Assembly: GCF_030063285.1 (NCBI RefSeq)
Contig: NZ_JASISU010000002.1
Span: forward strand, 434,001-498,000
From: Pseudarthrobacter sp. PS3-L1
GTDB lineage: Bacteria > Actinomycetota > Actinomycetes > Actinomycetales > Micrococcaceae
Reading direction: 5' to 3'
DNA: 64,000 bases
In this document: positions 1 through 64,000 of the stretch, in pieces
Layout of the letters: every line of letters begins with the position of its first letter
How positions within the stretch are numbered: position 1 is the stretch's first letter
The notes under the pieces: model-generated
The model's database searches: none
What the model was told of the DNA's origin: nothing
What the model saw: the letters and a program-made list of their open reading frames with translations, nothing else
Translations under genes and position numbers: made by a program

Positions 1-355
1 GCTGGTCAAACAAGATAGTGGCCCGCTGCTCAATACGGTTGGCCAAGTGGATCATGCCGAGCAGCGGCAAGGGAAAATCGTCGCGATTGAGGACGCTCAT
101 GGCAACTGGAAAGGCCATCGCGTGGAGGAAGCCTGCGGGTAGTTCGTCGCTGGCGGTCTCCCCCAGCAGGTGCTGGAATGCTGTGAGCGTTGCAACGTCC
201 GTCCGGACACCACGCACCTCGTGGCTCACCAGCGGAAGGCTCAGGCGCGGGGGTCCTCCCGTGAGGCGTCGACGGGCAGCTTCGCCCGCAGCATTGAGGT
301 ACAGCTTCGACAGCGATGGAACCTCAGCCAGGATGACGCTTCCCGTGGTGCTCAT
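1..355 (-). CDS. MaoC-like (hot-dog fold) dehydratase, N-terminal part
   Basis: The reverse strand is open from an ATG at 355 to the window edge, giving about 118 residues (MSTTGSVILAEVPSLSKLYL...). The stop of the upstream fabG-like gene overlaps this ATG as ATGA, so the two are probably translationally coupled. The N-terminal part resembles actinobacterial MaoC-domain 3-hydroxyacyl-thioester dehydratases such as mycobacterial HtdX, which also follows a long FabG. The catalytic Asp/His hydratase motif would lie beyond the window edge, so activity cannot be checked. In context it would supply the dehydratase/hydratase step beside a ketoreductase, a thiolase and an acyl-CoA oxidase. The family call rests on partial sequence plus neighbourhood. 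Confidence 0.75.
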   Translation of the reverse strand, partial: MSTTGSVILAEVPSLSKLYLNAAGEAARRRLTGGPPRLSLPLVSHEVRGVRTDVATLTAFQHLLGETASDELPAGFLHAMAFPVAMSVLNRDDFPLPLLGMIHLANRIEQRATILFDQ

Positions 356-1692
356 GCTCCCACCATATTTTGGCCGCACACACGCAGGACGTCGCCAGTG
401 ATTCCCGCTGCCGCATCACTGGCAAGGAATGCGATGGCTTCTGCGACATCTCCGGGCGTCCCGCCCTGTTGCAAGGAGTTCAGCCGGCGGGCCACCTCAC
501 GGGTCGCAAACGGAATCCTGGCCGTCATTTCGGTTTCGATGAAGCCTGGTGCCACAGCGTTAATGGACCCGCCCCATGGCGCCAGAAGCGGCGCAGTCGC
601 CTGGACCATGCCGATGACGCCGCCCTTGGACGCTGCGTAGTTGGTCTGACCGCGGTTGCCAGCAATGCCGCTGGTGGACGCCAGGGAGATAATCCTGGGG
701 CCATCCCGGAAGTGCTCCGAGTCCAGGAGCGCTCTGTTGATTCTCAGCTGGGCTTCACAATTGATGGAAATCACCGAGTTCCAGCGCTGCTGGTCCATGT
801 TGGCCAGGAGCTTGTCGCGCGTGATGCCAGCATTATGCACCACAATATCCAGCCTGCCATGGCGGTCAATGGCGTGCTCGATGATGCGTTGGCCAGCGTC
901 GGGGCTGGTCACATCAAGCTGTAGGGCTGTCCCGCCAATGCTGTTTACGACGGCGGCAAGCTGCTGACCAGCGGCCGTCACGTCCACAGCCACAACAGTT
1001 GCGCCATCGCGGTACAGCGTGCGGGCAATTGCCGCCCCAATGCCTCGCGCAGCTCCCGTAACAACAGCGACCTTACCCTCCAGGGGGCGGTCGTGGTTGA
1101 GGGTGGGGCTGCCGGCGTCGGACGTCACGGTCAAGAACTGGCCGTCCACAAAGGCCGAGCGTCCCGACAGGAAAAAGCGGAGGGCGGCCAGTGCGGAGGT
1201 GCTGGTGGTCAGTGTCTGGGGTGCCAGTAGCACGCCGTTGGCTGTGGCGCCGCCACGGAGCTCCTTGGCCAGCGAGCGCACCAGGCCGTCAACTCCCTGG
1301 CGGGCTGCAGCCTGGGCAGGATCCGCCGCGTCGGCCGCTGTCCGGGACACACTCAGGACCCTGGCGTTGGGCATGAGGTCACGTAGCGATGACCCGACAC
1401 CGAGGACAGGTACCTCTAGGTCGGCTGGCGTCCTGAGTTCGTCCAAGACCAGGATGATGGCACCGAGTTTTTCCTTGGGCACCGCGTGCCGACGAATGTC
1501 CAGGTCCCAGCTCAGGAGTTCAGTGGCCAGTGCGTCTGCTCCGGCTCCGGAACCTGTGACCAGCACGGGGCCGGTCAGGAGTGGCTGTCCGGGGCTGTAG
1601 CGGCGCAGGTTAGCTGGTTGTGGCAGGCCCAGCTGACGGGCGATTTTCCGGCCAGGTCCAGTGCTGATGAAGGAGCTGTATGGATCACTCAC
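352..1692 (-). CDS. long 3-oxoacyl-ACP/CoA reductase (FabG4-like SDR)
   Basis: This 446-residue protein is much longer than an ordinary FabG (about 245). The C-terminal half is a complete classical SDR: TGAARGIG at 212-219, NAG at 287-289, and a catalytic triad of Ser339, Tyr352 and Lys356 (YAASK). The N-terminal 200 residues look like a degenerate Rossmann domain (LVTGSGAGADAL near 45), as in high-molecular-weight FabG (mycobacterial FabG4). It should reduce 3-oxoacyl thioesters with NAD(P)H, or run in reverse in beta-oxidation. It starts 9 bases after the thiolase stop and overlaps the MaoC gene by 4 bases, so the three genes form an operon. Substrate chain length cannot be told from sequence. 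Confidence 0.88.
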   Translation of the reverse strand: MSDPYSSFISTGPGRKIARQLGLPQPANLRRYSPGQPLLTGPVLVTGSGAGADALATELLSWDLDIRRHAVPKEKLGAIILVLDELRTPADLEVPVLGVGSSLRDLMPNARVLSVSRTAADAADPAQAAARQGVDGLVRSLAKELRGGATANGVLLAPQTLTTSTSALAALRFFLSGRSAFVDGQFLTVTSDAGSPTLNHDRPLEGKVAVVTGAARGIGAAIARTLYRDGATVVAVDVTAAGQQLAAVVNSIGGTALQLDVTSPDAGQRIIEHAIDRHGRLDIVVHNAGITRDKLLANMDQQRWNSVISINCEAQLRINRALLDSEHFRDGPRIISLASTSGIAGNRGQTNYAASKGGVIGMVQATAPLLAPWGGSINAVAPGFIETEMTARIPFATREVARRLNSLQQGGTPGDVAEAIAFLASDAAAGITGDVLRVCGQNMVGA

Positions 1693-1701
1693 GGCTGCCC
1701 C

Positions 1702-3126
1702 CTACGCTGCTTCGAGAAGAGCTACGACACCCTGGCCGCCAGCGGCGCAGACTGAGATCAGGCCACGCGCGGGGCGGCCGTCAACGCTGCCCTTCTGGTG
1801 CAGCATCTTGGCCAATGTAGCCACAATACGTCCTCCGGTGGCGGCAAAGGGGTGCCCGGCGGCGAGGGATGAACCACAACTATTGAGCTTGGACCTATCC
1901 ACCGTGCCGAATGCCCCGGAAAGCCCCAGCCTGTCCTGGCCAAATTCTGGGTCCTCCCAGGCTGCAAGGGTGGACAGGACAGTGCCGGCGAATGCCTCGT
2001 GGATCTCGAAGAAATCAATGTCCGCCAACGTCAGGCCGTTTCTGGCAAGAAGCCGTGGCACGGCGAACGCAGGTGCCATCAGCAGTCCGTCCTTTCCATG
2101 GACGAAGTCGACAGCTGCGGCCTCGCCATCAACGACGGACGCGAGGACGGGAAGGTCGTGTTCCCGGGCCCAGTCCTCGGAGGACAGCAGGACTGTTGAC
2201 GCGCCATCGGTCAGCGGCGTTGAGTTACCGGCCGTCATGGTCGCCGCCGACCCAAGATTCTTTCCGAAAACAGGCTTGAGTGCAGCCAGTTTTTCCATCG
2301 AGGTGTCTGCCCGGAGGTTTGAGTCCTTGGCGAGTCCGCGGTAGGGCGTGAGTAGATCGTCAAAGAAGCCATCAGCATAGGCTGCGGCCAGATTGTGGTG
2401 GCTCTTCAGTGCCAGGTCGTCCTGGGCTTCGCGCGTGATGTTCCACTGCGCCGTGGTCAGGGCCTGGTGCTCACCCATGGACAGTCCGGTCCGAGGCTCG
2501 CCGGTATCCGGTGCATCCGGGGAGAGGTCCTTGGGCCGGAGGCGGCTAAGGATCTGCAGGCGCTTCTGCAGTGTTTTTGCCCTGTTGAGTTCAAGAAGGA
2601 CTGTACGCAGTCCCTCACTGACTGCAATCGGGGCATCGGAGGCCGAGTCCACTCCCCCAGCGATACCAGAGTCGATCTGGCCCAGGCGAATCTTGTTGGA
2701 CAAGCCAAGAACTGTTTCCAGGCCTGTTGCACATGCCTGCTGAAGGTCGTAGGCGGGGGTTTCGGCAGATAGGGCTGAGCCTAGGACGGCTTCCCTGGTG
2801 AGGTTGAAATCGCGGGAGTGCTTGAGGACAGCGCCCGCCGCCACTTCACCGATGCGTTCGTTCTGCAATCCGAAGCGCGCAATCAGGCCGTCAAGGGCCG
2901 CCGTCAACATGTCCTGGTTGGACGACTTGGCATAGGCACCACCGGAGCGCGCAAAAGGAATCCGGTTTCCACCGACAATAACTGCCCTCCGCAGCCCAGC
3001 GCCGGATACCTCCGGTCCCCCCGCCTGGTCTGGGCGCGCACCAGCCGGGTTGCCTGGGGTACTGGATACCGGGCCGTGGCCGGTTGGTTCCTGGGTGCTG
3101 TGGGCGGACAGTCCTGCAGCGGACAC
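1702..3126 (-). CDS. acetyl-CoA acyltransferase (thiolase, FadA/FadI type)
   Basis: A 474-residue thiolase. The nucleophilic Cys is in QQACATGLE, the HEAFAG motif follows, GHPFAATGG supplies the catalytic His, and the second Cys is in SVCAAGGQG near the C-terminus, so all thiolase active-site blocks are present. The GTG start at 3126 is supported by GAGGAG about 6 bases upstream. The first 45 residues are a Pro/Gly-rich extension before the conserved core (RRAVIVGGNRIPF). It catalyses thiolytic cleavage of 3-ketoacyl-CoA or the reverse condensation. It is first in the minus-strand operon thiolase-fabG-maoC and diverges from the TetR gene across a shared palindrome. Confidence 0.9.
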   Translation of the reverse strand: MSAAGLSAHSTQEPTGHGPVSSTPGNPAGARPDQAGGPEVSGAGLRRAVIVGGNRIPFARSGGAYAKSSNQDMLTAALDGLIARFGLQNERIGEVAAGAVLKHSRDFNLTREAVLGSALSAETPAYDLQQACATGLETVLGLSNKIRLGQIDSGIAGGVDSASDAPIAVSEGLRTVLLELNRAKTLQKRLQILSRLRPKDLSPDAPDTGEPRTGLSMGEHQALTTAQWNITREAQDDLALKSHHNLAAAYADGFFDDLLTPYRGLAKDSNLRADTSMEKLAALKPVFGKNLGSAATMTAGNSTPLTDGASTVLLSSEDWAREHDLPVLASVVDGEAAAVDFVHGKDGLLMAPAFAVPRLLARNGLTLADIDFFEIHEAFAGTVLSTLAAWEDPEFGQDRLGLSGAFGTVDRSKLNSCGSSLAAGHPFAATGGRIVATLAKMLHQKGSVDGRPARGLISVCAAGGQGVVALLEAA

Positions 3127-3157
3127 GTGGATCTCCTCATGCTGGGAATCAAGTTAT

Positions 3158-3190
3158 CGATACCCAGCGTACCTGATACGCTGGGTATCG
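3158..3190. promoter_or_regulatory. palindromic operator in divergent tetR/thiolase promoter
   Basis: Two 14-base arms, CGATACCCAGCGTA (3158-3171) and its exact reverse complement (3177-3190), surround the 5-base spacer CCTGA. The right arm contains TACGCT (3177-3182), a TAnnnT -10-like hexamer 7 bases before the GTG of tetR, so the arm would cover both the -10 element and the start site. Because the site is symmetric, the same hexamer also reads toward the thiolase gene. Size and placement fit a TetR-family operator that controls both directions. Binding by the adjacent TetR is inferred. Confidence 0.75.
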
Positions 3191-3960
3191 TGAACGAGAC
3201 GAGGGATAGAGCAGCACCTACCGCACCAGCTGGCACGGCACCCCTGGACAGCCCTGACGGCAGATCAACGCGCTGGGATACCCACCGCGAGGAACGACGT
3301 CGTGAGTTGATCAAAGCAGCACGGGGTGCGGTGCATGCTTTGGGGAGCGATGCGTCCATGGAAGACATCGCCGCATCCTGTGCCACGTCGAAGTCCGTCT
3401 TCTACAGGTACTTCGGGGACAAGGCTGGGCTGCAGCAAGCCGTGGGAGAAGTTGTCCTGCTCCAGATGCAGCGCAAGATCGCAGACGCCGCGCAGGCCGC
3501 CCAGACACCCCGCCAGGGCATTCATGCAATGGTGTCCGCCTACCTGCAGATGGCCCAAACCAGCCCCCGGGTCTACACCTTTGTTACCGCAGCGGGAGAT
3601 TCCCCGTATCCGGCAGGCAGCCAGAACCGGGACCAGGGGAAAAAAGCCGACACGTCAGCCAGCCCAACGGCACTGGGGCATTTTTTCGATGAAATCTGCG
3701 CCATGATTGCCGGACCAATGCGTGCACTGCTAGCTGGCACACCGCACGGTGATTCGGTGCTTAGCTACTGGCCCACGGCAGCAATTGGCATGGTGCGCAA
3801 TGCCGGTGAGCTCTGGCTGAGCGCCGCCCCGTCTGCGACCAAACCCGATCACGAGGCCATGGCCCGGCAGATCACCGCTTGGCTCTGTTTGGGCGTTGCT
3901 CCCGATCTTGACACCTCCGCCAGCTCAAAAGACAATCCCACCAAAGTCCAGAACCAATGA
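3190..3960 (+). CDS. TetR family transcriptional regulator
   Basis: A 256-residue regulator. The DNA-binding helix-turn-helix lies around residues 50-85 (MEDIAASCATSKSVFYRYF, then GDKAGLQQAV), preceded by an Arg-rich stretch, and a variable ligand-binding C-terminal domain follows. The reading frame is open upstream to 2818, but GTG 3190 is chosen because it fits the domain start and lies 7 bases after a -10-like TACGCT, suggesting a leaderless transcript. No Shine-Dalgarno site is visible. Its stop overlaps the first possible ATG of the acyl-CoA oxidase gene. It probably represses both its own operon and the divergent thiolase operon, with an acyl-CoA as a plausible ligand (inference). Confidence 0.85.
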   Translation: MNETRDRAAPTAPAGTAPLDSPDGRSTRWDTHREERRRELIKAARGAVHALGSDASMEDIAASCATSKSVFYRYFGDKAGLQQAVGEVVLLQMQRKIADAAQAAQTPRQGIHAMVSAYLQMAQTSPRVYTFVTAAGDSPYPAGSQNRDQGKKADTSASPTALGHFFDEICAMIAGPMRALLAGTPHGDSVLSYWPTAAIGMVRNAGELWLSAAPSATKPDHEAMARQITAWLCLGVAPDLDTSASSKDNPTKVQNQ

Positions 3961-3971
3961 AGGGCAGTGAC

Positions 3972-6131
3972 ATGACGCAAGTTTCCAGCCAGAGGAACCC
4001 TGCCGAGACAAAGCCGGGCCGTACCCGCGGCACCAAGGGCACCACCACCTCAAGTGAGCGCGGCCGGAAACCAGTGTCGGCTGCCCATTCGGTGCCCACG
4101 CCCACCGTGGACGTCGCAGCACTCGGCGAACAGCTGCTGGGAAAGTGGGCTGACGTGCGCCGCCAGGCGCGTGCCCTTGCCGCCAAGCCCGAGCTGCACA
4201 AGATTGAGGGCCAGACACATACCGAACACCGCCAGCGCACGTTTGAGCAGCTCAACTTCCTGGTGGAAAACAATGCGGTGCATAGGGCCTTCCCGGCTTC
4301 CCTGGGCGGCAACGATGACCATGGGGGCAACATCGCGGGGTTTGAGGAACTCGTCACAGCGGACCCCTCCCTGCAGATCAAAGCCGGTGTCCAGTGGGGC
4401 CTGTTCGGCTCTGCGGTAATGCACCTGGGAACGGCCGAGCACCATAAAAAGTGGCTGCCGGGCATTATGAATATGGATATTCCCGGCTGCTTTGCCATGA
4501 CCGAGACGGGGCATGGATCGGATGTCGCCAGCATTGCCACCACAGCTACATACCACCCCGATACCGAAGAGTTTGTCCTGCACACCCCCTTCCGGGCGGC
4601 CTGGAAGGACTATATTGGCAACGCGGCAATTGATGGCCTCGGCGCGGTTGTTTTCGCCCAGCTGGTTACCCGGGACGTGAACCATGGCGTCCATGCCTTC
4701 TACGTTGATCTCCGCGATCCACAGACGAAGGAATTCATGCCGGGCATCGGCGGCGAGGATGACGGCGTCAAAGGCGGCCTAAACGGTATTGACAACGGGC
4801 GGTTGCACTTCAGTCACGTAAGGATTCCCCGCACCGACCTTCTGGACCGGTACGGCAGCGTTGCCGCGGATGGAACATATGACTCCCCCATTGCAAGTCC
4901 TGGGCGGCGGTTCTTCACCATGCTCGGAACCCTTGTCCAGGGCAGGGTTTCCTTGGACGGAGCGGCAGTAGCGGCTGCGAAGATTTCCCTCAAGGCCGCC
5001 ATCCAGTACTCCACGGAGCGTCGGCAGTTTAATGCATCATCAGCCATTGAGGAAGAGGTACTGCTGGACTACCAGCGGCATCAACGTCGGCTCTTTACCC
5101 GCCTGGCCACCACGTACGCGGCAAGTTTTGCACACGAAAAACTACTGACGAAGTTTGACGATGTCTTTTCCGGTGCGCACGACACGGATGCAGACCGACA
5201 GGATCTGGAAACCCTGGCCGCAGCTTTTAAGCCGCTGAGTACGTGGCACGCCCTGGACACACTCCAGGAATGCCGCGAAGCCTGCGGCGGTGCCGGGTTC
5301 CTGATCGAGAACCGGTTCGCTTCCCTCCGCGCGGACCTCGATGTGTATGTCACGTTTGAAGGCGACAACACAGTACTGCTGCAGTTGGTGGCCAAACGGC
5401 TCCTTGCCGACTATGCCAAGGAATTCCGCGGCGTGGACGTGGGAGTTCTGGCCCGGTACGTTGTGGGCCAGGCTGCAGGCGCCGCTGTCCACCGAACCGG
5501 CCTGCGGCAGGTAGCGCAGTTTGTTGCTGACACCGGTAGCGTCCAGAAGGCAGCGCTGGCCCTCCGCGACGAGGACGGCCAGCGCGCCCTCCTGACCGAC
5601 AGGGTACAGACAATGGTGGCTGATGTTGGCGGCGCACTGCGCGGGGTCAACAAAATGTCCAAGGAGCAGGGCGCTGCACTGTTCAACCAGCACCAGAACG
5701 AACTTATCGACGCTGCCCGGGCCCATGCCGAACTTCTGCAGTGGGAAGCCTTCACCGAAGCACTGCCTGCCGTTGCTGATGACGGAACACGCCAGGTACT
5801 GACCTGGCTACGGGACCTCTTTGGCCTCTCCCTTATCGAAAAGAACCTTTCCTGGTACCTCATGAACGGACGCCTTTCGATGCAGCGGGCACGCACAGTT
5901 GGCGACTACATCAATCGGCTGCTGGTCCGGATCCGGCCGCACGCACTGGACCTGGTGGATGCCTTTGGCTATTCGCCGGAGCACGTTCGCTCCGCCGTTG
6001 CTACAGGTGCCGAAAAGATGCGCCAGGATGAAGCACACGAGTACTTCCGCTCCATGCGTGCCCGCGGTGACGCTCCCATCGACGAAAAGGTCCTTCTGGC
6101 CAGGAAAGCTGCGGCCGCAACCGGAAAGTAG
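3972..6131 (+). CDS. acyl-CoA oxidase/dehydrogenase (ACOX-like)
   Basis: The start ATG 3972 has GAAGGG about 8 bases upstream; an alternative ATG at 3957 overlaps the tetR stop. The protein is about 719 residues, longer than a normal acyl-CoA dehydrogenase (about 380) and close to peroxisomal-type acyl-CoA oxidases. It shows the middle FAD domain signature (CFAMTETGHGSD), an Arg-rich helical domain (STERRQF), and CREACGGAGF followed by TFEGDNTVLLQ, where the Glu near residue 463 matches the catalytic base of ACOX proteins. It should introduce the 2,3 double bond into acyl-CoA. Whether electrons go to oxygen or to ETF cannot be decided here. It likely works with the MaoC, FabG-like and thiolase products. 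Confidence 0.85.
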   Translation: MTQVSSQRNPAETKPGRTRGTKGTTTSSERGRKPVSAAHSVPTPTVDVAALGEQLLGKWADVRRQARALAAKPELHKIEGQTHTEHRQRTFEQLNFLVENNAVHRAFPASLGGNDDHGGNIAGFEELVTADPSLQIKAGVQWGLFGSAVMHLGTAEHHKKWLPGIMNMDIPGCFAMTETGHGSDVASIATTATYHPDTEEFVLHTPFRAAWKDYIGNAAIDGLGAVVFAQLVTRDVNHGVHAFYVDLRDPQTKEFMPGIGGEDDGVKGGLNGIDNGRLHFSHVRIPRTDLLDRYGSVAADGTYDSPIASPGRRFFTMLGTLVQGRVSLDGAAVAAAKISLKAAIQYSTERRQFNASSAIEEEVLLDYQRHQRRLFTRLATTYAASFAHEKLLTKFDDVFSGAHDTDADRQDLETLAAAFKPLSTWHALDTLQECREACGGAGFLIENRFASLRADLDVYVTFEGDNTVLLQLVAKRLLADYAKEFRGVDVGVLARYVVGQAAGAAVHRTGLRQVAQFVADTGSVQKAALALRDEDGQRALLTDRVQTMVADVGGALRGVNKMSKEQGAALFNQHQNELIDAARAHAELLQWEAFTEALPAVADDGTRQVLTWLRDLFGLSLIEKNLSWYLMNGRLSMQRARTVGDYINRLLVRIRPHALDLVDAFGYSPEHVRSAVATGAEKMRQDEAHEYFRSMRARGDAPIDEKVLLARKAAAATGK

Positions 6132-6183
6132 GACTGATCGGAGAAGGGTGGCGCGGGCCAGTGCGCTGCAGCCACCCACTGAT

Positions 6184-6215
6184 GACGGCGGCACCCAAAG
6201 CTGGGTGCCGCCGTC
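6184..6215. terminator. terminator hairpin after acyl-CoA oxidase gene
   Basis: A 14-base-pair perfect stem (6184-6197 with 6202-6215, core GGCGGCACCCA) with loop AAGC lies between the convergent acyl-CoA oxidase and glgA genes. There is no strong T tract on either side, so it may act as a bidirectional GC-rich terminator. Confidence 0.7.
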
Positions 6216-6285
6216 GTCAGCGATTACGAGTGGGCCCTGCTAGTGGGGTTGCACCGTCGGTCCCGCCGACAGGATGCGATCCCGT

Positions 6286-7479
6286 TCACAGCACCGAGCG
6301 GTATACCTCAAGGGTGGTTTCCGTAATGGATTCCCAGGAGAAATGCTCTTCAGCGCGGCGGCGACCTGCCTGCCCCATACGGCGGGCACGCTCCGGATCC
6401 TTCACGACCTCGGTGAGCGCCGCCGCGAACTCCGTAACAAACTTCTCGGGGTCCAGTGGCGTCCCGGTGCCGTCGGTGACCTGGTCAATCTCCACGAGCA
6501 GCCCGGTCTCGTTGTGCTGGACAACCTCAGGAATACCGCCCGTTGCACTGGCTACGACAGCAGCTCCGCACGCCATGGCTTCGAGGTTCACAATGCCCAG
6601 CGGTTCATAGATCGATGGGCAGGCAAACGCTGTCGCGTGGCTGAGTACCTGGATGAGCTCGTTGCGGGGCAGCATTCGCTCGATCAGGATGACGCCATCG
6701 CGCTGCTGCTGGAGCTCTTCGATCAGGCGGGCCGTCTCAGCGGCCAGCTCCGGAGTGTCAGCGGCCCCAAGGCAGAGCACCAGCTGGACGTCGGCTGGCA
6801 GCTTGGCAGCGGCACGCAGGAGGTAGGGAACGCCCTTCTGCCTCGTGTTGCGGCCAACAAACACCACGCTAGGCTTGGCAGGGTCAATTCCCAGGGCCCG
6901 CACGGCGTCGCTGTCCTCGTCACGTTTCCACAGTTCAACGTCAATGCCGTTGTGAACCACCCTGACCTTGGCTGGGTCGACATTCGGGTAGCTGCGCAGG
7001 ATATCCTGGCGCATGCCTTCCGAGACGGCGATGATGGCCGCTGCAGCCTCATAGGCAGTTTTCTCCACCCAGGAGGACACTGCATAGCCGCCACCGAGCT
7101 GCTCCGCTTTCCACGGTCTGAGGGGTTCCAGGCTGTGGGCGCTGAGAACATGGGGGATTCCATGCAGGAGAGCTGCCAGATGTCCGGCCATGTTGGCGTA
7201 CCAGGTGTGGGAGTGCACCAGGTCCGCCCCCGCTACATCCGGAACAATCCGCAGATCCACCCCCAGCGTCTGCACAGCAGGATTGGAATCGGCAAGATCA
7301 CCCGGAACCTGGTAAGACGCCACTGTCGCGCCGTGGTAGTCACTCTCACGTGGCGCACCGAAGGCACGAACATGCAGGTCAACGTGCTTACTAAGCACCC
7401 TGCTCAGTTCAGCAACGTGCACACCGGCGCCTCCGTAGATCTCAGGCGGGAACTCTTTAGTCACAATATCTATTCGCAC
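6286..7479 (-). CDS. glgA: glycogen synthase, actinobacterial GT4 type
   Basis: A 397-residue GT-B glycosyltransferase of family GT4. The N-terminus carries the sugar-acceptor glycine loop (FPPEIYGGAGVHV), and the donor site shows FVGRNTRQKG and the E-x7-E motif (YEPLGIVNLEAM). Actinobacterial enzymes annotated GlgA in this family use ADP-glucose and may make maltose-1-phosphate (GlgM activity) as well as extend glycogen. The reading frame allows TTG 7488, but GTG 7479 lies 7 bases after TACCTT (a -10-like hexamer) and starts at the family's usual MRIDIVTKEF-like sequence, so a leaderless GTG start is preferred. It diverges from glgC across about 105 bases, so the nucleotide-sugar supplier and user probably share regulation. 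Confidence 0.9.
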   Translation of the reverse strand: MRIDIVTKEFPPEIYGGAGVHVAELSRVLSKHVDLHVRAFGAPRESDYHGATVASYQVPGDLADSNPAVQTLGVDLRIVPDVAGADLVHSHTWYANMAGHLAALLHGIPHVLSAHSLEPLRPWKAEQLGGGYAVSSWVEKTAYEAAAAIIAVSEGMRQDILRSYPNVDPAKVRVVHNGIDVELWKRDEDSDAVRALGIDPAKPSVVFVGRNTRQKGVPYLLRAAAKLPADVQLVLCLGAADTPELAAETARLIEELQQQRDGVILIERMLPRNELIQVLSHATAFACPSIYEPLGIVNLEAMACGAAVVASATGGIPEVVQHNETGLLVEIDQVTDGTGTPLDPEKFVTEFAAALTEVVKDPERARRMGQAGRRRAEEHFSWESITETTLEVYRSVL

Positions 7480-7486
7480 GCTTCCC

Positions 7487-7492
7487 AAGGTA
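7487..7492 (-). promoter_or_regulatory. -10-like hexamer for leaderless glgA
   Basis: On the reverse strand TACCTT is followed by exactly 7 bases and then the GTG of glgA. That places the expected transcription start on the start codon. No good -35 box is visible. Confidence 0.4.
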
Positions 7493-7503
7493 GTCGTTAG
7501 CGC

Positions 7504-7514
7504 AGAACTGTTCT
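7504..7514. promoter_or_regulatory. small palindrome between glgA and glgC
   Basis: AGAAC-T-GTTCT is a perfect 11-base palindrome, and GTTC/GAAC arms are repeated just downstream (7510-7522). It lies upstream of both divergent glg promoters, so an operator role is possible. The spacing does not fit the GAACN4GTTC LexA box. Evidence is positional only. Confidence 0.3.
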
Positions 7515-7584
7515 AGTGTGAACAAACCGGGCTGACCGGAAGATCTTTTTAAAGGCATGACGAAGAAGTACGGGAGTGACCACA

Positions 7585-8970
7585 ATGGTGTCGAAGAAGG
7601 TCCTGGCAATTGTCCTCGCTGGTGGCGAGGGAAATCGGCTCATGCCACTGACCGCAGACCGGGCTAAGCCCGGTGTCCCCTTTGCCGGAAGTTACAGGCT
7701 TATCGACTTTGCGCTGTCGAACCTTGTCAACTCCCGGTACCTGCAGATTGTTGTACTGACGCAGTACAAGTCACACAGCCTCGACCGGCACATTTCCGAG
7801 ACCTGGCGCATGTCCACCCAGCTCGGGAACTATGTTGCCTCTGTTCCGGCCCAGCAGCGTGTGGGCAAGAGCTGGTTCCTCGGGAGTGCCAATGCGATTT
7901 ACCAGTCCCTCAACCTGATCCATGACGCGAATCCAGATATTGTCGTGGTGGTGGGCGCCGACCACGTTTACCGCATGGACTTCGCCCAGATGGTGGAGCA
8001 GCACATTGCCAGTGGAGCCAAGGCAACGGTGGCGGCTGTTCGTCAGCCGCTGCATATGGCAGACCAGTTCGGCGTGATCGAGGTAGATCCCCATGATCCC
8101 CAAAAGATTGCTGCCTTTGTGGAAAAGCCGTCCTCTACGCCAGCACTCGCCGCGGATCCCACAGCGTTCCTGGCGTCCATGGGGAACTACGTTTTTGATG
8201 CCGACGCCCTGGTCGAGGCGTTGCACGCCGATGCCGAACGCCTGGACACCAAGCACGATATGGGTGGGGACATCATCCCCTCGTTCGTGAACCTGGGCCA
8301 GGCCGGCGTGTACGACTTCACCCTCAATGACATCCCAGGTTCAACGGAGCGGGACAGGACCTACTGGCGCGATGTCGGCACCATCGACTCCTTCTACGAT
8401 GCCCATATGGATCTGATCTCTCCGCTTCCGGTGTTCAACCTGTACAACTCCGAATGGCCGATCTACACGCGGCAGAGTATCTCCCCACCGGCGAAGTTTG
8501 TGCGAGGCGACCAGAACACCGTGGGCATGGCACTGGATTCTATTGTCTCCAGCGGCGTTGTTGTCTCCGGTGGCGTGGTGGAGGGCTCCGTGCTGTCCCA
8601 TGATGTCTACATCGGCATGGCAAGCCGGGTCATCGATTCGGTCCTGATGGACAAGGTGAACATTGGCGCCGGTGCCGTCATCAAGCGCGCCATCCTGGAC
8701 AAGAACGTCAAGGTTCCAGCGGGGGCCACCATTGGCCTGGACCACGACCTTGACAGGGCCCGCGGCTTCAAGGTCACGGACTCCGGCATTACGGTCCTCT
8801 CCAAGGGACAGCACGTACCCGAACCCGACGACGCTGAACGTGCACTCGCCGCCGCGAACCTGCACCTGGTACCGGACTCGGTGCGCACGGCAACGGAAGG
8901 TTACCCGGACATCCGCGACTCCGTGGAGTCAGTCTCCGCCAGCCACGCAGACGCAGCTGCCAAGGCCTAG
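7585..8970 (+). CDS. glgC: glucose-1-phosphate adenylyltransferase
   Basis: ADP-glucose pyrophosphorylase, 461 residues. It makes ADP-glucose from ATP and glucose-1-phosphate, the committed step of glycogen synthesis. The N-terminal nucleotidyltransferase signature is [20 protein letters not shown], followed by the sugar-phosphate region ([10 protein letters not shown]) and [10 protein letters not shown]. The C-terminal third is a left-handed beta-helix (repeats around [14 protein letters not shown]). ATG 7585 is chosen because GGGAG ends 8 bases upstream; the in-frame GTG at 7576 overlaps that ribosome-binding site. A strong terminator follows. It pairs with divergent glgA. Confidence 0.95.
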
Positions 8971-8987
8971 CCCCCCGATGGCCGCCG

Positions 8988-9025
8988 CAGGTGCTGACCG
9001 GCCCGCATGGGCCGGTCAACACCTG
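8988..9025 (+). terminator. terminator hairpin after glgC
   Basis: An inverted repeat of about 17 pairs with one mismatch (core TGACCGGCCC / GGGCCGGTCA, loop GCAT) starts 18 bases after the glgC stop. No long T tract follows. It isolates glgC from the downstream SDR gene. Confidence 0.7.
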
Positions 9026-9075
9026 CCTGCCTGGAGCGTCGTTGCTGCCAGGTAAGAAAACAAACAGCAGACCTG

Positions 9076-9081
9076 TAAAAT
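9076..9081 (+). promoter_or_regulatory. -10-like hexamer for leaderless zinc-ribbon SDR gene
   Basis: TAAAAT lies 7 bases before ATG 9089, so transcription would begin on that codon. There is no Shine-Dalgarno sequence before either ATG 9083 or ATG 9089, which favours a leaderless mRNA. A matching -35 element is not obvious. Confidence 0.45.
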
Positions 9082-9088
9082 CATGTCA

Positions 9089-10540
9089 ATGAGCTCTGCT
9101 GATCTCACGCCTGAAGAAATCCAGGCGTGCCTGAAAGTCCTGAACACCATCCACGTCTATGACGAGGAAGATCCCGACTACGTCGCCATCCGGCGCGCCA
9201 CGGGAAAAATGTTCAAGGCTGTCAAACGACACCGCCGGGTCACCAAGCGGGACCTCATCGCGGAAGCTGACCGCGCAGTAATCGCCCAGACCGCGACAGC
9301 TGCTCCTGATCGCATTGACGACGAAACCCGCGGCAACAAACTGGAGACATCCGCCACGGGCGAGATCGCAGGGCACCTGCTTCGTTCCCGGCCCTGCTAC
9401 ATCTGCAAGAAGCACTACACCCAGGTTGATGCCTTCTACCATCAGCTGTGCCCCGACTGTGCGGCGTTCAGCCACTCCAAGCGAGACGCCCGGACCGATC
9501 TCACCGGGCGGCGTGCGCTCCTGACGGGTGGGCGGGCCAAGATTGGCATGTATATCGCTCTTCGACTGCTGCGCGACGGCGCGCATACCACCATCACCAC
9601 ACGCTTTCCTAAAGACGCAGCCCGGCGTTTTGCCGCCATGGAAGACAGTTCTGATTGGCTGCATCGCCTACGGATTGTGGGCATCGACCTTCGCGACCCA
9701 TCCCAGGTGATGGCGCTGACCGACTCCCTCAACAAAGCCGGCGCGCTCGACATCATCATCAACAATGCTGCCCAGACCGTCCGGCGGTCGGGCTCCGCCT
9801 ACCAGCCCCTCGTCGAGGCAGAAGACGAAGAGCTTCCTGCCGCACTTGACGTTGCCAACGGTGGCCCGGAACTGGTGACCTTCGGACACGCCCATGACAA
9901 GCATCCCCTGGCGCTGGCAAGTTCTGTCATGGACCACCCGGTCCTGGCGGGCGACGCCGTGACATCCCTGGCGCTGTCCACCGGATCGGCGTCACTCGAG
10001 CGGATCGCGGCCGGGACAGCAATCGATGCCGGTGGCCTGGTCCCGGATCTCGCGGGTATCAATAGTTGGACGCAGGTTGTGGATGAGGTCGATCCCCTGG
10101 AGATGCTTGAGGTTCAGCTATGCAACGTTACGGCGCCGTTCCTGCTGGTCAGCCGGCTCCGTGACGCCATGAAGCGGTCTTCAGCCGCGCGCAAGTACAT
10201 TGTCAACGTGTCAGCAATGGAGGGCCAGTTCTCGCGCGCATACAAGGGCCCCGGCCACCCACACACCAATATGGCCAAAGCAGCCCTGAATATGATGACC
10301 AGGACCAGCGCGCAGGAGATGCTAGATTCCGACGGGATCCTGATGACAGCCGTTGATACCGGCTGGATTACTGACGAGCGCCCACACTTCACGAAGGTCA
10401 GACTGATGGAAGAAGGTTTCCATGCGCCACTTGACCTGGTCGATGGCGCAGCCAGGGTCTACGATCCCATTGTGATGGGTGAACAGGGCGAGGACCAGTT
10501 CGGCGTCTTCCTCAAGGACTACCGGCCCAGTCCCTGGTAG
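9089..10540 (+). CDS. SDR-like protein with N-terminal zinc ribbon
   Basis: A 483-residue protein counted from ATG 9089 (ATG 9083 is the alternative). Residues 1-95 are helical and charged. A zinc-ribbon motif follows: Cys103, Cys106, Cys121, Cys124 (CYIC, then CPDC). A Rossmann SDR domain starts near 140. The cofactor loop is altered: TGGRAKIG at 146-153 replaces TGxxxGxG with a Lys at the middle Gly. The NNAA motif is kept, and a Ser is present in VNVSAMEG, but the YxxxK tyrosine position is Thr (TNMAK). A large insertion lies between the NNAA motif and the Ser strand. I recall close relatives in Streptomyces and know of no assigned function. It may bind NAD(P) without classical dehydrogenase chemistry, or use another catalytic residue. 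It stands alone between two terminators. Confidence 0.8.
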   Translation: MSSADLTPEEIQACLKVLNTIHVYDEEDPDYVAIRRATGKMFKAVKRHRRVTKRDLIAEADRAVIAQTATAAPDRIDDETRGNKLETSATGEIAGHLLRSRPCYICKKHYTQVDAFYHQLCPDCAAFSHSKRDARTDLTGRRALLTGGRAKIGMYIALRLLRDGAHTTITTRFPKDAARRFAAMEDSSDWLHRLRIVGIDLRDPSQVMALTDSLNKAGALDIIINNAAQTVRRSGSAYQPLVEAEDEELPAALDVANGGPELVTFGHAHDKHPLALASSVMDHPVLAGDAVTSLALSTGSASLERIAAGTAIDAGGLVPDLAGINSWTQVVDEVDPLEMLEVQLCNVTAPFLLVSRLRDAMKRSSAARKYIVNVSAMEGQFSRAYKGPGHPHTNMAKAALNMMTRTSAQEMLDSDGILMTAVDTGWITDERPHFTKVRLMEEGFHAPLDLVDGAARVYDPIVMGEQGEDQFGVFLKDYRPSPW

Positions 10541-10570
10541 GGACCGGGCCGGTAGTCCTGGCCGGTTTTT
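10515..10570. terminator. terminator overlapping the SDR stop codon
   Basis: A 20-base-pair stem with one mismatch pairs 10515-10534 with 10540-10559 around loop TGGTA, and TTTTT follows at 10566-10570. The stop codon TAG (10538-10540) sits at the loop, so the left arm encodes the last residues of the protein. It also separates the convergent transglutaminase gene. Confidence 0.85.
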
Positions 10571-10601
10571 CGCGGCGTGCAGGCATCGCCTCCTGCCCGC
10601 G

Positions 10602-11453
10602 TCATGCCAAGCGGGTAATTTCCACCGTGACGGACAAATCCGAGCCGCCGCCACCGGAGAGGATTCCCTTCAGGGGCGGCACATCACGATAGTCCCGGCC
10701 CCTTGCCACGGTGATGTGGAAGTCCCCCGCCGGTTTGTGGTTGGTGGGGTCCCAGCTGCGCCAGTCGCCGTCCCAGAATTCAAGCCAGGCGTGGGACTGG
10801 CCAGCGACGCTTTCACCAATGGCAGCGGATGACCGCGGATGCAGATATCCGGAGACATAGCGTGCGGGGATACCACAGCTTCGCAGCGCCCCGATGGCCA
10901 GGTGGGCTAGGTCCTGGCAGACACCCTGGCGTTGTCCCCACGCTTCTTCGGCATTTGTTGTGACGGCGGTGGAGCCCGACATGTAGGTCATCTCACCGCG
11001 CATCCACTCAAAAACAGCCATTGCAGCGTCATGCGGGTTCTTTCCGGCAACCACGCCCGGGATCAGTGCCAAAACTTCCTCGCCCGGCCCCGTCAACTGC
11101 GACTGCGGAACCCAGTCGCTGAAACGGTCTGTCACCTCATCAGAGGTCATCACGTCCCAGCCAACGATGTCAGCTTCCGCGGGGGTCCGTTCAGACCTGT
11201 GCACCTCAACAGTGATACTGGAAATCACTTCCAGGTGATCGTGCGGCATCTGCATATCGAAGGCGGTGACCCGGGTTCCCCAGTAGTCGCGGTAGGTGCT
11301 CACGGCTGCCTGGGTGGGCGAGACTTTCACCGCCGATTCGAGGACCACCTGCTGGGCATCAGAGAGTGGCGTCATCCGGGCCTCGTTATAGGACAGGGTG
11401 ACCCGCCGGTTGTACTTGTATGCCGTGCGGTGGGCAATACTGAGCCTGCTCAT
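10602..11453 (-). CDS. transglutaminase-like protein of the ATP-grasp/alpha-E triad
   Basis: 283 residues. An N-terminal beta domain of the bacterial transglutaminase N type (RLSIAHRTAYKYNRRVTLSYNEAR) precedes the papain-like transglutaminase core. The catalytic triad is visible: Cys in GVCQDLAH, His in SHAWLEF and Asp in WDPTNH. It may act as a peptidase, an amidase or a cross-linking enzyme. It overlaps the alpha-E gene by 4 bases and is third in a minus-strand operon with a permuted ATP-grasp ligase. Comparative genomics by others links this trio to predicted peptide synthesis or modification. The true substrate is unknown. Confidence 0.88.
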   Translation of the reverse strand: MSRLSIAHRTAYKYNRRVTLSYNEARMTPLSDAQQVVLESAVKVSPTQAAVSTYRDYWGTRVTAFDMQMPHDHLEVISSITVEVHRSERTPAEADIVGWDVMTSDEVTDRFSDWVPQSQLTGPGEEVLALIPGVVAGKNPHDAAMAVFEWMRGEMTYMSGSTAVTTNAEEAWGQRQGVCQDLAHLAIGALRSCGIPARYVSGYLHPRSSAAIGESVAGQSHAWLEFWDGDWRSWDPTNHKPAGDFHITVARGRDYRDVPPLKGILSGGGGSDLSVTVEITRLA

Positions 11454-12376
11454 GAAACTTCTCCCACCCAGGCAAGTTCATCTGCCTGATTGAAGTACTT
11501 ACGGGAAATGGCGTCGGAGGCCTCGGAGACCGCCTTCTGGACCCGTTCCATGTGTTCCGGGAGCTCAGACATGAGGTCGTCGGTGCGGTGGAACTCCAGG
11601 AAGGTCCGCGCCTGGCCAACAATGCGACGGGCATCGTTGATGAAACCCACACGCTGCGCCGACGGGTCGAGTTTGGCCAGCGCCTCGTCGGCATCGCGCA
11701 GCGCGTAGACGATCGAGCGGGGGAAAAGCCTGTCCAGCAGCAGGAACTCAGCCGCATGCTGGTCTCCGAACGCTGCACGTCGGGTGCGCAGGAACGACTC
11801 GTAGGCCCCCGCACAGCGAAGCATGTTGACCCAGGACATTCCCGCACTGAGGACATCACGCGTGCTCAGCATCCGGGCTGTCATATCGGCACGCTCCAGG
11901 GAGCGCCCCAACATCAGGAACAGCCAGCTTTCGTCATGGCTGACAGTGGTGTCTGCAAGGCCGCTGACCATGGCAGTGCGCTCCAGGACCCAATTGCAGT
12001 ACCTGTACGTCCCCACCACGTCCTTGCGGTGCTGGTTAAGGCCGTAATACGTGGTGTTGAGGCTTTCCCACAGACCAGAGGACACTGTCTCGCGGGCACG
12101 GCGTGCATTTTCCCGGGCCGCACCAAGCGAGCCTGCAATAGACGTGGCGCTCGTCTTGTCATATGCCAGGGCGTGGAGCAATTCCGGCAGGCCAAAGTCC
12201 TCGCTGTCGGACCGACCACCCATGACGGCCAGGAGCTCTTGGGCGACGCTTCGCCGCTCATCCATGGGCAGGTGGTTCAGGCGTTCGAGGTGGACGTCAA
12301 GGATCCGGGCAGTACCGTCGGCGCGTTCAACATAACGGCCAATCCAGAACAGGGACTCAGCAATACGGCTAAGCAT
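11450..12376 (-). CDS. alpha-E domain protein (DUF403)
   Basis: 308 residues, nearly all predicted helix. The family signature at the N-terminus (MLSRIAESLFWIGRYVERAD) marks the alpha-E/DUF403 domain, which is found almost only next to permuted ATP-grasp and transglutaminase-like genes. Further conserved stretches are LFLMLGRSLERADMTAR and FLLLDRLFPRS. No catalytic residues are established for the family; a scaffold or accessory role for the ligase is the usual proposal. Its stop overlaps the transglutaminase start as ATGA, and it follows the ATP-grasp gene by 57 bases. Confidence 0.9.
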   Translation of the reverse strand: MLSRIAESLFWIGRYVERADGTARILDVHLERLNHLPMDERRSVAQELLAVMGGRSDSEDFGLPELLHALAYDKTSATSIAGSLGAARENARRARETVSSGLWESLNTTYYGLNQHRKDVVGTYRYCNWVLERTAMVSGLADTTVSHDESWLFLMLGRSLERADMTARMLSTRDVLSAGMSWVNMLRCAGAYESFLRTRRAAFGDQHAAEFLLLDRLFPRSIVYALRDADEALAKLDPSAQRVGFINDARRIVGQARTFLEFHRTDDLMSELPEHMERVQKAVSEASDAISRKYFNQADELAWVGEVS

Positions 12377-12433
12377 TCGTGGCTACCTCCTGGGAGTCCA
12401 GCGTGGGTGGATGAATGGGCGGCAACGGCGTTG

Positions 12434-13990
12434 TCACTGCTGCTGCTCGGACGCTCGATCGCGCCAGTTGCTTTCGACCGGCCAGACCGAGACACGGTCG
12501 CGGACAGTGATGGATTGCCTAGGCACGCGCTCCACGGGTACCTGCGGTGAATCCGCCAGGACCCACGTATCCTTTGAGCCGCCGCCCTGGCTGGAGTTCA
12601 CAATGAGCGACCCTTCCTTCAGTGCCACCCGGGTCAGGCCGCCGGGGAGCACCCAGACGTCGTCGCCGTCGTTCACGGCAAAGGGCCGCAGGTCAACGTG
12701 TCGGGGACCAAATTTGTCGCCGCTGAGCGTAGGGACTGTGGAGAGCTGCAGGACTGGTTGGGCTATCCATCCCCGCGGATCGGCGATGACGCGGCTACGC
12801 AGGGCTGCCAGTTCATCCCGGGTTGCGTCCGGGCCAATCACCAGGCCCTTGCCACCGGAACCGTCAACGGGCTTGACCACCAACTCCGCGAGGTTGTCCA
12901 GGACGTACTCGCGCGCGTCCTTCTCTTCCAGCCGGAACGTATCCACATTCGCGATGACTGGTTCTTCGCTGAGGTAGTACCTGATCAGGTCAGGAACATA
13001 GCTGTAGACGAGTTTGTCGTCTGCCACACCGTTGCCCACTGCGTTCGCAATGGTGACTCCCCCGGCACGGGCCGCATTGACCAGCCCAGGGCAGCCCAGC
13101 ATCGAATCGGAACGGAACTGCAGCGGGTCCAGGAACTCGTCGTCAATGCGCTTGTAGATGACGTCCACGCGCTGCTCACCGGCCGTGGTGCGCATGTAAA
13201 CCCGGTTGCCGCGGCAGATCAGGTCGCGGCCCTCAACGAGTTCAACGCCCATAAGGCCCGCTAGGAGGGTGTGCTCGAAGTAGGCACTGTTAAAAACACC
13301 TGGGGTCAGCACCACGACCACCGGATCGTCCACGCCTGACGGTGCAGTTTTGCGCAGGGCTGACAGGAGCCGTCGCGGATATTCCTCGACGGGCCGGATC
13401 AGTTGTTGTCCGAAAGCCTCAGGCAGGCCCTTTGCCATGGCGCGACGATTTTCAAGCACGTAGCTGACGCCGGAAGGAACCCGCACGTTGTCCTCAAGGA
13501 CCCTGAACGTACCTGCTGCGTCGCGGACCACGTCAATCCCGGAAATGTGCACCCGTACCCCGCCTGCGGGTTCAAAACCCTGCACCGCACGGTGGAAGTG
13601 TGCGCTGGTAGTCACCAGGCTGCGCGGGATGACACCGTCCGCCACCACAGTCATTTTGTCGTACACATCGGCCAGGAACGCCTCCAGTGCACGCACGCGC
13701 TGGGCAACGCCGCGCTCAAGGACGTCCCACTCATCTGCGGGAATGACACGCGGCACAATATCTAGCGGGAACGGACGTTCTTCACCGGCAAAATCGAACG
13801 TTACGCCGCGGTCCAGGAATGTCCTGGCCATGGAGTCGGCACGGGCGCTGACATCGGCGAGCGAAAGTTCGGCAAGAGTATCGGCAACCTGTGTATACGA
13901 CTGCCTGACGCTTTGCCCCGGGGCGAACATCTCGTCATAGGCTCCCGATTTACCTGCGGCAGCGGAGTAATCCTCGAATAGGTCTGACAT
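12434..13990 (-). CDS. circularly permuted ATP-grasp protein
   Basis: About 518 residues from ATG 13990 (MSDLFEDYSAAAGK), which fits the usual family start. In-frame ATGs at 14026 and 14032 would add 12-14 residues, and no strong ribosome-binding site decides between them. It belongs to the DUF404/DUF407-type permuted ATP-grasp group. Visible blocks are VLEDNVRVPSGVSYVLENR, the metal/ATP region VDVIYKRIDDEFLDP, and VVKPVDGSGGKGLVIGP, a phosphate-binding Lys/Gly loop. Such proteins are thought to join a carboxylate to an amine using ATP. It is the first gene of the triad operon and probably its catalytic ligase. Confidence 0.9.
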   Translation of the reverse strand: MSDLFEDYSAAAGKSGAYDEMFAPGQSVRQSYTQVADTLAELSLADVSARADSMARTFLDRGVTFDFAGEERPFPLDIVPRVIPADEWDVLERGVAQRVRALEAFLADVYDKMTVVADGVIPRSLVTTSAHFHRAVQGFEPAGGVRVHISGIDVVRDAAGTFRVLEDNVRVPSGVSYVLENRRAMAKGLPEAFGQQLIRPVEEYPRRLLSALRKTAPSGVDDPVVVVLTPGVFNSAYFEHTLLAGLMGVELVEGRDLICRGNRVYMRTTAGEQRVDVIYKRIDDEFLDPLQFRSDSMLGCPGLVNAARAGGVTIANAVGNGVADDKLVYSYVPDLIRYYLSEEPVIANVDTFRLEEKDAREYVLDNLAELVVKPVDGSGGKGLVIGPDATRDELAALRSRVIADPRGWIAQPVLQLSTVPTLSGDKFGPRHVDLRPFAVNDGDDVWVLPGGLTRVALKEGSLIVNSSQGGGSKDTWVLADSPQVPVERVPRQSITVRDRVSVWPVESNWRDRASEQQQ

Positions 13991-14103
13991 GTAAACCAGA
14001 CAACCATCTTTTTGTTTCAAATTCATTACCATCTAGCTCTGGGGCGTGTTGCTCCTCCGGCCCCAGTTGGGTATTCCGGCTCCGGATACTGCACAGTTGG
14101 GAG

Positions 14104-15144
14104 GTGCCCGCCAAGAATTTCCGCTCTCTCCTGCCCGGACTCAGCGCCGCCGCCGTTGCCGTTGCTCTGGCGTTCAGCCTGCACGCACTGTTCCCTGCGC
14201 TGCCGGCTATGACTGCAGCTGTAGGCCTTGGTCTGTTGGCAGCCAACATTCCGCCGGCGGCAGGACTGGTGGGTGGCATCGGACGGCCCGGGCTCAACGT
14301 CGCCGGCAAAACGCTGATGCGCGCCGGCATCGTGGTTCTTGGCCTGAAAGTCAGTGTGGTGGACGTCCTTGACCTGGGATGGGTTGCGTTGCTCCTGATC
14401 CTCACCGTGGTGCTGTTGGGCTTTGCAGGAACGTACGCCATCTGCAGACTGTTCCGATTGCCGGAGCCCGTCTCCCTGTTGATAGCCACGGGATTTTCCA
14501 TCTGCGGAGCCTCTGCCATTGGCGCCATGGCTGCAGTACGCAGGATCCGGCACGCGGATACTGTCCTGCCCGTTGCGATGGTCACGCTCTGTGGAACGCT
14601 AGCGATCGGGGTACTTCCGCTGTTGATGCAGCCACTGGGCCTCACGCCCGAACTCTTTGGCGCCTGGACGGGGGCGTCGGTCCACGACGTCGGGCAGGTG
14701 GTGGCTACGGCACAGACTGCTGGGGCTGCGGCCCTGTCACTAGCGGTGATCGTCAAGCTCAGCCGGGTGATTCTCCTGGCGCCAGTCGTAGCCCTGGCTG
14801 GCCTGCATCAGCGGTGGAGTCTTAACCGCGTGGGAGCCGCTGGCAGCGCACGTGCCAACGGTGGCTCTGATGCGGCCAAGCAACCGCCCCTTGTCCCCTT
14901 GTTCATTGTGGGTTTCCTGCTCATGGTGGCAGTACGGTCCACTGGATGGTTGCCAGAGTCCGTGCTGGCTGCTGGCGCCATCCTGCAGGACATCCTGCTG
15001 GGTGCGGCCCTCTTTGGCCTTGGCTCGGCAGTAAGGGTCCGGGAGTTGCTGGGTACCGGTCCCCGCGCACTTTATGCTGCACTCGTGTCCTGGCTGCTCA
15101 TGGCTGGCCTGGGCCTCGGAGCTGCCCACCTGATGCTCGCCTGA
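14104..15144 (+). CDS. YeiH/UPF0324 family membrane transporter
   Basis: A 346-residue integral membrane protein with about ten hydrophobic segments. It carries the family features GRPGLNVAGKTLMRAGIVVLGLKVS, the GFSICGASAI motif and GASVHDVGQVVA. The family is annotated as putative sulfate or anion exporters, largely by inference; no substrate is visible here. The GTG start at 14104 has GGGAGG directly against it, so the true initiation mechanism is unclear. It diverges from the ATP-grasp operon, with only about 110 bases between the starts, and pepN follows 20 bases downstream. Confidence 0.8.
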   Translation: MPAKNFRSLLPGLSAAAVAVALAFSLHALFPALPAMTAAVGLGLLAANIPPAAGLVGGIGRPGLNVAGKTLMRAGIVVLGLKVSVVDVLDLGWVALLLILTVVLLGFAGTYAICRLFRLPEPVSLLIATGFSICGASAIGAMAAVRRIRHADTVLPVAMVTLCGTLAIGVLPLLMQPLGLTPELFGAWTGASVHDVGQVVATAQTAGAAALSLAVIVKLSRVILLAPVVALAGLHQRWSLNRVGAAGSARANGGSDAAKQPPLVPLFIVGFLLMVAVRSTGWLPESVLAAGAILQDILLGAALFGLGSAVRVRELLGTGPRALYAALVSWLLMAGLGLGAAHLMLA

Positions 15145-15164
15145 GGCCGTGATTAGATAGCTGG

Positions 15165-17783
15165 GTGTCAAACCAGAATCTGGGGCGCGATGAAGCCGCC
15201 CACCGCTCCGCCCTGATCACCACCCACAGCTACGACGTTTCCCTTGACGTCCGGCACGCCACTGACCCCGAGGTGGCGGGCTATCCCAGCCGCAGCGTCA
15301 TCTCTTTCGCAGCGTCAGAGCCCGGCGCATCAACGTTCGTGGACTTCATTGGTGGGGATGTCCACAGCATCTTCCTCAACGGCAAAAGCATCTCCGTCGC
15401 GGACGCCGTTGATGGTTCACGGATCCGCCTCGATAACCTTCAGGAAGAAAACCAGGTCACTGTCACCGGGACCGCACTCTACAGCCGCTCGGGCGAAGGC
15501 ATGCACCGATTCGTCGATCCAGCTGATGGCCAGTGCTACCTGTACACGCAGTATGAGCCAGCTGACGCCCGACGAGTCTTTGCCAACTTCGAACAGCCCG
15601 ACCTCAAGGCCGAGTTCACTTTCCATGTGATGGCACCATCAGGCTGGCATGTAGCCTCGAACGGCACCGAAGTGGCAAGGACTGTCCTGACAAGTGATCC
15701 CGCCACCAGCCGCTGGGACTTCGCCCCCACCCTGTCGATGTCCACCTATATCACCACTGTTCTAGCCGGACCCTATTTCAGGGCCGTGGATCACTGGAGC
15801 AGAACGGCCCCGGACGGTACGCAGCTGGAGGTCCCGCTAGCTCTTTACTGTAGGGCTTCGCTGTCCGAATCATTTGATCCGGAGACCCTTTTTTCCCTCA
15901 CCAAGCAGGGACTCGAATTCTTCAACACCCTCTTTGATTTCCCCTACCCGTGGGGAAAATACGATCAGGCCTTTGTTCCCGAATACAACCTTGGCGCCAT
16001 GGAAAACCCGGGCCTCGTCACTTTCACCGAGGCATATGTCTTCACCTCGCGGGCAACTGACTCCCAGTACCAGGCACGTGCCAACACCCTGCTGCACGAA
16101 ATGGCCCACATGTGGTTCGGGGACCTCGTCACCATGGCGTGGTGGGATGATTTGTGGCTCAAAGAATCATTTGCCGATTTCATGGGTACTTTGGGCGTGG
16201 ACAGCGCCACCGACTGGGACACGGCCTGGGTCAACTTTGCCAACAAGCGCAAGGCGTGGGCCTACGTCCAGGACCAGCTGCCCACCACGCATCCCATCGT
16301 TGCGGACATCCCGGACCTGGAGGCTGCCAAGCAGAACTTCGACGGCATCACCTACGCCAAAGGTGCCTCTGTCCTCAAGCAGCTGGTGGCGTACGTGGGA
16401 TTCGAGGCCTTCGTTGCTGGCTCCCGTCAGTACTTCCGCGACCACGCCTATTCCAACACCACACTGAAGGATCTGCTCCGGGCACTTAGCGCCTCGTCTG
16501 GCCGGGACCTCGATGACTGGGCCGCTTCCTGGCTGCAGACCTCCGGGATCTCGACCCTGTACCTGACCACAGCAGTGGACGACGGCGGCCGGTACAGTTC
16601 CGCCGTCGTCCACCAGGACGCGACTGACCCAGTCACCGGCCACGCTGCACACCGGCCGCACCGTGTACGCATTGGGCTGTACAGGCGGGCGGACGACGGT
16701 GCATTGACTCGCACTGAGAGTCTCGAAATTGACGTGAGCGGTGACGCCACGGACGTACCTGCACTGGTGGGAATGAAACAGGCAGACCTCCTGCTGCTCA
16801 ACGATGAGGACCTGACCTACGCCAAGGTCCGGCTCGATCCCCGATCAGATGCCACGGTGCGCTCGGCGCTGGGGTCACTGACCGATCCCATGGCCCGGGC
16901 GCTGTCCTGGACTGCACTGTGGAACTCCGCAAGGGATGCGGTAACTCCCGCCCCCCTCTACGTCGATGCCGTGTGCCGTTTTGCTCCCTCGGAGGACGGC
17001 GTGGGCGTCCTGCTGAATATCCTCGAGAACGCCTCCACCGCCGTCGAGCACTACACCAGTGCCGCCCACCGCGATGCCTTGCGGGCAAAACTGCTGACCA
17101 GCGCTACAGAACAACTCGCCATAGCCAATCCAGGGTCTGATGCACAGCTTGCCTGGGCACGGCTCCTTGGCCCGCTGAGCCGCACAGAGACATCTTCCCT
17201 GCCCTTGCTGCGGGGGTTGCTGGATGGCACGGCACCAACTCACGGATTGGTGGTGGACCAGGAGCTCCGCTGGAGTTTCTGGCACGCCCTTGCTGCCCAC
17301 GGCCAGGCTACGACGGATGAGCTCAGCGCCGAACTGGCAGCCGACACAACGGCTTCCGGCCGTGCCGGGTACACCTCAGCTCTCGCAGCACGGCCCGATC
17401 CGGCGGTCAAGGCTGCTGCCTGGGATGCCGCCGTCCATTCAACGGATCTTTCCAACCAGTTGCTCAGCGCCACGATCGCGGGCTTCACCACTGCGCCGTC
17501 ATCAATGCTTGCCGACTATGTTCCGGCGTACTTCGCCATGCTCGGTGGCGTCTGGTCGGACCGCAGTATCGAGATCGCCAGCCGCATTGTCCGCGGGCTG
17601 TTCCCCTCAGGACAGGACCTTGGCGAAGACAAGGCCGTTGACCAAGACCCTGTCCTCCTCGCCACGGATACCTGGCTTAGCGAGAACCATGCTGCCCCCC
17701 GGGCACTGCGGCGGATCATCATCGAACAGCGTGATCACCTGCGCCGTTCGTTAACAGCCCAGGCTGCCGACCGCGACAGCTGA
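15165..17783 (+). CDS. pepN: aminopeptidase N (M1 family)
   Basis: An 872-residue zinc metallopeptidase. The exopeptidase motif GAMEN (LGAMENPGLVTF) and the zinc site HEMAH with its downstream Glu (HEMAHMWFGDLV ... KESFADF) are intact. A C-terminal ERAP1-like helical domain fills residues 520-870. It removes N-terminal residues from peptides in the cytoplasm. The start is GTG 15165; a weak -10-like stretch lies just upstream, and no clear Shine-Dalgarno sequence is present. It begins 20 bases after the transporter gene on the same strand. Confidence 0.95.
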   Translation: MSNQNLGRDEAAHRSALITTHSYDVSLDVRHATDPEVAGYPSRSVISFAASEPGASTFVDFIGGDVHSIFLNGKSISVADAVDGSRIRLDNLQEENQVTVTGTALYSRSGEGMHRFVDPADGQCYLYTQYEPADARRVFANFEQPDLKAEFTFHVMAPSGWHVASNGTEVARTVLTSDPATSRWDFAPTLSMSTYITTVLAGPYFRAVDHWSRTAPDGTQLEVPLALYCRASLSESFDPETLFSLTKQGLEFFNTLFDFPYPWGKYDQAFVPEYNLGAMENPGLVTFTEAYVFTSRATDSQYQARANTLLHEMAHMWFGDLVTMAWWDDLWLKESFADFMGTLGVDSATDWDTAWVNFANKRKAWAYVQDQLPTTHPIVADIPDLEAAKQNFDGITYAKGASVLKQLVAYVGFEAFVAGSRQYFRDHAYSNTTLKDLLRALSASSGRDLDDWAASWLQTSGISTLYLTTAVDDGGRYSSAVVHQDATDPVTGHAAHRPHRVRIGLYRRADDGALTRTESLEIDVSGDATDVPALVGMKQADLLLLNDEDLTYAKVRLDPRSDATVRSALGSLTDPMARALSWTALWNSARDAVTPAPLYVDAVCRFAPSEDGVGVLLNILENASTAVEHYTSAAHRDALRAKLLTSATEQLAIANPGSDAQLAWARLLGPLSRTETSSLPLLRGLLDGTAPTHGLVVDQELRWSFWHALAAHGQATTDELSAELAADTTASGRAGYTSALAARPDPAVKAAAWDAAVHSTDLSNQLLSATIAGFTTAPSSMLADYVPAYFAMLGGVWSDRSIEIASRIVRGLFPSGQDLGEDKAVDQDPVLLATDTWLSENHAAPRALRRIIIEQRDHLRRSLTAQAADRDS

Positions 17784-17811
17784 CAGCCGCAGGCGATTGG
17801 AGCTGGCGGCG

Positions 17812-18942
17812 CTACGGGACGCGGTAGAGCCATTCCTCGGTGCCGAACTTCTCCGCGACGCGGCGCGCGGCGTCGTCAAGCTCCTGCTGTGAGAGTTCGG
17901 TAGCCGTGGCCTCGTACCGTTCCGTGAAGACCTCCGCAATGGCCTCGATGATGGCCTCACGAGCCAATCCGGTCTGGCGCCGCAGCGGATCAACCCGCTT
18001 TTTGGCGCTGCGTGTCCCTTTGTCGGAAAGTTTTTCCTTGCCGATCCGCAGCACGTCAACCATTTTGTCGGCGTCGATGTCGTAGCTCATGGTGACGTGG
18101 TGCAACATTGCGCCATTGGCCAGGCGTTTTTGGGCAGCTCCGCCAATCTTTCCCTGGTCTGTTGCAATGTCATTGAGTGGAACATAGAACGCCTGGATGC
18201 CCAGCTTCTCCAAGGCCGCCATCACCCAGGCGTCCAGGAAAGCATAGGAGTCAGCGAAACTGAGGCCGTCCACGAGCGTCTGTGGCACGTAAATCGAGTA
18301 CGTGATGCAGTTGCCGGCCTCCATGAACATGGCTCCCCCACCGCTGACCCGCCGCACGACACTGATTCCATTGGCGGCAACGCCGGCCGGATCAACCTCG
18401 TTCCGGACGGACTGAAAACTGCCAATCACCACTGACGGTTCTTCCCAGTCCCAGAAGCGCAGGGTGGGATTCCGGTTTCCACTGCCCACCTCTTCGGTGA
18501 GGACCTCGTCCAGGGCAACGTTGACGGCCGTAGGCAGGACCGTGGGCATGATGATGTCCCAGCTGTGATCGCTCCAGCTGGTGGCCTTGGACAGCGCGCG
18601 CCGGACGGTAATGGCGACGGCGGCTGCCGAGAAGCCGAAGAGCACGGCTTCCGGAGGCATGGCCGCCGTCACAGCATCCGCCAGTTGGCTGGCAGACGCC
18701 TCAGCAGGCATCCCGGTCAGTGCCGCGTTAATTAGTTCCAGGGCTTCGTCGGGATCAAGAAAAAAGTCGCCACTGACGGAGACATCCCGGAGTATTCCGT
18801 CACTGACATTCAGGTCAACCACAACGAGTTTTCCGCCAGGAACCTTGTACTCCCCATGCAGGGCGGGGATATCAGCAGCCGAGGGGCCGGATTCCTGGGT
18901 AACGGTGGGATGGAGGACTGCAGCATGCGGATCGAAGGTCAT
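17812..18942 (-). CDS. lplA: lipoate-protein ligase with N-terminal accessory domain
   Basis: 376 residues. The catalytic BPL/LplA domain spans about 130-330: RRVSGGGAMFMEAGN is the substrate loop, and KIGGAAQKR carries the lipoyl-AMP lysine. It attaches lipoate (or octanoate) to E2 or GcvH subunits using ATP. Residues 25-110 (HGEYKVPGGKLVVVDLNV ... DEALELINAALTG) resemble the small accessory domain that normally sits at the C-terminus of LplA or as a separate LplB, so the domain order is swapped. ATG 18942 is the only good start. The terminator of rpmE2 lies 38 bases upstream. Confidence 0.85.
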   Translation of the reverse strand: MTFDPHAAVLHPTVTQESGPSAADIPALHGEYKVPGGKLVVVDLNVSDGILRDVSVSGDFFLDPDEALELINAALTGMPAEASASQLADAVTAAMPPEAVLFGFSAAAVAITVRRALSKATSWSDHSWDIIMPTVLPTAVNVALDEVLTEEVGSGNRNPTLRFWDWEEPSVVIGSFQSVRNEVDPAGVAANGISVVRRVSGGGAMFMEAGNCITYSIYVPQTLVDGLSFADSYAFLDAWVMAALEKLGIQAFYVPLNDIATDQGKIGGAAQKRLANGAMLHHVTMSYDIDADKMVDVLRIGKEKLSDKGTRSAKKRVDPLRRQTGLAREAIIEAIAEVFTERYEATATELSQQELDDAARRVAEKFGTEEWLYRVP

Positions 18943-18980
18943 ACTCCCATGGTCCCCGTAGTGGATTTTATCTCCAAATG

Positions 18981-19018
18981 AGAGAAGGCCCGCACCGTTT
19001 CCGGTGCGGGCCTTCTCT
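18981..19018. terminator. terminator between rpmE2 and lplA
   Basis: A perfect 17-base-pair stem (18981-18997 with 19002-19018, core GAAGGCCCGCACCG) with a 4-base loop. It lies just downstream of rpmE2 on the minus strand and ends its transcript before lplA. No clear T tract follows. Confidence 0.85.
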
Positions 19019-19035
19019 AAGGCTGGGCGAAGATG

Positions 19036-19293
19036 TTACTTCTTGCCGCCGAAGCCCTTGAAGCGTGCGTTGAAGCGCTCGACGCGTCCAGCGGAGTCCA
19101 TGATGCGCTGCTTGCCCGTGTAGAACGGGTGCGACTCGGAGGAGATTTCGACGTCGATGACCGGGTAGGTGTTACCGTCTTCCCACTCGATGGTCTTCTT
19201 GGAACCAACGGTGGACTTGGTCAGGAACTTGGTGCCGGAAGCGAGGTCGTTGAAGACAACCGCTTGGTACTTCGGGTGGATATCAGACTTCAT
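19036..19293 (-). CDS. rpmE2: 50S ribosomal protein L31 type B
   Basis: 85 residues from ATG 19293. AAAGG lies 7 bases upstream of this ATG and only 4 from the ATG at 19296. The sequence [20 protein letters not shown] and HPFYTGKQ is typical of L31. The CxxC zinc-binding pairs of type A are absent, so this is the zinc-independent form, which in many bacteria replaces the zinc form during zinc starvation. I see no convincing Zur box upstream. It is a single-gene transcript with a strong terminator. Confidence 0.95.
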
Positions 19294-19445
19294 CATGGGG
19301 CCTTTGTTCGCGGCGCTGGATTTGGCCAGCTGCCAAGTATGAATGGAATGGCCTGCACCGCTGGAACAAATCCTCGCAGTGCTGTAGACCAGCTTTCAAT
19401 ACTAGCCCAAAAAGCTGCGGGACCCATACCGGCCCCGGCACCAGA

Positions 19446-20255
19446 TCAGGTCCGGGGCCTGAGTTCCCAGAAGGCGACCGCCGAGGCCGCTGCCACATTG
19501 AGTGAATCCACGCCGGCCCGCATGGGTATCCTCACGGTGCAGTCCACTGCGGCAAGCGTTGCAGGACTCATCCCAGCCCCTTCGGTGCCAAGGACCAGTG
19601 CCAGGCGCTCCGGTTGGGATGCGGCCAGGACGTCAACGTCTACAGCGTCGTCTGTCAGTTCCAGTGCGGCGACAGTAAACCCACTGCTGCGCAGGACCTC
19701 CAGGTCCTGCGGCCACTGACCCAACCGCACCCACGGGACCTGGAATACGGTACCCATGCTGACACGGACGCTCCGACGGTACAGCGGATCGCCGCAGCGG
19801 GGAGAAATGAGGACAGCGTCGATGTCCAGTGCCGCTGCCGACCGGAAGATAGCCCCCACATTTGTGTGGTCCACAATGTCTTCCAGAACAGCCACACGCC
19901 TGGCACCGGACAGCAGGTCCGCAAGCGCCAACGGGGCAGGGCGGTGCATGGCAGCCATCGCCCCCCGGTGCAGATGGAACCCTGTGATCTCCTCGAGCAG
20001 CTGCGCGCTGCCAACATAGGCAGGAACATCCGGGAACTGATCGAAGACGTCCGCGAGATCATCAGCCCATTTCTCCGCAAGGAAAAAGGACCGCGGCTGG
20101 TGCCCAGCTGCCAGGGCACGGCGCAGGACGCGTGATGATTCTGCAATATACAGGCCTTCAGCCGGCTCGCGAAGCTTGCGGAGGTGAACGTCTGTCAGGT
20201 TGGTGTAATCGGAGACGCGCGGATCCGCTGCAGACTCCAAATAGTGGAAGGGCAC
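19446..20255 (-). CDS. TrmH/SpoU family RNA 2'-O-methyltransferase
   Basis: 269 residues. The C-terminal SPOUT knot domain shows the three SpoU motifs: DHTNVGAIFRSAAAL, LVLGTEGAGMS and IPMRAGVDSLNVAAASAV. An N-terminal substrate-binding domain (LRKLREPAEGLYIAESSRVL) resembles the L30e-like domain of rRNA methyltransferases such as TsnR. It should transfer a methyl group from S-adenosylmethionine to a ribose 2'-OH. Whether the target is 23S rRNA or tRNA cannot be decided. Confidence 0.88.
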   Translation of the reverse strand: MPFHYLESAADPRVSDYTNLTDVHLRKLREPAEGLYIAESSRVLRRALAAGHQPRSFFLAEKWADDLADVFDQFPDVPAYVGSAQLLEEITGFHLHRGAMAAMHRPAPLALADLLSGARRVAVLEDIVDHTNVGAIFRSAAALDIDAVLISPRCGDPLYRRSVRVSMGTVFQVPWVRLGQWPQDLEVLRSSGFTVAALELTDDAVDVDVLAASQPERLALVLGTEGAGMSPATLAAVDCTVRIPMRAGVDSLNVAAASAVAFWELRPRT

Positions 20256-20262
20256 TGGGCCA

Positions 20263-21048
20263 TTATTTCAGGAGGTTTGCCACCATAAAGCCCAGTGCCA
20301 CAAGGCCAAGGGCAAAAATAATGCCGCGAAGCAGCTTGGGTGAGAGCCTGCGGCCCACCCGCGAACCCACCAGCCCACCCACCGTGGAGCTGACGGCAAT
20401 GAGCAGCACCACGAGCCAGTTGATGCGGTCAAAAGCGAAGATCAGATAGGACGTGGCTGCGACCAGATTAACGGCCAGCGTCAGGACGTTCTTCATGGCA
20501 TTGGCGTTCTGGATATTTCCCGCCAAGAAAACCCCGAGGATACCCACCAACAGGATCCCCTGCGCTGCGACGAAGTAGCCGCCATAAACGCCTGCCAGGT
20601 AGATCAGCACCACGAGCAGGATACTACGGCTACGATCCTGGGCTGCCTGGCGCGGGGATTGGTTCCGGGTCTTTACCCAGGATTGCAGGCGCGGCTGGAA
20701 GAACACCATCAGCAGCGCCACGACCAGCAACACCGGCGCGACGTAGGCGAACACCTGCTCAGGAAGGTGCAGCAGCAGCCAGGCACCCGTCAGGCCACCC
20801 AAGACAGATGCCGGAAGAAGCCTCAGGAGCTGGCGCCCCCGGCCCTTGAGCTCCTTGCGATAGCCCCAGGCGGCAGCACCTGTTCCAGCAACAAGGCCCA
20901 TAGCGTTGCTCATGGACGCTACAACGGGAGCGACCCCGAGTGCTATCAGGACCGGGAAGGTCACCAGCGTGCCGGAGCCCACCACCGCGTTGATAGTTCC
21001 GGCCCAGAGACCAGCAATAAAAACAAAGACACTACTGAGGAAATCCAC
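20263..21048 (-). CDS. TauE/SafE (YfcA-like) permease
   Basis: A 261-residue membrane protein with eight likely transmembrane segments in two homologous halves. It has the family start GTINAVVGSGTLVTFPVLIALG and the second-half repeat GVYGGYFVAAQGILLVGILG. The family includes exporters of sulfite, sulfonates and related anions; the substrate here is unknown. It ends 7 bases before the methyltransferase start and begins 15 bases after the ABC ATPase stop, so the three may be co-transcribed. Confidence 0.85.
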   Translation of the reverse strand: MDFLSSVFVFIAGLWAGTINAVVGSGTLVTFPVLIALGVAPVVASMSNAMGLVAGTGAAAWGYRKELKGRGRQLLRLLPASVLGGLTGAWLLLHLPEQVFAYVAPVLLVVALLMVFFQPRLQSWVKTRNQSPRQAAQDRSRSILLVVLIYLAGVYGGYFVAAQGILLVGILGVFLAGNIQNANAMKNVLTLAVNLVAATSYLIFAFDRINWLVVLLIAVSSTVGGLVGSRVGRRLSPKLLRGIIFALGLVALGFMVANLLK

Positions 21049-21063
21049 TGCGGGAGGAGCAGG

Positions 21064-21849
21064 TCAGCGGCGGGCTGTGGCGGAATACCGTCCGGCGACG
21101 GAGCTGACCTCCAGGGGCAGCCCAAAAGCCTGGCTGAGCTTTTCTTCGGTGAGAACCGCCGTGATGGGACCGGCAGCCACGACTTCAGCGTCGCGGAGGA
21201 GCAGAGCGTGGGTGAACCCCGGCGGAACTTCTTCCAGGTGATGGGTCACCAAGACAATTGCCGGGGACTCGTCGTCGAGCGCCAGGGTGCTGAGGCGTTG
21301 GACCAGGTCCTCACGCCCCGCGAGATCCAGACCAGCGCCAGGCTCATCAAGGAGCAGCAGCTCAGGATCGGTCATCAGGGCACGGGCAATCTGCACCCGC
21401 TTGCGCTCTCCCTCGGACAGGGATGCGAAGGGCCGGTTGAGGAACGTTCCCATTCCCCAGTCGTTCAGAAGGGCGAAGGCCCGGCGCTCGTCGCTCTTCT
21501 CGTAGCCCTCGCGCCAGCGTCCCGTGACGCCGTAGGCGGCAGTGACGACCACGTTGAGAACCGTCTCGTGCTCCGGGATCTGCTGGGCCAAGGAAGCTGA
21601 GGAGAGGCCGATCCTGGGGCGAAGCTCAAAGACATCAACAGCTCCAAGGACCTCCTCCAGGATGCCCGCAACGCCGCTGGTCGGATGCAGACGTGCAGCG
21701 GCCACCTGCAGGAGCGTGGTCTTACCCGCGCCGTTGGGGCCGAGAACTACCCAGCGCTCACCCTCTTTAACCTGCCAGTTCACTTTGTCCAGCAGGGTTT
21801 TCGACCCACGGACAACGCTAACTGCGGCCATTTCCAGAACATCACTCAT
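21064..21849 (-). CDS. ABC transporter ATP-binding protein (stand-alone)
   Basis: 261 residues from ATG 21849 (MSDVLEMAAVSVVRG). The longer frame to 21948 adds a non-family N-terminus and is not preferred. Walker A is GPNGAGKTT, the ABC signature is LSEGERKRVQIARAL, Walker B is LLLLDEPGAGLD, and the H-loop is VTHHLEEVP. It resembles soluble ModF/YlmA-like ATPases. No permease of its own lies adjacent, and the neighbouring TauE-type protein is not an ABC permease. The substrate or function is unknown. Confidence 0.85.
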   Translation of the reverse strand: MSDVLEMAAVSVVRGSKTLLDKVNWQVKEGERWVVLGPNGAGKTTLLQVAAARLHPTSGVAGILEEVLGAVDVFELRPRIGLSSASLAQQIPEHETVLNVVVTAAYGVTGRWREGYEKSDERRAFALLNDWGMGTFLNRPFASLSEGERKRVQIARALMTDPELLLLDEPGAGLDLAGREDLVQRLSTLALDDESPAIVLVTHHLEEVPPGFTHALLLRDAEVVAAGPITAVLTEEKLSQAFGLPLEVSSVAGRYSATARR

Positions 21850-21955
21850 AGGAATAGACACTAGGACAAAACGGCAGTCGACTGATAACCCACCACTGTG
21901 AAAACGGACCAGACAGTGATCACGCAATGATTCCGGGCCATTGATCACTGCTGGC

Positions 21956-21961
21956 TAGGAT
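21956..21961 (+). promoter_or_regulatory. -10-like hexamer for leaderless serB
   Basis: TAGGAT is followed by 6 bases and then ATG 21968, so the predicted transcription start falls on the start codon. No Shine-Dalgarno sequence is present. Confidence 0.45.
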
Positions 21962-21967
21962 TGACGC

Positions 21968-22891
21968 ATGACAAGTTACGTAACCGTGGTGTGCACCGGA
22001 CGGACAATTTCCGTGGGCCAGCAGCAAGAACTGATGAAGGTCATCCGGGGCGCCGGAGCCACCGTCGAAACGGAGGCGAGCACGGGTGATGACCGCTTCC
22101 AGGTGCGTACCATCGAAACAGTTGTCCCTGCCGGGTCCGGGGAAGATTCGCCTGACGGGGGAAACCTCGCAGCAGCTATTCACAAGCTTCGAGCCGCCCT
22201 CCGGGATGCCGAGTGGCCCGACATCGATATCACCGTGGTGCCCACTGTGCTCCGCCAGGCTGGGCGGAAGCTCCTGGTGATGGATGTGGATTCGACACTG
22301 ATCCAGCAGGAAGTCATCGAACTGCTTGCCGACTACGCAGGCAAGAAAGATGAAGTTGCTGCAGTCACTGAGGCCGCAATGCGCGGTGAGCTCGACTTCG
22401 CCCAGAGCCTGCACGCCCGTGTAGCCACCCTCGCAGGGCTCCCCCTTGATGTCATCGGCAAAGTCCAGGGCGAGATCATGCTCAGCGACGGGGCCGCGAC
22501 ACTGGTAGCGGCTTTCCACGCGGCCGGGCACGCCGTGGGGGTCGTTTCTGGTGGCTTCAATCAGATCCTGGAGCCGCTGGCACGTGACCTCGAGCTCGAC
22601 TACTGGCAGGCCAACGATTTGGAGATCGTTGATGGATTCCTGACCGGGAAGGTCCTTGGCGCTGTCATAGACCGCGCAGCCAAGGAAACGTATCTACGGC
22701 AGTGGGCAGCAACAGAGGGTATTGCCATGGCGGACACCATCGCCGTGGGGGACGGCGCCAACGACCTGGACATGCTGGAAGCAGCAGGGCTGGGTATCGC
22801 GTTCAACGCCAAACCGGCTGTGCGCCGCGCAGCAGACGCTGCCCTCAACCTTCCGTTCCTCGACGCTGTGCGGCACGTAGCGGGCGTTTGA
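21968..22891 (+). CDS. serB: phosphoserine phosphatase
   Basis: A 307-residue HAD-family phosphatase. The catalytic DxDST motif is in MDVDSTLIQQEVIEL (about residue 95), motif II is in VVSGGFNQ, and GDGANDLDML supplies the metal-binding Asp pair. The N-terminal 90 residues form an ACT-like regulatory domain as in long SerB proteins. It removes phosphate from O-phosphoserine in the last step of serine synthesis. It is a single gene, probably leaderless, with a bidirectional terminator about 170 bases downstream. Confidence 0.93.
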   Translation: MTSYVTVVCTGRTISVGQQQELMKVIRGAGATVETEASTGDDRFQVRTIETVVPAGSGEDSPDGGNLAAAIHKLRAALRDAEWPDIDITVVPTVLRQAGRKLLVMDVDSTLIQQEVIELLADYAGKKDEVAAVTEAAMRGELDFAQSLHARVATLAGLPLDVIGKVQGEIMLSDGAATLVAAFHAAGHAVGVVSGGFNQILEPLARDLELDYWQANDLEIVDGFLTGKVLGAVIDRAAKETYLRQWAATEGIAMADTIAVGDGANDLDMLEAAGLGIAFNAKPAVRRAADAALNLPFLDAVRHVAGV

Positions 22892-23063
22892 CCTGCAAGC
22901 GGTCCAGGCCACCTACCGCGGGGCGTTGATGATGCGGGAGACGGTCAGGCCGCGTTCAGGGTGCGAGGAGTTGAGGACTTGATGGCATTCTTGCAGTCAG
23001 TGGTGGTGACGAAGCGCTCGAGCCGGTCGGCGAAGGCCTGTGGTGCGTGGTGTGGTTACTCCT
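22892..23063. other. gene-free stretch, possible decayed coding remnant
   Basis: No complete gene is seen. On the minus strand two short frames read like protein but lack starts: one ends as FADRLERFVTTTDCKN... (stop near 22951), the other as CHQVLNSSHPERGLTVSR... (stop near 22914). Together they could be one gene broken by a frameshift. I cannot name the family. Confidence 0.3.
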
Positions 23064-23099
23064 GAAGAAGTCCCGCCCCAACTGGGACGGGACTTCTTC
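23064..23099. terminator. bidirectional terminator between serB and SDR gene
   Basis: A 16-base-pair stem with one mismatch (GAAGAAGTCCCGCCCC with GGGACGGGACTTCTTC), loop AACT, lies between two convergent genes. GAAGAAG arms give T-rich ends (CTTCTTC) in both directions. Confidence 0.8.
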
Positions 23100-23119
23100 G
23101 GACGATGCCGAAGGGCGTG

Positions 23120-23872
23120 TTACTCGGCGCTCTTGCCGAAGTAGTCCGAACCACCTGCGTATTCGGTGTGTCCGGGCTCGACGTCAGCCGTCGCCATAGC
23201 CGCTACGACGGCCGCAAACTCCTCGACCGAGTAGAGCTTTCCGGCCTCCGCGCGACGGGCCTCGATGGCCCCGGGGTTGGACCTGTCGAGCAGCGTAGCT
23301 GTCACGGTGCCTTCGATCATGTCACCGGAGACCACCACCAGCGTGATGCCCTTCTCCGCAAGGCCCGGGACGAGTTCGCGTAGCGCATCCTCACCCGCCC
23401 GCTTGCTACGGGCCACCTGTTCGTATTCGGGCATGGTGGGAACAGAATTGATGAAGTGTGCCTGATGGCTCGTTACAAAGACTACGCGGGAACCGTCGTT
23501 CATCAGCGGTACAGCAGCGTTGAGCATGCTCACCTGCGCATCCCTGTTGAGCTTGAGGGCATAACCCTCGCCAAGGGTGGTTTCCATTCCACCGGATGCG
23601 TTCAGGACCAGGACGTCGAGTGAACCAAAGTTCTCCATTGCCGCGCTGGCAAGGGCGTGAACGCCCTCCTCTGTGGTCAGATCCGCGCCAACAGCCGCCG
23701 CCCGGCCTCCGGCGGCCTCAATACCTGCCACCACCTTGTTCGCCCGGGGTGCCTTCTGGCGGTAGTTCACAATGATTCCGGCGCCCTCGCCAGCTAGGAT
23801 CTTGGCGACCTCGGCGCCAATGCCCCGCGATGATCCGGTGACGATTGCGGTCTTGTTGTCCAGCAGGCCCAT
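23120..23872 (-). CDS. SDR oxidoreductase with Tyr-x6-Lys active site
   Basis: 250 residues from ATG 23872, which has GGGAG 5 bases upstream. The nucleotide loop TGSSRGIG is classical, but the active site reads YEQVARSK, a Tyr-x6-Lys spacing instead of YxxxK. Known enzymes with this spacing are the enoyl-ACP reductases FabL (which also has TGSSRG) and FabI/InhA. NAS replaces NAG (LNASGG), and the C-terminus ends with an EYAGGSDYF segment. It follows fabG by 121 bases on the same strand, like the mycobacterial mabA-inhA pair. It may be an enoyl reductase or an unrelated atypical SDR; the first is inference. Confidence 0.75.
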   Translation of the reverse strand: MGLLDNKTAIVTGSSRGIGAEVAKILAGEGAGIIVNYRQKAPRANKVVAGIEAAGGRAAAVGADLTTEEGVHALASAAMENFGSLDVLVLNASGGMETTLGEGYALKLNRDAQVSMLNAAVPLMNDGSRVVFVTSHQAHFINSVPTMPEYEQVARSKRAGEDALRELVPGLAEKGITLVVVSGDMIEGTVTATLLDRSNPGAIEARRAEAGKLYSVEEFAAVVAAMATADVEPGHTEYAGGSDYFGKSAE

Positions 23873-23993
23873 ATGAGCTCCCTTGTTCGAAAAGTGCAGT
23901 TGTCGGCTGTTGTTCATCATGCCAGCGGATCGCCATTGAGAACCTTGTAGGGCATCAACAAAGAAAACCCGCCGCGTTTCGTGCAGGCGGACC

Positions 23994-24719
23994 CTAGTGG
24001 CCCATTCCAAGTCCACCATCCACCGGGATGACAGCCCCAGAGATATAGGCCGCCTCATCACTGGAGATCCACCGCACCACGTTGGCAACCTCGGAGGCGT
24101 CGGCAAATCGGCCGGCAGGGACCTTGGACAGGTAATCCTTCTGCGTCGCTTCAGGTAGTTCGGCAGTCATGTCCGTGTTGATGAACCCCGGAGCCACAAC
24201 GTTGGCCGTGATGCCCCGGGAACCCAGCTCACGAGTGAGGGACCGGGCAATACCCACCAGGCCAGCCTTCGATGCCGAGTAGTTGATCTGCCCGGGCGCT
24301 CCGTAGAGCCCCGAGACTGAGGAAATGAGGACCACACGTCCCCTCCGCATTTTCATCATTCCCTTGGCCGCGCGCTTGATGACACGGAACGCACCTGTGA
24401 GGTTGGTATCGAGGACCGAGGTGAAGTCGTCCTCGCTCATGCGGATCAGGAGCGTGTCGCGGGTAATACCAGCATTGGCTACCAGTACCTCGACCGGACC
24501 GTGCGCGGCTTCCACCTGCGCAAACGCAGCATCAACAGAATCGTTGTCTGTGACGTCGGCGACAACCCCCAGGATGCCGTCCGGCAGTGCGGACTCACTG
24601 CGGTACGTGACGGCTACTTTGTCTCCGTTGGCCAGGAAAGACTCGGCGATGGCCAGGCCAATTCCCCTGTTTCCTCCCGTGACCAGCACACTGCGGGGGG
24701 CGGATACTGCTTCAGGCAT
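23994..24719 (-). CDS. fabG: 3-oxoacyl-ACP reductase
   Basis: 241 residues from ATG 24719, with GGAG 6 bases upstream. A classical SDR: TGGNRGIG, NAGITRD, then Ser in ISSVSGLYG and YSASK, and a C-terminal IPVDGGLGMGH. The sequence is close to actinobacterial FabG1/MabA. It reduces 3-oxoacyl-ACP with NADPH in fatty acid elongation. An SDR with enoyl-reductase-like spacing follows downstream. It diverges from the DUF3099 gene. Confidence 0.92.
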   Translation of the reverse strand: MPEAVSAPRSVLVTGGNRGIGLAIAESFLANGDKVAVTYRSESALPDGILGVVADVTDNDSVDAAFAQVEAAHGPVEVLVANAGITRDTLLIRMSEDDFTSVLDTNLTGAFRVIKRAAKGMMKMRRGRVVLISSVSGLYGAPGQINYSASKAGLVGIARSLTRELGSRGITANVVAPGFINTDMTAELPEATQKDYLSKVPAGRFADASEVANVVRWISSDEAAYISGAVIPVDGGLGMGH

Positions 24720-24856
24720 TAAATTCTCCAGGTTTTTACGGCGCTCTGGCGCAGGGTGAAAGTGATTTCCTGCCTTCGATCCTATCCTCCGTTTTGGGCG
24801 GTACCGCTGATGGTGAGATAATTGGCAAGCAGCCTTTGGAGCGTGATAAGTCTTCC

Positions 24857-25345
24857 ATGACCACCAACCACCACACCGGCCCCGCCGTGCCTGAGGAGCA
24901 TCTCCGCTCCGGCACACGGCCTGAGGTCCAAAGTATTTCCGATGCAGGTTCGTCCCAGTCAGTAGAAATTCACCAGCGCATGGTCAAATATGCCCTGGCC
25001 ATGGGCATCCGCATTGTTTGCCTGATCCTGATCTTTGTTGTTGACGGCTGGTTCAAGATCATTGTTGTTGCCGGCGCCGTGTTCATCCCCTGGTTTGCCG
25101 TTATTCTGGCAAACGGGAGCGACCAATCCGAGTTCCACAGCGACACGCTGCTGGATGCTGCCCCCTTGAATCAGATTGAGGCAGCCCCAGAACCTGGCAC
25201 AGCCGAGCCTGAGGGCCCGCTCATCCTGCAGGGCGAGCTTGTCGATGAGGACTCCTTCGAGGACGAACCCCACGACGGTCGCAGCGAACAAGCAGACGAT
25301 GATCCGACAAATGATCCCACCACAGTCCGGAAGTTCCCGCAGTAA
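24857..25345 (+). CDS. DUF3099 membrane protein
   Basis: 162 residues from ATG 24857. Two hydrophobic segments (about residues 50-90: MGIRIVCLILIFVVDGWF and IIVVAGAVFIPWFAVILANG) match the DUF3099 core. The N-terminus is hydrophilic, and the C-terminal 70 residues are acidic and probably disordered. The function of the family is unknown. Its stop overlaps the next gene's start (TAATG), followed directly by SURF1, which suggests a link to the membrane or respiratory assembly. Confidence 0.75.
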   Translation: MTTNHHTGPAVPEEHLRSGTRPEVQSISDAGSSQSVEIHQRMVKYALAMGIRIVCLILIFVVDGWFKIIVVAGAVFIPWFAVILANGSDQSEFHSDTLLDAAPLNQIEAAPEPGTAEPEGPLILQGELVDEDSFEDEPHDGRSEQADDDPTNDPTTVRKFPQ

Positions 25346-25611
25346 TGAATATTTTCGACCTCGCCGCCGGGACAAACCTGGACCAGGACGCACCCCGGAC
25401 CACATGTTCGAGGAAGGCCTGCCGAACAGAAGCACAGTGGCAGCTCCTCTGGAACAATCCCAAGATCCACACACCGGAACGGCGTAAAATCTGGCTGGCC
25501 TGCCCCGAGCATCGGACCTGGCTTGAGGACTACCTCCAGACGCGTGGCCTCTTCAAGGAGGCCAGGCCCATGCCAGGGGACGCGCACTCCGACCCTGAGG
25601 GAGGGAACTGA
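25345..25611 (+). CDS. small Cys/His-rich protein upstream of SURF1
   Basis: 88 residues. A CX4C pair (CSRKAC) near residue 22 and a CX2H pair (CPEH) near 53 could bind one zinc or copper ion; the stretch between is Trp-rich and basic (LLWNNP, HTPERRKIWLAC). It overlaps the DUF3099 stop by one base and stops directly against the SURF1 start codon, so expression is tightly coupled to both. Similar proteins occur in other actinobacteria, to my knowledge without an assigned function. A role in cytochrome oxidase assembly is suggested only by context. Confidence 0.75.
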   Translation: MNIFDLAAGTNLDQDAPRTTCSRKACRTEAQWQLLWNNPKIHTPERRKIWLACPEHRTWLEDYLQTRGLFKEARPMPGDAHSDPEGGN

Positions 25612-26517
25612 ATGTACAGGTTCCTGTTCTCCAGCAAATGGCTGGGCTACCTTCTCCTGGCGGCAGTCTTCGCAGCGGCATGTCTCTTCTTGGGCCGTTG
25701 GCAGATGGACCGGCGTGCTGAAACGCTCGCCGAGATTAATCGAGTGGTGACCAACTACAGTGCAACCCCTGTTGCCTTTGATGAAATCCGCGATCAGTTC
25801 AGCACACTGGACGTCGATCGGGAGTGGACCCAGGTTGCCGTCCAGGGGACGTATGACGTCGACGGCCAGCGAATAATACGCAACCGCCCGCTCAACGGCC
25901 AGCCTGGTTATGAGGTAGTAGTTCCGTTCACCCTCTCCACGGGAGAGACCATCATCATCGATCGTGGGTGGCTGCCCATTGGCAACAACAACCCAGGCCG
26001 CCCTGACACCATCCCGGCACCACCGGGCGGCGAGGTAAGCGCAGTCGTCCGACTCAAGCATGGCGAACCTACCCTGGACCGTGGGGCGCCTGACGGTCAG
26101 TTGGCCTCCATCGACCTGCCTACCTATCAGCAGGAGCTGGGCTACCCCGTCATGACTGGCGCGTACGGGCAGCTGGCCGCCGAGTCACCACGACCAGCCG
26201 ATACGCCGGTAGGCTTCCCCATGCCGGCAACAGAGGAAGGCACCCACCTGTCCTATTCGCTGCAGTGGTTCGCGTTCGGAGTCCTCATGTTTGTGGCGTT
26301 TGGCTATGCAGCCAGGCAGCAGGCCAGGAACGCCGCCATCGACGCAGCGGATGCGGCCGAAGATGCTGCACTGGAGGAGTCCGGCGGAACAGTCCTCGCT
26401 AGGGCTCCGCAGTATGCCGCGGTCGGCGCCCAGCGGCGCCCGTCCCCAGCGCGGAAGCGCCGAGGCCCCACTGCCGAGGAAGAGGAAGACGCCATCCTCG
26501 ACGCCCAGGGATACTGA
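25612..26517 (+). CDS. SURF1 family cytochrome oxidase assembly protein
   Basis: 301 residues. A transmembrane helix near the N-terminus (WLGYLLLAAVFAAACLFLG) is followed by GRWQMDRR, and a second transmembrane helix lies near 225-240. The extracytoplasmic domain contains NRPLNGQPGYEVVVPF and the IIDRGWLP motif typical of SURF1. The charged tail (KRRGPTAEEEED) is an actinobacterial extension. SURF1 helps insert heme a into the aa3-type oxidase; the heme a synthesis genes ctaA and ctaB lie elsewhere in this window. Confidence 0.9.
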   Translation: MYRFLFSSKWLGYLLLAAVFAAACLFLGRWQMDRRAETLAEINRVVTNYSATPVAFDEIRDQFSTLDVDREWTQVAVQGTYDVDGQRIIRNRPLNGQPGYEVVVPFTLSTGETIIIDRGWLPIGNNNPGRPDTIPAPPGGEVSAVVRLKHGEPTLDRGAPDGQLASIDLPTYQQELGYPVMTGAYGQLAAESPRPADTPVGFPMPATEEGTHLSYSLQWFAFGVLMFVAFGYAARQQARNAAIDAADAAEDAALEESGGTVLARAPQYAAVGAQRRPSPARKRRGPTAEEEEDAILDAQGY

Positions 26518-26651
26518 GGAAGTACGCTTCTCCACGCCAGGCTGGTCCTTGCCACCTAACGGAACCGGCGCTTGACTAACCAACGCTCCTGGCACGCTGC
26601 GTGGCAACCTCCACCGGCCTAGTGACCGCCCGGGCCCTGCGCCGAGCAGCC

Positions 26652-28250
26652 TTACGCCAGGGTGATGAGGTCCAGGTAGTCAGGGTTCCACAGGTCCTCA
26701 ACGCCGTCCGGAAGCAGGACCACACGCTCAGGATCCAGCGCCTCCACGGCACCCTCATCGTGGCTGACGAGCACGACGGCGCCGCTGTAGTTCTTCAACG
26801 CACCAAGAATTTCCGCGCGGCTTGCAGGGTCGAGGTTGTTAGTGGGCTCGTCTAGGAGCAGGACGTTGGCGCTGGACGCCACGATCGTTGCCAGGGCAAG
26901 ACGAGTCTTCTCACCACCGGAAAGGACGCCGGCTGGCTTCTCGACGTCATCACCGGAGAACAGGAACGACCCGAGGATTCCACGGACCTCCGCGTCCTTC
27001 ATATCGGGGGCTGCCGAACGCATGTTCTCAAGCACTGTACGGTCCACATCCAGGGTGTCGTGTTCCTGGGCGTAATATCCAACCTTCAGGCCGTGACCGG
27101 CAATGACCTCGCCGGTATCGGGCTTGTCCACGCCTGCGAGCATCTTTAGCAGCGTGGTCTTACCGGCGCCATTCAGGCCGAGGATGACTACCTTGGATCC
27201 GCGGTCGATTGCCAGGTCAACATCGGTGAAAATTTCCAGCGAGCCGTATGACTTGCTCAGGCCCTCCGCCATCAGGGGAGTCTTGCCACAGGGCGACGGC
27301 TCCGGGAACCGCAGGGCTGCCACGCGCTCAGTGGCCCGGACGGCCTCAAGGCCGCTAAGGAGCCGCTCGGCACGCTTGGCCATGTTCTGCGCGGCAACAG
27401 CCTTCGTGGCCTTAGCACGCATCTTGTTCGCCTGGTCAAAGAGGACCTGGGCCTTCTTTTCCGCGTTGGCACGCTCGCGTTTGCGGGCACGCTCATCCGT
27501 CTCACGCTGGAGTTGGTAGCGCTTCCAGTCCATGTTGTAGAAGTCGATCTGCGCCCGGTTAGCGTCAAGCAGGAAAACCTTGTTGACGGTGGCTTCGAGC
27601 AATTCCGTGTCGTGGCTGATGACGATCAGCCCGCCCTGGTGGTTCTTCAGGAATTCGCGCAGCCAGGCAATGGAATCGGCATCAAGGTGGTTGGTGGGCT
27701 CATCGAGGAGCATGGTCTCGGCACCCGAATACAGGATCCGGGCGAGCTCCACGCGACGCCGTTGTCCACCGGAAAGGGTCTTGAGCGGCTGGTTGAGGAT
27801 ACGGTCAGGCAAGGCAAGGTTGGAGGAGATGGCTGCAGCCTCGGCCTCCGCCGCGTATCCCCCACCGGCCAGGAACTCTGATTCCAGTCGGTCGTAGCGA
27901 TTCATGGCCTTCTGCTGGATCTTTGGATCCTCGCTGGCCATTTCCTCATGGGTAACCCGCAGCTTGCCCACCACGACATCCAGCCCACGTGCAGCAAGAA
28001 TACGGTCACGCGCCAGCTGTTCCATGTCAGGGGTTCGGGGGTCCTGCGGGAGGTAGCCGATTTCGCCGCTCCGGCTGACCTTACCGGCGGCTGGCAGTCC
28101 TTCGCCCGCCAGAACACGGGTCAGGGTGGTCTTTCCGGCACCGTTACGGCCCACCAGACCAATTTTGTCGCCCTTGTCGATCCGGAAACTCACCTTGTCC
28201 ATGAGGAGACGGGCGCCAGCGCGCAGTTCAAGATCCTGGACAGTAATCAC
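26652..28250 (-). CDS. ABC-F family ATPase
   Basis: 532 residues from GTG 28250 (MITVQDLELRAG), with AAGG about 11 bases upstream. The open frame to 28577 encodes nothing like the family. Two ABC cassettes are present: Walker A motifs GRNGAGKTT and GLNGAGKTT, signatures LSGGQRRRVELARIL and LSGGEKTRLALATIV, joined by a charged linker rich in Arg/Lys (ERANAEKKAQ), and no membrane domain. ABC-F proteins act on the ribosome as translation factors or give antibiotic protection. Which subgroup this is cannot be told safely. Its promoter region lies between it and bioY. Confidence 0.9.
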   Translation of the reverse strand: MITVQDLELRAGARLLMDKVSFRIDKGDKIGLVGRNGAGKTTLTRVLAGEGLPAAGKVSRSGEIGYLPQDPRTPDMEQLARDRILAARGLDVVVGKLRVTHEEMASEDPKIQQKAMNRYDRLESEFLAGGGYAAEAEAAAISSNLALPDRILNQPLKTLSGGQRRRVELARILYSGAETMLLDEPTNHLDADSIAWLREFLKNHQGGLIVISHDTELLEATVNKVFLLDANRAQIDFYNMDWKRYQLQRETDERARKRERANAEKKAQVLFDQANKMRAKATKAVAAQNMAKRAERLLSGLEAVRATERVAALRFPEPSPCGKTPLMAEGLSKSYGSLEIFTDVDLAIDRGSKVVILGLNGAGKTTLLKMLAGVDKPDTGEVIAGHGLKVGYYAQEHDTLDVDRTVLENMRSAAPDMKDAEVRGILGSFLFSGDDVEKPAGVLSGGEKTRLALATIVASSANVLLLDEPTNNLDPASRAEILGALKNYSGAVVLVSHDEGAVEALDPERVVLLPDGVEDLWNPDYLDLITLA

Positions 28251-28517
28251 AACGGTAAGGCCTTTCAAACATGGGGAGCCGCGGCACAGCGGAAGATTTT
28301 CCGGGACCAGCAGGGCAGATTGGCCCAAAGCGGCCTCACCCAGTCTACCGGCCCCAGCTGTGCCGCCTAATCGTGCCTTTTGTGGTGCATCCTCAAGCCG
28401 GGCACTGTACGTTGGCTGATCCCTACAAAATAGACCCGGTCGGTGCCCGGTAACGTCTGCAGGACACCAGCGTCTTTGTGTATCTCCCCATACAGCCCAA
28501 CCGTCAGGACCAGCGCC

Positions 28518-29162
28518 TTGAGCCCCACCACACCTCCTCCGGCCACCGAGCACCCCACGGCAAATCGCGCACCGCACCGCACCGGACTACAGCCAGCTGA
28601 CCTCGCGCTGGTTGCTGTTTTTGCCGCCCTGGTGGCCGCGGCCGCGCTGGTTCCGGGCATAGCGGCGAATGTCTTCGGGGTACCCATCACATTCCAGACC
28701 ATGGCTGTCATGCTCACCGGCCTCATGCTGGGGCCCTCGCGTGCCTTCGCGGCTGTAGGCCTGTACCTGGTGCTCGGCCTGGCTGGGCTTCCGATCTTCA
28801 GCCAGGGCCGCAGTGGACTCGGTGTCCTGGCTGGACCCTCAGCTGGCTACATTGTGGCGTTCCCCTTTGCTGCCGCACTGGTGGGATGGCTCGCCGTCGT
28901 CATCATCCGGCGGACGCGGCGGGCGCGCTTCCTCTGGTTTTTTGCTGCCGCCATGGGCACCAGCATCCTCGTGGTCCACACCCTGGGAATTGCCGGGATT
29001 GCTCTCACCACGGGATCCACGCTTGGCCAGGCATTTTGGGGGGACCTGATTTTTTACCCTGGCGATGTGGTTAAGAATCTTCTGGCCGCCGGGATTGCCG
29101 TTTCCCTGCACCGGGCATTTCCTGATCTTCTGGTCCGCCGTGTGACAGCTCCCGTGAGCTGA
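28518..29162 (+). CDS. bioY: biotin ECF transporter S component
   Basis: About 214 residues from TTG 28518, with AGGA 9 bases upstream; the frame also allows GTG 28443. Six hydrophobic segments and the BioY features are present: VFGVPITFQTMAVMLTGLMLG, then LGLAGLPIFSQGRSGLGVLAGPSAGYIVAF, and FYPGDVVKNLLAA at the end. It binds biotin with high affinity and works with an ATPase and a T component, which follow directly as bioM and bioN. The upstream 270 bases hold the divergent promoters with the ABC-F gene; I could not recognise a BirA or BioQ site there. Confidence 0.9.
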   Translation: MSPTTPPPATEHPTANRAPHRTGLQPADLALVAVFAALVAAAALVPGIAANVFGVPITFQTMAVMLTGLMLGPSRAFAAVGLYLVLGLAGLPIFSQGRSGLGVLAGPSAGYIVAFPFAAALVGWLAVVIIRRTRRARFLWFFAAAMGTSILVVHTLGIAGIALTTGSTLGQAFWGDLIFYPGDVVKNLLAAGIAVSLHRAFPDLLVRRVTAPVS

Positions 29163-29169
29163 GGCGCCT

Positions 29170-29883
29170 GTGGGTATCACTGTTTTTGATGATGTCTCGG
29201 TCTGGGTTGCTGCCGAGGAGGGCGACACACGGCGTTACCTGCTGCGTTCGGTCACCCTCGAACTGACGGAACACCGGATCGGCATCATCGGCGCCAACGG
29301 CTCGGGCAAGTCAACACTGCTGCGCCTTATCAACGGGCTCACCCGGCCGACGTCGGGTCGTGTCAGCGTTGATGGCGCCGATACCGTTCGCAGCGTCCGC
29401 CAGGTCAGGCGTGCAGTGGGTTTTGTGTTCACGGATCCACTCTCCCAGCTGGTCATGCCCACTGGTCGGGAAGACGTGGAACTCTCCCTGCGTAGGAGGT
29501 ACCGCAAAGGACCCGAACGACGAAATGCAGCGGAAACAGCACTGACTGGCCTGGGCATGCTCTCCCTCGCGGATCAAAGCATCTACGAACTCTCCGGTGG
29601 ACAGCGTCAGTTGATGGCCCTGGCCGCAGTGCTTGCCGTGGCACCGACAGTCCTGGTCATGGACGAACCCTCAACCCTGCTGGACCTCCGGAACCGGGAG
29701 TTGCTCCGGAAGGTGCTTTCTTCACTGGATCAGCAGGTGATCATGTCCACCCACGACCTGGAGCTTGCCAACGACATGGACCGGGTGCTGGTGGTGGACA
29801 ACGGTGAAATCGCCTTCGATGGCGCAGCTGGTCCGGCAGTCGATTTTTACCGAAGGCTCTGTTCTGCGACGGGCTTCGCGTGA
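29170..29883 (+). CDS. bioM: biotin ECF transporter ATPase
   Basis: 237 residues, GTG start at 29170, 7 bases after the bioY stop. Walker A is GANGSGKST, the Q-loop area reads FTDPLSQLVMPT, the signature is LSGGQRQLMALAAVL, and Walker B is VLVMDEPSTLLD. The sequence matches CbiO/EcfA-type ATPases of ECF transporters. It couples ATP hydrolysis to biotin uptake with bioY and bioN. Its stop overlaps the bioN GTG (GTGA). Confidence 0.9.
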   Translation: MGITVFDDVSVWVAAEEGDTRRYLLRSVTLELTEHRIGIIGANGSGKSTLLRLINGLTRPTSGRVSVDGADTVRSVRQVRRAVGFVFTDPLSQLVMPTGREDVELSLRRRYRKGPERRNAAETALTGLGMLSLADQSIYELSGGQRQLMALAAVLAVAPTVLVMDEPSTLLDLRNRELLRKVLSSLDQQVIMSTHDLELANDMDRVLVVDNGEIAFDGAAGPAVDFYRRLCSATGFA

Positions 29884-30620
29884 GGGGCCACGGCTTCCTT
29901 CTTTCCGCCTACGTTCCAGGCACGTCAGTGCTCCACAGAGCTCCGTTGGTGCCCAAGTTCTTGCTGGTGGTGGGCACGGGCGTTACCTCATTCCTGGTCA
30001 GTGACTGGCGCATTTCTGCCGTGGTGCTCGGCATCATGCTGCTCCTCTTCGCCCTCAGTGCCGTGGGTTTCCGCCGGCTGTGGGGCGCCTTGCGACCCGT
30101 CGCAGCCGTCCTGCTGGTTGTTTTTGCCTTCCAGTGGTGGCAGCTTGGCGCGGGTCCGGCAGCGAGCATCGTCTTGAACATCGCCGTCTGTGTTAGCGCC
30201 GCAGCCCTGCTCACTGCCACGACGCCCATGCAGCGGATACTGGATGGGATCGTCACAGCTGCTGGGCCGTTGCGGCGCTTCGGTGCTGATCCTGAACGTT
30301 TCGCCCTGACCATCGCCATCATGATCCGGAGTATCCCGTTCATTGTCGGTACCTTTGCTGACGTCAGGGACTCAGCCAGGGCAAGAGGCCTGGAACGCAA
30401 CGCACGTGCGCTGATTCTTCCGGTTTTCATCGCCACCGTCGCCTACGCCCGGCAAACTGGTGATGCGTTGGCTGCCCGGGGGCTAGGCGAGTCTGACGTA
30501 GCGGACCAGGATCGCGGTGCCCATCCCACCGGCACCACTGATCAGCGCGAGGCCAAGGGCCCCCGGTTGCCGCGAAGCGCGCGCCTGGGCAAAAAGCCTG
30601 ACAACCAGGACAGCGCCTGA
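29880..30620 (+). CDS. bioN: biotin ECF transporter T component
   Basis: 246 residues with five hydrophobic segments. The two EcfT coupling motifs are present: SARARGLERN and ALAARGLGES. The GTG start overlaps the bioM stop. The last 46 codons (30483-30620) are antisense to the conserved 3' end of the convergent thiolase gene and encode a Pro/Arg-rich tail unlike EcfT proteins, which normally end soon after the second ARG motif. The original stop was probably lost. Function of the core should be normal. Confidence 0.85.
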   Translation: MRGHGFLLSAYVPGTSVLHRAPLVPKFLLVVGTGVTSFLVSDWRISAVVLGIMLLLFALSAVGFRRLWGALRPVAAVLLVVFAFQWWQLGAGPAASIVLNIAVCVSAAALLTATTPMQRILDGIVTAAGPLRRFGADPERFALTIAIMIRSIPFIVGTFADVRDSARARGLERNARALILPVFIATVAYARQTGDALAARGLGESDVADQDRGAHPTGTTDQREAKGPRLPRSARLGKKPDNQDSA

Positions 30621-31670
30621 GGCCCCGTACGCATGCCCGAGGGCCAGCGCCCCTCCGTCGCGGTTGGCCCGGGCCGGATCAATCCCGAGGACGTCAAGGC
30701 TAGCCAGCGCCTGGGCTGCGAAGGCCTCATTAAATTCCACAAAGGTGAGCGCGCCAGGGTCTACCCCACACTGTGTGAGGACGGCTTCACCAGCAGCTGC
30801 CGCGCCCAGCCCCAACAACCGGGGCTCCACACCACGGGATGCCCAACCCAGCACTTCCAGGCCATCAGCAGCACCCACACCGCGCGCATGTGCCAGCGAC
30901 GTCACTACCACCGCCGCCGCAGCATCAGCATCTGAGCAGGAGTTCCCGGCAGTGACGCTTCCACCGGGAACAAATACCGGCGGAAACCGCTGCATGATCC
31001 CGGGCGTGAGCCCGGAACGCGGACCGTCGTCGAAGGTCACCGGGCCCGTAGCTGTGTCAACGGTGATGAGTTCACCGCGAAATCGTCCCGCAGAAAGGGC
31101 CGCTGCGGCGCGCTGGTGGCTCTCCAGGGCGAACGCGTCCTGCCGCTCCCTTCCAATGCTGCTGTGGACTGCCACGTTCTCGGCCGCAGTCCCCATCTCC
31201 GGGTCGCCGAACTCGGGTGGGGTGAACGCAGCCCTGGAAAAGAAGACCGGCTCACCGTCACCACCGGGCCTGGCACGCAGGGGGGCGGTGCTGATGCTTT
31301 CCGCTCCCCCGGCGAGGAAGAGCGTACCGGTCCCCCCAGCCACCATGCCGGCGGCCAGGGTGATCGCGTCAAGACCCGACGTGCATTGCCTGTCAACGCT
31401 TATCCCAGGAACGGAGACGGGCAGTCCGGCGGTGAGGAGCGCCAACCTGGCCACGTTCCCACCACCGCCTGTCGCATTTCCGATGACGACGTCGTCCACG
31501 TCCGGCCCTGCCACGCCGCAGTCCCGCAGGAGCTGGGCCAGCACCGGAGCCAGCAGCCTCTCCACTGGCACCTGCGCAAGCCGGCCACGCGTCCTGCAGA
31601 TCGGCGTCCTGCGCGCCGCAATGATGATGGGCTGACGGTTGGCCTGGACTGCCTGCTCAGGGAAGGACAC
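30483..31670 (-). CDS. thiolase-like protein (YhfS-like) with altered second Cys
   Basis: 395 residues from GTG 31670, which has GGGGGGA about 6 bases upstream; the open frame to 31910 belongs to the ligase gene. The nucleophilic Cys is at about residue 96 (VDRQCTSGLDAI), NEAFA is present, and the His motif reads LGHAYGASG (Ala instead of Pro). The final block, normally CxGGG, reads LISGAGGMG with Ser in place of the second catalytic Cys. It may therefore do something other than classical thiolysis. It overlaps the acyl-CoA ligase stop by 14 bases. The pair resembles Bacillus yhfT-yhfS, which are co-transcribed with bioY. Confidence 0.85.
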   Translation of the reverse strand: MSFPEQAVQANRQPIIIAARRTPICRTRGRLAQVPVERLLAPVLAQLLRDCGVAGPDVDDVVIGNATGGGGNVARLALLTAGLPVSVPGISVDRQCTSGLDAITLAAGMVAGGTGTLFLAGGAESISTAPLRARPGGDGEPVFFSRAAFTPPEFGDPEMGTAAENVAVHSSIGRERQDAFALESHQRAAAALSAGRFRGELITVDTATGPVTFDDGPRSGLTPGIMQRFPPVFVPGGSVTAGNSCSDADAAAAVVVTSLAHARGVGAADGLEVLGWASRGVEPRLLGLGAAAAGEAVLTQCGVDPGALTFVEFNEAFAAQALASLDVLGIDPARANRDGGALALGHAYGASGAVLVVRLFAQARASRQPGALGLALISGAGGMGTAILVRYVRLA

Positions 31671-33051
31671 GGGCGGTCCCCCCGACAATCCAGTCCCGCA
31701 AAAGCTCACGGCTGGGCTTTCCCCGGTCTGTGGTGGGCAGGTGGTCAACGACATAGAACCGGACCGGCCATTTTGAGCGTTGCAGCACCTGGTCCAGGCC
31801 GTTACGCAACTGGGTAGCGGAGAGTCCCCCGTGCGAGAGGACGACGCCAGCCACCACGCGCTCGCCACGCACGTCATCCGGAACACCGACGGCAAGGGCC
31901 GCCGCAACACCCGGAATGGCAGCCAGGGCCAGCTCCACCTCGTGCGGGTATACGTTGCGGCCTGAGGTGAGGATCATGTCAGAACGGCGCCCCAGAATAT
32001 GCAGGCCATCCGTGGCCCGGAACCCCTGGTCCCCCACCGTGAACCAGCCATCGAGGACGCGCAGGGCTTCCCCATCATCACCCCAGAGATAACCGTTGGA
32101 GATCATGGCGCTACGCACGCAGATGTTCCCCACCTCTCCGTCCGGAAGCACACCGGCCCTGTCATCAAGGACCCGGACTTCAACCCCGGGAAAGGGTTCA
32201 CCAATGGATGAGCTGCCAGCAGGGATGGGGTCGCCGGGATGCAGGCTTGTCCCGGAGACAAAACTGAGCTCGGAAGCTCCATAGTATTCGTGGATGGTTG
32301 CCAGCGGTGCCCAGCGCCGTGCTGCTTCAAGCGTCCGGGCGTCGAGTTTGGAGCCTGCACAGATGATGCTGCGAAGCCCTGATGCATCAACACTGCCCGC
32401 CAGGCCGCGCTCGCTGAGCAGTCGCAGCATGGTGGGGACCAATACCAGGCGCGTAACGCCGTCGTAGGTGATGGCCTCGTGGACTGCTCCAACGTCGAAG
32501 GACTCAAGCGACTGGAATTCCGCCCCGGCGTACAGGCACTCGGACAGGGCGTAGAGGTTGAGGCTGGATGCCAACGGGCCTGGGGCCAGCGTCACGTCAT
32601 CCTGCCGCAAACCGAAGAAGGCTATGGATGCCTCGAAAGATTCCCGCCAGGACGCCCGGGACCTTGTGAACGCTTTGGGCACGGATGTGGTCCCTGAGGT
32701 GAGGCCCACCAAGAACATCGAGTCGGGGGGTCCATCCACGAGTGCAACGCCGCCCGCGGGCAGCCCCGTGGAGTACTCTGCCAGGCGCTGACGGAGTTCC
32801 CCCAGCAACAGGTGACCCCAGGTCGGGTCAAGAACAGCACAGCACCGTTCATCTGCCAGTGCAGCGCTGAAACGGATCACAAAGTCAACGGAATTTGGCT
32901 CTGCCAGGACCGTCAGGTGCGGTAGGTCCGGTACGGCACGCGATGCAGCATCTCGGAGCTCAGCCCAGGAGAGACGCTGGCCACCTACCACTATGGCCGT
33001 GGCCTGTGGCCGCTGATCCGCCCATTGCTGGACGTTGTTAAGGAAAGGCAC
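31657..33051 (-). CDS. AMP-forming acyl-CoA ligase (YhfT-like)
   Basis: 464 residues of the ANL superfamily. The P-loop is LTSGTTSVPKAF, the adenylate motif is EYYGASELSF, GDQGF and GRRSDMILTSGRNVYPHE mark the hinge, and the C-terminal lysine lies in TTDRGKPSRELL. It should activate a carboxylic acid as acyl-AMP and acyl-CoA. The protein is shorter than typical fatty-acyl-CoA ligases (about 540). It is co-transcribed with the thiolase-like gene and faces the biotin transporter genes, so a biotin or pimelate-related acid is a plausible substrate (inference). Confidence 0.85.
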   Translation of the reverse strand: MPFLNNVQQWADQRPQATAIVVGGQRLSWAELRDAASRAVPDLPHLTVLAEPNSVDFVIRFSAALADERCCAVLDPTWGHLLLGELRQRLAEYSTGLPAGGVALVDGPPDSMFLVGLTSGTTSVPKAFTRSRASWRESFEASIAFFGLRQDDVTLAPGPLASSLNLYALSECLYAGAEFQSLESFDVGAVHEAITYDGVTRLVLVPTMLRLLSERGLAGSVDASGLRSIICAGSKLDARTLEAARRWAPLATIHEYYGASELSFVSGTSLHPGDPIPAGSSSIGEPFPGVEVRVLDDRAGVLPDGEVGNICVRSAMISNGYLWGDDGEALRVLDGWFTVGDQGFRATDGLHILGRRSDMILTSGRNVYPHEVELALAAIPGVAAALAVGVPDDVRGERVVAGVVLSHGGLSATQLRNGLDQVLQRSKWPVRFYVVDHLPTTDRGKPSRELLRDWIVGGTARVLP

Positions 33052-33099
33052 CTACCCGACTTTACCGTCAGGGTGGCGTCGCTGCCTGGCGCTTGGGAT

Positions 33100-33105
33100 T
33101 ACCCT
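33100..33105 (+). promoter_or_regulatory. -10-like hexamer for leaderless metallopeptidase
   Basis: TACCCT is followed by 6 bases and ATG 33112. No Shine-Dalgarno sequence is visible, so a leaderless start is likely. Confidence 0.4.
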
Positions 33106-33111
33106 GAATCC

Positions 33112-33999
33112 ATGAGTTTCAACGACAACACGCGCCTGGACACATCCCAGGTCCAGGACAGGCGCGGCAAGGGCCGCGGAGGAATGATCGGCGGTGGGAT
33201 CGGCGGCGGCTTGGTCCTGCTGGTTGCGATCCTGTTTGGAGTTGACCCGGCGCTCCTTGATGGCCTGGCGGGGCCGGCGACACAGGAACAACAGCAGGGA
33301 CCCGGCGAACAGGAGGCCTGCCAGACTGGCGCCGATGCTGATGCCCGCACAGACTGCCGGATCACGGGAACCGTGAACAGCCTCAATGCTTTCTGGCCGG
33401 CCTACCTGCGCGATTACGACGTCACCTACCGCCAGCCTGAAACTACGCTCTTTGCCGGCTCAACGAGTACGGGCTGCGGTAACGCAACCACCGCTGTGGG
33501 GCCCTTCTACTGCCCCACCGACACCACCGCCTACTTTGATCCGGATTTCTTCCAGGAACTGGTCGACAGGTTCGGATCTTCCGGCGGCCCGCTAGCACAG
33601 GAGTACGTGGTGGCCCATGAATTTGGCCACCATGTCCAGAACATCCTTGGCAACCTGGACAACGCGCAGCAAGATCCCCAGGGACCAGAATCCGGCGGTG
33701 TCCGCGTCGAGTTGCAGGCTGACTGTTATGCGGGCCTCTGGGTCAGGCACGCCACGGAGGTCCTGGATCCGCAGACAGGGCTTCCCTTCCTAGATCCACT
33801 GACCCAGGAGGACCTTAACGACGCGCTCTCGGCCGCCTCGGCCGTAGGTGATGACCGGATTCAGGAAGCCGCCACCGGCCGGGTTTCTCCCGAGGCGTGG
33901 ACCCATGGATCAAGCGAACAACGCCAACGGTGGTTCACCCAGGGGTACCAGAGCGGTGACATCAACAAGTGCGATACCTTCTCCGCCGCAAACCTCTGA
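33112..33999 (+). CDS. neutral zinc metallopeptidase (YpfJ-like)
   Basis: 295 residues from ATG 33112. A Gly-rich stretch leads into one transmembrane helix (GGGLVLLVAILFGV), so the catalytic domain lies outside the membrane. The zinc site is AHEFGHHVQ, with the third ligand region in VELQADCYAGLW. Cysteines at CGNATTAVGPFYC and near the C-terminus could form disulfides. The family (PF04228-type) is widespread, but its substrates are unknown. It is a single gene, divergent from the acyl-CoA ligase, with a terminator about 100 bases downstream. Confidence 0.88.
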   Translation: MSFNDNTRLDTSQVQDRRGKGRGGMIGGGIGGGLVLLVAILFGVDPALLDGLAGPATQEQQQGPGEQEACQTGADADARTDCRITGTVNSLNAFWPAYLRDYDVTYRQPETTLFAGSTSTGCGNATTAVGPFYCPTDTTAYFDPDFFQELVDRFGSSGGPLAQEYVVAHEFGHHVQNILGNLDNAQQDPQGPESGGVRVELQADCYAGLWVRHATEVLDPQTGLPFLDPLTQEDLNDALSAASAVGDDRIQEAATGRVSPEAWTHGSSEQRQRWFTQGYQSGDINKCDTFSAANL

Positions 34000-34075
34000 C
34001 CCTGGGGTGGCATCCTGACCACCGGGCCCTTGTTGTTGACTGTGGGTGCCACTGACCGCGCGTGAGACAAGGAAC

Positions 34076-34103
34076 TAAACAGCGACGAATTAAACAGCGA
34101 CGA
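34076..34103. repeat. two direct copies of a 13-base repeat
   Basis: TAAACAGCGACGA occurs at 34076-34088 and 34091-34103 (period 15). The second copy runs into the terminator stem. It is probably a small local duplication. Confidence 0.7.
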
Positions 34104-34138
34104 CGGCGGACTCCCCTCGTGGGAGTCCGCCGTCGTCG
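34098..34138. terminator. strong terminator between metallopeptidase and sufT
   Basis: An 18-base-pair perfect stem (34098-34115 with 34121-34138, core GGCGGACTCCC) with a 5-base loop. GTTT follows on the plus strand. It lies between convergent genes and can serve both. Confidence 0.85.
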
Positions 34139-34199
34139 TTTGGGCACCGGGATACTGCCGTCCGGTGTGCACCTGAAAACGTGCTGGCTGGTGGACTGG

Positions 34200-34532
34200 C
34201 TAGATGTTGAACCCGAGGGCGCGCATCTGGTCCTTGCCATCGTCGGTGATCCGTTCCGGACCCCACGGCGGCATCCAGACCCAGTTCAGCCGCCAATCAT
34301 CCACAACACCGTCCATCGACTTGCCCACCTGCTCCTCAAGGACATCGGTGAGGGGGCAGGCAGCCGTGGTCAGCGTCATATCAATCAGTAGGGCGCCGTC
34401 GTCGTCCGAATATTTCAGGCCGTACAGAAGACCAAGGTCAACGATATTAACTCCGAGTTCGGGATCAATAACATCCTTGAGCGCCTCTTCGACGTCCTCC
34501 AGGCTGGTCCGTGCAACATTGATGTCAGTCAT
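34200..34532 (-). CDS. sufT: Fe-S assembly factor, DUF59 (SufT-like)
   Basis: 110 residues from ATG 34532; the longer frame to 34778 is a shadow of sufC. The MIP18/DUF59 core is clear: LKDVIDPELGVNIVDLGLLYG, TAACPLTDVLEEQ with the conserved Cys, and WMPPWGPERITDDGK. Such proteins assist Fe-S cluster maturation. It begins 10 bases after the sufC stop and is the last gene of the suf operon, before a strong terminator. Confidence 0.9.
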   Translation of the reverse strand: MTDINVARTSLEDVEEALKDVIDPELGVNIVDLGLLYGLKYSDDDGALLIDMTLTTAACPLTDVLEEQVGKSMDGVVDDWRLNWVWMPPWGPERITDDGKDQMRALGFNI

Positions 34533-34542
34533 GACCTCATCC

Positions 34543-35331
34543 TTACTCGGCAGCAGCAGCGGGGGCAACTGCAACGCCCGCGCCTGGTGCGTAGCGGTCG
34601 TAGCCTTCGTCCTCGAGACGATCCGCCAGTTCCGCACCGCCCTGGTCGACAATCTTGCCCTCGACAAATACGTGCACGAAGTCCGGCTTGATGTAGCGAA
34701 GAATCCGGGTGTAGTGGGTAATGAGCAGGGTGCCCATGTTGCCCTCGTCGTGGGCACGGTTGACGCCTTCGGAAACAACCTTCAGGGCATCAACGTCCAA
34801 GCCAGAGTCAGTCTCGTCAAGGATGGCGAACTTCGGCTTGAAGAGCTCCAGCTGGAGGATCTCCACGCGCTTCTTCTCGCCACCGGAGAAACCCTCGTTG
34901 ACGTTGCGCTGAGTGAAGTCAGCGTCGATGCGCAGCTGCGCCATGGCAGCCTTGACGTCCTTGGTCCAGGTACGCAGCTTGGGCGCTTCGCCGTCGATGG
35001 CAGTCTTTGCCGTACGCAGGAAGTTGGTCATGCTGACGCCCGGAACCTCAACGGGATACTGCATGGCCAGGAACAGGCCGGCCCTGGCGCGCTCATCGAC
35101 GCTCATGTCCAGGACGTTCTCGCCGTCCAGGGTGATGCTGCCGGAGGTCACGTTGTACCGCGGGTGACCAGCAATGGTGGACGCGAGAGTGGATTTACCC
35201 GAACCGTTGGGGCCCATGATTGCGTGGGTCTCGCCGGTACGGATGATCAGGCTGACACCCTTCAGGATTTCTTTGGTGCCCTGCTCTGTGTCAATGCTGA
35301 CGTGCAGGTCCTTGATTTCAAGAGTTGACAT
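34543..35331 (-). CDS. sufC: Fe-S cluster assembly ATPase
   Basis: 262 residues. Walker A is GPNGSGKST, the signature is FSGGEKKRVEILQLEL and Walker B is FAILDETDSGLD, typical of SufC. It drives the SufBCD scaffold with ATP. It follows the Rieske-type gene by 70 bases and precedes sufT. The C-terminus ends in an Ala-rich tail. sufS and sufU, often found next, are absent here. Confidence 0.95.
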   Translation of the reverse strand: MSTLEIKDLHVSIDTEQGTKEILKGVSLIIRTGETHAIMGPNGSGKSTLASTIAGHPRYNVTSGSITLDGENVLDMSVDERARAGLFLAMQYPVEVPGVSMTNFLRTAKTAIDGEAPKLRTWTKDVKAAMAQLRIDADFTQRNVNEGFSGGEKKRVEILQLELFKPKFAILDETDSGLDVDALKVVSEGVNRAHDEGNMGTLLITHYTRILRYIKPDFVHVFVEGKIVDQGGAELADRLEDEGYDRYAPGAGVAVAPAAAAE

Positions 35332-35401
35332 GCTCTTCTTTCCTTTTATCTGAGTCTGTAGTGGCGGGGCGACCTGCCGTAGCAGTGCCCGGCGCCAGGA
35401 A

Positions 35402-35755
35402 CTATGGGTTGACCGGAGCGCCGTTCAAAACTTGTGAGACATCCACGTACACGTCCTCGCCGTGAACCTCGACGGCGAAGACGGGTACCGGATCGTAGGC
35501 GGGAAGCTGAAGGGGTGCACCGGTGCGCAGATCAAACTGGGAGCCGTGGCCCCAGCACTCAATGGCACACCCTTCCACTTCGCCTTCGGCAAGCGAAATG
35601 TCGGCATGAGAGCAGGTGTCACCCACCGCGTGGATCTCGCCCATTGAATCGCGCACCACTGCCACCGGGTAGTCATCAATCAGGATCCGCAATGCCTGCT
35701 TCACCTGGATATCGGCGGCGCGGCACACGAGTTCACCCTGGGGCTTTTCACTCAT
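35402..35755 (-). CDS. Rieske-type [2Fe-2S] ferredoxin of the suf operon
   Basis: 117 residues. The Rieske ligands are intact: CSH (CxH) and CWGH (Cx2H), 18 residues apart in the style of bacterial Rieske ferredoxins. The same small ferredoxin sits between sufD and sufC in many actinobacteria, where it may deliver electrons for cluster assembly. It lies 15 bases after sufD. Confidence 0.9.
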   Translation of the reverse strand: MSEKPQGELVCRAADIQVKQALRILIDDYPVAVVRDSMGEIHAVGDTCSHADISLAEGEVEGCAIECWGHGSQFDLRTGAPLQLPAYDPVPVFAVEVHGEDVYVDVSQVLNGAPVNP

Positions 35756-35770
35756 CAGTTCCCGCCCGTC

Positions 35771-37054
35771 CTAGTTTTCGCTCGCTGCGAGCTCGCGCTC
35801 CACAGCCTCGGTGAGGCGCTCTTCGAGCGCCGGAACCTTGATCTGCGAGATGATCTCATTCAGGAATCCACGCACCACCAGGCGGCGGGCAACCTTTTCG
35901 GGAATGCCACGCGCCATCAGGTAGAACAGGTGTTCGTCGTCGAACCGGCCGGTTGCACTTGCGTGGCCAGCTCCGGCGATCAGTCCAGTTTCGATTTCCA
36001 GGTTGGGTACCGAATCAGCACGCGCACCGTCAGTGAGGACCAGGTTGCGGTTGGCCTCATAGGTGTCGGTGCCCTCAGCTTCCTTGCGGATCAGGACGTC
36101 GCCAACCCACACGGCGTGGGCGTTGCGGCCTTGCAGGGCGCCTTTGTAGAGGACGTTGGACTTGCAGTTGGGAACCGCGTGATCCACGAAGAGGCGCTGT
36201 TCCAGGTGCTGGCCAGCATCCGCGTAGTAGAGGCCGAAGAGTTCCGCCTCTGCACCGGGGCCTGAGAAACGGGCCGACGGCGTCAAACGCACGAGGTCAC
36301 CGCCGAGTGAGACCACAATGTGCTTGAACTTTGCGTCGCGACTCAGTTTTGCCTGCTGGGAGGAGGCATGGACTGAATCGTCAGTCCACTCCTGGAGGGA
36401 GATGACTGTCAGCTGCGCGCCGTCCTCCACCAGGATTTCGACGTTTTCCGCAACAACAGCAGTACCGCGATGATCCAACACAACAACAGCCTTGGAGAAT
36501 CGCTTGGCGATGATCACGAAGTGCTGTGCCGAAGCCTCCAGGCCTGAGCCTTCGATCGAGACCATGATCTCGCCGGTTGCCTGGTGCTCTTCAGGAACGG
36601 TGATGACCGTTGCCTCGGAGAAGTTCTCCCACGCGTTGGCCGAAACACGGTCCTCGGGGATGGCTGCCGAGCCGATGCGGGCGTCGTCGCGCCCCACGGT
36701 CTCGACAATGATTCCCTCCGGAGCAGTGATGTCCACTGCTGGAGCGGTGCCCTTCAGGACATCGCTGTGCAATCCGCGAAGACGCTTCAGGGGCGTAAAG
36801 CGCCAGTCCTCTTCCATGCCGGTCAGCGGCGCAAAATCGGCCAGCTTGTAGGATGTCAGGCGGCCTGCCCGTGAGCTGTCCGGAATGCCCACGCCACCAC
36901 CGTGCGAGTGGGCCTTGACGGCCTCACCTGCAAGGGGTGCCTTGGACTCCGAGGTGTTGATGGGCGAGAGGTTCTCGCCCTCTTCGGTAAAGCCGTTAAT
37001 AAACGGCTGGGACGGTGCGCCAATGCGCGCCTTTTCTTCAGTGATTTCAGTCAT
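35771..37054 (-). CDS. sufD: Fe-S cluster assembly protein
   Basis: 427 residues. The SufD beta-helix core appears in the segments HAVPNCKSNVLYKGALQGRNAHAVWVG and RADSVPNLEIETGLIAGAGHASATGRFDDEHLFYLMARG. It starts 2 bases after the sufB stop. It forms the SufBCD scaffold with SufB and SufC. Confidence 0.95.
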   Translation of the reverse strand: MTEITEEKARIGAPSQPFINGFTEEGENLSPINTSESKAPLAGEAVKAHSHGGGVGIPDSSRAGRLTSYKLADFAPLTGMEEDWRFTPLKRLRGLHSDVLKGTAPAVDITAPEGIIVETVGRDDARIGSAAIPEDRVSANAWENFSEATVITVPEEHQATGEIMVSIEGSGLEASAQHFVIIAKRFSKAVVVLDHRGTAVVAENVEILVEDGAQLTVISLQEWTDDSVHASSQQAKLSRDAKFKHIVVSLGGDLVRLTPSARFSGPGAEAELFGLYYADAGQHLEQRLFVDHAVPNCKSNVLYKGALQGRNAHAVWVGDVLIRKEAEGTDTYEANRNLVLTDGARADSVPNLEIETGLIAGAGHASATGRFDDEHLFYLMARGIPEKVARRLVVRGFLNEIISQIKVPALEERLTEAVERELAASEN

Positions 37055-37056
37055 CG

Positions 37057-38523
37057 TTATCCGACGGACCCTTCCATCTGCAGTTCGATCAGTCGGTTCA
37101 GCTCAAGCGCGTATTCCATCGGAAGTTCGCGGGCAATCGGCTCGATGAAGCCGCGGACGATCATCGCCATAGCCTCGTCTTCGCGCATTCCACGCGACAT
37201 CAGGTAGAACAGCTGCTCCTCACTGACCCGGGAAACAGTTGCCTCGTGCCCCATCACCACGTCGTCTTCACGGATGTCAATGTAAGGGTAGGTGTCCGAA
37301 CGGCTAATGGTGTCCACCAGAAGTGCATCACAACGGACCGTGTTGGCTGAGTGCTTGGCGCCTTCGCGAACCTGGACGAGGCCGCGGTAAGCTGCCCGCC
37401 CACCGCCGCGGGCCACAGACTTGGACACGATCGAGCTCTTGGTATTGGGGGCAATGTGCACCATTTTTGATCCGGTGTCCTGGTGCTGCCCTGCACCTGC
37501 AAAAGCAATGGACAGCGTCTCGCCCTTGGCGTGCTCCCCCACGAGGTAGACCGCCGGGTACTTCATGGTGACCTTGGAACCGATGTTTCCATCGACCCAC
37601 TCCATGGTGGCGCCCTCTTCGCAGATGGCACGCTTGGTGACCAGGTTGTACACGTTGGTGGACCAGTTCTGGATGGTCGTGTAACGGACGCGTGCGCCCT
37701 TCTTCACGATGATCTCAACCACTGCGGAGTGCAATGAATCAGAGGTGTAGATCGGTGCCGTGCAGCCTTCGATGTAGTGGACGTAGGAGTCCTCGTCGGC
37801 AATGATCAGCGTCCGCTCAAACTGGCCCATGTTTTCCGTGTTGATTCGGAAATACGCCTGCAGGGGAATGTCCACGTGGACACCCTTGGGTACGTAGACA
37901 AATGATCCGCCGGACCAAACGGCCGTGTTCAGGGAGGCAAACTTGTTGTCCCCCACAGGGATCACGGTGCCGAAGTACTCCTTGAAGATCTCAGGGTGTT
38001 CACGCAGGGCAGTGTCCGTGTCCAGGAAGATGACTCCCTGTTCCTCCAGGTCCTCGCGGATCTGGTGGTAGACAACCTCGGATTCGTACTGGGCAGCAAC
38101 GCCCGAGACCAAGCGGCTGCGCTCAGCTTCCGGGATACCAAGCTTCTCGTAGGTATTCCGGATGTCCTCGGGAAGGTCTTCCCAGGTGTTCGCCTGCTTT
38201 TCGGTGGAACGGACAAAGTACTTGATGTTGTCGAAATCGATCCCGGAGAGGTCCGCACCCCACGTGGGCATGGGCTTGCGGTCGAAATACTTCAGACCCT
38301 TCAGGCGCAGGTCCAGCATCCACTGGGCCTCGCTCTTCTTGGACGAGATGTCCCGGACCACTTCATCGTTGATGCCGCGGCGGGCGTTGGCTCCGACGTC
38401 ATTCTTGTCGGACCAGCCGTACTCGTACGTACCGATGCCATTGAGTTCGGGGTTCTTTTCGAGAATCTCCGAAATCACTGTGTCTTCGGCAACCACTTTC
38501 TCTGATAGTTGGTCCGTCATCAC
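37057..38523 (-). CDS. sufB: Fe-S cluster assembly scaffold
   Basis: 488 residues, the usual length. Conserved SufB segments include [40 protein letters not shown] with the conserved Cys, and [11 protein letters not shown]. It is the main scaffold on which clusters form. Its start overlaps the sufR stop (ATGA), so it is coupled to its regulator. Confidence 0.96.
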
Positions 38524-39326
38524 GGCCTTTCTTGCTGATGGTTGGTTACTTCATGCCCGGTAGTGCCTGCAGTCGCGGGAACGGGGTCCCCGGATGCAAT
38601 GGGCCTACCGGTTGGTATGTGGGTGGTACAGACGTGGCCGCCGCGGGCAAGCGTTGAAAGCCTGCGCACATCGACGCCCACCAGCCGGGAGAAGAGTTCA
38701 GTCTCAGCATCACAAAATTCAGGGAACCTGGCTGCGAGATGCTGGATGGGACAGTGACCTTGGCAGAGCTGGATGCTGGAGAACGACGCCGGCAGGGGCG
38801 CACGGGCGTCCACCGATGCTGCAGACGAGACGTAGCCGTCCCGGCTCAATGCTGCCGAGAGTGCCTTGGCGCGATCCGTGACGTCGAGGCCAGCTTCATT
38901 TATCTCCGGTTCGTAGCGTGCTTCCATCTGGGCGAAGCGCTCGACGGCGAACTTCCGCACGGCCTCTTCCCCTGCGACATCCTGGAGTTGCTCGAGTGCT
39001 GTCGCGGCAATGTTCAGGTAGTCGTCCCCGAGGCTTGACTGGCCCTGGGAGCTAAGAACGTATTTTCGCGCTGGACGTCCAGCACCTCCACCACCGGTGA
39101 TGCGCTTGACTTCAATCACACCTGTACGGGCCAGGTGATCGAGGTGGCGACGCACTGCGGCAGGGGTGAAGCCGAGGATTTCTCCCAGCTCGGCTGCGCT
39201 GACGGGGCCATGCTCCAGTACGGCCGCCTGAACCCGGTCACGGGTGCGGTCGTCTGGGTCGCCGACAGCAGGGCTGGATGAAACGCCGCCTGCCGGGGCT
39301 GCTGGACTGGTACTCACGGAATACAC
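38520..39326 (-). CDS. sufR: SufR-like Fe-S regulator of the suf operon
   Basis: Up to 268 residues; GTG 39326 gives the longest form and GTG 39317 ([11 protein letters not shown]) is also plausible. The N-terminal winged helix ([26 protein letters not shown]) is of ArsR/DeoR type. The C-terminal half carries Cys residues in [16 protein letters not shown] and HVCTTH, matching the Fe-S ligands of SufR. Family members repress suf when clusters are plentiful. It is first in the operon and probably autoregulated; I could not define its operator. Confidence 0.92.
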
Positions 39327-39479
39327 AACATAATCATGCCGTAATTTTATTCCCTGTTCCAGTAAGGCAAGGCTGACCTCCTGCCCTACCTGGAGGCTAA
39401 TTCCGGGGGCTCCTCTCCACTAAAACCCCAAGGCCCCGCACAGTCAATCGCAAAGCAGGCCTCGATGTACTACATCCCG

Positions 39480-39485
39480 TAGAAT
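39480..39485 (+). promoter_or_regulatory. -10-like hexamer for leaderless ABC ATPase gene
   Basis: TAGAAT is followed by 6 bases and GTG 39492. This supports a leaderless start there rather than at GTG 39486. Confidence 0.45.
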
Positions 39486-39491
39486 GTGGAC

Positions 39492-40460
39492 GTGCTAGAT
39501 TCCCAACTTCCCGCCCTTGCCATCCACGGGCTCGTCAAGGACGTGGGACCCCTGCCCTCCCTCGATGGCAGGATGCTGCGTGTGGTCAGCGACATTTCGC
39601 TCAAGGCCCATGCCGGCCAGGTCACAGCCCTTCTCGGCGCGAATGGCGCCGGTAAGACCACCACCATCGAATGCGCCCAAGGCCTGCAGAAGCGTTCCGG
39701 CGGAACTATTTCCCTCCTTGGCCACGATCCGGCGAGGGCTGGTGCTGACCTGCGGGCCCGCGTTGGGGTGATGCTCCAGGATGGTGGCCTTCCACCATCG
39801 GCCCGACCCCTTCCCCTGTTGCGGCATATTGCGGGAATGTATCGGAACCCCTGGCCTGTCGATGATCTGGTGTCCCGACTGGGTATCAACGACTTTTCGC
39901 AGGGCACTGTGCGTCGCCTCTCAGGGGGGCAGAAGCAGCGCCTTGCACTCGCGGCTGCCTTGCTCGGACGGCCGGAGGTGCTCTTCCTCGACGAGCCCAG
40001 CGCAGGTCTGGATCCGCAATCCCGCCAACTGGTCTTTGATTTCATCGTCGAACTCCGCGATCAGGGTATGGCGATAGTCCTCACAACCCACCTCATGGAT
40101 GATGCCCAGCGGCTTGCAGACTACGTCTACATCATCGACGCCGGACGCAACGTCGCAGAAGGCACAGTAGCCGAACTCCTGCAGCGCGACCTCCGTCGGG
40201 ACTCAACACAGCAGCACATCCGAACGCTCTTTGTGGAAGGGCCCGAGAAACTGGACATGGGCGCAGTTCTGTCCGGTGACCTCCACGTGGTGGAAAGCCG
40301 CCCCGGGAGCTACTCCATCACAGGCTCCCTGACGCCGGCCGACCTCGCCGCACTGACCGCCTGGTGGGCGGAGAAGGACATCATGCCTACCTCACTCCGC
40401 CTGGAAGCACGTAGCCTCGAAGACGTTTTCCTTGACATCAGCGCCAAGGAGGCATCATGA
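39492..40460 (+). CDS. ABC exporter ATP-binding protein
   Basis: About 322 residues from GTG 39492 (GTG 39486 is the alternative). Walker A is GANGAGKTTT, the signature is LSGGQKQRLALAAAL and Walker B is VLFLDEPSAGLD. The C-terminal 80 residues are the extra domain of drug-exporter-type ATPases. The same gene lies between sufR and the ctaA region in mycobacteria (Rv1458c-Rv1457c). It works with the permease that overlaps it by 4 bases. The substrate is unknown, but linkage to sufR and ctaA suggests a respiratory or heme-related role. Confidence 0.88.
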   Translation: MLDSQLPALAIHGLVKDVGPLPSLDGRMLRVVSDISLKAHAGQVTALLGANGAGKTTTIECAQGLQKRSGGTISLLGHDPARAGADLRARVGVMLQDGGLPPSARPLPLLRHIAGMYRNPWPVDDLVSRLGINDFSQGTVRRLSGGQKQRLALAAALLGRPEVLFLDEPSAGLDPQSRQLVFDFIVELRDQGMAIVLTTHLMDDAQRLADYVYIIDAGRNVAEGTVAELLQRDLRRDSTQQHIRTLFVEGPEKLDMGAVLSGDLHVVESRPGSYSITGSLTPADLAALTAWWAEKDIMPTSLRLEARSLEDVFLDISAKEAS

Positions 40461-41221
40461 GTGCCCTGACCATAAAACCTGGTGCTGCATCCTCCTTGCC
40501 CCGCAGGATTCTCCTGCAGGGCAAGTATGAGGCCACCACCATGATCACGAACGGTGAACAGCTGATACTGGCCATTGTGCTGCCGCTCCTGGCACTCATT
40601 GGCCTGACAGTAACTCCCATCCTGGACGACATGGGCGCCTCGCGGATCAATATTGCTGTCCCGGGAGTGCTGGCCCTTTGCGCCATGTCCACGGCTTTCA
40701 CCGGACAGGGAATCGCCACGGGCTTTGACCGCCGTTACGGCGTCCTGCGGTTCCTTTCCACAACTCCGCTGGGCCGGACCGGGCTGATCGCCGGGAAGAT
40801 CCTCGCGGTCCTCGCCGTCCTGGTCCTCCAGGTTGTGGTGGTCGCCGCAGTTGCGTTCCCCCTGGGATGGCGGCCCGACGGCGGCGCCTGGCCTTCCGCC
40901 GTCGTCCTCCTGATCCTTGGGGCGGCAGCCTTCACAGCGCTGGGGCTGCTCGTGGCAGGCACCGTCCGGCCCGAGGCGACCCTGGCGATTACCAACCTCA
41001 TGTGGATTTTGCTGGGAGCACTCGGTGGAATCGTGATTCCTTCCGAACGTCTGCCCTTGGCCCTCGAATCCTTCGTGCAGTTTCTCCCTTCGGGCGCGCT
41101 GGGCGGCGCCCTGAGGGACGCCTTCCTTACCGGCACCTTCAATGGTGCGTACGCCCTGACCCTGCTGCTCTGGACCATTCTGGCCGGGGCGGCAGCCATC
41201 CGTTGGTTCAAGTGGAATTGA
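40457..41221 (+). CDS. ABC-2 type permease
   Basis: 254 residues with six hydrophobic segments (for example LILAIVLPLLALIGLTV and IAGKILAVLAVLVLQVVVVAAVAFPLG). The start overlaps the ATPase stop (ATGA). It forms an exporter with the upstream ATPase. ctaA begins 8 bases downstream. Confidence 0.88.
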   Translation: MSALTIKPGAASSLPRRILLQGKYEATTMITNGEQLILAIVLPLLALIGLTVTPILDDMGASRINIAVPGVLALCAMSTAFTGQGIATGFDRRYGVLRFLSTTPLGRTGLIAGKILAVLAVLVLQVVVVAAVAFPLGWRPDGGAWPSAVVLLILGAAAFTALGLLVAGTVRPEATLAITNLMWILLGALGGIVIPSERLPLALESFVQFLPSGALGGALRDAFLTGTFNGAYALTLLLWTILAGAAAIRWFKWN

Positions 41222-41229
41222 GAAGTACA

Positions 41230-42210
41230 GTGAGCACCTCCACCCGCGTGCGGGAAACCGCAGGAAAAGCCGTCCATCAGGTACGTGGGCTAGCTTCTCG
41301 ACTTCCCAACGAAGTGAACTCAGTGGTGCGCCGACTCGCCGTGGCGTCGCTGGTTGGCCAGAGCGCACTTGTGGTCACGGGCGGAGCCGTCCGCCTCACT
41401 GCCTCGGGCCTGGGCTGCCCCACGTGGCCAAAATGCACCGCGGAGTCCCTGACAAACACGTCGGATATGGGAATCCACGGATTCATTGAATTCGGCAACC
41501 GTCTGCTGACCTTCGCCCTCGCGGGTGTGGCCATTGCAATGCTGGTGTTCCTCTGGAACCTTCGCAAGGAACGGCGAGACCTGTTCCTCCTGGCGCTCGG
41601 ACTGCTCGCGAGCATCCCGGCACAGGCGGTCATTGGCGGCATCACGGTCCTCTCCAACCTCAATCCCTGGGTGGTGGGCCTGCACTTCCTGGTCTCCATG
41701 GCGTTGGTTGTCTTTGCCACTCTGCTGGTCAACAGGGCCTTTGGCCGGACCGGGCGCACAGCACGTCCCCTCGCGCCCCTCCCCGGGACCATGCGACCCG
41801 TGATGATGAGCCTTGCTGTTCTTTCGACCCTCGCCGTGATGCTGGGTGTCGTTGTCACAGGCGCCGGCCCGCACGCCGGAGACGCCGATGCCCCCCGCAA
41901 TAACCTGGACTGGGACCTGGTGTCCCACATCCACGCCGTGCCGGCGTACCTCATCACGGGAGGCGCACTGTTTGCCCTTGCCGTCGTGTTGCTCCGCCAG
42001 CTCCATGGGATCTTCCGCACGTCAGTTTTCCTCCTGCTGGCTGTGACTCTCCTGCAGGGCGTCATTGGCTTCACGCAGTACTACAACGGCATTCCTGAAC
42101 TCCTGGTGGCATCGCACATGCTGGGCGCAGCTCTCCTGATGAGTGCAGCAACCAACGCTGCCGACATTGCCCGTTCCAGCCCCCAGGGCCTGTCCCGCTC
42201 ACCCCGCTAG
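41230..42210 (+). CDS. ctaA: heme A synthase (COX15)
   Basis: 326 residues from GTG 41230. Eight hydrophobic segments are present; the conserved histidines lie in GIHGFIEFGNRLL, VGLHFLVSMALV, SHIHAVPAYLI and ASHMLGAAL. A CxxxxxC pair is present in GLGCPTWPKC. It oxidises the C8 methyl group of heme O to give heme A for the aa3 oxidase. ctaB, which makes heme O, converges from the other strand. Confidence 0.92.
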   Translation: MSTSTRVRETAGKAVHQVRGLASRLPNEVNSVVRRLAVASLVGQSALVVTGGAVRLTASGLGCPTWPKCTAESLTNTSDMGIHGFIEFGNRLLTFALAGVAIAMLVFLWNLRKERRDLFLLALGLLASIPAQAVIGGITVLSNLNPWVVGLHFLVSMALVVFATLLVNRAFGRTGRTARPLAPLPGTMRPVMMSLAVLSTLAVMLGVVVTGAGPHAGDADAPRNNLDWDLVSHIHAVPAYLITGGALFALAVVLLRQLHGIFRTSVFLLLAVTLLQGVIGFTQYYNGIPELLVASHMLGAALLMSAATNAADIARSSPQGLSRSPR

Positions 42211-42502
42211 CTTCCGCACACCCTACTGTGCACCCCTGGTGCCAGAAGCCCTGGGTGTGAGGATGGAGAACTGGATGTTCGGAAGTGGCCTCTGGTGGCC
42301 GGCGACGGACACTGTGCCGGCACCAGATCGCTGGCCTCCACCGCTTGGCGCATCTCACCCTCCACCGACGGCCGACAGCACAGGTGCCATGCCCAGGCCT
42401 AGTGTGGACCACCCTGATGATTCAGCTGCGGGCTAGTCGCCCGGCGACCTGGACCACAGCCGGGAAGGCTGGTGGCAGGAAAAGGGTAGGGAGTGGGCTG
42501 GT
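42211..42502. other. gene-free stretch between ctaA and ctaB
   Basis: About 290 bases between two convergent genes. It holds no credible gene, no tRNA and no clear strong hairpin that I can identify. It may contain weak terminators for both genes. Confidence 0.5.
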
Positions 42503-43465
42503 TCAGCCACCCATCACGGCGGACCCCACGAAGGGATCGACCGCAAGGGCAATAAAAAGCAGCGTGAGGTAACTGATGGAACCGTGAAAGACCTTCATCG
42601 CTACCTTGTCCGAGATTTCCTCACGCTTGGCGCGGTTGTACAGGGTGTGGGACTCGTTCAGGAACCATGCTCCGGCTATCACCGCGACCGCCGTATAGAC
42701 CCAGCCAGCGCCTCCGGCCGGAATCAACAGCAGTGAGCACGCAACCATCGCCCACGCGTACAGCACAACCTGGACCGAGACGACCTTGGCACCAGCAATG
42801 GCACCGAGCATCGGCACGTTGGCATTTCGGTAGTCCTCGCCGTAGCGCATCGACAGCGGCCAGTAGTGCGGTGGGGTCCAAAGAAAAATCACCATGAACA
42901 GAATGAAGGCTGGCCATTCGACGGCATTGGTGACGGCAGCCCAGGCGATGAGGACAGGGAAACAGCCAGCGGCGCCTCCCCACACGATGTTCTGCGATGT
43001 CCTGCGCTTCAGGATGATGGTGTAGATCACCACATAGAAGAAAATAGCGGCCAGACCAAGCCACGCAGAGAGCGGGTTGGCACCAAACCAGAGGATGACC
43101 AGCGACGCAAGGCCAAGAAGAGAAGCAAAAACGAGTGCTTCGGTGGGGGTAACTTCCCCGGTGACCAGCGGACGCTTCTCGGTGCGGTGCATCAGTTTGT
43201 CGATGTCGCGGTCCAGGTAGCAGTTAAAGGCACCAGCGCTTCCAGCCGCGAACGCACCACCAACCAGCGTGGCGAGAATGAGGCCAATGGAGGGGAAGCC
43301 GCGTTCGGCGAAGATCATGGTGGGAAGGGTGCTTACCAGCAGGAGTTCGATGACCCGGGGCTTGGTCAGAGCCAGATACGCCTTTGCCTTACGGGCGATC
43401 AGCCCTTTCCCCCGTGCGGGAGAGATGCTCAGCGGTGTATCTGTTGTGCTCACGGTGGACGTCAC
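42503..43465 (-). CDS. ctaB: protoheme IX farnesyltransferase (COX10)
   Basis: 320 residues of the UbiA superfamily with about nine membrane segments. The prenyl-diphosphate site is [20 protein letters not shown] (NxxxDxxxD), and the family signature [11 protein letters not shown] is present. It adds a farnesyl group to heme B to form heme O. The start is GTG 43465; GTG 43453 is also possible. It diverges from tkt across a long intergenic region. Confidence 0.94.
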
Positions 43466-43932
43466 CCTGTTCTATCGGCTGTATGGTACGGCTGGACTGC
43501 TGGCCCCGGTGCGCTGCGGACGGATACGTCGAAGGGACGTACTTTCGGCCTTTAAGTACAGACGGGAACCCTGCCCAGCATACCGCGCTTGGCCCACGAA
43601 CCGGGATCTACGGCCGCGGCAGACGTCACCCAGCCCCACCGGGGAAACGTAGTGTTACCCAGCTCACGGCAGGCAGTGATTCATCTGGCGATATTTTCGC
43701 CCCAATTCGTGAGATTGTCCCCAGATTGGCCCCGCGGGAGGGATAAGCTGTCAGGACATCACTGAGCGCGGGGAGATTGCTGGAAAACGCATTCCCATGT
43801 CTGCTCCAAGTGATCCGGAAGATCAACGTTTTAATGGTGAACAGCTGGCAACACACGTGGGCGGACACCATTCGTGTCAGAGTCTGGACTGTGTGGCTGC
43901 TGGCTGTCAGCACAGAGAGGGGCCCGGTTTTC
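43466..43932. other. long divergent promoter region between ctaB and tkt
   Basis: 467 bases with no credible gene. It contains an AT-richer patch near 43680-43700 (ATATTTTCGCC) and a palindrome close to the tkt start. The last part is open in the tkt reading frame back to 43777 but does not resemble transketolase. Confidence 0.6.
43864..43878. promoter_or_regulatory. 15-base palindrome upstream of tkt
   Basis: GACACCATTCGTGTC, a 7-1-7 palindrome with one mismatch. It lies 55 bases before GTG 43933. A nearly identical copy lies inside tkt at 43990-44004, exactly 126 bases away. Confidence 0.4.
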
Positions 43933-46059
43933 GTGCCACATTTGGAAGATCAAGAACTGTCATGGACCAGCTTGGATCAGCGCGCAGTGGACACGATTCG
44001 TGTCCTTGCCGCGGATGCCGTCGAGAAGGTGGGCAATGGTCACCCTGGAACCGCCATGAGCCTTGCTCCGGCCGCATACCTGCTCTTCCAGAAACTCATG
44101 CGCCACGACCCGACAGACCCGGATTGGCTGGGACGTGACCGGTTTGTCCTCTCACCCGGTCACACGTCGCTGACGCTGTACATCCAGCTGTTCCTCTCCG
44201 GCTACGGGCTGGAGCTCAAGGATCTTGAAGCCCTGCGCACGTGGGATTCGCTGACTCCGGGTCACCCGGAGTACAAGCACACCCGCGGGGTTGAGATCAC
44301 CACGGGACCGCTGGGCCAAGGGCTTGCATCCGCCGTGGGATTCGCTTACTCCCAGCGTCGCCAACGCGGCATGTTCGATGCCGACGCCGCTGCGGGGACC
44401 AGCCCGTTCGACCACACCATCTGGGCCATCGCCTCCGATGGCGATCTGCAGGAGGGCGTGACGTCTGAGGCGTCGTCCTTGGCCGGACACCAGGAGCTCG
44501 GAAACCTCGTTGTGATTTACGACGAGAATCACATTTCCATCGAGGACGATACCGACATTGCCTTCACGGAAAATGTCCCTGAGCGGTACCGGGCATACGG
44601 CTGGCACGTCCAGCGTGTCGACTGGACCAAGACTGGTGACTACGTTGAGGACATCCAGGAGCTCTATGCGGCACTGGTCGCCGCCAAGGCCGAAACATCC
44701 AAGCCTTCTCTCATTGCACTGCGGACCATCATTGGCTACCCGGCACCGAAGAAGCAGAATACTGGCAAGATCCACGGTTCCGCCCTTGGTGCCGATGAAG
44801 TTGCCGGACTGAAGTCTTTCCTTGGTTTCGATCCGGAAAAGACGTTCGACGTCGACCCTGAGGTTCTGGCCCACGCCCGGGAAGTTATTGACCGGGGCGC
44901 CGCGGAGCGTAAGGAATGGGAAACCTCCTTCAGCGCCTGGCAGGAAGCCAACCCTGAGTCCAACACGCTTCTCAAGCGGATAGAGTCGCTGGAACTGCCC
45001 GCCGGATTCGCCCAGGCACTCCCCGTGTTCGAAGCCGGTAAGGAAATGTCCACCCGTGCAGCGTCAGGAAAAGTCCTGACTGCTTTGGGCCCGGTCATGC
45101 CCGAGCTGTGGGGTGGTTCCGCGGACCTCGCAGAATCCAACAACACCACCATTGAGGGCGCTGCGTCGTTCATCCCCAACAGCAAGCAGACCGATGCCTG
45201 GTCTGGCAATCCCTACGGGCGTGTCCTGCACTTCGGTATCCGCGAGCATGCCGCCGCTGCGATTGTGAACGGCATCAGCCTGCACGGTAAGACACGCGCC
45301 TTTTCAGGTACCTTCCTGATCTTCAGCGACTACCAGCGTCCGGCCATCCGTCTCGGTGCCCTGATGGGAGTCTCGTCGCTCTACGTATGGACGCACGACT
45401 CGATCGGCCTCGGCGAGGACGGTCCCACGCACCAGCCCGTGGAGCAGTTGGCAACCTTGCGCGCGGTGGTGGGCCTCGACGTCGTCCGTCCCGGGGACGC
45501 CAACGAGGTCGCCGCCGCGTGGCACGCCATGTTGGAGAATCACGCCAACCCGGCAGGCATTGTCCTGACTCGGCAGAACATCCCGACATACGCGCGCGGC
45601 GAAGGTGTAGCTACCGGCGATACCTTCGGTGCCACCACCGGTGTCGCTAAGGGCGGCTATGTCCTGGCCGAAGCATCGAAGGACGGCGCGACAGTTCCGG
45701 CTGACGTCATCCTGATCGGTACCGGTTCGGAAGTGCAGCTTGCCGTCGAAGCTCGTGAGGCACTGCAGGCCGAGGGCATTGCGACCCGCGTGATCTCCAT
45801 GCCCTGCGTGGAGTGGTTCCACAAGCAGGATGCTGCGTACCGCGAATCTGTCCTCCCCGCAGCAGTCAAGGCCCGTGTTTCCGTGGAAGCTGGCCTGTCA
45901 CTCGGCTGGCGGGAATTCGTTGGCGATGCCGGACGTTCCATTTCCTTGGAGCACTACGGAGCCTCAGCTGACTACAAGCGTCTCTTCAAGGAGTTCGGCA
46001 TCACGGCAGAAGCAGTTGCCGCCGCCGCCAAGGACTCCCTCTCCGGCCTCCAGGCCTGA
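43933..46059 (+). CDS. tkt: transketolase
   Basis: About 708 residues from GTG 43933, with AGGGG 10 bases upstream. TTG 43942 would give the start MEDQELSW known from relatives and is a real alternative. The N-terminal thiamine diphosphate motif is [14 protein letters not shown]-like ([10 protein letters not shown] ... YDENHISI), the pyrimidine-domain motif is [14 protein letters not shown], and [16 protein letters not shown] carries the conserved His. It moves two-carbon units between sugar phosphates. It is first in the block tkt-tal-pgi-zwf-opcA-pgl. Confidence 0.95.
43990..44004. promoter_or_regulatory. 15-base perfect palindrome inside tkt start
   Basis: GACACGA-T-TCGTGTC, a perfect 7-1-7 palindrome in the tkt coding sequence (residues VDTIRVL). 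It matches the upstream site at 14 of 15 positions. It could be a second operator half or a by-product of coding. Confidence 0.35.
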
Positions 46060-46079
46060 ACCCGAACAGGAGAATTATT

Positions 46080-47198
46080 ATGACTTCAACTCCCACCCAG
46101 CAGCTTTCCGACGCAGGCGTGTCCATCTGGCTCGATGATCTTTCCCGCGGACGCCTCGATTCAGGCACCCTGCAGAAACTGATCGACGAGAAGAATGTCG
46201 TGGGCGTCACCACGAACCCCAGCATCTTCCAGGCTGCCATCACGTCCGGCACGGACTACGACGACCTCATCGCCGGCAAGGCCGCAGAGGGCGCCAATGT
46301 CGAGGACACAATCTTCGACATCACCACAACCGACGTCGCTGACGCATGCAATCTCTTTGCGCCGGTGGCCGCCGCCACCAAGGGCATCGACGGCCGTGTG
46401 TCCATCGAAGTTGACCCCCGCCTCGCGTGGGATACCAAGGGCACCATCACCGAAGCCCAGAAGCTTTTCAAGCGCGTGGGCAAGGACAACGTCCTGATCA
46501 AGATCCCGGCCACGCTTGAGGGCCTGGAGGCGATCACCGCCACATTGGCTACCGGCATCAGCGTCAACGTGACCCTGATCTTCTCCCTGGACCGCTACCG
46601 TGCAGTGATCAATGCCTTCCAGGCGGGTCTGGAGCAGGCAAAAGAAAACGGCCATGACCTCGCCACAATCCACTCTGTGGCGTCTTTCTTTGTTTCCCGT
46701 GTTGACTCAGAAATCGACAAGCGTCTGGACGCCCTGGGCACCGATGAGGCCAAGGCACTCAAGGGCAAGGCAGGCGTCGCAAATGCCCGCCTCGCCTACC
46801 AGGTGTATGAGGAACTCTTTTCCACCGAGCGCTGGGGAGTGCTGGCCGAGGCCGGCGCCCTCCCCCAGCGTCCGCTGTGGGCCTCCACCGGCGTCAAGGA
46901 CCCGGCATACCCGGACACGCTCTATGTCACAGGGTTGGTAGCTCCCGGTGTGGTCAACACCATGCCAGAGAAGACCCTTGACGCAACCTTCGACCACGGC
47001 GCAGTCACGGGTGACACCATCACGCGTGGTTACGATGACGCCAACGCCACACTGAACGAACTCGACGCCCTGGGCATTTCCTACACCGAGGTCGTCGCCC
47101 AGCTCGAAACAGAAGGCCTCGACAAGTTTGTTGCCAGCTGGAAAGAACTGCTGTCCGACGTCGAAAGCGCCCTTTCCAACGCACGGAAGGCTTCCTGA
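46080..47198 (+). CDS. tal: transaldolase
   Basis: 372 residues, the long actinobacterial type. The Schiff-base lysine is in [23 protein letters not shown] and [16 protein letters not shown] are conserved. ATG 46080 has AGGAG 7 bases upstream. It transfers dihydroxyacetone units in the pentose phosphate pathway. It lies 20 bases after tkt and 4 bases before pgi. Confidence 0.95.
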
Positions 47199-47202
47199 TT
47201 CC

Positions 47203-48834
47203 ATGACCACTCTCAGCTACGACGCCAGCGGTGCAGCCCAGCAGGCGCTGGAACAGCACCTGCCAGCGCTGATCGAGGATCGTATTGCCACGCGGCTTTT
47301 CGCCAAGGATCACACCCTCTGGGGCAAAGATGCAGAAGCAGAAGCGGAAGTCCGCCTGGGCTGGGTGGAGGCGCCAGCTGTCTCCGCTCCCCTGGTGGCT
47401 GACATCCTTGCCCTGCGGGCCGACCTTGTTGCCGAAGGCATCACACGGATTGTCCTCTGCGGAATGGGCGGCTCGTCCCTGGCGCCCGAGGTAATTGCGG
47501 GGACCGCTGGCGTTGAGCTGACTGTGCTGGACAGCACCGACCCCGAGCAGGTTGCAGCAGCATTGGCGGATCGCCTCACGGAAACTGCCATTGTGGTGTC
47601 CTCCAAGTCGGGTTCAACGTTGGAGACTGACTCACAGCGCCGCGTCTTCGAACACGCGTTCACTGAAGCTGGGCTGAACGCCAAAAGCAGGATTATCATT
47701 GTGACTGATCCCGGCTCCCCGTTGGACACATCGGCCCGCGAAGCAGGTTACCGCGCTGTCTTCAACGCAGATCCCAACGTAGGCGGCCGCTACTCAGCGC
47801 TGACGGCCTTCGGCCTGGTTCCCTCCGGCCTCGCCGGTGTGGACATCCAGGCATTCCTGGATGAGGCCGAAGAAGCCATTGAACTACTTAATGACGATGC
47901 TGCCGAAAACGTCGGGCTCGCCTTGGCTACGGCCCTGGGTGGAACCAGTCCGCTGCGCAATAAAATCGTCATCGTCGAAGACGGATCAGGCATCACAGGC
48001 TTCCCCGACTGGGCTGAGCAGCTCATCGCGGAATCCACCGGCAAGCTGGGAACCGGAGTTCTTCCCGTTGTGGCTGGCCCGCAGGCACCGGAAGTCAGAT
48101 CGGGCGCGGATGACGTGCTGGTGATCCGCCTCGTAGCAGCGGATTCAGATCCTGAACTTTCCGGAAATGAGGCGGCGATAGCGGGCGGACTGCCCACCCA
48201 GATGATGGTCTGGGAATTTGCCACAGCTGTGGCCGGGCGCCTGCTGGGGATCAATCCCTTTGATCAGCCTGACGTTGAGGCCGCCAAGGTGGCTGCACGG
48301 GGCCTGCTGGACGCACAACCTGAAATCACAGCCGCTGCATTCACCGATGGCTCCATAGAGGTCCGCGGTGGTGAGTGGCTCGGCGGCGCCGCAACGGCCG
48401 GGCAGGCCATTAGTGCCCTCCTTGGTGAGTTGAAGGAAGACTCCTACCTGAGTGTCCAGGCCTACTTTGACCGCCTGGCCTACGCATCCCTGGAGAGTGT
48501 GCGCGATGAGCTGGCAACAGCAAGCGGGCGTCCCGTGACGTTCGGCTGGGGGCCACGCTTCCTGCACTCCACAGGCCAGTTCCACAAGGGCGGTCCCGCA
48601 ATCGGAGTATTCCTGCAGGTCACCGCAGCCGCTGCTGGGGACCTGGAGATCCCTGACCGGCCGTTCACCTTCGGGGAACTCATTGCAGCGCAGGCGGCCG
48701 GTGATGCCCAGGTCCTTAGTGATCACGGACGCCCCGTCTTGCGCCTCCATTTGAACGATCGCGCTGCGGGGGTATCCCAGCTCCAGGACATCATTGCTGG
48801 ACTCGCAGCCACAGCATCCCCTTCCGAAAGCTGA
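47203..48834 (+). CDS. pgi: glucose-6-phosphate isomerase
   Basis: 543 residues from ATG 47203, directly after tal; the open frame from 47128 is inside tal. The two SIS halves show CGMGGSSLAPEVI, SSKSGSTLETDSQ and FGWGPRFLHSTGQFHKGGP. The fused transaldolase/Pgi-like sugar isomerase pattern is typical of this actinobacterial branch rather than the E. coli type. It interconverts glucose-6-P and fructose-6-P and connects glycolysis to the pentose phosphate genes around it. Confidence 0.9.
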   Translation: MTTLSYDASGAAQQALEQHLPALIEDRIATRLFAKDHTLWGKDAEAEAEVRLGWVEAPAVSAPLVADILALRADLVAEGITRIVLCGMGGSSLAPEVIAGTAGVELTVLDSTDPEQVAAALADRLTETAIVVSSKSGSTLETDSQRRVFEHAFTEAGLNAKSRIIIVTDPGSPLDTSAREAGYRAVFNADPNVGGRYSALTAFGLVPSGLAGVDIQAFLDEAEEAIELLNDDAAENVGLALATALGGTSPLRNKIVIVEDGSGITGFPDWAEQLIAESTGKLGTGVLPVVAGPQAPEVRSGADDVLVIRLVAADSDPELSGNEAAIAGGLPTQMMVWEFATAVAGRLLGINPFDQPDVEAAKVAARGLLDAQPEITAAAFTDGSIEVRGGEWLGGAATAGQAISALLGELKEDSYLSVQAYFDRLAYASLESVRDELATASGRPVTFGWGPRFLHSTGQFHKGGPAIGVFLQVTAAAAGDLEIPDRPFTFGELIAAQAAGDAQVLSDHGRPVLRLHLNDRAAGVSQLQDIIAGLAATASPSES

Positions 48835-48849
48835 GGCACAAACAACCCC

Positions 48850-50409
48850 ATGCCTGATACAGAAAATGGCAAAGGTCCCGGATCACGCAGTCGCAACCCG
48901 CTGCGTGATCCGCGGGATCGCCGCCTCAACCGCATTGCTGGCCCCTCCTCACTGGTGCTCTTTGGAGTGACAGGCGACCTGGCCCGCAAGAAGCTCATGC
49001 CAGCTGTCTATGACCTTGCCAACCGAGGACTCCTGCCTCCCAGTTTCGCGCTCGTGGGTTTCGCCCGTCGCGATTGGGACAATGCGGAATTTGCGGCAAA
49101 GGTCAAGGAATCAGTCCAGTCCTACGCCCGCACTCCCTTCGACGAAACCGTGTGGAACCAGCTCTCCGAGGGCATCCGTTTTGTCAGCGGCGAGTTCGAC
49201 GACGATGATGCCTTTGAGCGTCTCGGTAAGACGATCGCAGAGTTGGATGAGCAGCGTGGAACACGCGGGAACCATGCCTTCTACCTGTCCATTCCGCCGA
49301 AAGCCTTCGAGCAGGTCTGCCGCCAGCTTTCCGAACACGGCCTGGCAAAGGCCGAGGGCGACAGTTGGCGCCGCGTTGTCATCGAAAAACCGTTCGGTCA
49401 CGACCTGGAATCCGCGCGGGCACTTAACGACATTGTCGAATCAGTTTTCCCTGCCGACTCCGTGTTCCGCATTGATCACTACTTGGGTAAGGAAACAGTC
49501 CAGAACATCCTGGCTCTGCGTTTCGCCAACCAGCTCTTTGAACCCTTGTGGAACGCAAACTACGTTGACCACGTCCAGATCACCATGGCCGAAGATATCG
49601 GCACGGGTGGCCGTGCGGGGTACTACGACGGTGTCGGGGCAGCCCGCGACGTTATCCAGAACCACCTGCTGCAGCTCCTTGCCCTGACGGCCATGGAGGA
49701 ACCCATTTCCTTTAATGCCGATGACCTCCGGGCGGAGAAGGAGAAAGTCCTGGCAGCCGTCAAGCTGCCCGAAGACCTCTCCAAGCACTCGGCTCGCGGC
49801 CAGTTTACGGGCGGCTGGCAAGGCGGCGAGCAGGTGCAGGGTTACCTTGAAGAGGACGGCATTCCGGCTGATTCAGGGACAGAGACTTTTGCTGCAATCC
49901 GCGTGGATATCAACACGCGACGCTGGCATGGTGTCCCCTTCTACCTGCGCGCCGGTAAGCGGCTGGGTAGGCGCGTCACTGAGATTGCCGTGGTCTTCAA
50001 ACGCGCGCCCAACCTCCTGTTCCGCGATCATGGCGAGGACGACTTCGGCCAGAACGCCGTGGTCATCCGGGTCCAGCCCGATGAAGGTGCCACCATCCGC
50101 CTTGGTTCCAAGGTTCCAGGTACGCAGATGGAAGTTCGGGACGTCACCATGGACTTCGGGTACGGCCACTCCTTCACGGAATCCAGCCCCGAAGCCTACG
50201 AGCGGCTGATCCTTGATGTGCTGCTCGGCGAACCCCCGCTGTTCCCCCGGCACCAGGAAGTTGAGCTCTCCTGGAAAATCCTGGATCCCTTTGAAGAACA
50301 CTGGGCGAACCTCAAGGAACAACCCGAACCGTACGCGCCCGGAAGCTGGGGCCCTGCGTCGGCAGATGAACTGCTGGCAGCAGATGGAAGAAGCTGGAGA
50401 AGGCCATGA
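48850..50409 (+). CDS. zwf: glucose-6-phosphate 1-dehydrogenase
   Basis: 519 residues. The NADP loop is FGVTGDLARKKLMPA, and the substrate site is RIDHYLGKE with the catalytic His. It oxidises glucose-6-P to 6-phosphogluconolactone, giving NADPH. It starts 15 bases after pgi and overlaps opcA by 4 bases. Confidence 0.96.
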   Translation: MPDTENGKGPGSRSRNPLRDPRDRRLNRIAGPSSLVLFGVTGDLARKKLMPAVYDLANRGLLPPSFALVGFARRDWDNAEFAAKVKESVQSYARTPFDETVWNQLSEGIRFVSGEFDDDDAFERLGKTIAELDEQRGTRGNHAFYLSIPPKAFEQVCRQLSEHGLAKAEGDSWRRVVIEKPFGHDLESARALNDIVESVFPADSVFRIDHYLGKETVQNILALRFANQLFEPLWNANYVDHVQITMAEDIGTGGRAGYYDGVGAARDVIQNHLLQLLALTAMEEPISFNADDLRAEKEKVLAAVKLPEDLSKHSARGQFTGGWQGGEQVQGYLEEDGIPADSGTETFAAIRVDINTRRWHGVPFYLRAGKRLGRRVTEIAVVFKRAPNLLFRDHGEDDFGQNAVVIRVQPDEGATIRLGSKVPGTQMEVRDVTMDFGYGHSFTESSPEAYERLILDVLLGEPPLFPRHQEVELSWKILDPFEEHWANLKEQPEPYAPGSWGPASADELLAADGRSWRRP

Positions 50410-51347
50410 TTGTAGATCTTCCGGATACCACGACGTCAAAGGTTTCCAAGAAGCTTACGTCCCTGCGTGAACAGGGCGGCGTCATTGCCCTAGGACGGGT
50501 CCTGACACTTGTTGTCATCACCCGCTCCGGCGATGAGGAAGAGGCGATCGAGGCAGCCAATGAAGCAAGCCGCGAGCACCCCTGCCGCATCATTGTCCTC
50601 GCCGATGCTGGCAGCGAGAAAGCGGACAGGCTTGATGCGCAAATCCGTGTTGGAGGTGACGCAGGTGCCTCCGAGGTGATTGTTCTGCGTGGCTACGGAG
50701 CACTTGCTGAGGAAAGCGAATCACTGGTGGCAGGGCTCCTGTTGCCTGATGCGCCGATCGTTGCCTGGTGGCCGCATGGGTCCCCACGCAACGCCTGTGA
50801 GACCTCCATTGGCAGTATCGCCCACCGGCGCATCACGGACTCGGCCAATGAATCAGATCCGCTTGCTGCACTGGAAACGATCCGTGAAACCTACAAGGCC
50901 GGCGATACCGACCTTGCGTGGACGCGGCTCACCAACTGGCGTATCCAGTTGGCGGCGGTGCTGGACCAGGTGGACGACTCGCCCGTCACTGAAGTAACAG
51001 TAGAGGGTGCGTCCGATTCTGCCAGCACCCTCCTCCTGGCGGCCTGGCTGACTCTCGCTCTGGATGTACCCTCCACCATCGTGGCAGATCCCGCTGGCAC
51101 GGGGATCCGCCGGGTCCGCCTCTCCCGGGAATCCGGGGATGTCCAGCTGTTCCGGCCCGGATCCTCCGTGGCGGAACTCACCCAGCCTGGCCAACCCACG
51201 CAACGCATCACGCTCCCCCGGCGAAGCCTGCGGGACTGCCTTGCGGAAGAGCTGCGTCGGCTCGATCCGGACGAAGTCTTCGGCGAAGTGATTACTATGG
51301 GACTGCCCCGTACCAACCTGAGGAGCGTCAGTGCCAGTAAGAGTTGA
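50406..51347 (+). CDS. opcA: glucose-6-phosphate dehydrogenase assembly protein
   Basis: 313 residues. It contains the OpcA features VVITRSGDEEEAIEAANEASREHPCRI and LPDAPIVAWWPHG. OpcA is an actinobacterial and cyanobacterial activator or assembly factor of Zwf and lies next to zwf here with a 4-base overlap. It has no catalytic motif. Its 3' end overlaps pgl by 17 bases. Confidence 0.93.
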   Translation: MIVDLPDTTTSKVSKKLTSLREQGGVIALGRVLTLVVITRSGDEEEAIEAANEASREHPCRIIVLADAGSEKADRLDAQIRVGGDAGASEVIVLRGYGALAEESESLVAGLLLPDAPIVAWWPHGSPRNACETSIGSIAHRRITDSANESDPLAALETIRETYKAGDTDLAWTRLTNWRIQLAAVLDQVDDSPVTEVTVEGASDSASTLLLAAWLTLALDVPSTIVADPAGTGIRRVRLSRESGDVQLFRPGSSVAELTQPGQPTQRITLPRRSLRDCLAEELRRLDPDEVFGEVITMGLPRTNLRSVSASKS

Positions 51348-52155
51348 TCCACGCGTCAGTATCCATCCAGATTCATCTGTCCTGATGGCAGCCATTGCGG
51401 CGCGCCTGATCACCAAGCTTGTTGATGTCCAGGACAAGTATGGCGAGGCAACGGTAGTGCTCACCGGTGGCACAGTGGGCATCGGAACGCTGAAGGCTGT
51501 TGCAGATTCGGCGGCGGCACCTGCCGTTGACTGGTCGCGGGTCAACTTCTGGTGGGGTGACGAGAGGTTCGTCGCCGCAGACAGTGAGGACCGCAATACC
51601 GTTCAGGCGCGCAAGGCTCTTTTGTCCCACTTCCCGGTCTCCGCCGAACGGATCCACGAACCTGGATCGTCGGACGAGTTTGGCTCGCCCGAAGAAGCAG
51701 CCGACGACTATGCACGCCAGCTCAAGGAAGCAGCTGCTGCAGAGCACGCTGCTGACCACTCGGATGACCGGCCGGAGGAACCTGGCCTCCTGCCACGACT
51801 GGATATCCTGCTGCTTGGTGTCGGACCTGATGCCCACGTGGCATCGCTCTTCCCCGAGCAGGCCGGTATCAGGGAAAAGGAACGCACGGTGGTGGGAGTG
51901 CGAACTTCACCCAAGCCCCCGCCGGAGCGTATCTCCCTGACCCTGCCCGCCATCAATACTGCTGGCGAAGTATGGATGGTGGTTGCCGGTGAGGACAAAG
52001 CCGGTGCTGTGGGGTTGGCCCTGGCAGGTGCAACTCCGGTCCAGGTTCCAGCTGCAGGCCCTTCCGGAACCAGCCGTACCCTGTGGCTCATTGATGAAGC
52101 TGCGGCAGCAAAAGTCCCCGCGCAACTGGTGCGCAAGGAAGCCACGCGTTCCTGA
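51331..52155 (+). CDS. pgl: 6-phosphogluconolactonase
   Basis: 274 residues from GTG 51331. Conserved segments include LTGGTVGIGTLKA, NFWWGDERFV and ILLLGVGPDAHVASLFP with the catalytic His. A variable acidic insertion (EAAAAEHAADHSDDRPEEPG) lies in the middle. It hydrolyses 6-phosphogluconolactone. It is last in the block and is followed by a strong terminator. Confidence 0.93.
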   Translation: MPVRVDPRVSIHPDSSVLMAAIAARLITKLVDVQDKYGEATVVLTGGTVGIGTLKAVADSAAAPAVDWSRVNFWWGDERFVAADSEDRNTVQARKALLSHFPVSAERIHEPGSSDEFGSPEEAADDYARQLKEAAAAEHAADHSDDRPEEPGLLPRLDILLLGVGPDAHVASLFPEQAGIREKERTVVGVRTSPKPPPERISLTLPAINTAGEVWMVVAGEDKAGAVGLALAGATPVQVPAAGPSGTSRTLWLIDEAAAAKVPAQLVRKEATRS

Positions 52156-52171
52156 GAAACCTTTATAGGCG

Positions 52172-52219
52172 TTAAATGACTGCGGCCGGTGGATTTCTCC
52201 ACCGGCCGCAGTCATTTAA
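52172..52219. terminator. bidirectional terminator between pgl and secG
   Basis: A perfect 22-base-pair stem (52172-52193 with 52198-52219, core GACTGCGGCCGGTGGA) with loop TTTC. Outer A/T-rich pairs (TTAAAT / ATTTAA) give T-rich ends for both converging transcripts. Confidence 0.93.
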
Positions 52220-52252
52220 TATCTGGAATGTTTGTCCGTCAACAGATACCTG

Positions 52253-52507
52253 TCAGGAATCTCCACCTTGGAAGCGCATCAGAAGACCCAGGGCGATGAT
52301 GACAACACCCCATGAGATACCAAGGATGATGGTGAACCGGTTGAGGTTTCGCTCAGCAACACCAGACGAGCTCAACCCGGAGCTCATGCCGCCGCCGAAC
52401 ATGTCGGAAAGACCACCGCCCCGTCCCTTGTGCAGCAGGATCAAGAAAGTGAGCAGAAGGCTGGTGATTCCCAGCAGGATCTGCAGGATGACATGAAGAA
52501 CGTCCAC
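52253..52507 (-). CDS. secG: preprotein translocase subunit SecG
   Basis: 84 residues with two transmembrane helices (ILLGITSLLLTFLILLH and FTIILGISWGVVIIALGLL) joined by the Gly/Ser-rich loop GGGLSDMFGGG typical of SecG. It assists protein export in SecYEG. It follows tpiA by 47 bases. Confidence 0.95.
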   Translation of the reverse strand: MDVLHVILQILLGITSLLLTFLILLHKGRGGGLSDMFGGGMSSGLSSSGVAERNLNRFTIILGISWGVVIIALGLLMRFQGGDS

Positions 52508-52554
52508 GACGGCCTTTCAAAAGTTGGGATTGCGGGAGATCGGGCCGTGACGGA

Positions 52555-53397
52555 CTAGTCCGTCACCAGGTGACTCTCGAACCTGACAATATTAGCAAAC
52601 TCCGCGGGATCCAAGCTGGCGCCACCCACCAACACGCCGTCAACGTCCCGTTCGCGAAGGATTGACGCTACATTGCCAGCCTTGACGGAACCGCCGTAGA
52701 GTAGGCGAACCTTGGCTGCCGTCTCCGTGTCGAAGATGGATTCCAGCTCGGCTCGGATGGCGGCGCACATTTCCTGGGCGTCCTCCGGGCCGGCAACTTC
52801 CCCAGTACCGATCGCCCATACGGGCTCATAGGCAACCACCAGAGTGGCAGCCTGCTCACTGGTCAGTCCAGCCACATCGGCGCGAAGCTGCTCGAGGGTA
52901 TGTGCCACATGCGTCCCCGCCTGACGAACGTCAAGGCCTTCGCCGACACACAGCATCGGAACGACCCCATGCTTGTAGGCGGCTTTGACCTTTGCGTTGA
53001 GCACCTGGTCAGTTTCGTTGTGGATGGTGCGGCGTTCGCTGTGTCCGACCAGGACATAGGTGCAACCGAGCTTGTTGAGGAAAGCCCCGCTGATATCACC
53101 CGTGTAGGCGCCTGAATCAAACTCCGAAAGATCCTGTCCACCATAAACAACTTTGAGCTTGTCTCCCTGGACCAGGGTCTGCACGCCACGGAGGTCGGTG
53201 AAAGGCGGGAAGACGGCTACTTCAGCTCGGCCGTAGTCGTGTCCGGCATCCTCCAGGGTCCAGGCAAGCTTTTGCAGGAGGGTAATTCCCTGAACATGGT
53301 CCATGTTCATTTTCCAGTTCCCGGCAATCAGCGGGGTACGGTCGAAAGTGCCGTTTGTTGACGTCGTCACAGATGCTCCAAAAATTGTGTCGGGCAT
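52555..53397 (-). CDS. tpiA: triosephosphate isomerase
   Basis: 280 residues from ATG 53397. GNWKMN carries the catalytic Lys, GHSERR the His and [11 protein letters not shown] the Glu. The first 20 residues are an extension beyond the normal start. The only good ribosome-binding site, GGGAG 4-5 bases upstream, lies in the arm of a strong hairpin. It interconverts dihydroxyacetone phosphate and glyceraldehyde-3-P. Confidence 0.94.
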
Positions 53398-53401
53398 GAA
53401 G

Positions 53402-53440
53402 CTCCCGCAGGTGGGCCCCTTGGGCCGCCACCTGCGGGAG
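53402..53440 (-). promoter_or_regulatory. hairpin covering the tpiA ribosome-binding site
   Basis: On the minus strand CTCCCGCAGGTGG and CCACCTGCGGGAG pair perfectly over 13 bases between the pgk stop and tpiA start; a further GGCC-rich loop can pair inside. The second arm ends in GGGAG, the tpiA Shine-Dalgarno sequence, 4 bases before the ATG region. It could limit tpiA translation or act as an intergenic terminator or processing site. Confidence 0.7.
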
Positions 53441-53448
53441 ATACTTCT

Positions 53449-54675
53449 CTAGCGGTCCAGGACGCTCAGTCCGGGAAGATCCTTACCTTCAAGGTACTCA
53501 AGGCTGGCTCCACCACCGGTGGAGATATGACCAAACTGATCGTCACGGAACCCGAGGGAGCGTACCGCCGCAGCCGAGTCTCCGCCACCCACTACTGTGA
53601 AGGCATCCGATTCCGTCAGTGCTGCGGCAACGGCGCGCGTTCCTGCAGCAAAGGACTCAAACTCAAAAACGCCCATGGGTCCGTTCCAGAAAACAGTCTT
53701 CGCCCCCGCAATCCGGTCTGCAAACTGCTGGGCCGACGTGGGGCCAATGTCCAGCCCGATACCGGAACTCCCGAAGCTGCTTTTCTCGATGGCATCCGCA
53801 GCGACAGTTTCGAAGGCGGCGTCAGCCGAGAACTTCTGCGCAACAACAACGTCCACCGGAACAATAAACTCGGTGCCGGCGTCGGCCGCCCGCTTCAGGT
53901 AAGCCTGAACCACTGGGATCTGGTCTTCCTCGAGCAGGCTGCCAGCAACCTTGTGGCCCTCGGCCGCAAGGAAGGTGAACAGCATTCCGCCGCCGACAAG
54001 GATGGTGTCGGCCTTGCCAATGAGGTTCTCGATGACGGCCAGCTTGTCAGAAACCTTCGACCCGCCGAGGACGACCACGTAGGGTCGTTTGGTGTCGGTT
54101 GTGAGCTTCTGCAGCACGTTCACTTCAGTGTTGACAAGGTCCCCTTGATAGGAAGGGAGCCTAGTCGCGACGTCGTACACGCTGGCATGCTTGCGGTGGA
54201 CGGCACCAAAAGCGTCATCCACAAAAGCGCCGTCATGTCCCGTGAGCGCAACGAGCTCGTCAGCGAAGGACCCTCGCTGAGCGTCGTCCTTGGATGTTTC
54301 CCGCGGATCGAACCTGACGTTTTCAAGCAACAAAGCCTGTCCGTCCGAAAGTTCCGCAGCGAGTCGCTGTGCCGACTCACCTACAGTGTCTCCAGCGAGT
54401 GCCACCGGAAATGGTGCAAGCTCGGCAAGGCGGTCAGCCGCGGGCTTAAGCGAGTACTTTTCCTCGGGTGCACCCTTAGGGCGTCCGAGGTGGGCCGTTA
54501 CCAGAACACGCGCGCCAGCATCCGTCAGCTTCTTCAGGACGGGGATGGAAGCCTTGATGCGTCCATCGTCCGTCACTGCAGAGCCGTCGAGCGGCACATT
54601 CAGGTCACTTCTGACAAGAATGTACCGCCCGCGGACACCTTCAGCGATGAGTTCGTTGAGGGTGTGAAATGTCAT
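53449..54675 (-). CDS. pgk: phosphoglycerate kinase
   Basis: 408 residues. The N-terminal signature is [15 protein letters not shown], and [17 protein letters not shown] and the C-terminal [13 protein letters not shown] loop are intact. It makes ATP and 3-phosphoglycerate. It starts 9 bases after gap and lies between gap and tpiA. Confidence 0.96.
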
Positions 54676-54684
54676 GAACCCAGC

Positions 54685-55755
<1,071 letters not shown>

Positions 55756-55866
55756 CTAACAGATCCCGCACGCCATTGGGCAGAGATATTTTGCAGATCG
55801 GAGGGCGACCAGCCACATTGCTGAAGGCTAACCGCCTCCGTGATCTATCTTACGTTCAAGACGGCA

Positions 55867-55919
55867 CGCCCCCGCAAGTACGGGGGCGCTCCGTCCAGAT
55901 ACCGGGCGAAACCGCCCGG
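55867..55919. terminator. two tandem hairpins between sodA and gap
   Basis: CGCCCCCG/CGGGGGCG (55867-55888) and CCGGGCG/CGCCCGG (55902-55919), each with a short loop. They lie downstream of sodA and upstream of gap on the minus strand, so they probably end the sodA transcript. Confidence 0.65.
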
Positions 55920-55959
55920 ACATGTGAGGAATGTTACCAACACATCTCCAAATACGTCC

Positions 55960-56586
55960 CTAGGAGAGGACGATCAGGCCTGTTGCCCCTGTGCGTGCCG
56001 CTTCAAAGCGCTTGGCAACATCAGCCCAGTTGACGATGTTCCAGAAAGCCTTGACGTAGTCAGCCTTGACGTTGACGTAGTCCAGGTAGAAAGCGTGCTC
56101 CCACATGTCGAGCATCAACAGCGGGGTGGTGCCAACTGCGACGTTGCCCTGCTGATCGTAGAGCTGTTCGATCACAAGGTTGCCGCCGATGGGCTCGTAG
56201 GCCAGGAAGGCCCAGCCGGAGCCCTGCAGGGCCAGCGCGGCTGCACTGAACTGTGCGCGGAAAGCATCGAATGAACCGAATGCGTCATCGATTGCCGCAG
56301 CAAGCTCACCTTCAGGCTTGTCGCCACCGTCCGGGGAAAGGTTGTTCCAGAAGACCGAGTGGTTGATGTGCCCGCCCGTGTGGAAGGCCAGGTCTTTGGA
56401 AAGCCTGCTGATGTTTGCGTAGTCGCCCTTCTCACGGGCGTCGGCGAGCTGGGCCAGGGCGTTGTTCGCACCCGTGACGTAGGCGGCATGGTGCTTGCTG
56501 TGGTGCAGCTCCATGATGCGTGCGGAGATGTGCGGCTCCAGGGCAGCGTAGTCGTAGCTGAGTTCTGGCAAAACGTACTCGGTCAC
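55960..56586 (-). CDS. sodA: superoxide dismutase (Fe/Mn type)
   Basis: 208 residues from GTG 56586, with GGAGG 5 bases upstream. Metal ligands are visible: His in [13 protein letters not shown], His in NHSVFWNNL, and Asp and His in [20 protein letters not shown] is present. It removes superoxide in the cytoplasm. It stands alone between whiA and gap, which are often adjacent in other actinobacteria. Confidence 0.95.
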
Positions 56587-56759
56587 AAAATCCTCCAAAA
56601 TCGTGGACAGGTTGTCCGGTGGGTAACTCTTGGATTGTGCATCCGGATGGCGGGCATCCGGAAAACTGCGGCAGCGGAACTATTGCACTGTCCTGTTCGG
56701 CATAACCCCACGGGACACGCAGGTATTTCCTCCGCTGCCAATGATTCTAGAACTGCAGG

Positions 56760-57740
56760 CTATTCATCCAACATGTCTGCTGTCACATTGGCTTCCGTCC
56801 CCGGAATGCCGAGGTCGGTGGCTCGCTTGTCAGCCATTGCCAACAGTCTGCGAATACGGCCCGCAATGGCATCCTTGGTCATGACGGGATCGGCAAGCCT
56901 GCCCAGTTCATCCAGGCTTGCCTGTTTATGGGCAACCCGGAGTTCGCCGGCGTACTTGAGATGTTCGGGTACGTCATCGCCCAGGATTTCCAGGGCACGG
57001 TCCACCCGAGCGCCTGCAGCGACGGCGGCCTGTGCGGAGCGTCGAAGGTTGGCGTCGTCAAAATTTGCGAGTCGATTCGCAGTGGCCCGCACTTCCTTGC
57101 GCATGCGCCGTTCCTCCCACACCATGAAGGCATCGTGGGCACCCATGCGCACCAGGAGAGCCGCAATGGTGTCTCCGTCGCGGATCACCACCCTGTCCAC
57201 CCCCCTGACTTCGCGGGCTTTCGCCTGGATCCCAAGGCGGCGGGCAGCTCCGACCAACGCCAGCGCGGACTCCGGCCCGGGACAGGTGACCTCAAGGGCC
57301 GACGAACGACCGGGTTCCGTGAGGGAGCCGTGGACTAGGAACGCTCCACGCCAGACCGCTTCGGCATCCGCCGCCGAACCGTTGACGACGGCGGATGGCA
57401 GCCCACGGACGGGCCTGCCGCGGCCGTCGAGCAGTCCGGTCTGGCGGGCCAGCGCCTCGCCGTCCCGGACCACCCGCACAACATAACGGCTGCCGCGCCG
57501 CAGTCCCCCGCCGGAGATCACAACAATCTCGCTCTGATGGCCGTAGACCTCGGCGATGGCCGCACGCAACCGCCGTGCAGATGAGGCCAGGTCCAGTTCC
57601 GCCTCGATGACAATCCGGCCAGAGATGATGTGCAGGCCGCTCGCAAATCGAAGCATGGCTGAAACTTCGGCTTTTCGGACCGAGGATTTTTTTATGTCCA
57701 GCCGGGACAGTTCTTCCTTGACTGATGCTGTCAGTGCCAT
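56760..57740 (-). CDS. whiA: sporulation-type regulator WhiA
   Basis: 326 residues. The N-terminal LAGLIDADG-like fold ([26 protein letters not shown]) and the C-terminal helix-turn-helix ([27 protein letters not shown]) match WhiA. In non-sporulating actinobacteria it is linked to cell division. It follows yvcK by 6 bases. Confidence 0.95.
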
Positions 57741-57746
57741 GGTTTC

Positions 57747-58781
57747 CTAACCGTTCCCAAAAATGTCGTGATAGGCGGTGGCCAGCCGCAGGGGGTCGTG
57801 GACTGCAGCGTGCCCGGCCGCTCCGACATTCGCGAGGACAACCCGGGCGCCGAGCATGCCCGCCGCCTCGCGGAACTCCGCCCGGTCCGTAATGGACCGG
57901 GGATCGGCAAGAACAACATCGACGCCGAAGTTTGGAGCATACTTCCGCAACGCATGGAGGTGGTCTGCTGCACTCATCCCCGTGGTTTCCTGGGTATCGG
58001 TGGCCAGATTCATGGTCAGGCACCTTTTCGCGGGCGTATCACACAGGGCCTGCTGCATCTCCGGAAGCAAGAGGTGCGGAAGGACCGAGGTGTACCAGGA
58101 ACCCGGTCCCAGGATGACCCAGTCAGCAAGCTCAATGGCGGTCAGTGCCTCAATGCATGCTGGCGCTTCAGCAGGCATCAGGCGAACGCGTTCCAGCTTG
58201 CCGGCAACGGCGCAGCGGGCCTGGCCAGATATGGTTTGCGTGGCGCTGCTCCCGTCAGGAGCAGTCACCAGGACATCGCCCTCAATGGTCAGTGGCACGG
58301 TGGACATCGGGAGTACCTGGCCACGGGCGCCCAGCAAGGCACCAGCCCACCTCAGCCCATCCACCGCATCGCCGAGCAGTTCCCAGAGCGTGACGATCAA
58401 CAGGTTGCCCATGGCGTGCTGGTCTAGCGAGGCCCGCTGTCCTGTCGTGGCATTGGGCTTTCCCGGCGCGAAGCGATGCTGCATGACGTCGCGCCAGGTA
58501 CGCCCCCAGTCGGTGTCGTCGCACAGCGCAGACAGCGCCATGCGGAGATCCCCAGGGGGCAGGACACCGTACTCCTCGCGCAACCGGCCCGACGAACCGC
58601 CGTCGTCCGCGACCGTGACAACAGCCGTCAGTTCAGAGGAGAGCAGCCGTAGTGCAGACAACGAGGCAGAGAGCCCATGGCCGCCGCCAAGCGCCACCAC
58701 TGTTGGTCCCTTGGCCTGCTGGCTGTTCGCACTGGAGGCCGACGGCGGGATAAGGGGAAGCGGTCCCGTCAGGAGGCCCAC
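57747..58781 (-). CDS. gluconeogenesis factor YvcK
   Basis: 344 residues, GTG start at 58781 sharing one base with the rapZ stop. The nucleotide loop is VALGGGHGLSASLSALR; GPGSWYTSVLPHLL and CLTMNLATDTQETTGM are conserved. The YvcK/CofD-like family binds UDP-sugars and affects carbon metabolism and cell shape. It is part of uvrC-rapZ-yvcK-whiA. Confidence 0.93.
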   Translation of the reverse strand: MGLLTGPLPLIPPSASSANSQQAKGPTVVALGGGHGLSASLSALRLLSSELTAVVTVADDGGSSGRLREEYGVLPPGDLRMALSALCDDTDWGRTWRDVMQHRFAPGKPNATTGQRASLDQHAMGNLLIVTLWELLGDAVDGLRWAGALLGARGQVLPMSTVPLTIEGDVLVTAPDGSSATQTISGQARCAVAGKLERVRLMPAEAPACIEALTAIELADWVILGPGSWYTSVLPHLLLPEMQQALCDTPAKRCLTMNLATDTQETTGMSAADHLHALRKYAPNFGVDVVLADPRSITDRAEFREAAGMLGARVVLANVGAAGHAAVHDPLRLATAYHDIFGNG

Positions 58782-59704
58782 TACTCGCGGCCCAAATCAC
58801 GATGCGTGGTCGTCACGGTTACTCGGGGGTACTGGGCTAATTTCTTCGAGAGCTCCATCGCCACAGCCACAGACCTGTGCTTGCCGCCCGTGCATCCCAC
58901 AGCGATTGTGGCGTAGTGCTTGTTCTCTCGGCGGTAGCCGTCCAGGACGGGCTCCAGTGCCATGACGTAGCGGTCCACGAAGTTCCCCACACCCTCTGCC
59001 CCAAGGACAAAATCGCTGACGTCCTTGTCAAGGCCCGTGTGCGGGCGCAGCTGCGGTACCCAGTGCGGGTTGGGAATAAAACGGACATCGGCAACATAGT
59101 TGGCATCCACGGGGAGCCCGTATTTAAAGCCAAAGCTCATCACATTCAGGCGAAGTGCGATGGGGCCGGATTCACTGAACAGTTCCGTGACGGCAGTTGC
59201 CAGTCCGTGAACATTGAGGTCCGAGGTATCCAGCACCAGGTCCGCAGAGTCCCGGAGTTCGCCCAGGATTTCGCGCTCGGCAGCTATCCCGTCAAGGATA
59301 CGGCCGCCGCCCTGCAGCGGGTGGGGTCTCCTGCCCTGCTCAAAGCGCCTGACCAGCACGCCGTCGTTGGCGTCCAAGAAGAGGACCCTGTACTTGACGC
59401 CACTGGCCGAAAGCGCACCCAGCGCCGTCCGGATGTCCGTGAAGAGACCTTTGCTGCGGACATCAACAACAACTGCCAGGCGTGGGATGGAGCCAGGTGC
59501 ATGCGATACAAGCTCTGCGAGGGTGCCAAGCATCTGTGGTGGCAGGTTCTCCACCACGTACCAGCCGTGGTCCTCAAGGGCATCGGAGGCCGTACTGCGT
59601 CCTGCGCCCGACATGCCCGTAACTACCAGGAGTTCGGATTCGATCGGCTTCACTGGCGTGAGGCCGTCCTGCTCAGCCCCGGGATCCGCCGTGATGTCTG
59701 CCAT
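58781..59704 (-). CDS. rapZ: RapZ-like nucleotide-binding adapter
   Basis: 307 residues. Walker A is [13 protein letters not shown]; conserved later motifs include [23 protein letters not shown] and [13 protein letters not shown]. RapZ acts in control of amino-sugar synthesis in E. coli; its role in actinobacteria is less clear. It follows uvrC by about 70 bases. Confidence 0.94.
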
Positions 59705-59772
59705 TGATCCAGCTCCATTTCTACCGTTCGTGCGCCAGGGCGCCTTTGCGGCACCCTGTCCCTTTACCCTAG

Positions 59773-61806
59773 CTAAAATTCGATGATTTCGCCGGTGGTC
59801 ATGTTGATCACAGGTGCCTGGGCAGTTTCCGGTCCCTCATTGAAGGCGGTTGCGATGGCGCTGGCAAGTGCGGGGCCAATCCCTTTGGCGGCCGTCAGTT
59901 CCTCGGCCGACGCCGCTTTGATGGCCTTGACCGAACCGAAGTGCGCCAGAAGTGCCTTCCTTTTTGCCTCCCCCAGGCCTGGCACCGCGTCCAGGGCGGA
60001 CACTGTCATGGCCTTCCCGCGCTTCTGGCGGTGGAAGGAAATGGCAAATCGGTGTGCTTCGTCACGGATCCGCTGCAACATGTAGAGACCCTGCGAGGTC
60101 CGCGGCAGGATCACCGGAAAATCACTGTCCGGCAGCCAGACTTCTTCCAGGCGTTTGGCCAGCCCTACGACGTAGACGTCGTCAATCCCCAGTTCAGCCA
60201 GGGCTCGAGCGGCGGCATTCACCTGCGGCTTGCCACCGTCCACCACCACAAGGTTCGGCGGGTAGGCAAACTTGCTGCGCGGCGCCGTTGTCGTAGTATC
60301 GAGCAGCGCCTCCTCAGCTGCAGCATCGGGCCTATCGACAGCGGCAGCAGCAGCCGCCGCCTCGGCGTTTCCCGTCTCTGTATCGAGCACATCGGGTTGG
60401 GCTACCTTGTCCTGCAGATAGCGGCGGAATCGCCGGGTGAGGACGTCATGCATGGAGGCCGTGTCGTCCACGGCGGCGGCCCCGGTCACGGCGAACTTAC
60501 GGTAGTCCGACTTTTTGGGAAGACCGTCTTCGACCACCACCATGGACGCAACAACGTTGGTGCCCTGCACATGCGAAATGTCAAAGCATTCAATCCGCAG
60601 CAGGGGTACTGGCAGGTCCAGAGCCTCCTGCAACTCAAGCAACCCTTGGGACCGCACTGTAATGTCACCCGCACGGCGGGTCTTGTGAAGTTTTAGTGCC
60701 TGCTCGGCGTTCTCCCGGACTGTGCCCATCAGGGCTGCCTTGTCGCCACGCTGCGGAACGCGAACATCAACATGGGCGCCCCGGAGTCCAGACAGCCAGG
60801 CCGTCAGTTCCGGTCCGTTGCTCGGCAGGACAGGGACCAGGACCTCTCGCGGCAGCCGCCCGTGGCTTCCGTTTGCTTCCCCATAGACCTGCTGCAGAAG
60901 ATGCTCCACAAGGTCCGGAGTGGTAGTGTCCTCGACTTTTTCGACGACCCAACCACGCTGCCCGCGGACTCGTCCACCGCGGACGTGAAAGACCTGTACT
61001 GCTGCTTCGAGTTCATCTTCGTGAAGCGCAAAAACGTCCGCGTCGGTGTCGTCGGCGAGGACCACGGCGTTGCGTTCGAAGACCTTGCGGAGGGCAACGA
61101 TATCGTCTCGCAGCCGTGCAGCCTGCTCATAGTCCAACTGCTCAACAGCAGCAGCCATCTCCTTTTCCAGCCGAGACGTAAACCGCTTTGCTTCCCCGCC
61201 CATGAACGAGCAAAAATCCTCTGCGAGGACCCGGTGCTCCTCGGGGCTGACCCGGCCAACACAGGGCGCCGCACACTTGTCAATGTAACCCAGGAGGCAC
61301 GGGCGTCCGCTGGCCTCTGCCCGGCGAAAAACTCCGGAGCTGCAGCTGCGTACCGGGAAGACGCGGAGCAATGTGTCCATGGTCTCCCGGATGGCTCCAG
61401 CCGTGTAGGGCCCGAAGTATCGGGTGCCCTTTTTTCTGTCACCCCGGAGCACCTGCACCCTTGGAAACTTTTCTCCCATGGTCAGGGCGAGGTATGGATA
61501 CGACTTATCGTCGCGGAACATCACGTTGAAGCGCGGCGAAAATTCCTTGATCCAGGTGTATTCGAGCTGCAGGGATTCCAGCTCGCTGCCCACCACAGTC
61601 CACTCCACGCTGCTGGCCGTGTGGACCATTGCATGCGTTTTCGGCAGCAGGCCAGCTGGATTTGCGAAATAGGAATTAAGCCTGGACCTCAGGTTTTTTG
61701 CTTTGCCCACGTAGATGACCCGACCGTGCGGATCGCGGAACCGATACACCCCCGGATTGGTGGGTATCTCTCCGGTCTGGGGGCGGTAACTTGCTGGATC
61801 TGCCAC
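59773..61806 (-). CDS. uvrC: excinuclease ABC subunit C
   Basis: 677 residues from GTG 61806, with GGAG about 9 bases upstream. N-terminal GIY-YIG nuclease ([25 protein letters not shown]), a UVR domain, the RNase-H-like nuclease with DISHVQGT and VVVDGGKPQ, and C-terminal helix-hairpin-helix repeats ([18 protein letters not shown]). An Ala-rich insertion of about 35 residues near 500 makes it longer than most UvrC proteins (about 610). It makes both incisions in nucleotide excision repair; the end of uvrA is also in the window. Confidence 0.96.
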
Positions 61807-61898
61807 GCGTCAGGTCTCCGAATCGACGTCCGTGCCAAGGCAGCGGAAGCAGGAACAGGGCCAGCCCCTCGCCCTGTGGCGGAAGGATGCCCTACCTG

Positions 61899-62561
61899 TC
61901 ATTCTGCGGTCTTGCTCTGGTTATAGCTGGTGGAACGGGATTGTCCGCTCAGTTCGGCAATGGCGTCCATGACGGAATCCGTCACCTTGCGGCGCGCTGG
62001 CAGTGAGTGGTCCGGGCCTGTCCGGTCAAAATACAGCGGCTCTCCGACCTTCATGGTGAAGTGCTGTGGCTTAAATCCCTTTTGTCCTGCCGGCTGGAGG
62101 TTTTCGGTTCCGATAAGTCCTACCGGGATCACTGGCGCGCCGGTAGTCAGCGCCAGCCAGCCAACGCCGGTGCGTCCCCGGTAAAGAATTCCATCCCGCG
62201 ACCTGGTGCCCTCCGGGTAGATACCGATTCCCTTGCCGGATTCCAGAATGTCCAGGAGCGTCTTCAGCGCCTGCACGCTGGCCGCCTGCTCTCCCCGTTC
62301 CACCGGAATGGAGCCGACCGACTCAAAGAAGGACTTCATGACCCGGCCCTTGACCCCAGCCGTCGTGAAGTACTCTGCTTTGGCAAAAAACGCGACCGGG
62401 CGGGGCATCAGCGCCTGCACAATCACACTGTCAAAAAACGAGAGGTGGTTGGGGGCCACAATGAAGGGGCCATCCTTCGGGACATTCTCAAGGCCCACGA
62501 CGAAAGGCCTGCACGATCCGGAGATCAGGGTGCGGGTGGTCCATCTGACGGCGTCAAACAT
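61899..62561 (-). CDS. 1-acyl-glycerol-3-phosphate acyltransferase (PlsC-like)
   Basis: 220 residues from ATG 62561, with AGGA 8 bases upstream; the frame to 62708 is a shadow of the HAD gene. The acyltransferase motifs NHLSFFDS (HxxxxD) and YPEGTRSRDG (EGTRS) are intact. It should acylate lysophosphatidic acid at the membrane. It starts 10 bases after the HAD phosphatase stop. Confidence 0.9.
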   Translation of the reverse strand: MFDAVRWTTRTLISGSCRPFVVGLENVPKDGPFIVAPNHLSFFDSVIVQALMPRPVAFFAKAEYFTTAGVKGRVMKSFFESVGSIPVERGEQAASVQALKTLLDILESGKGIGIYPEGTRSRDGILYRGRTGVGWLALTTGAPVIPVGLIGTENLQPAGQKGFKPQHFTMKVGEPLYFDRTGPDHSLPARRKVTDSVMDAIAELSGQSRSTSYNQSKTAE

Positions 62562-62571
62562 TGCCACAGTC

Positions 62572-63273
62572 CTATACCTCCAATTCCTCTTCAGCCCGGC
62601 CAGTAGCCAGGGGGATGATGGCAGCGTGGAGCTCCTGCGTGTCCGCCACCACTGTGCAAGCGCCAGCACGGACCAGTTCGCCGTCCGGCGCAAAACCCCA
62701 CGCAACACCTATGCAGTCAATACCGTTGGCAAGTGCCCCGGCCACGTCCTGGGCCCGATCCCCCACCATGAGGGCGCCCGTGGCTCCAAGATCCCCCATG
62801 GCGGCTGCGATGATGTCGGCTTTCCCCGACGGGACAGGCCCAGGTGCTCCTGATTCGTCATCAGAAGACCCCTGGATAGAGGTGAAAAATCCATCCAGGC
62901 CATGGTGCTCTAGGACCACCCTGGCAAGGGACTGGGGCTTCTGCGTAGCAACCGCCATGGCGGTACCAGCATTCCGCAATGATTCCAGGAGGTCCCGGAT
63001 TCCTGGGTACACGGATCCGCGGGAGATACCCGTCGTGCGATAGTAGGCCCGGTACAGCCCTATTACCTCATCGACCTGCCCTGCCGGCACCCCGGCAATC
63101 CTGATCAGGGCATCGCTCAAGCGCGGCCCCACCATCGAGTCGAGGTCCGATTGGTGGGGAACCGGCAGGTCCAGGGCTGACAGGGCTGCCGCGATACCGT
63201 CAGTAATGCCGCCAGCCGGATCGACCAGCGTTCCATCAAGGTCAAAGATCACTGGCACTGTGGAAAAAGTCAC
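62572..63273 (-). CDS. HAD family hydrolase (phosphoglycolate phosphatase-like)
   Basis: 233 residues, GTG start. The nucleophile motif is FDLDGTLVDP, and GDRAQDVAGALANG gives the metal-binding Asp. Sequence resembles Gph/PpaX-type phosphatases. The substrate cannot be named. It may share a transcript with plsC, which begins 10 bases after its stop. Confidence 0.88.
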   Translation of the reverse strand: MTFSTVPVIFDLDGTLVDPAGGITDGIAAALSALDLPVPHQSDLDSMVGPRLSDALIRIAGVPAGQVDEVIGLYRAYYRTTGISRGSVYPGIRDLLESLRNAGTAMAVATQKPQSLARVVLEHHGLDGFFTSIQGSSDDESGAPGPVPSGKADIIAAAMGDLGATGALMVGDRAQDVAGALANGIDCIGVAWGFAPDGELVRAGACTVVADTQELHAAIIPLATGRAEEELEV

Positions 63274-63312
63274 CGGCTTAGCTTCTCACGCCGCGGAGCG
63301 TCTCCGTAACAA

Positions 63313-63360
63313 GACTTCCCCTGACGCGATGGTGTCGCAGCAATCGGATCCGGGGAAGTC
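63313..63360. terminator. probable terminator after uvrA
   Basis: GACTTCCCC (63313-63321) and GGGGAAGTC (63352-63360) pair over 9 bases around a 30-base loop with a small inner GCGA/TCGC stem. It lies between the uvrA stop and the HAD gene start. Confidence 0.5.
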
Positions 63361-63366
63361 CACCTG

Positions 63367-64000
63367 TCAGGCCAGCAGGTCTGCAAGGAAAGCGGCAGTG
63401 TGGCTGGTACTTGACGTTGCAACCTGTTCCGGTGTCCCCGTGGCTATCACTCGACCGCCACCCGAACCGCCGTCGGGCCCCAGATCAATTACCCAGTCCG
63501 CACTCTTGATCACGTCAAGGTTGTGCTCGATAGTGATCACGGTGTTTCCCTTATCCACCAGTCCCTGCAGGACAAGCAGCAGCTTGCGAATGTCTTCGAA
63601 ATGAAGTCCCGTGGTCGGTTCGTCGAGCACATAGATGCTGCGACCGTTGGAGCGTTTCTGGAGTTCTGCAGCCAACTTCACGCGCTGGGCCTCGCCACCG
63701 GAGAGGGTGGTGGCTGGCTGTCCCAGACGGACATAGCCCAGCCCGACATCCACCAGCGTGTTCAGGTGCCTGGCTATGGGTGAGAACGCGGCAAAGAACT
63801 CCGCGCCTTCTTCGATCGGCATGTTGAGCACATCGGAGATGGACTTTCCCTTGTAGTGCACTTCCAGGGTCTCCCTGTTGTAGCGCGCACCGTGGCAAAC
63901 CTCGCATGGGACATACACGTCCGGCAGGAAGTTCATCTCGATCTTGAGGGTACCGTCGCCCGAACACGCTTCGCAGCGGCCGCCCTTGACGTTGAACGAG
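63367..64000 (-). CDS. uvrA: excinuclease ABC subunit A, C-terminal part
   Basis: The last 211 residues are in the window; the gene runs past the right edge. It shows the second zinc finger (CEACSGDG ... CEVCHG), the ABC signature [15 protein letters not shown] and Walker [16 protein letters not shown], then [19 protein letters not shown]. UvrA recognises DNA damage with UvrB. Confidence 0.96.

Follow-up and report, generated by a model that had tools for sequence, protein, structure and literature searches.

The SDR-like gene at 9089..10540 (+) of the window, by which the whole 64,000-nucleotide stretch analyzed is meant, raises the question of whether a member of the short-chain dehydrogenase/reductase (SDR) superfamily can still act as an enzyme when two residues required by the textbook are replaced. 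Both replacements occur in every copy examined, though annotation says SDR oxidoreductase; two annotated plasmid copies are named "SDR family NAD(P)-dependent oxidoreductase" in public annotation. If the protein is an enzyme, the SDR fold works without the catalytic tyrosine; if it is not, it is perhaps a sensor that is kept by a whole soil genus.

The ORF of 485 codons extends from 9083 to 10540 (+) and encodes 485 amino acids. It opens at the ATG at 9083, and the second in-frame ATG at 9089, which had been chosen in an earlier note on this DNA, is the better start and is preferred here. A -10-like hexamer, TAAAAT (9076..9081, +), is located 7 nt upstream of ATG 9089, as at other loci, which suggests a leaderless mRNA. 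The element TAnnnT was found 5-7 nt ahead of an in-frame start at 73 of 120 related loci, counted per locus; the controls, counted per start codon, gave 3 of 370 for out-of-frame starts and 0 of 436 for internal in-frame starts. The 47 loci lacking the element include all 12 titled Nocardia, both Streptomyces plasmid loci, and the close relatives L080, L110, and L128. Since TAnnnT is present at 73 loci and absent from 47, a promoter belonging to the gene itself and a leaderless mRNA are probable for many genera, though not for all, with translation starting at 9089 in the window. When 136 upstream regions were searched with consensus patterns for Zur, CIRCE, HAIR, SigR, LexA, NrdR, Rex, and DtxR, typed from recall, nothing shared was found; only three LexA-like, two Rex-like, and two SigR-like matches were obtained, which are counts with no control set beside them.

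The N-terminal part of the protein begins with a helical segment according to the models (residues 10-68; 9110..9286, +), and no residue between 1 and 94 is invariant in the family. It is followed by a Cys4 domain (residues 95-138; 9365..9496, +). The arrangement CX2C-X14-CX2C is present in the ORF translation as described earlier, the cysteines being C105, C108, C123, and C126. When the N-terminal 142 residues are modelled alone (pLDDT 87), two long helices, a hairpin (95-104/111-116), and a helix (124-138) are predicted, with pLDDT block means of 88-97 for residues 91-140. One CxxC pair, C105/C108, would be situated at the hairpin and the other, C123/C126, at the start of the helix. A zinc ribbon had been proposed for this region; its four cysteines are confirmed, while the name perhaps does not apply, because the modelled hairpin-helix is treble-clef-like. 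The domain would probably bind zinc, as judged from the cysteines and the model. Residues 1-140 had no Pfam match at E up to 0.01, and the PDB sequence search with the Cys4 region gave nothing significant (E 0.14 or worse). Foldseek returned 11 matches for the Cys4 domain, none of them significant (E 3.8 or worse), among them a nuclear-receptor domain, CTCF zinc fingers, and ribosomal proteins; in VIA-align, one of 61 chains was listed, at Z 2.7 and rmsd 12.

By homology and fold, the protein is an SDR; by its motifs, it is not a classical one. Homology is evident from the Pfam profiles adh_short (PF00106; 63.6 bits, cut-off 26.6) and adh_short_C2 (PF13561; 50.9 bits, cut-off 27). The cofactor loop reads TGGRAKIG (residues 148-155; 9524..9547, +) in place of TGxxxGxG, with K153 at the usual Gly position in the HMMER alignments, as the earlier note had pointed out. 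R174 (9602..9604, +) follows strand β2 within the sequence TTR, a position which we take to be typical of NADP 2'-phosphate contact, and may serve this contact here. The NNAG motif is represented by NNA (residues 227-229; 9761..9769, +) within NNAA (227-230). N348 (10124..10126, +) is presumed, from alignment and recall, to be the Asn of the catalytic tetrad. S377 (10211..10213, +), at the end of strand β5 in the sequence VNVSA, occupies the Ser position according to alignment and model. The retention of NNAA and of the Ser strand had been described correctly, and so had the segment HPHTNMAKAA, of which HPHTNMAK corresponds to residues 392-399. In its core TNMAK (residues 395-399; 10265..10279, +), the Lys of YxxxK is kept as K399, and T395 stands at the usual place of the tyrosine, giving T395-x3-K399. 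In HMMER alignments with 4lvu_A and with SiaM (3woh_A), T395 is opposite Tyr and K399 opposite Lys of YxxxK, both within weak stretches of 10.9 and 10.0 bits, respectively; in the latter alignment S377 also falls on the Ser strand. The alignments with the 8hjw and 8aew chains (2.8 and 4.2 bits) slip by one residue and place H394 opposite Tyr. From its alignments and its correct spacing from K399, T395 likely occupies the position of the catalytic tyrosine.

Three further segments distinguish the protein. An insert of variable length (residues 236-335; 9788..10087, +) has 6 of 100 columns invariant and is modelled with low confidence at 276-325. The active-site loop (residues 379-394; 10217..10264, +), marked out by its conservation, contains E380, F383, R385, K388, H392, and P393. 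The C-terminal tail GVFLKDYRPSPW (residues 474-485; 10502..10537, +) carries K478, D479, Y480, and the terminal W485; in two homologues, Phe takes the place of Y480.

Structure prediction, which the earlier note had named as a check, yielded an SDR domain at residues 136-485 in the AlphaFold model of the whole protein (mean pLDDT 75). In this model, residues 136-480 superimpose on tropinone reductases with Z 24.1-24.4 and rmsd 2.7-3.0 over 232-234 residues; two of the three tropinone reductase entries are listed with NADP, and other SDRs are tied with them, trailing by no more than 1 Z unit. The core is of the Rossmann-type α/β kind, the 1000 chains compared all having Z of at least 8 (best 24.4). 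As is usual for SDRs, S377 closes a modelled strand (371-377) and K399 lies inside a helix (393-417). Three stretches have pLDDT <50, namely the loop at 379-391, the insert at 276-325, and residues 429-450; with 379-391 and 429-450 among them, the geometry of the active site is not established by the model.

Conservation was assessed on 178 loci, of which 174 matched at E 1e-20 and provided 142 distinct aligned strings; the four unmatched loci presumably correspond to L002-L005, which are ordinary SDRs in the source genome. Identity among the homologues goes down to about 40%. The residues C105, C108, C123, C126, R151, K153, R174, N348, K388, H392, T395, and N396 were found in 142 of 142 strings, and D202 and NNA of the dinucleotide site in 139 of 139. 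S377 was present in 141 of 142 (one Thr), R385 likewise (one Val), and K399 in 141 of 142, with one row not reaching that position. A pattern scan with LTGGR[VA]KIG and M[NT][SA]VDTGW contributed 79 of the strings, taken from the best 80 of 592 relatives; as its patterns contain K153 or VDTGW, these loci are biased for K153. The other 63 strings came from protein or profile searches (59 genomes, 4 plasmids), independent of both peptide patterns, and have the same Lys and Thr at both positions. In a 39-row alignment, 108 of 485 columns are invariant, and invariance thus shows a constrained family and does not single out K153 or T395. The invariant columns are distributed unevenly: 38 of 95 at 141-235, 8 of 46 in the Cys domain, 6 of 100 in the insert, 10 of 21 at 379-399, and none in residues 1-94. 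In comparisons with 13 close loci, two of which gave identical numbers, dN/dS was 0.02-0.04, a rough ratio since dS of 1.3-1.9 is near saturation. With Lys and Thr in all 142 strings, this ratio, and no string in which Tyr or Gly is restored, which the earlier note had named as the refuting case, its description of a conserved and non-classical protein is upheld. Because the same changes occur in every relative examined, the protein is, on the sequence evidence, a member of an uncharacterised family under selection and not the product of a decayed gene. A divergent second copy, L178:7395-8975, from a 9.2-Mb genome of the same class, is 49% identical over 386 columns; it keeps the four cysteines, K153, and T395, and by its alignment carries Thr in place of S377 and Val in place of R385.

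All 25 genomes examined from the genus, the source genome counted, carry the gene, as do 26 of 39 genomes of the draw that holds those 25, 16 of 61 genomes of one more distant family, and 37 of 396 genomes sampled over the whole phylum, the source genome again counted. Among the best 80 of 592 relatives, the closest named ones are Arthrobacter and Paenarthrobacter, with 93-94% identity. The profile search of the 396 genomes at E 1e-30 returned family members, pieces, the divergent second copy L178, and nothing else; up to four candidates were scored in each genome, and the line at E 1e-30 leaves out ordinary SDRs and intermediates. Of five matching plasmid records, four hold at least 79% of the protein (two Streptomyces, one Tsukamurella, one Deinococcus), and the fifth, with a 19% match, resembles an ordinary SDR. 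The sampling consisted almost entirely of Actinomycetota, the one Deinococcus plasmid lying outside. Among viral contigs, 36 pattern matches were obtained, none of which was a relative. Eukaryotic relatives may exist in fungi and protists. Two loci titled Sporosarcina and Acidobacteria (L078, L079) have copies 84% identical to the window protein and Arthrobacter-like neighbours; they are likely mislabelled or contaminated assemblies. The promoter-like element at 73 of 120 loci together with the presence in all 25 genomes of the genus suggests a stand-alone gene that is kept.

Upstream of the gene, on the same strand, a glgC-type nucleotidyltransferase gene is located (7576-8970; name inferred from Pfam); downstream, at 10602-14032 (-), transglutaminase-like, Alpha-E, and circularly permuted ATP-grasp genes lie side by side. 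Flanking genes of this kind are found again chiefly in close relatives; in those of Arthrobacter, the glgC-type and transglutaminase-type ones appear to reflect local synteny. Neighbours were clustered over 104 loci, those ORFs being countable which had a match in another taxon label; in the all-against-all comparison, L162, and perhaps some of L161, entered mostly as targets. The widest cluster covers 31 loci and 11 taxon labels, 5 of its 33 genes being same-strand, and, as it consists mostly of generic SDR paralogues, an explanation by an operon or a partner gene finds no support. The other clusters that extend over several families are small. Cluster 17 (10 loci, 8 labels, 3 of 10 same strand) resembles, by eye, an ABC-transporter ATPase; the representative of cluster 20 (7 loci, 7 labels, 3 of 9 same strand) may be a spurious frame; and one member of cluster 13 (14 loci, 6 labels, 3 of 14 same strand) is an acyl-CoA dehydrogenase. 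A DUF3516 helicase gene occurs at 13 loci with 7 labels, all of which we take to be Microbacteriaceae, and looks like local synteny. A nucleoside hydrolase gene (e.g., L127:15122-16180) was seen near the SDR gene at 14 loci with 5 labels (Nocardia, Rhodococcus, Hoyosella, Glaciihabitans, and a Tsukamurella plasmid) and shares its strand at 12 of the 14; it may hint at the substrate or may reflect synteny. Elsewhere in the window, at 352-6131, genes for a thiolase, a TetR regulator, an acyl-CoA oxidase, and a 446-amino acid protein whose SDR domain is C-terminal form a cluster of the fatty-acid degradation type.

How are the two replacements to be explained? That the gene is a decayed copy of an ordinary SDR could be argued from the loss of just two textbook residues, and is refuted on the sequences examined: the same two residues are found in all 142 strings, dN/dS is 0.02-0.04, and the gene is present in all 25 genomes of the genus. 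By analogy with what is proposed for NmrA and HSCARG, the protein might instead be a pseudoenzyme that senses NAD(P)(H), its Rossmann domain binding the cofactor and shifting shape and its Cys4 domain contacting a partner protein or nucleic acid. This reading is favoured because the tyrosine is missing, in 142 of 142 strings, and the Cys4 domain is a common binding module, although the fold matches to nuclear-receptor, CTCF, and ribosomal proteins were all non-significant. SDR precedents are CtBP, HSCARG, and NmrA, which are named as SDR-type NAD(P)-sensing regulators in PMC3793261. A pure sensor, on the other hand, need not keep the remaining catalytic positions and the substrate-side loop, which are as constrained as the cofactor side, and at the 104 loci no regulator or partner gene commonly adjoins. 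The earlier suggestions of an NAD(P) sensor or an RNA- or protein-binding protein received no positive support; the retention of N348, S377, K399, and R174 and the 10 of 21 invariant columns at 379-399 fit an enzyme at least as well, and no family-wide neighbour gene at those loci points to a regulatory partner. The sensor is the main rival to an enzyme, though clearly the less probable of the two. Still less probable is an SDR-fold enzyme with non-hydride chemistry of the lyase, epimerase, or dehalogenase-like kind, in which K153 and the loop would form an anion pocket. Positive charge is indeed added by K153, R385, K388, and H392, and halohydrin dehalogenases are, according to PMC4989007, SDR relatives with a nucleophile pocket at the nicotinamide site. 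The dinucleotide side is fully kept, however (NNA and D202 in 139 of 139, R174 in 142 of 142), and PMC4989007 describes the tyrosine as retained in those dehalogenases.

The most likely reading, given about an even chance on the basis of sequence and model, is that of an NADP(H)-binding SDR subfamily with a remodelled Asn348-Ser377-Thr395-Lys399 site, which would still be an enzyme. An enzyme is favoured because the substrate-side loop is conserved: E380, F383, R385, K388, H392, and P393 are invariant or nearly so beside the Thr, which we read as an active site that selection still maintains. On the cofactor side, R174, D202, and NNA are retained, as are three of the four tetrad positions; the fourth, Tyr, is always exchanged for Thr in the examined copies. 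In the proposed mechanism, Asn348-Ser377-Thr395-Lys399 would replace Asn-Ser-Tyr-Lys, and the loop, which exceeds the usual length by four to five residues, would bring in R385, K388, and H392, which would bind a negatively charged substrate. H392, or a water molecule held by Ser377 and Thr395, would supply the proton that normally comes from Tyr. The Cys4 zinc domain and the N-terminal helices would have a non-catalytic function, packing against or pairing subunits. Several points count against the enzyme. The hydroxyl of Thr is a poor general acid compared with that of Tyr, and Lys at the Gly position could mean that dinucleotide binding is altered or blocked. In addition, R385 is Val in the divergent paralogue L178, the alignments of T395 with Tyr are weak, two being shifted by one residue, and no pathway neighbour is common to the family at the 104 loci. 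The full combination, that is, an SDR-fold subfamily in which Tyr catalysis is replaced by Thr395, His392, and the basic loop, with a Lys cofactor loop and coupled to a Cys4 zinc domain, is proposed only tentatively.

A described family with the combination of zinc domain, Lys, and Thr was not found in the searches of an open-access library, where literal peptide motifs matched no paper. With the classical SDRs, such as FabG and tropinone reductases I and II, the window protein shares the order of the Rossmann core, NNA, Ser on β5, Lys on α5, and Asn on α4. It differs from them in Thr for Tyr, Lys for the loop Gly, TG for the PG motif, an insert of about 100 residues, a longer active-site loop, and the added Cys4 and helical domains, the total length being 485 amino acids versus about 250. 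The top PDB profile matches are 8hjw (E 1e-15) and 8hi4 (E 1.4e-13), with two SDR domains summed in each; the listing says "Short-chain dehydrogenase/reductase SDR", and we take them to be malonyl-CoA reductase SDR domains. The cofactor loop of the N-terminal SDR domain is GGAGNIG in 8hjw_A and 8aew_B, and hence the loss of the loop Gly is not unique to the zinc-domain family; an FSR stretch is also common to 8hjw and the window protein. Unlike the latter, 8hjw keeps Tyr four residues before Lys and has no Cys4 in the aligned part; its second-half alignment is weak (2.8 bits).

We know of no Cys4 domain in regulators of the NmrA/HSCARG/MAT2B type. The NmrA family is absent from the seven Pfam families listed for the protein at E up to 1, an absence from a listing that is no proof. 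These regulators resemble the window protein as SDR relatives and proposed NAD(P) sensors, and MAT2B differs from it in keeping YxxxK (PMC3793261). Halohydrin dehalogenases have in common with it the SDR fold and a changed catalytic triad; in PMC4989007, they are characterized by a Ser-Tyr-Arg triad in the motif S-x12-Y-x3-R and by the lack of a nicotinamide site, whereas the window protein has lost Tyr, has kept Lys and the dinucleotide motifs, and reads S377-x17-T395-x3-K399. Judged by this motif, it is not a halohydrin dehalogenase. If the replacement of the tyrosine as proposed here were true, the zinc-domain family would represent a third use of the fold, beside SDR and SDR-like dehalogenase chemistry.
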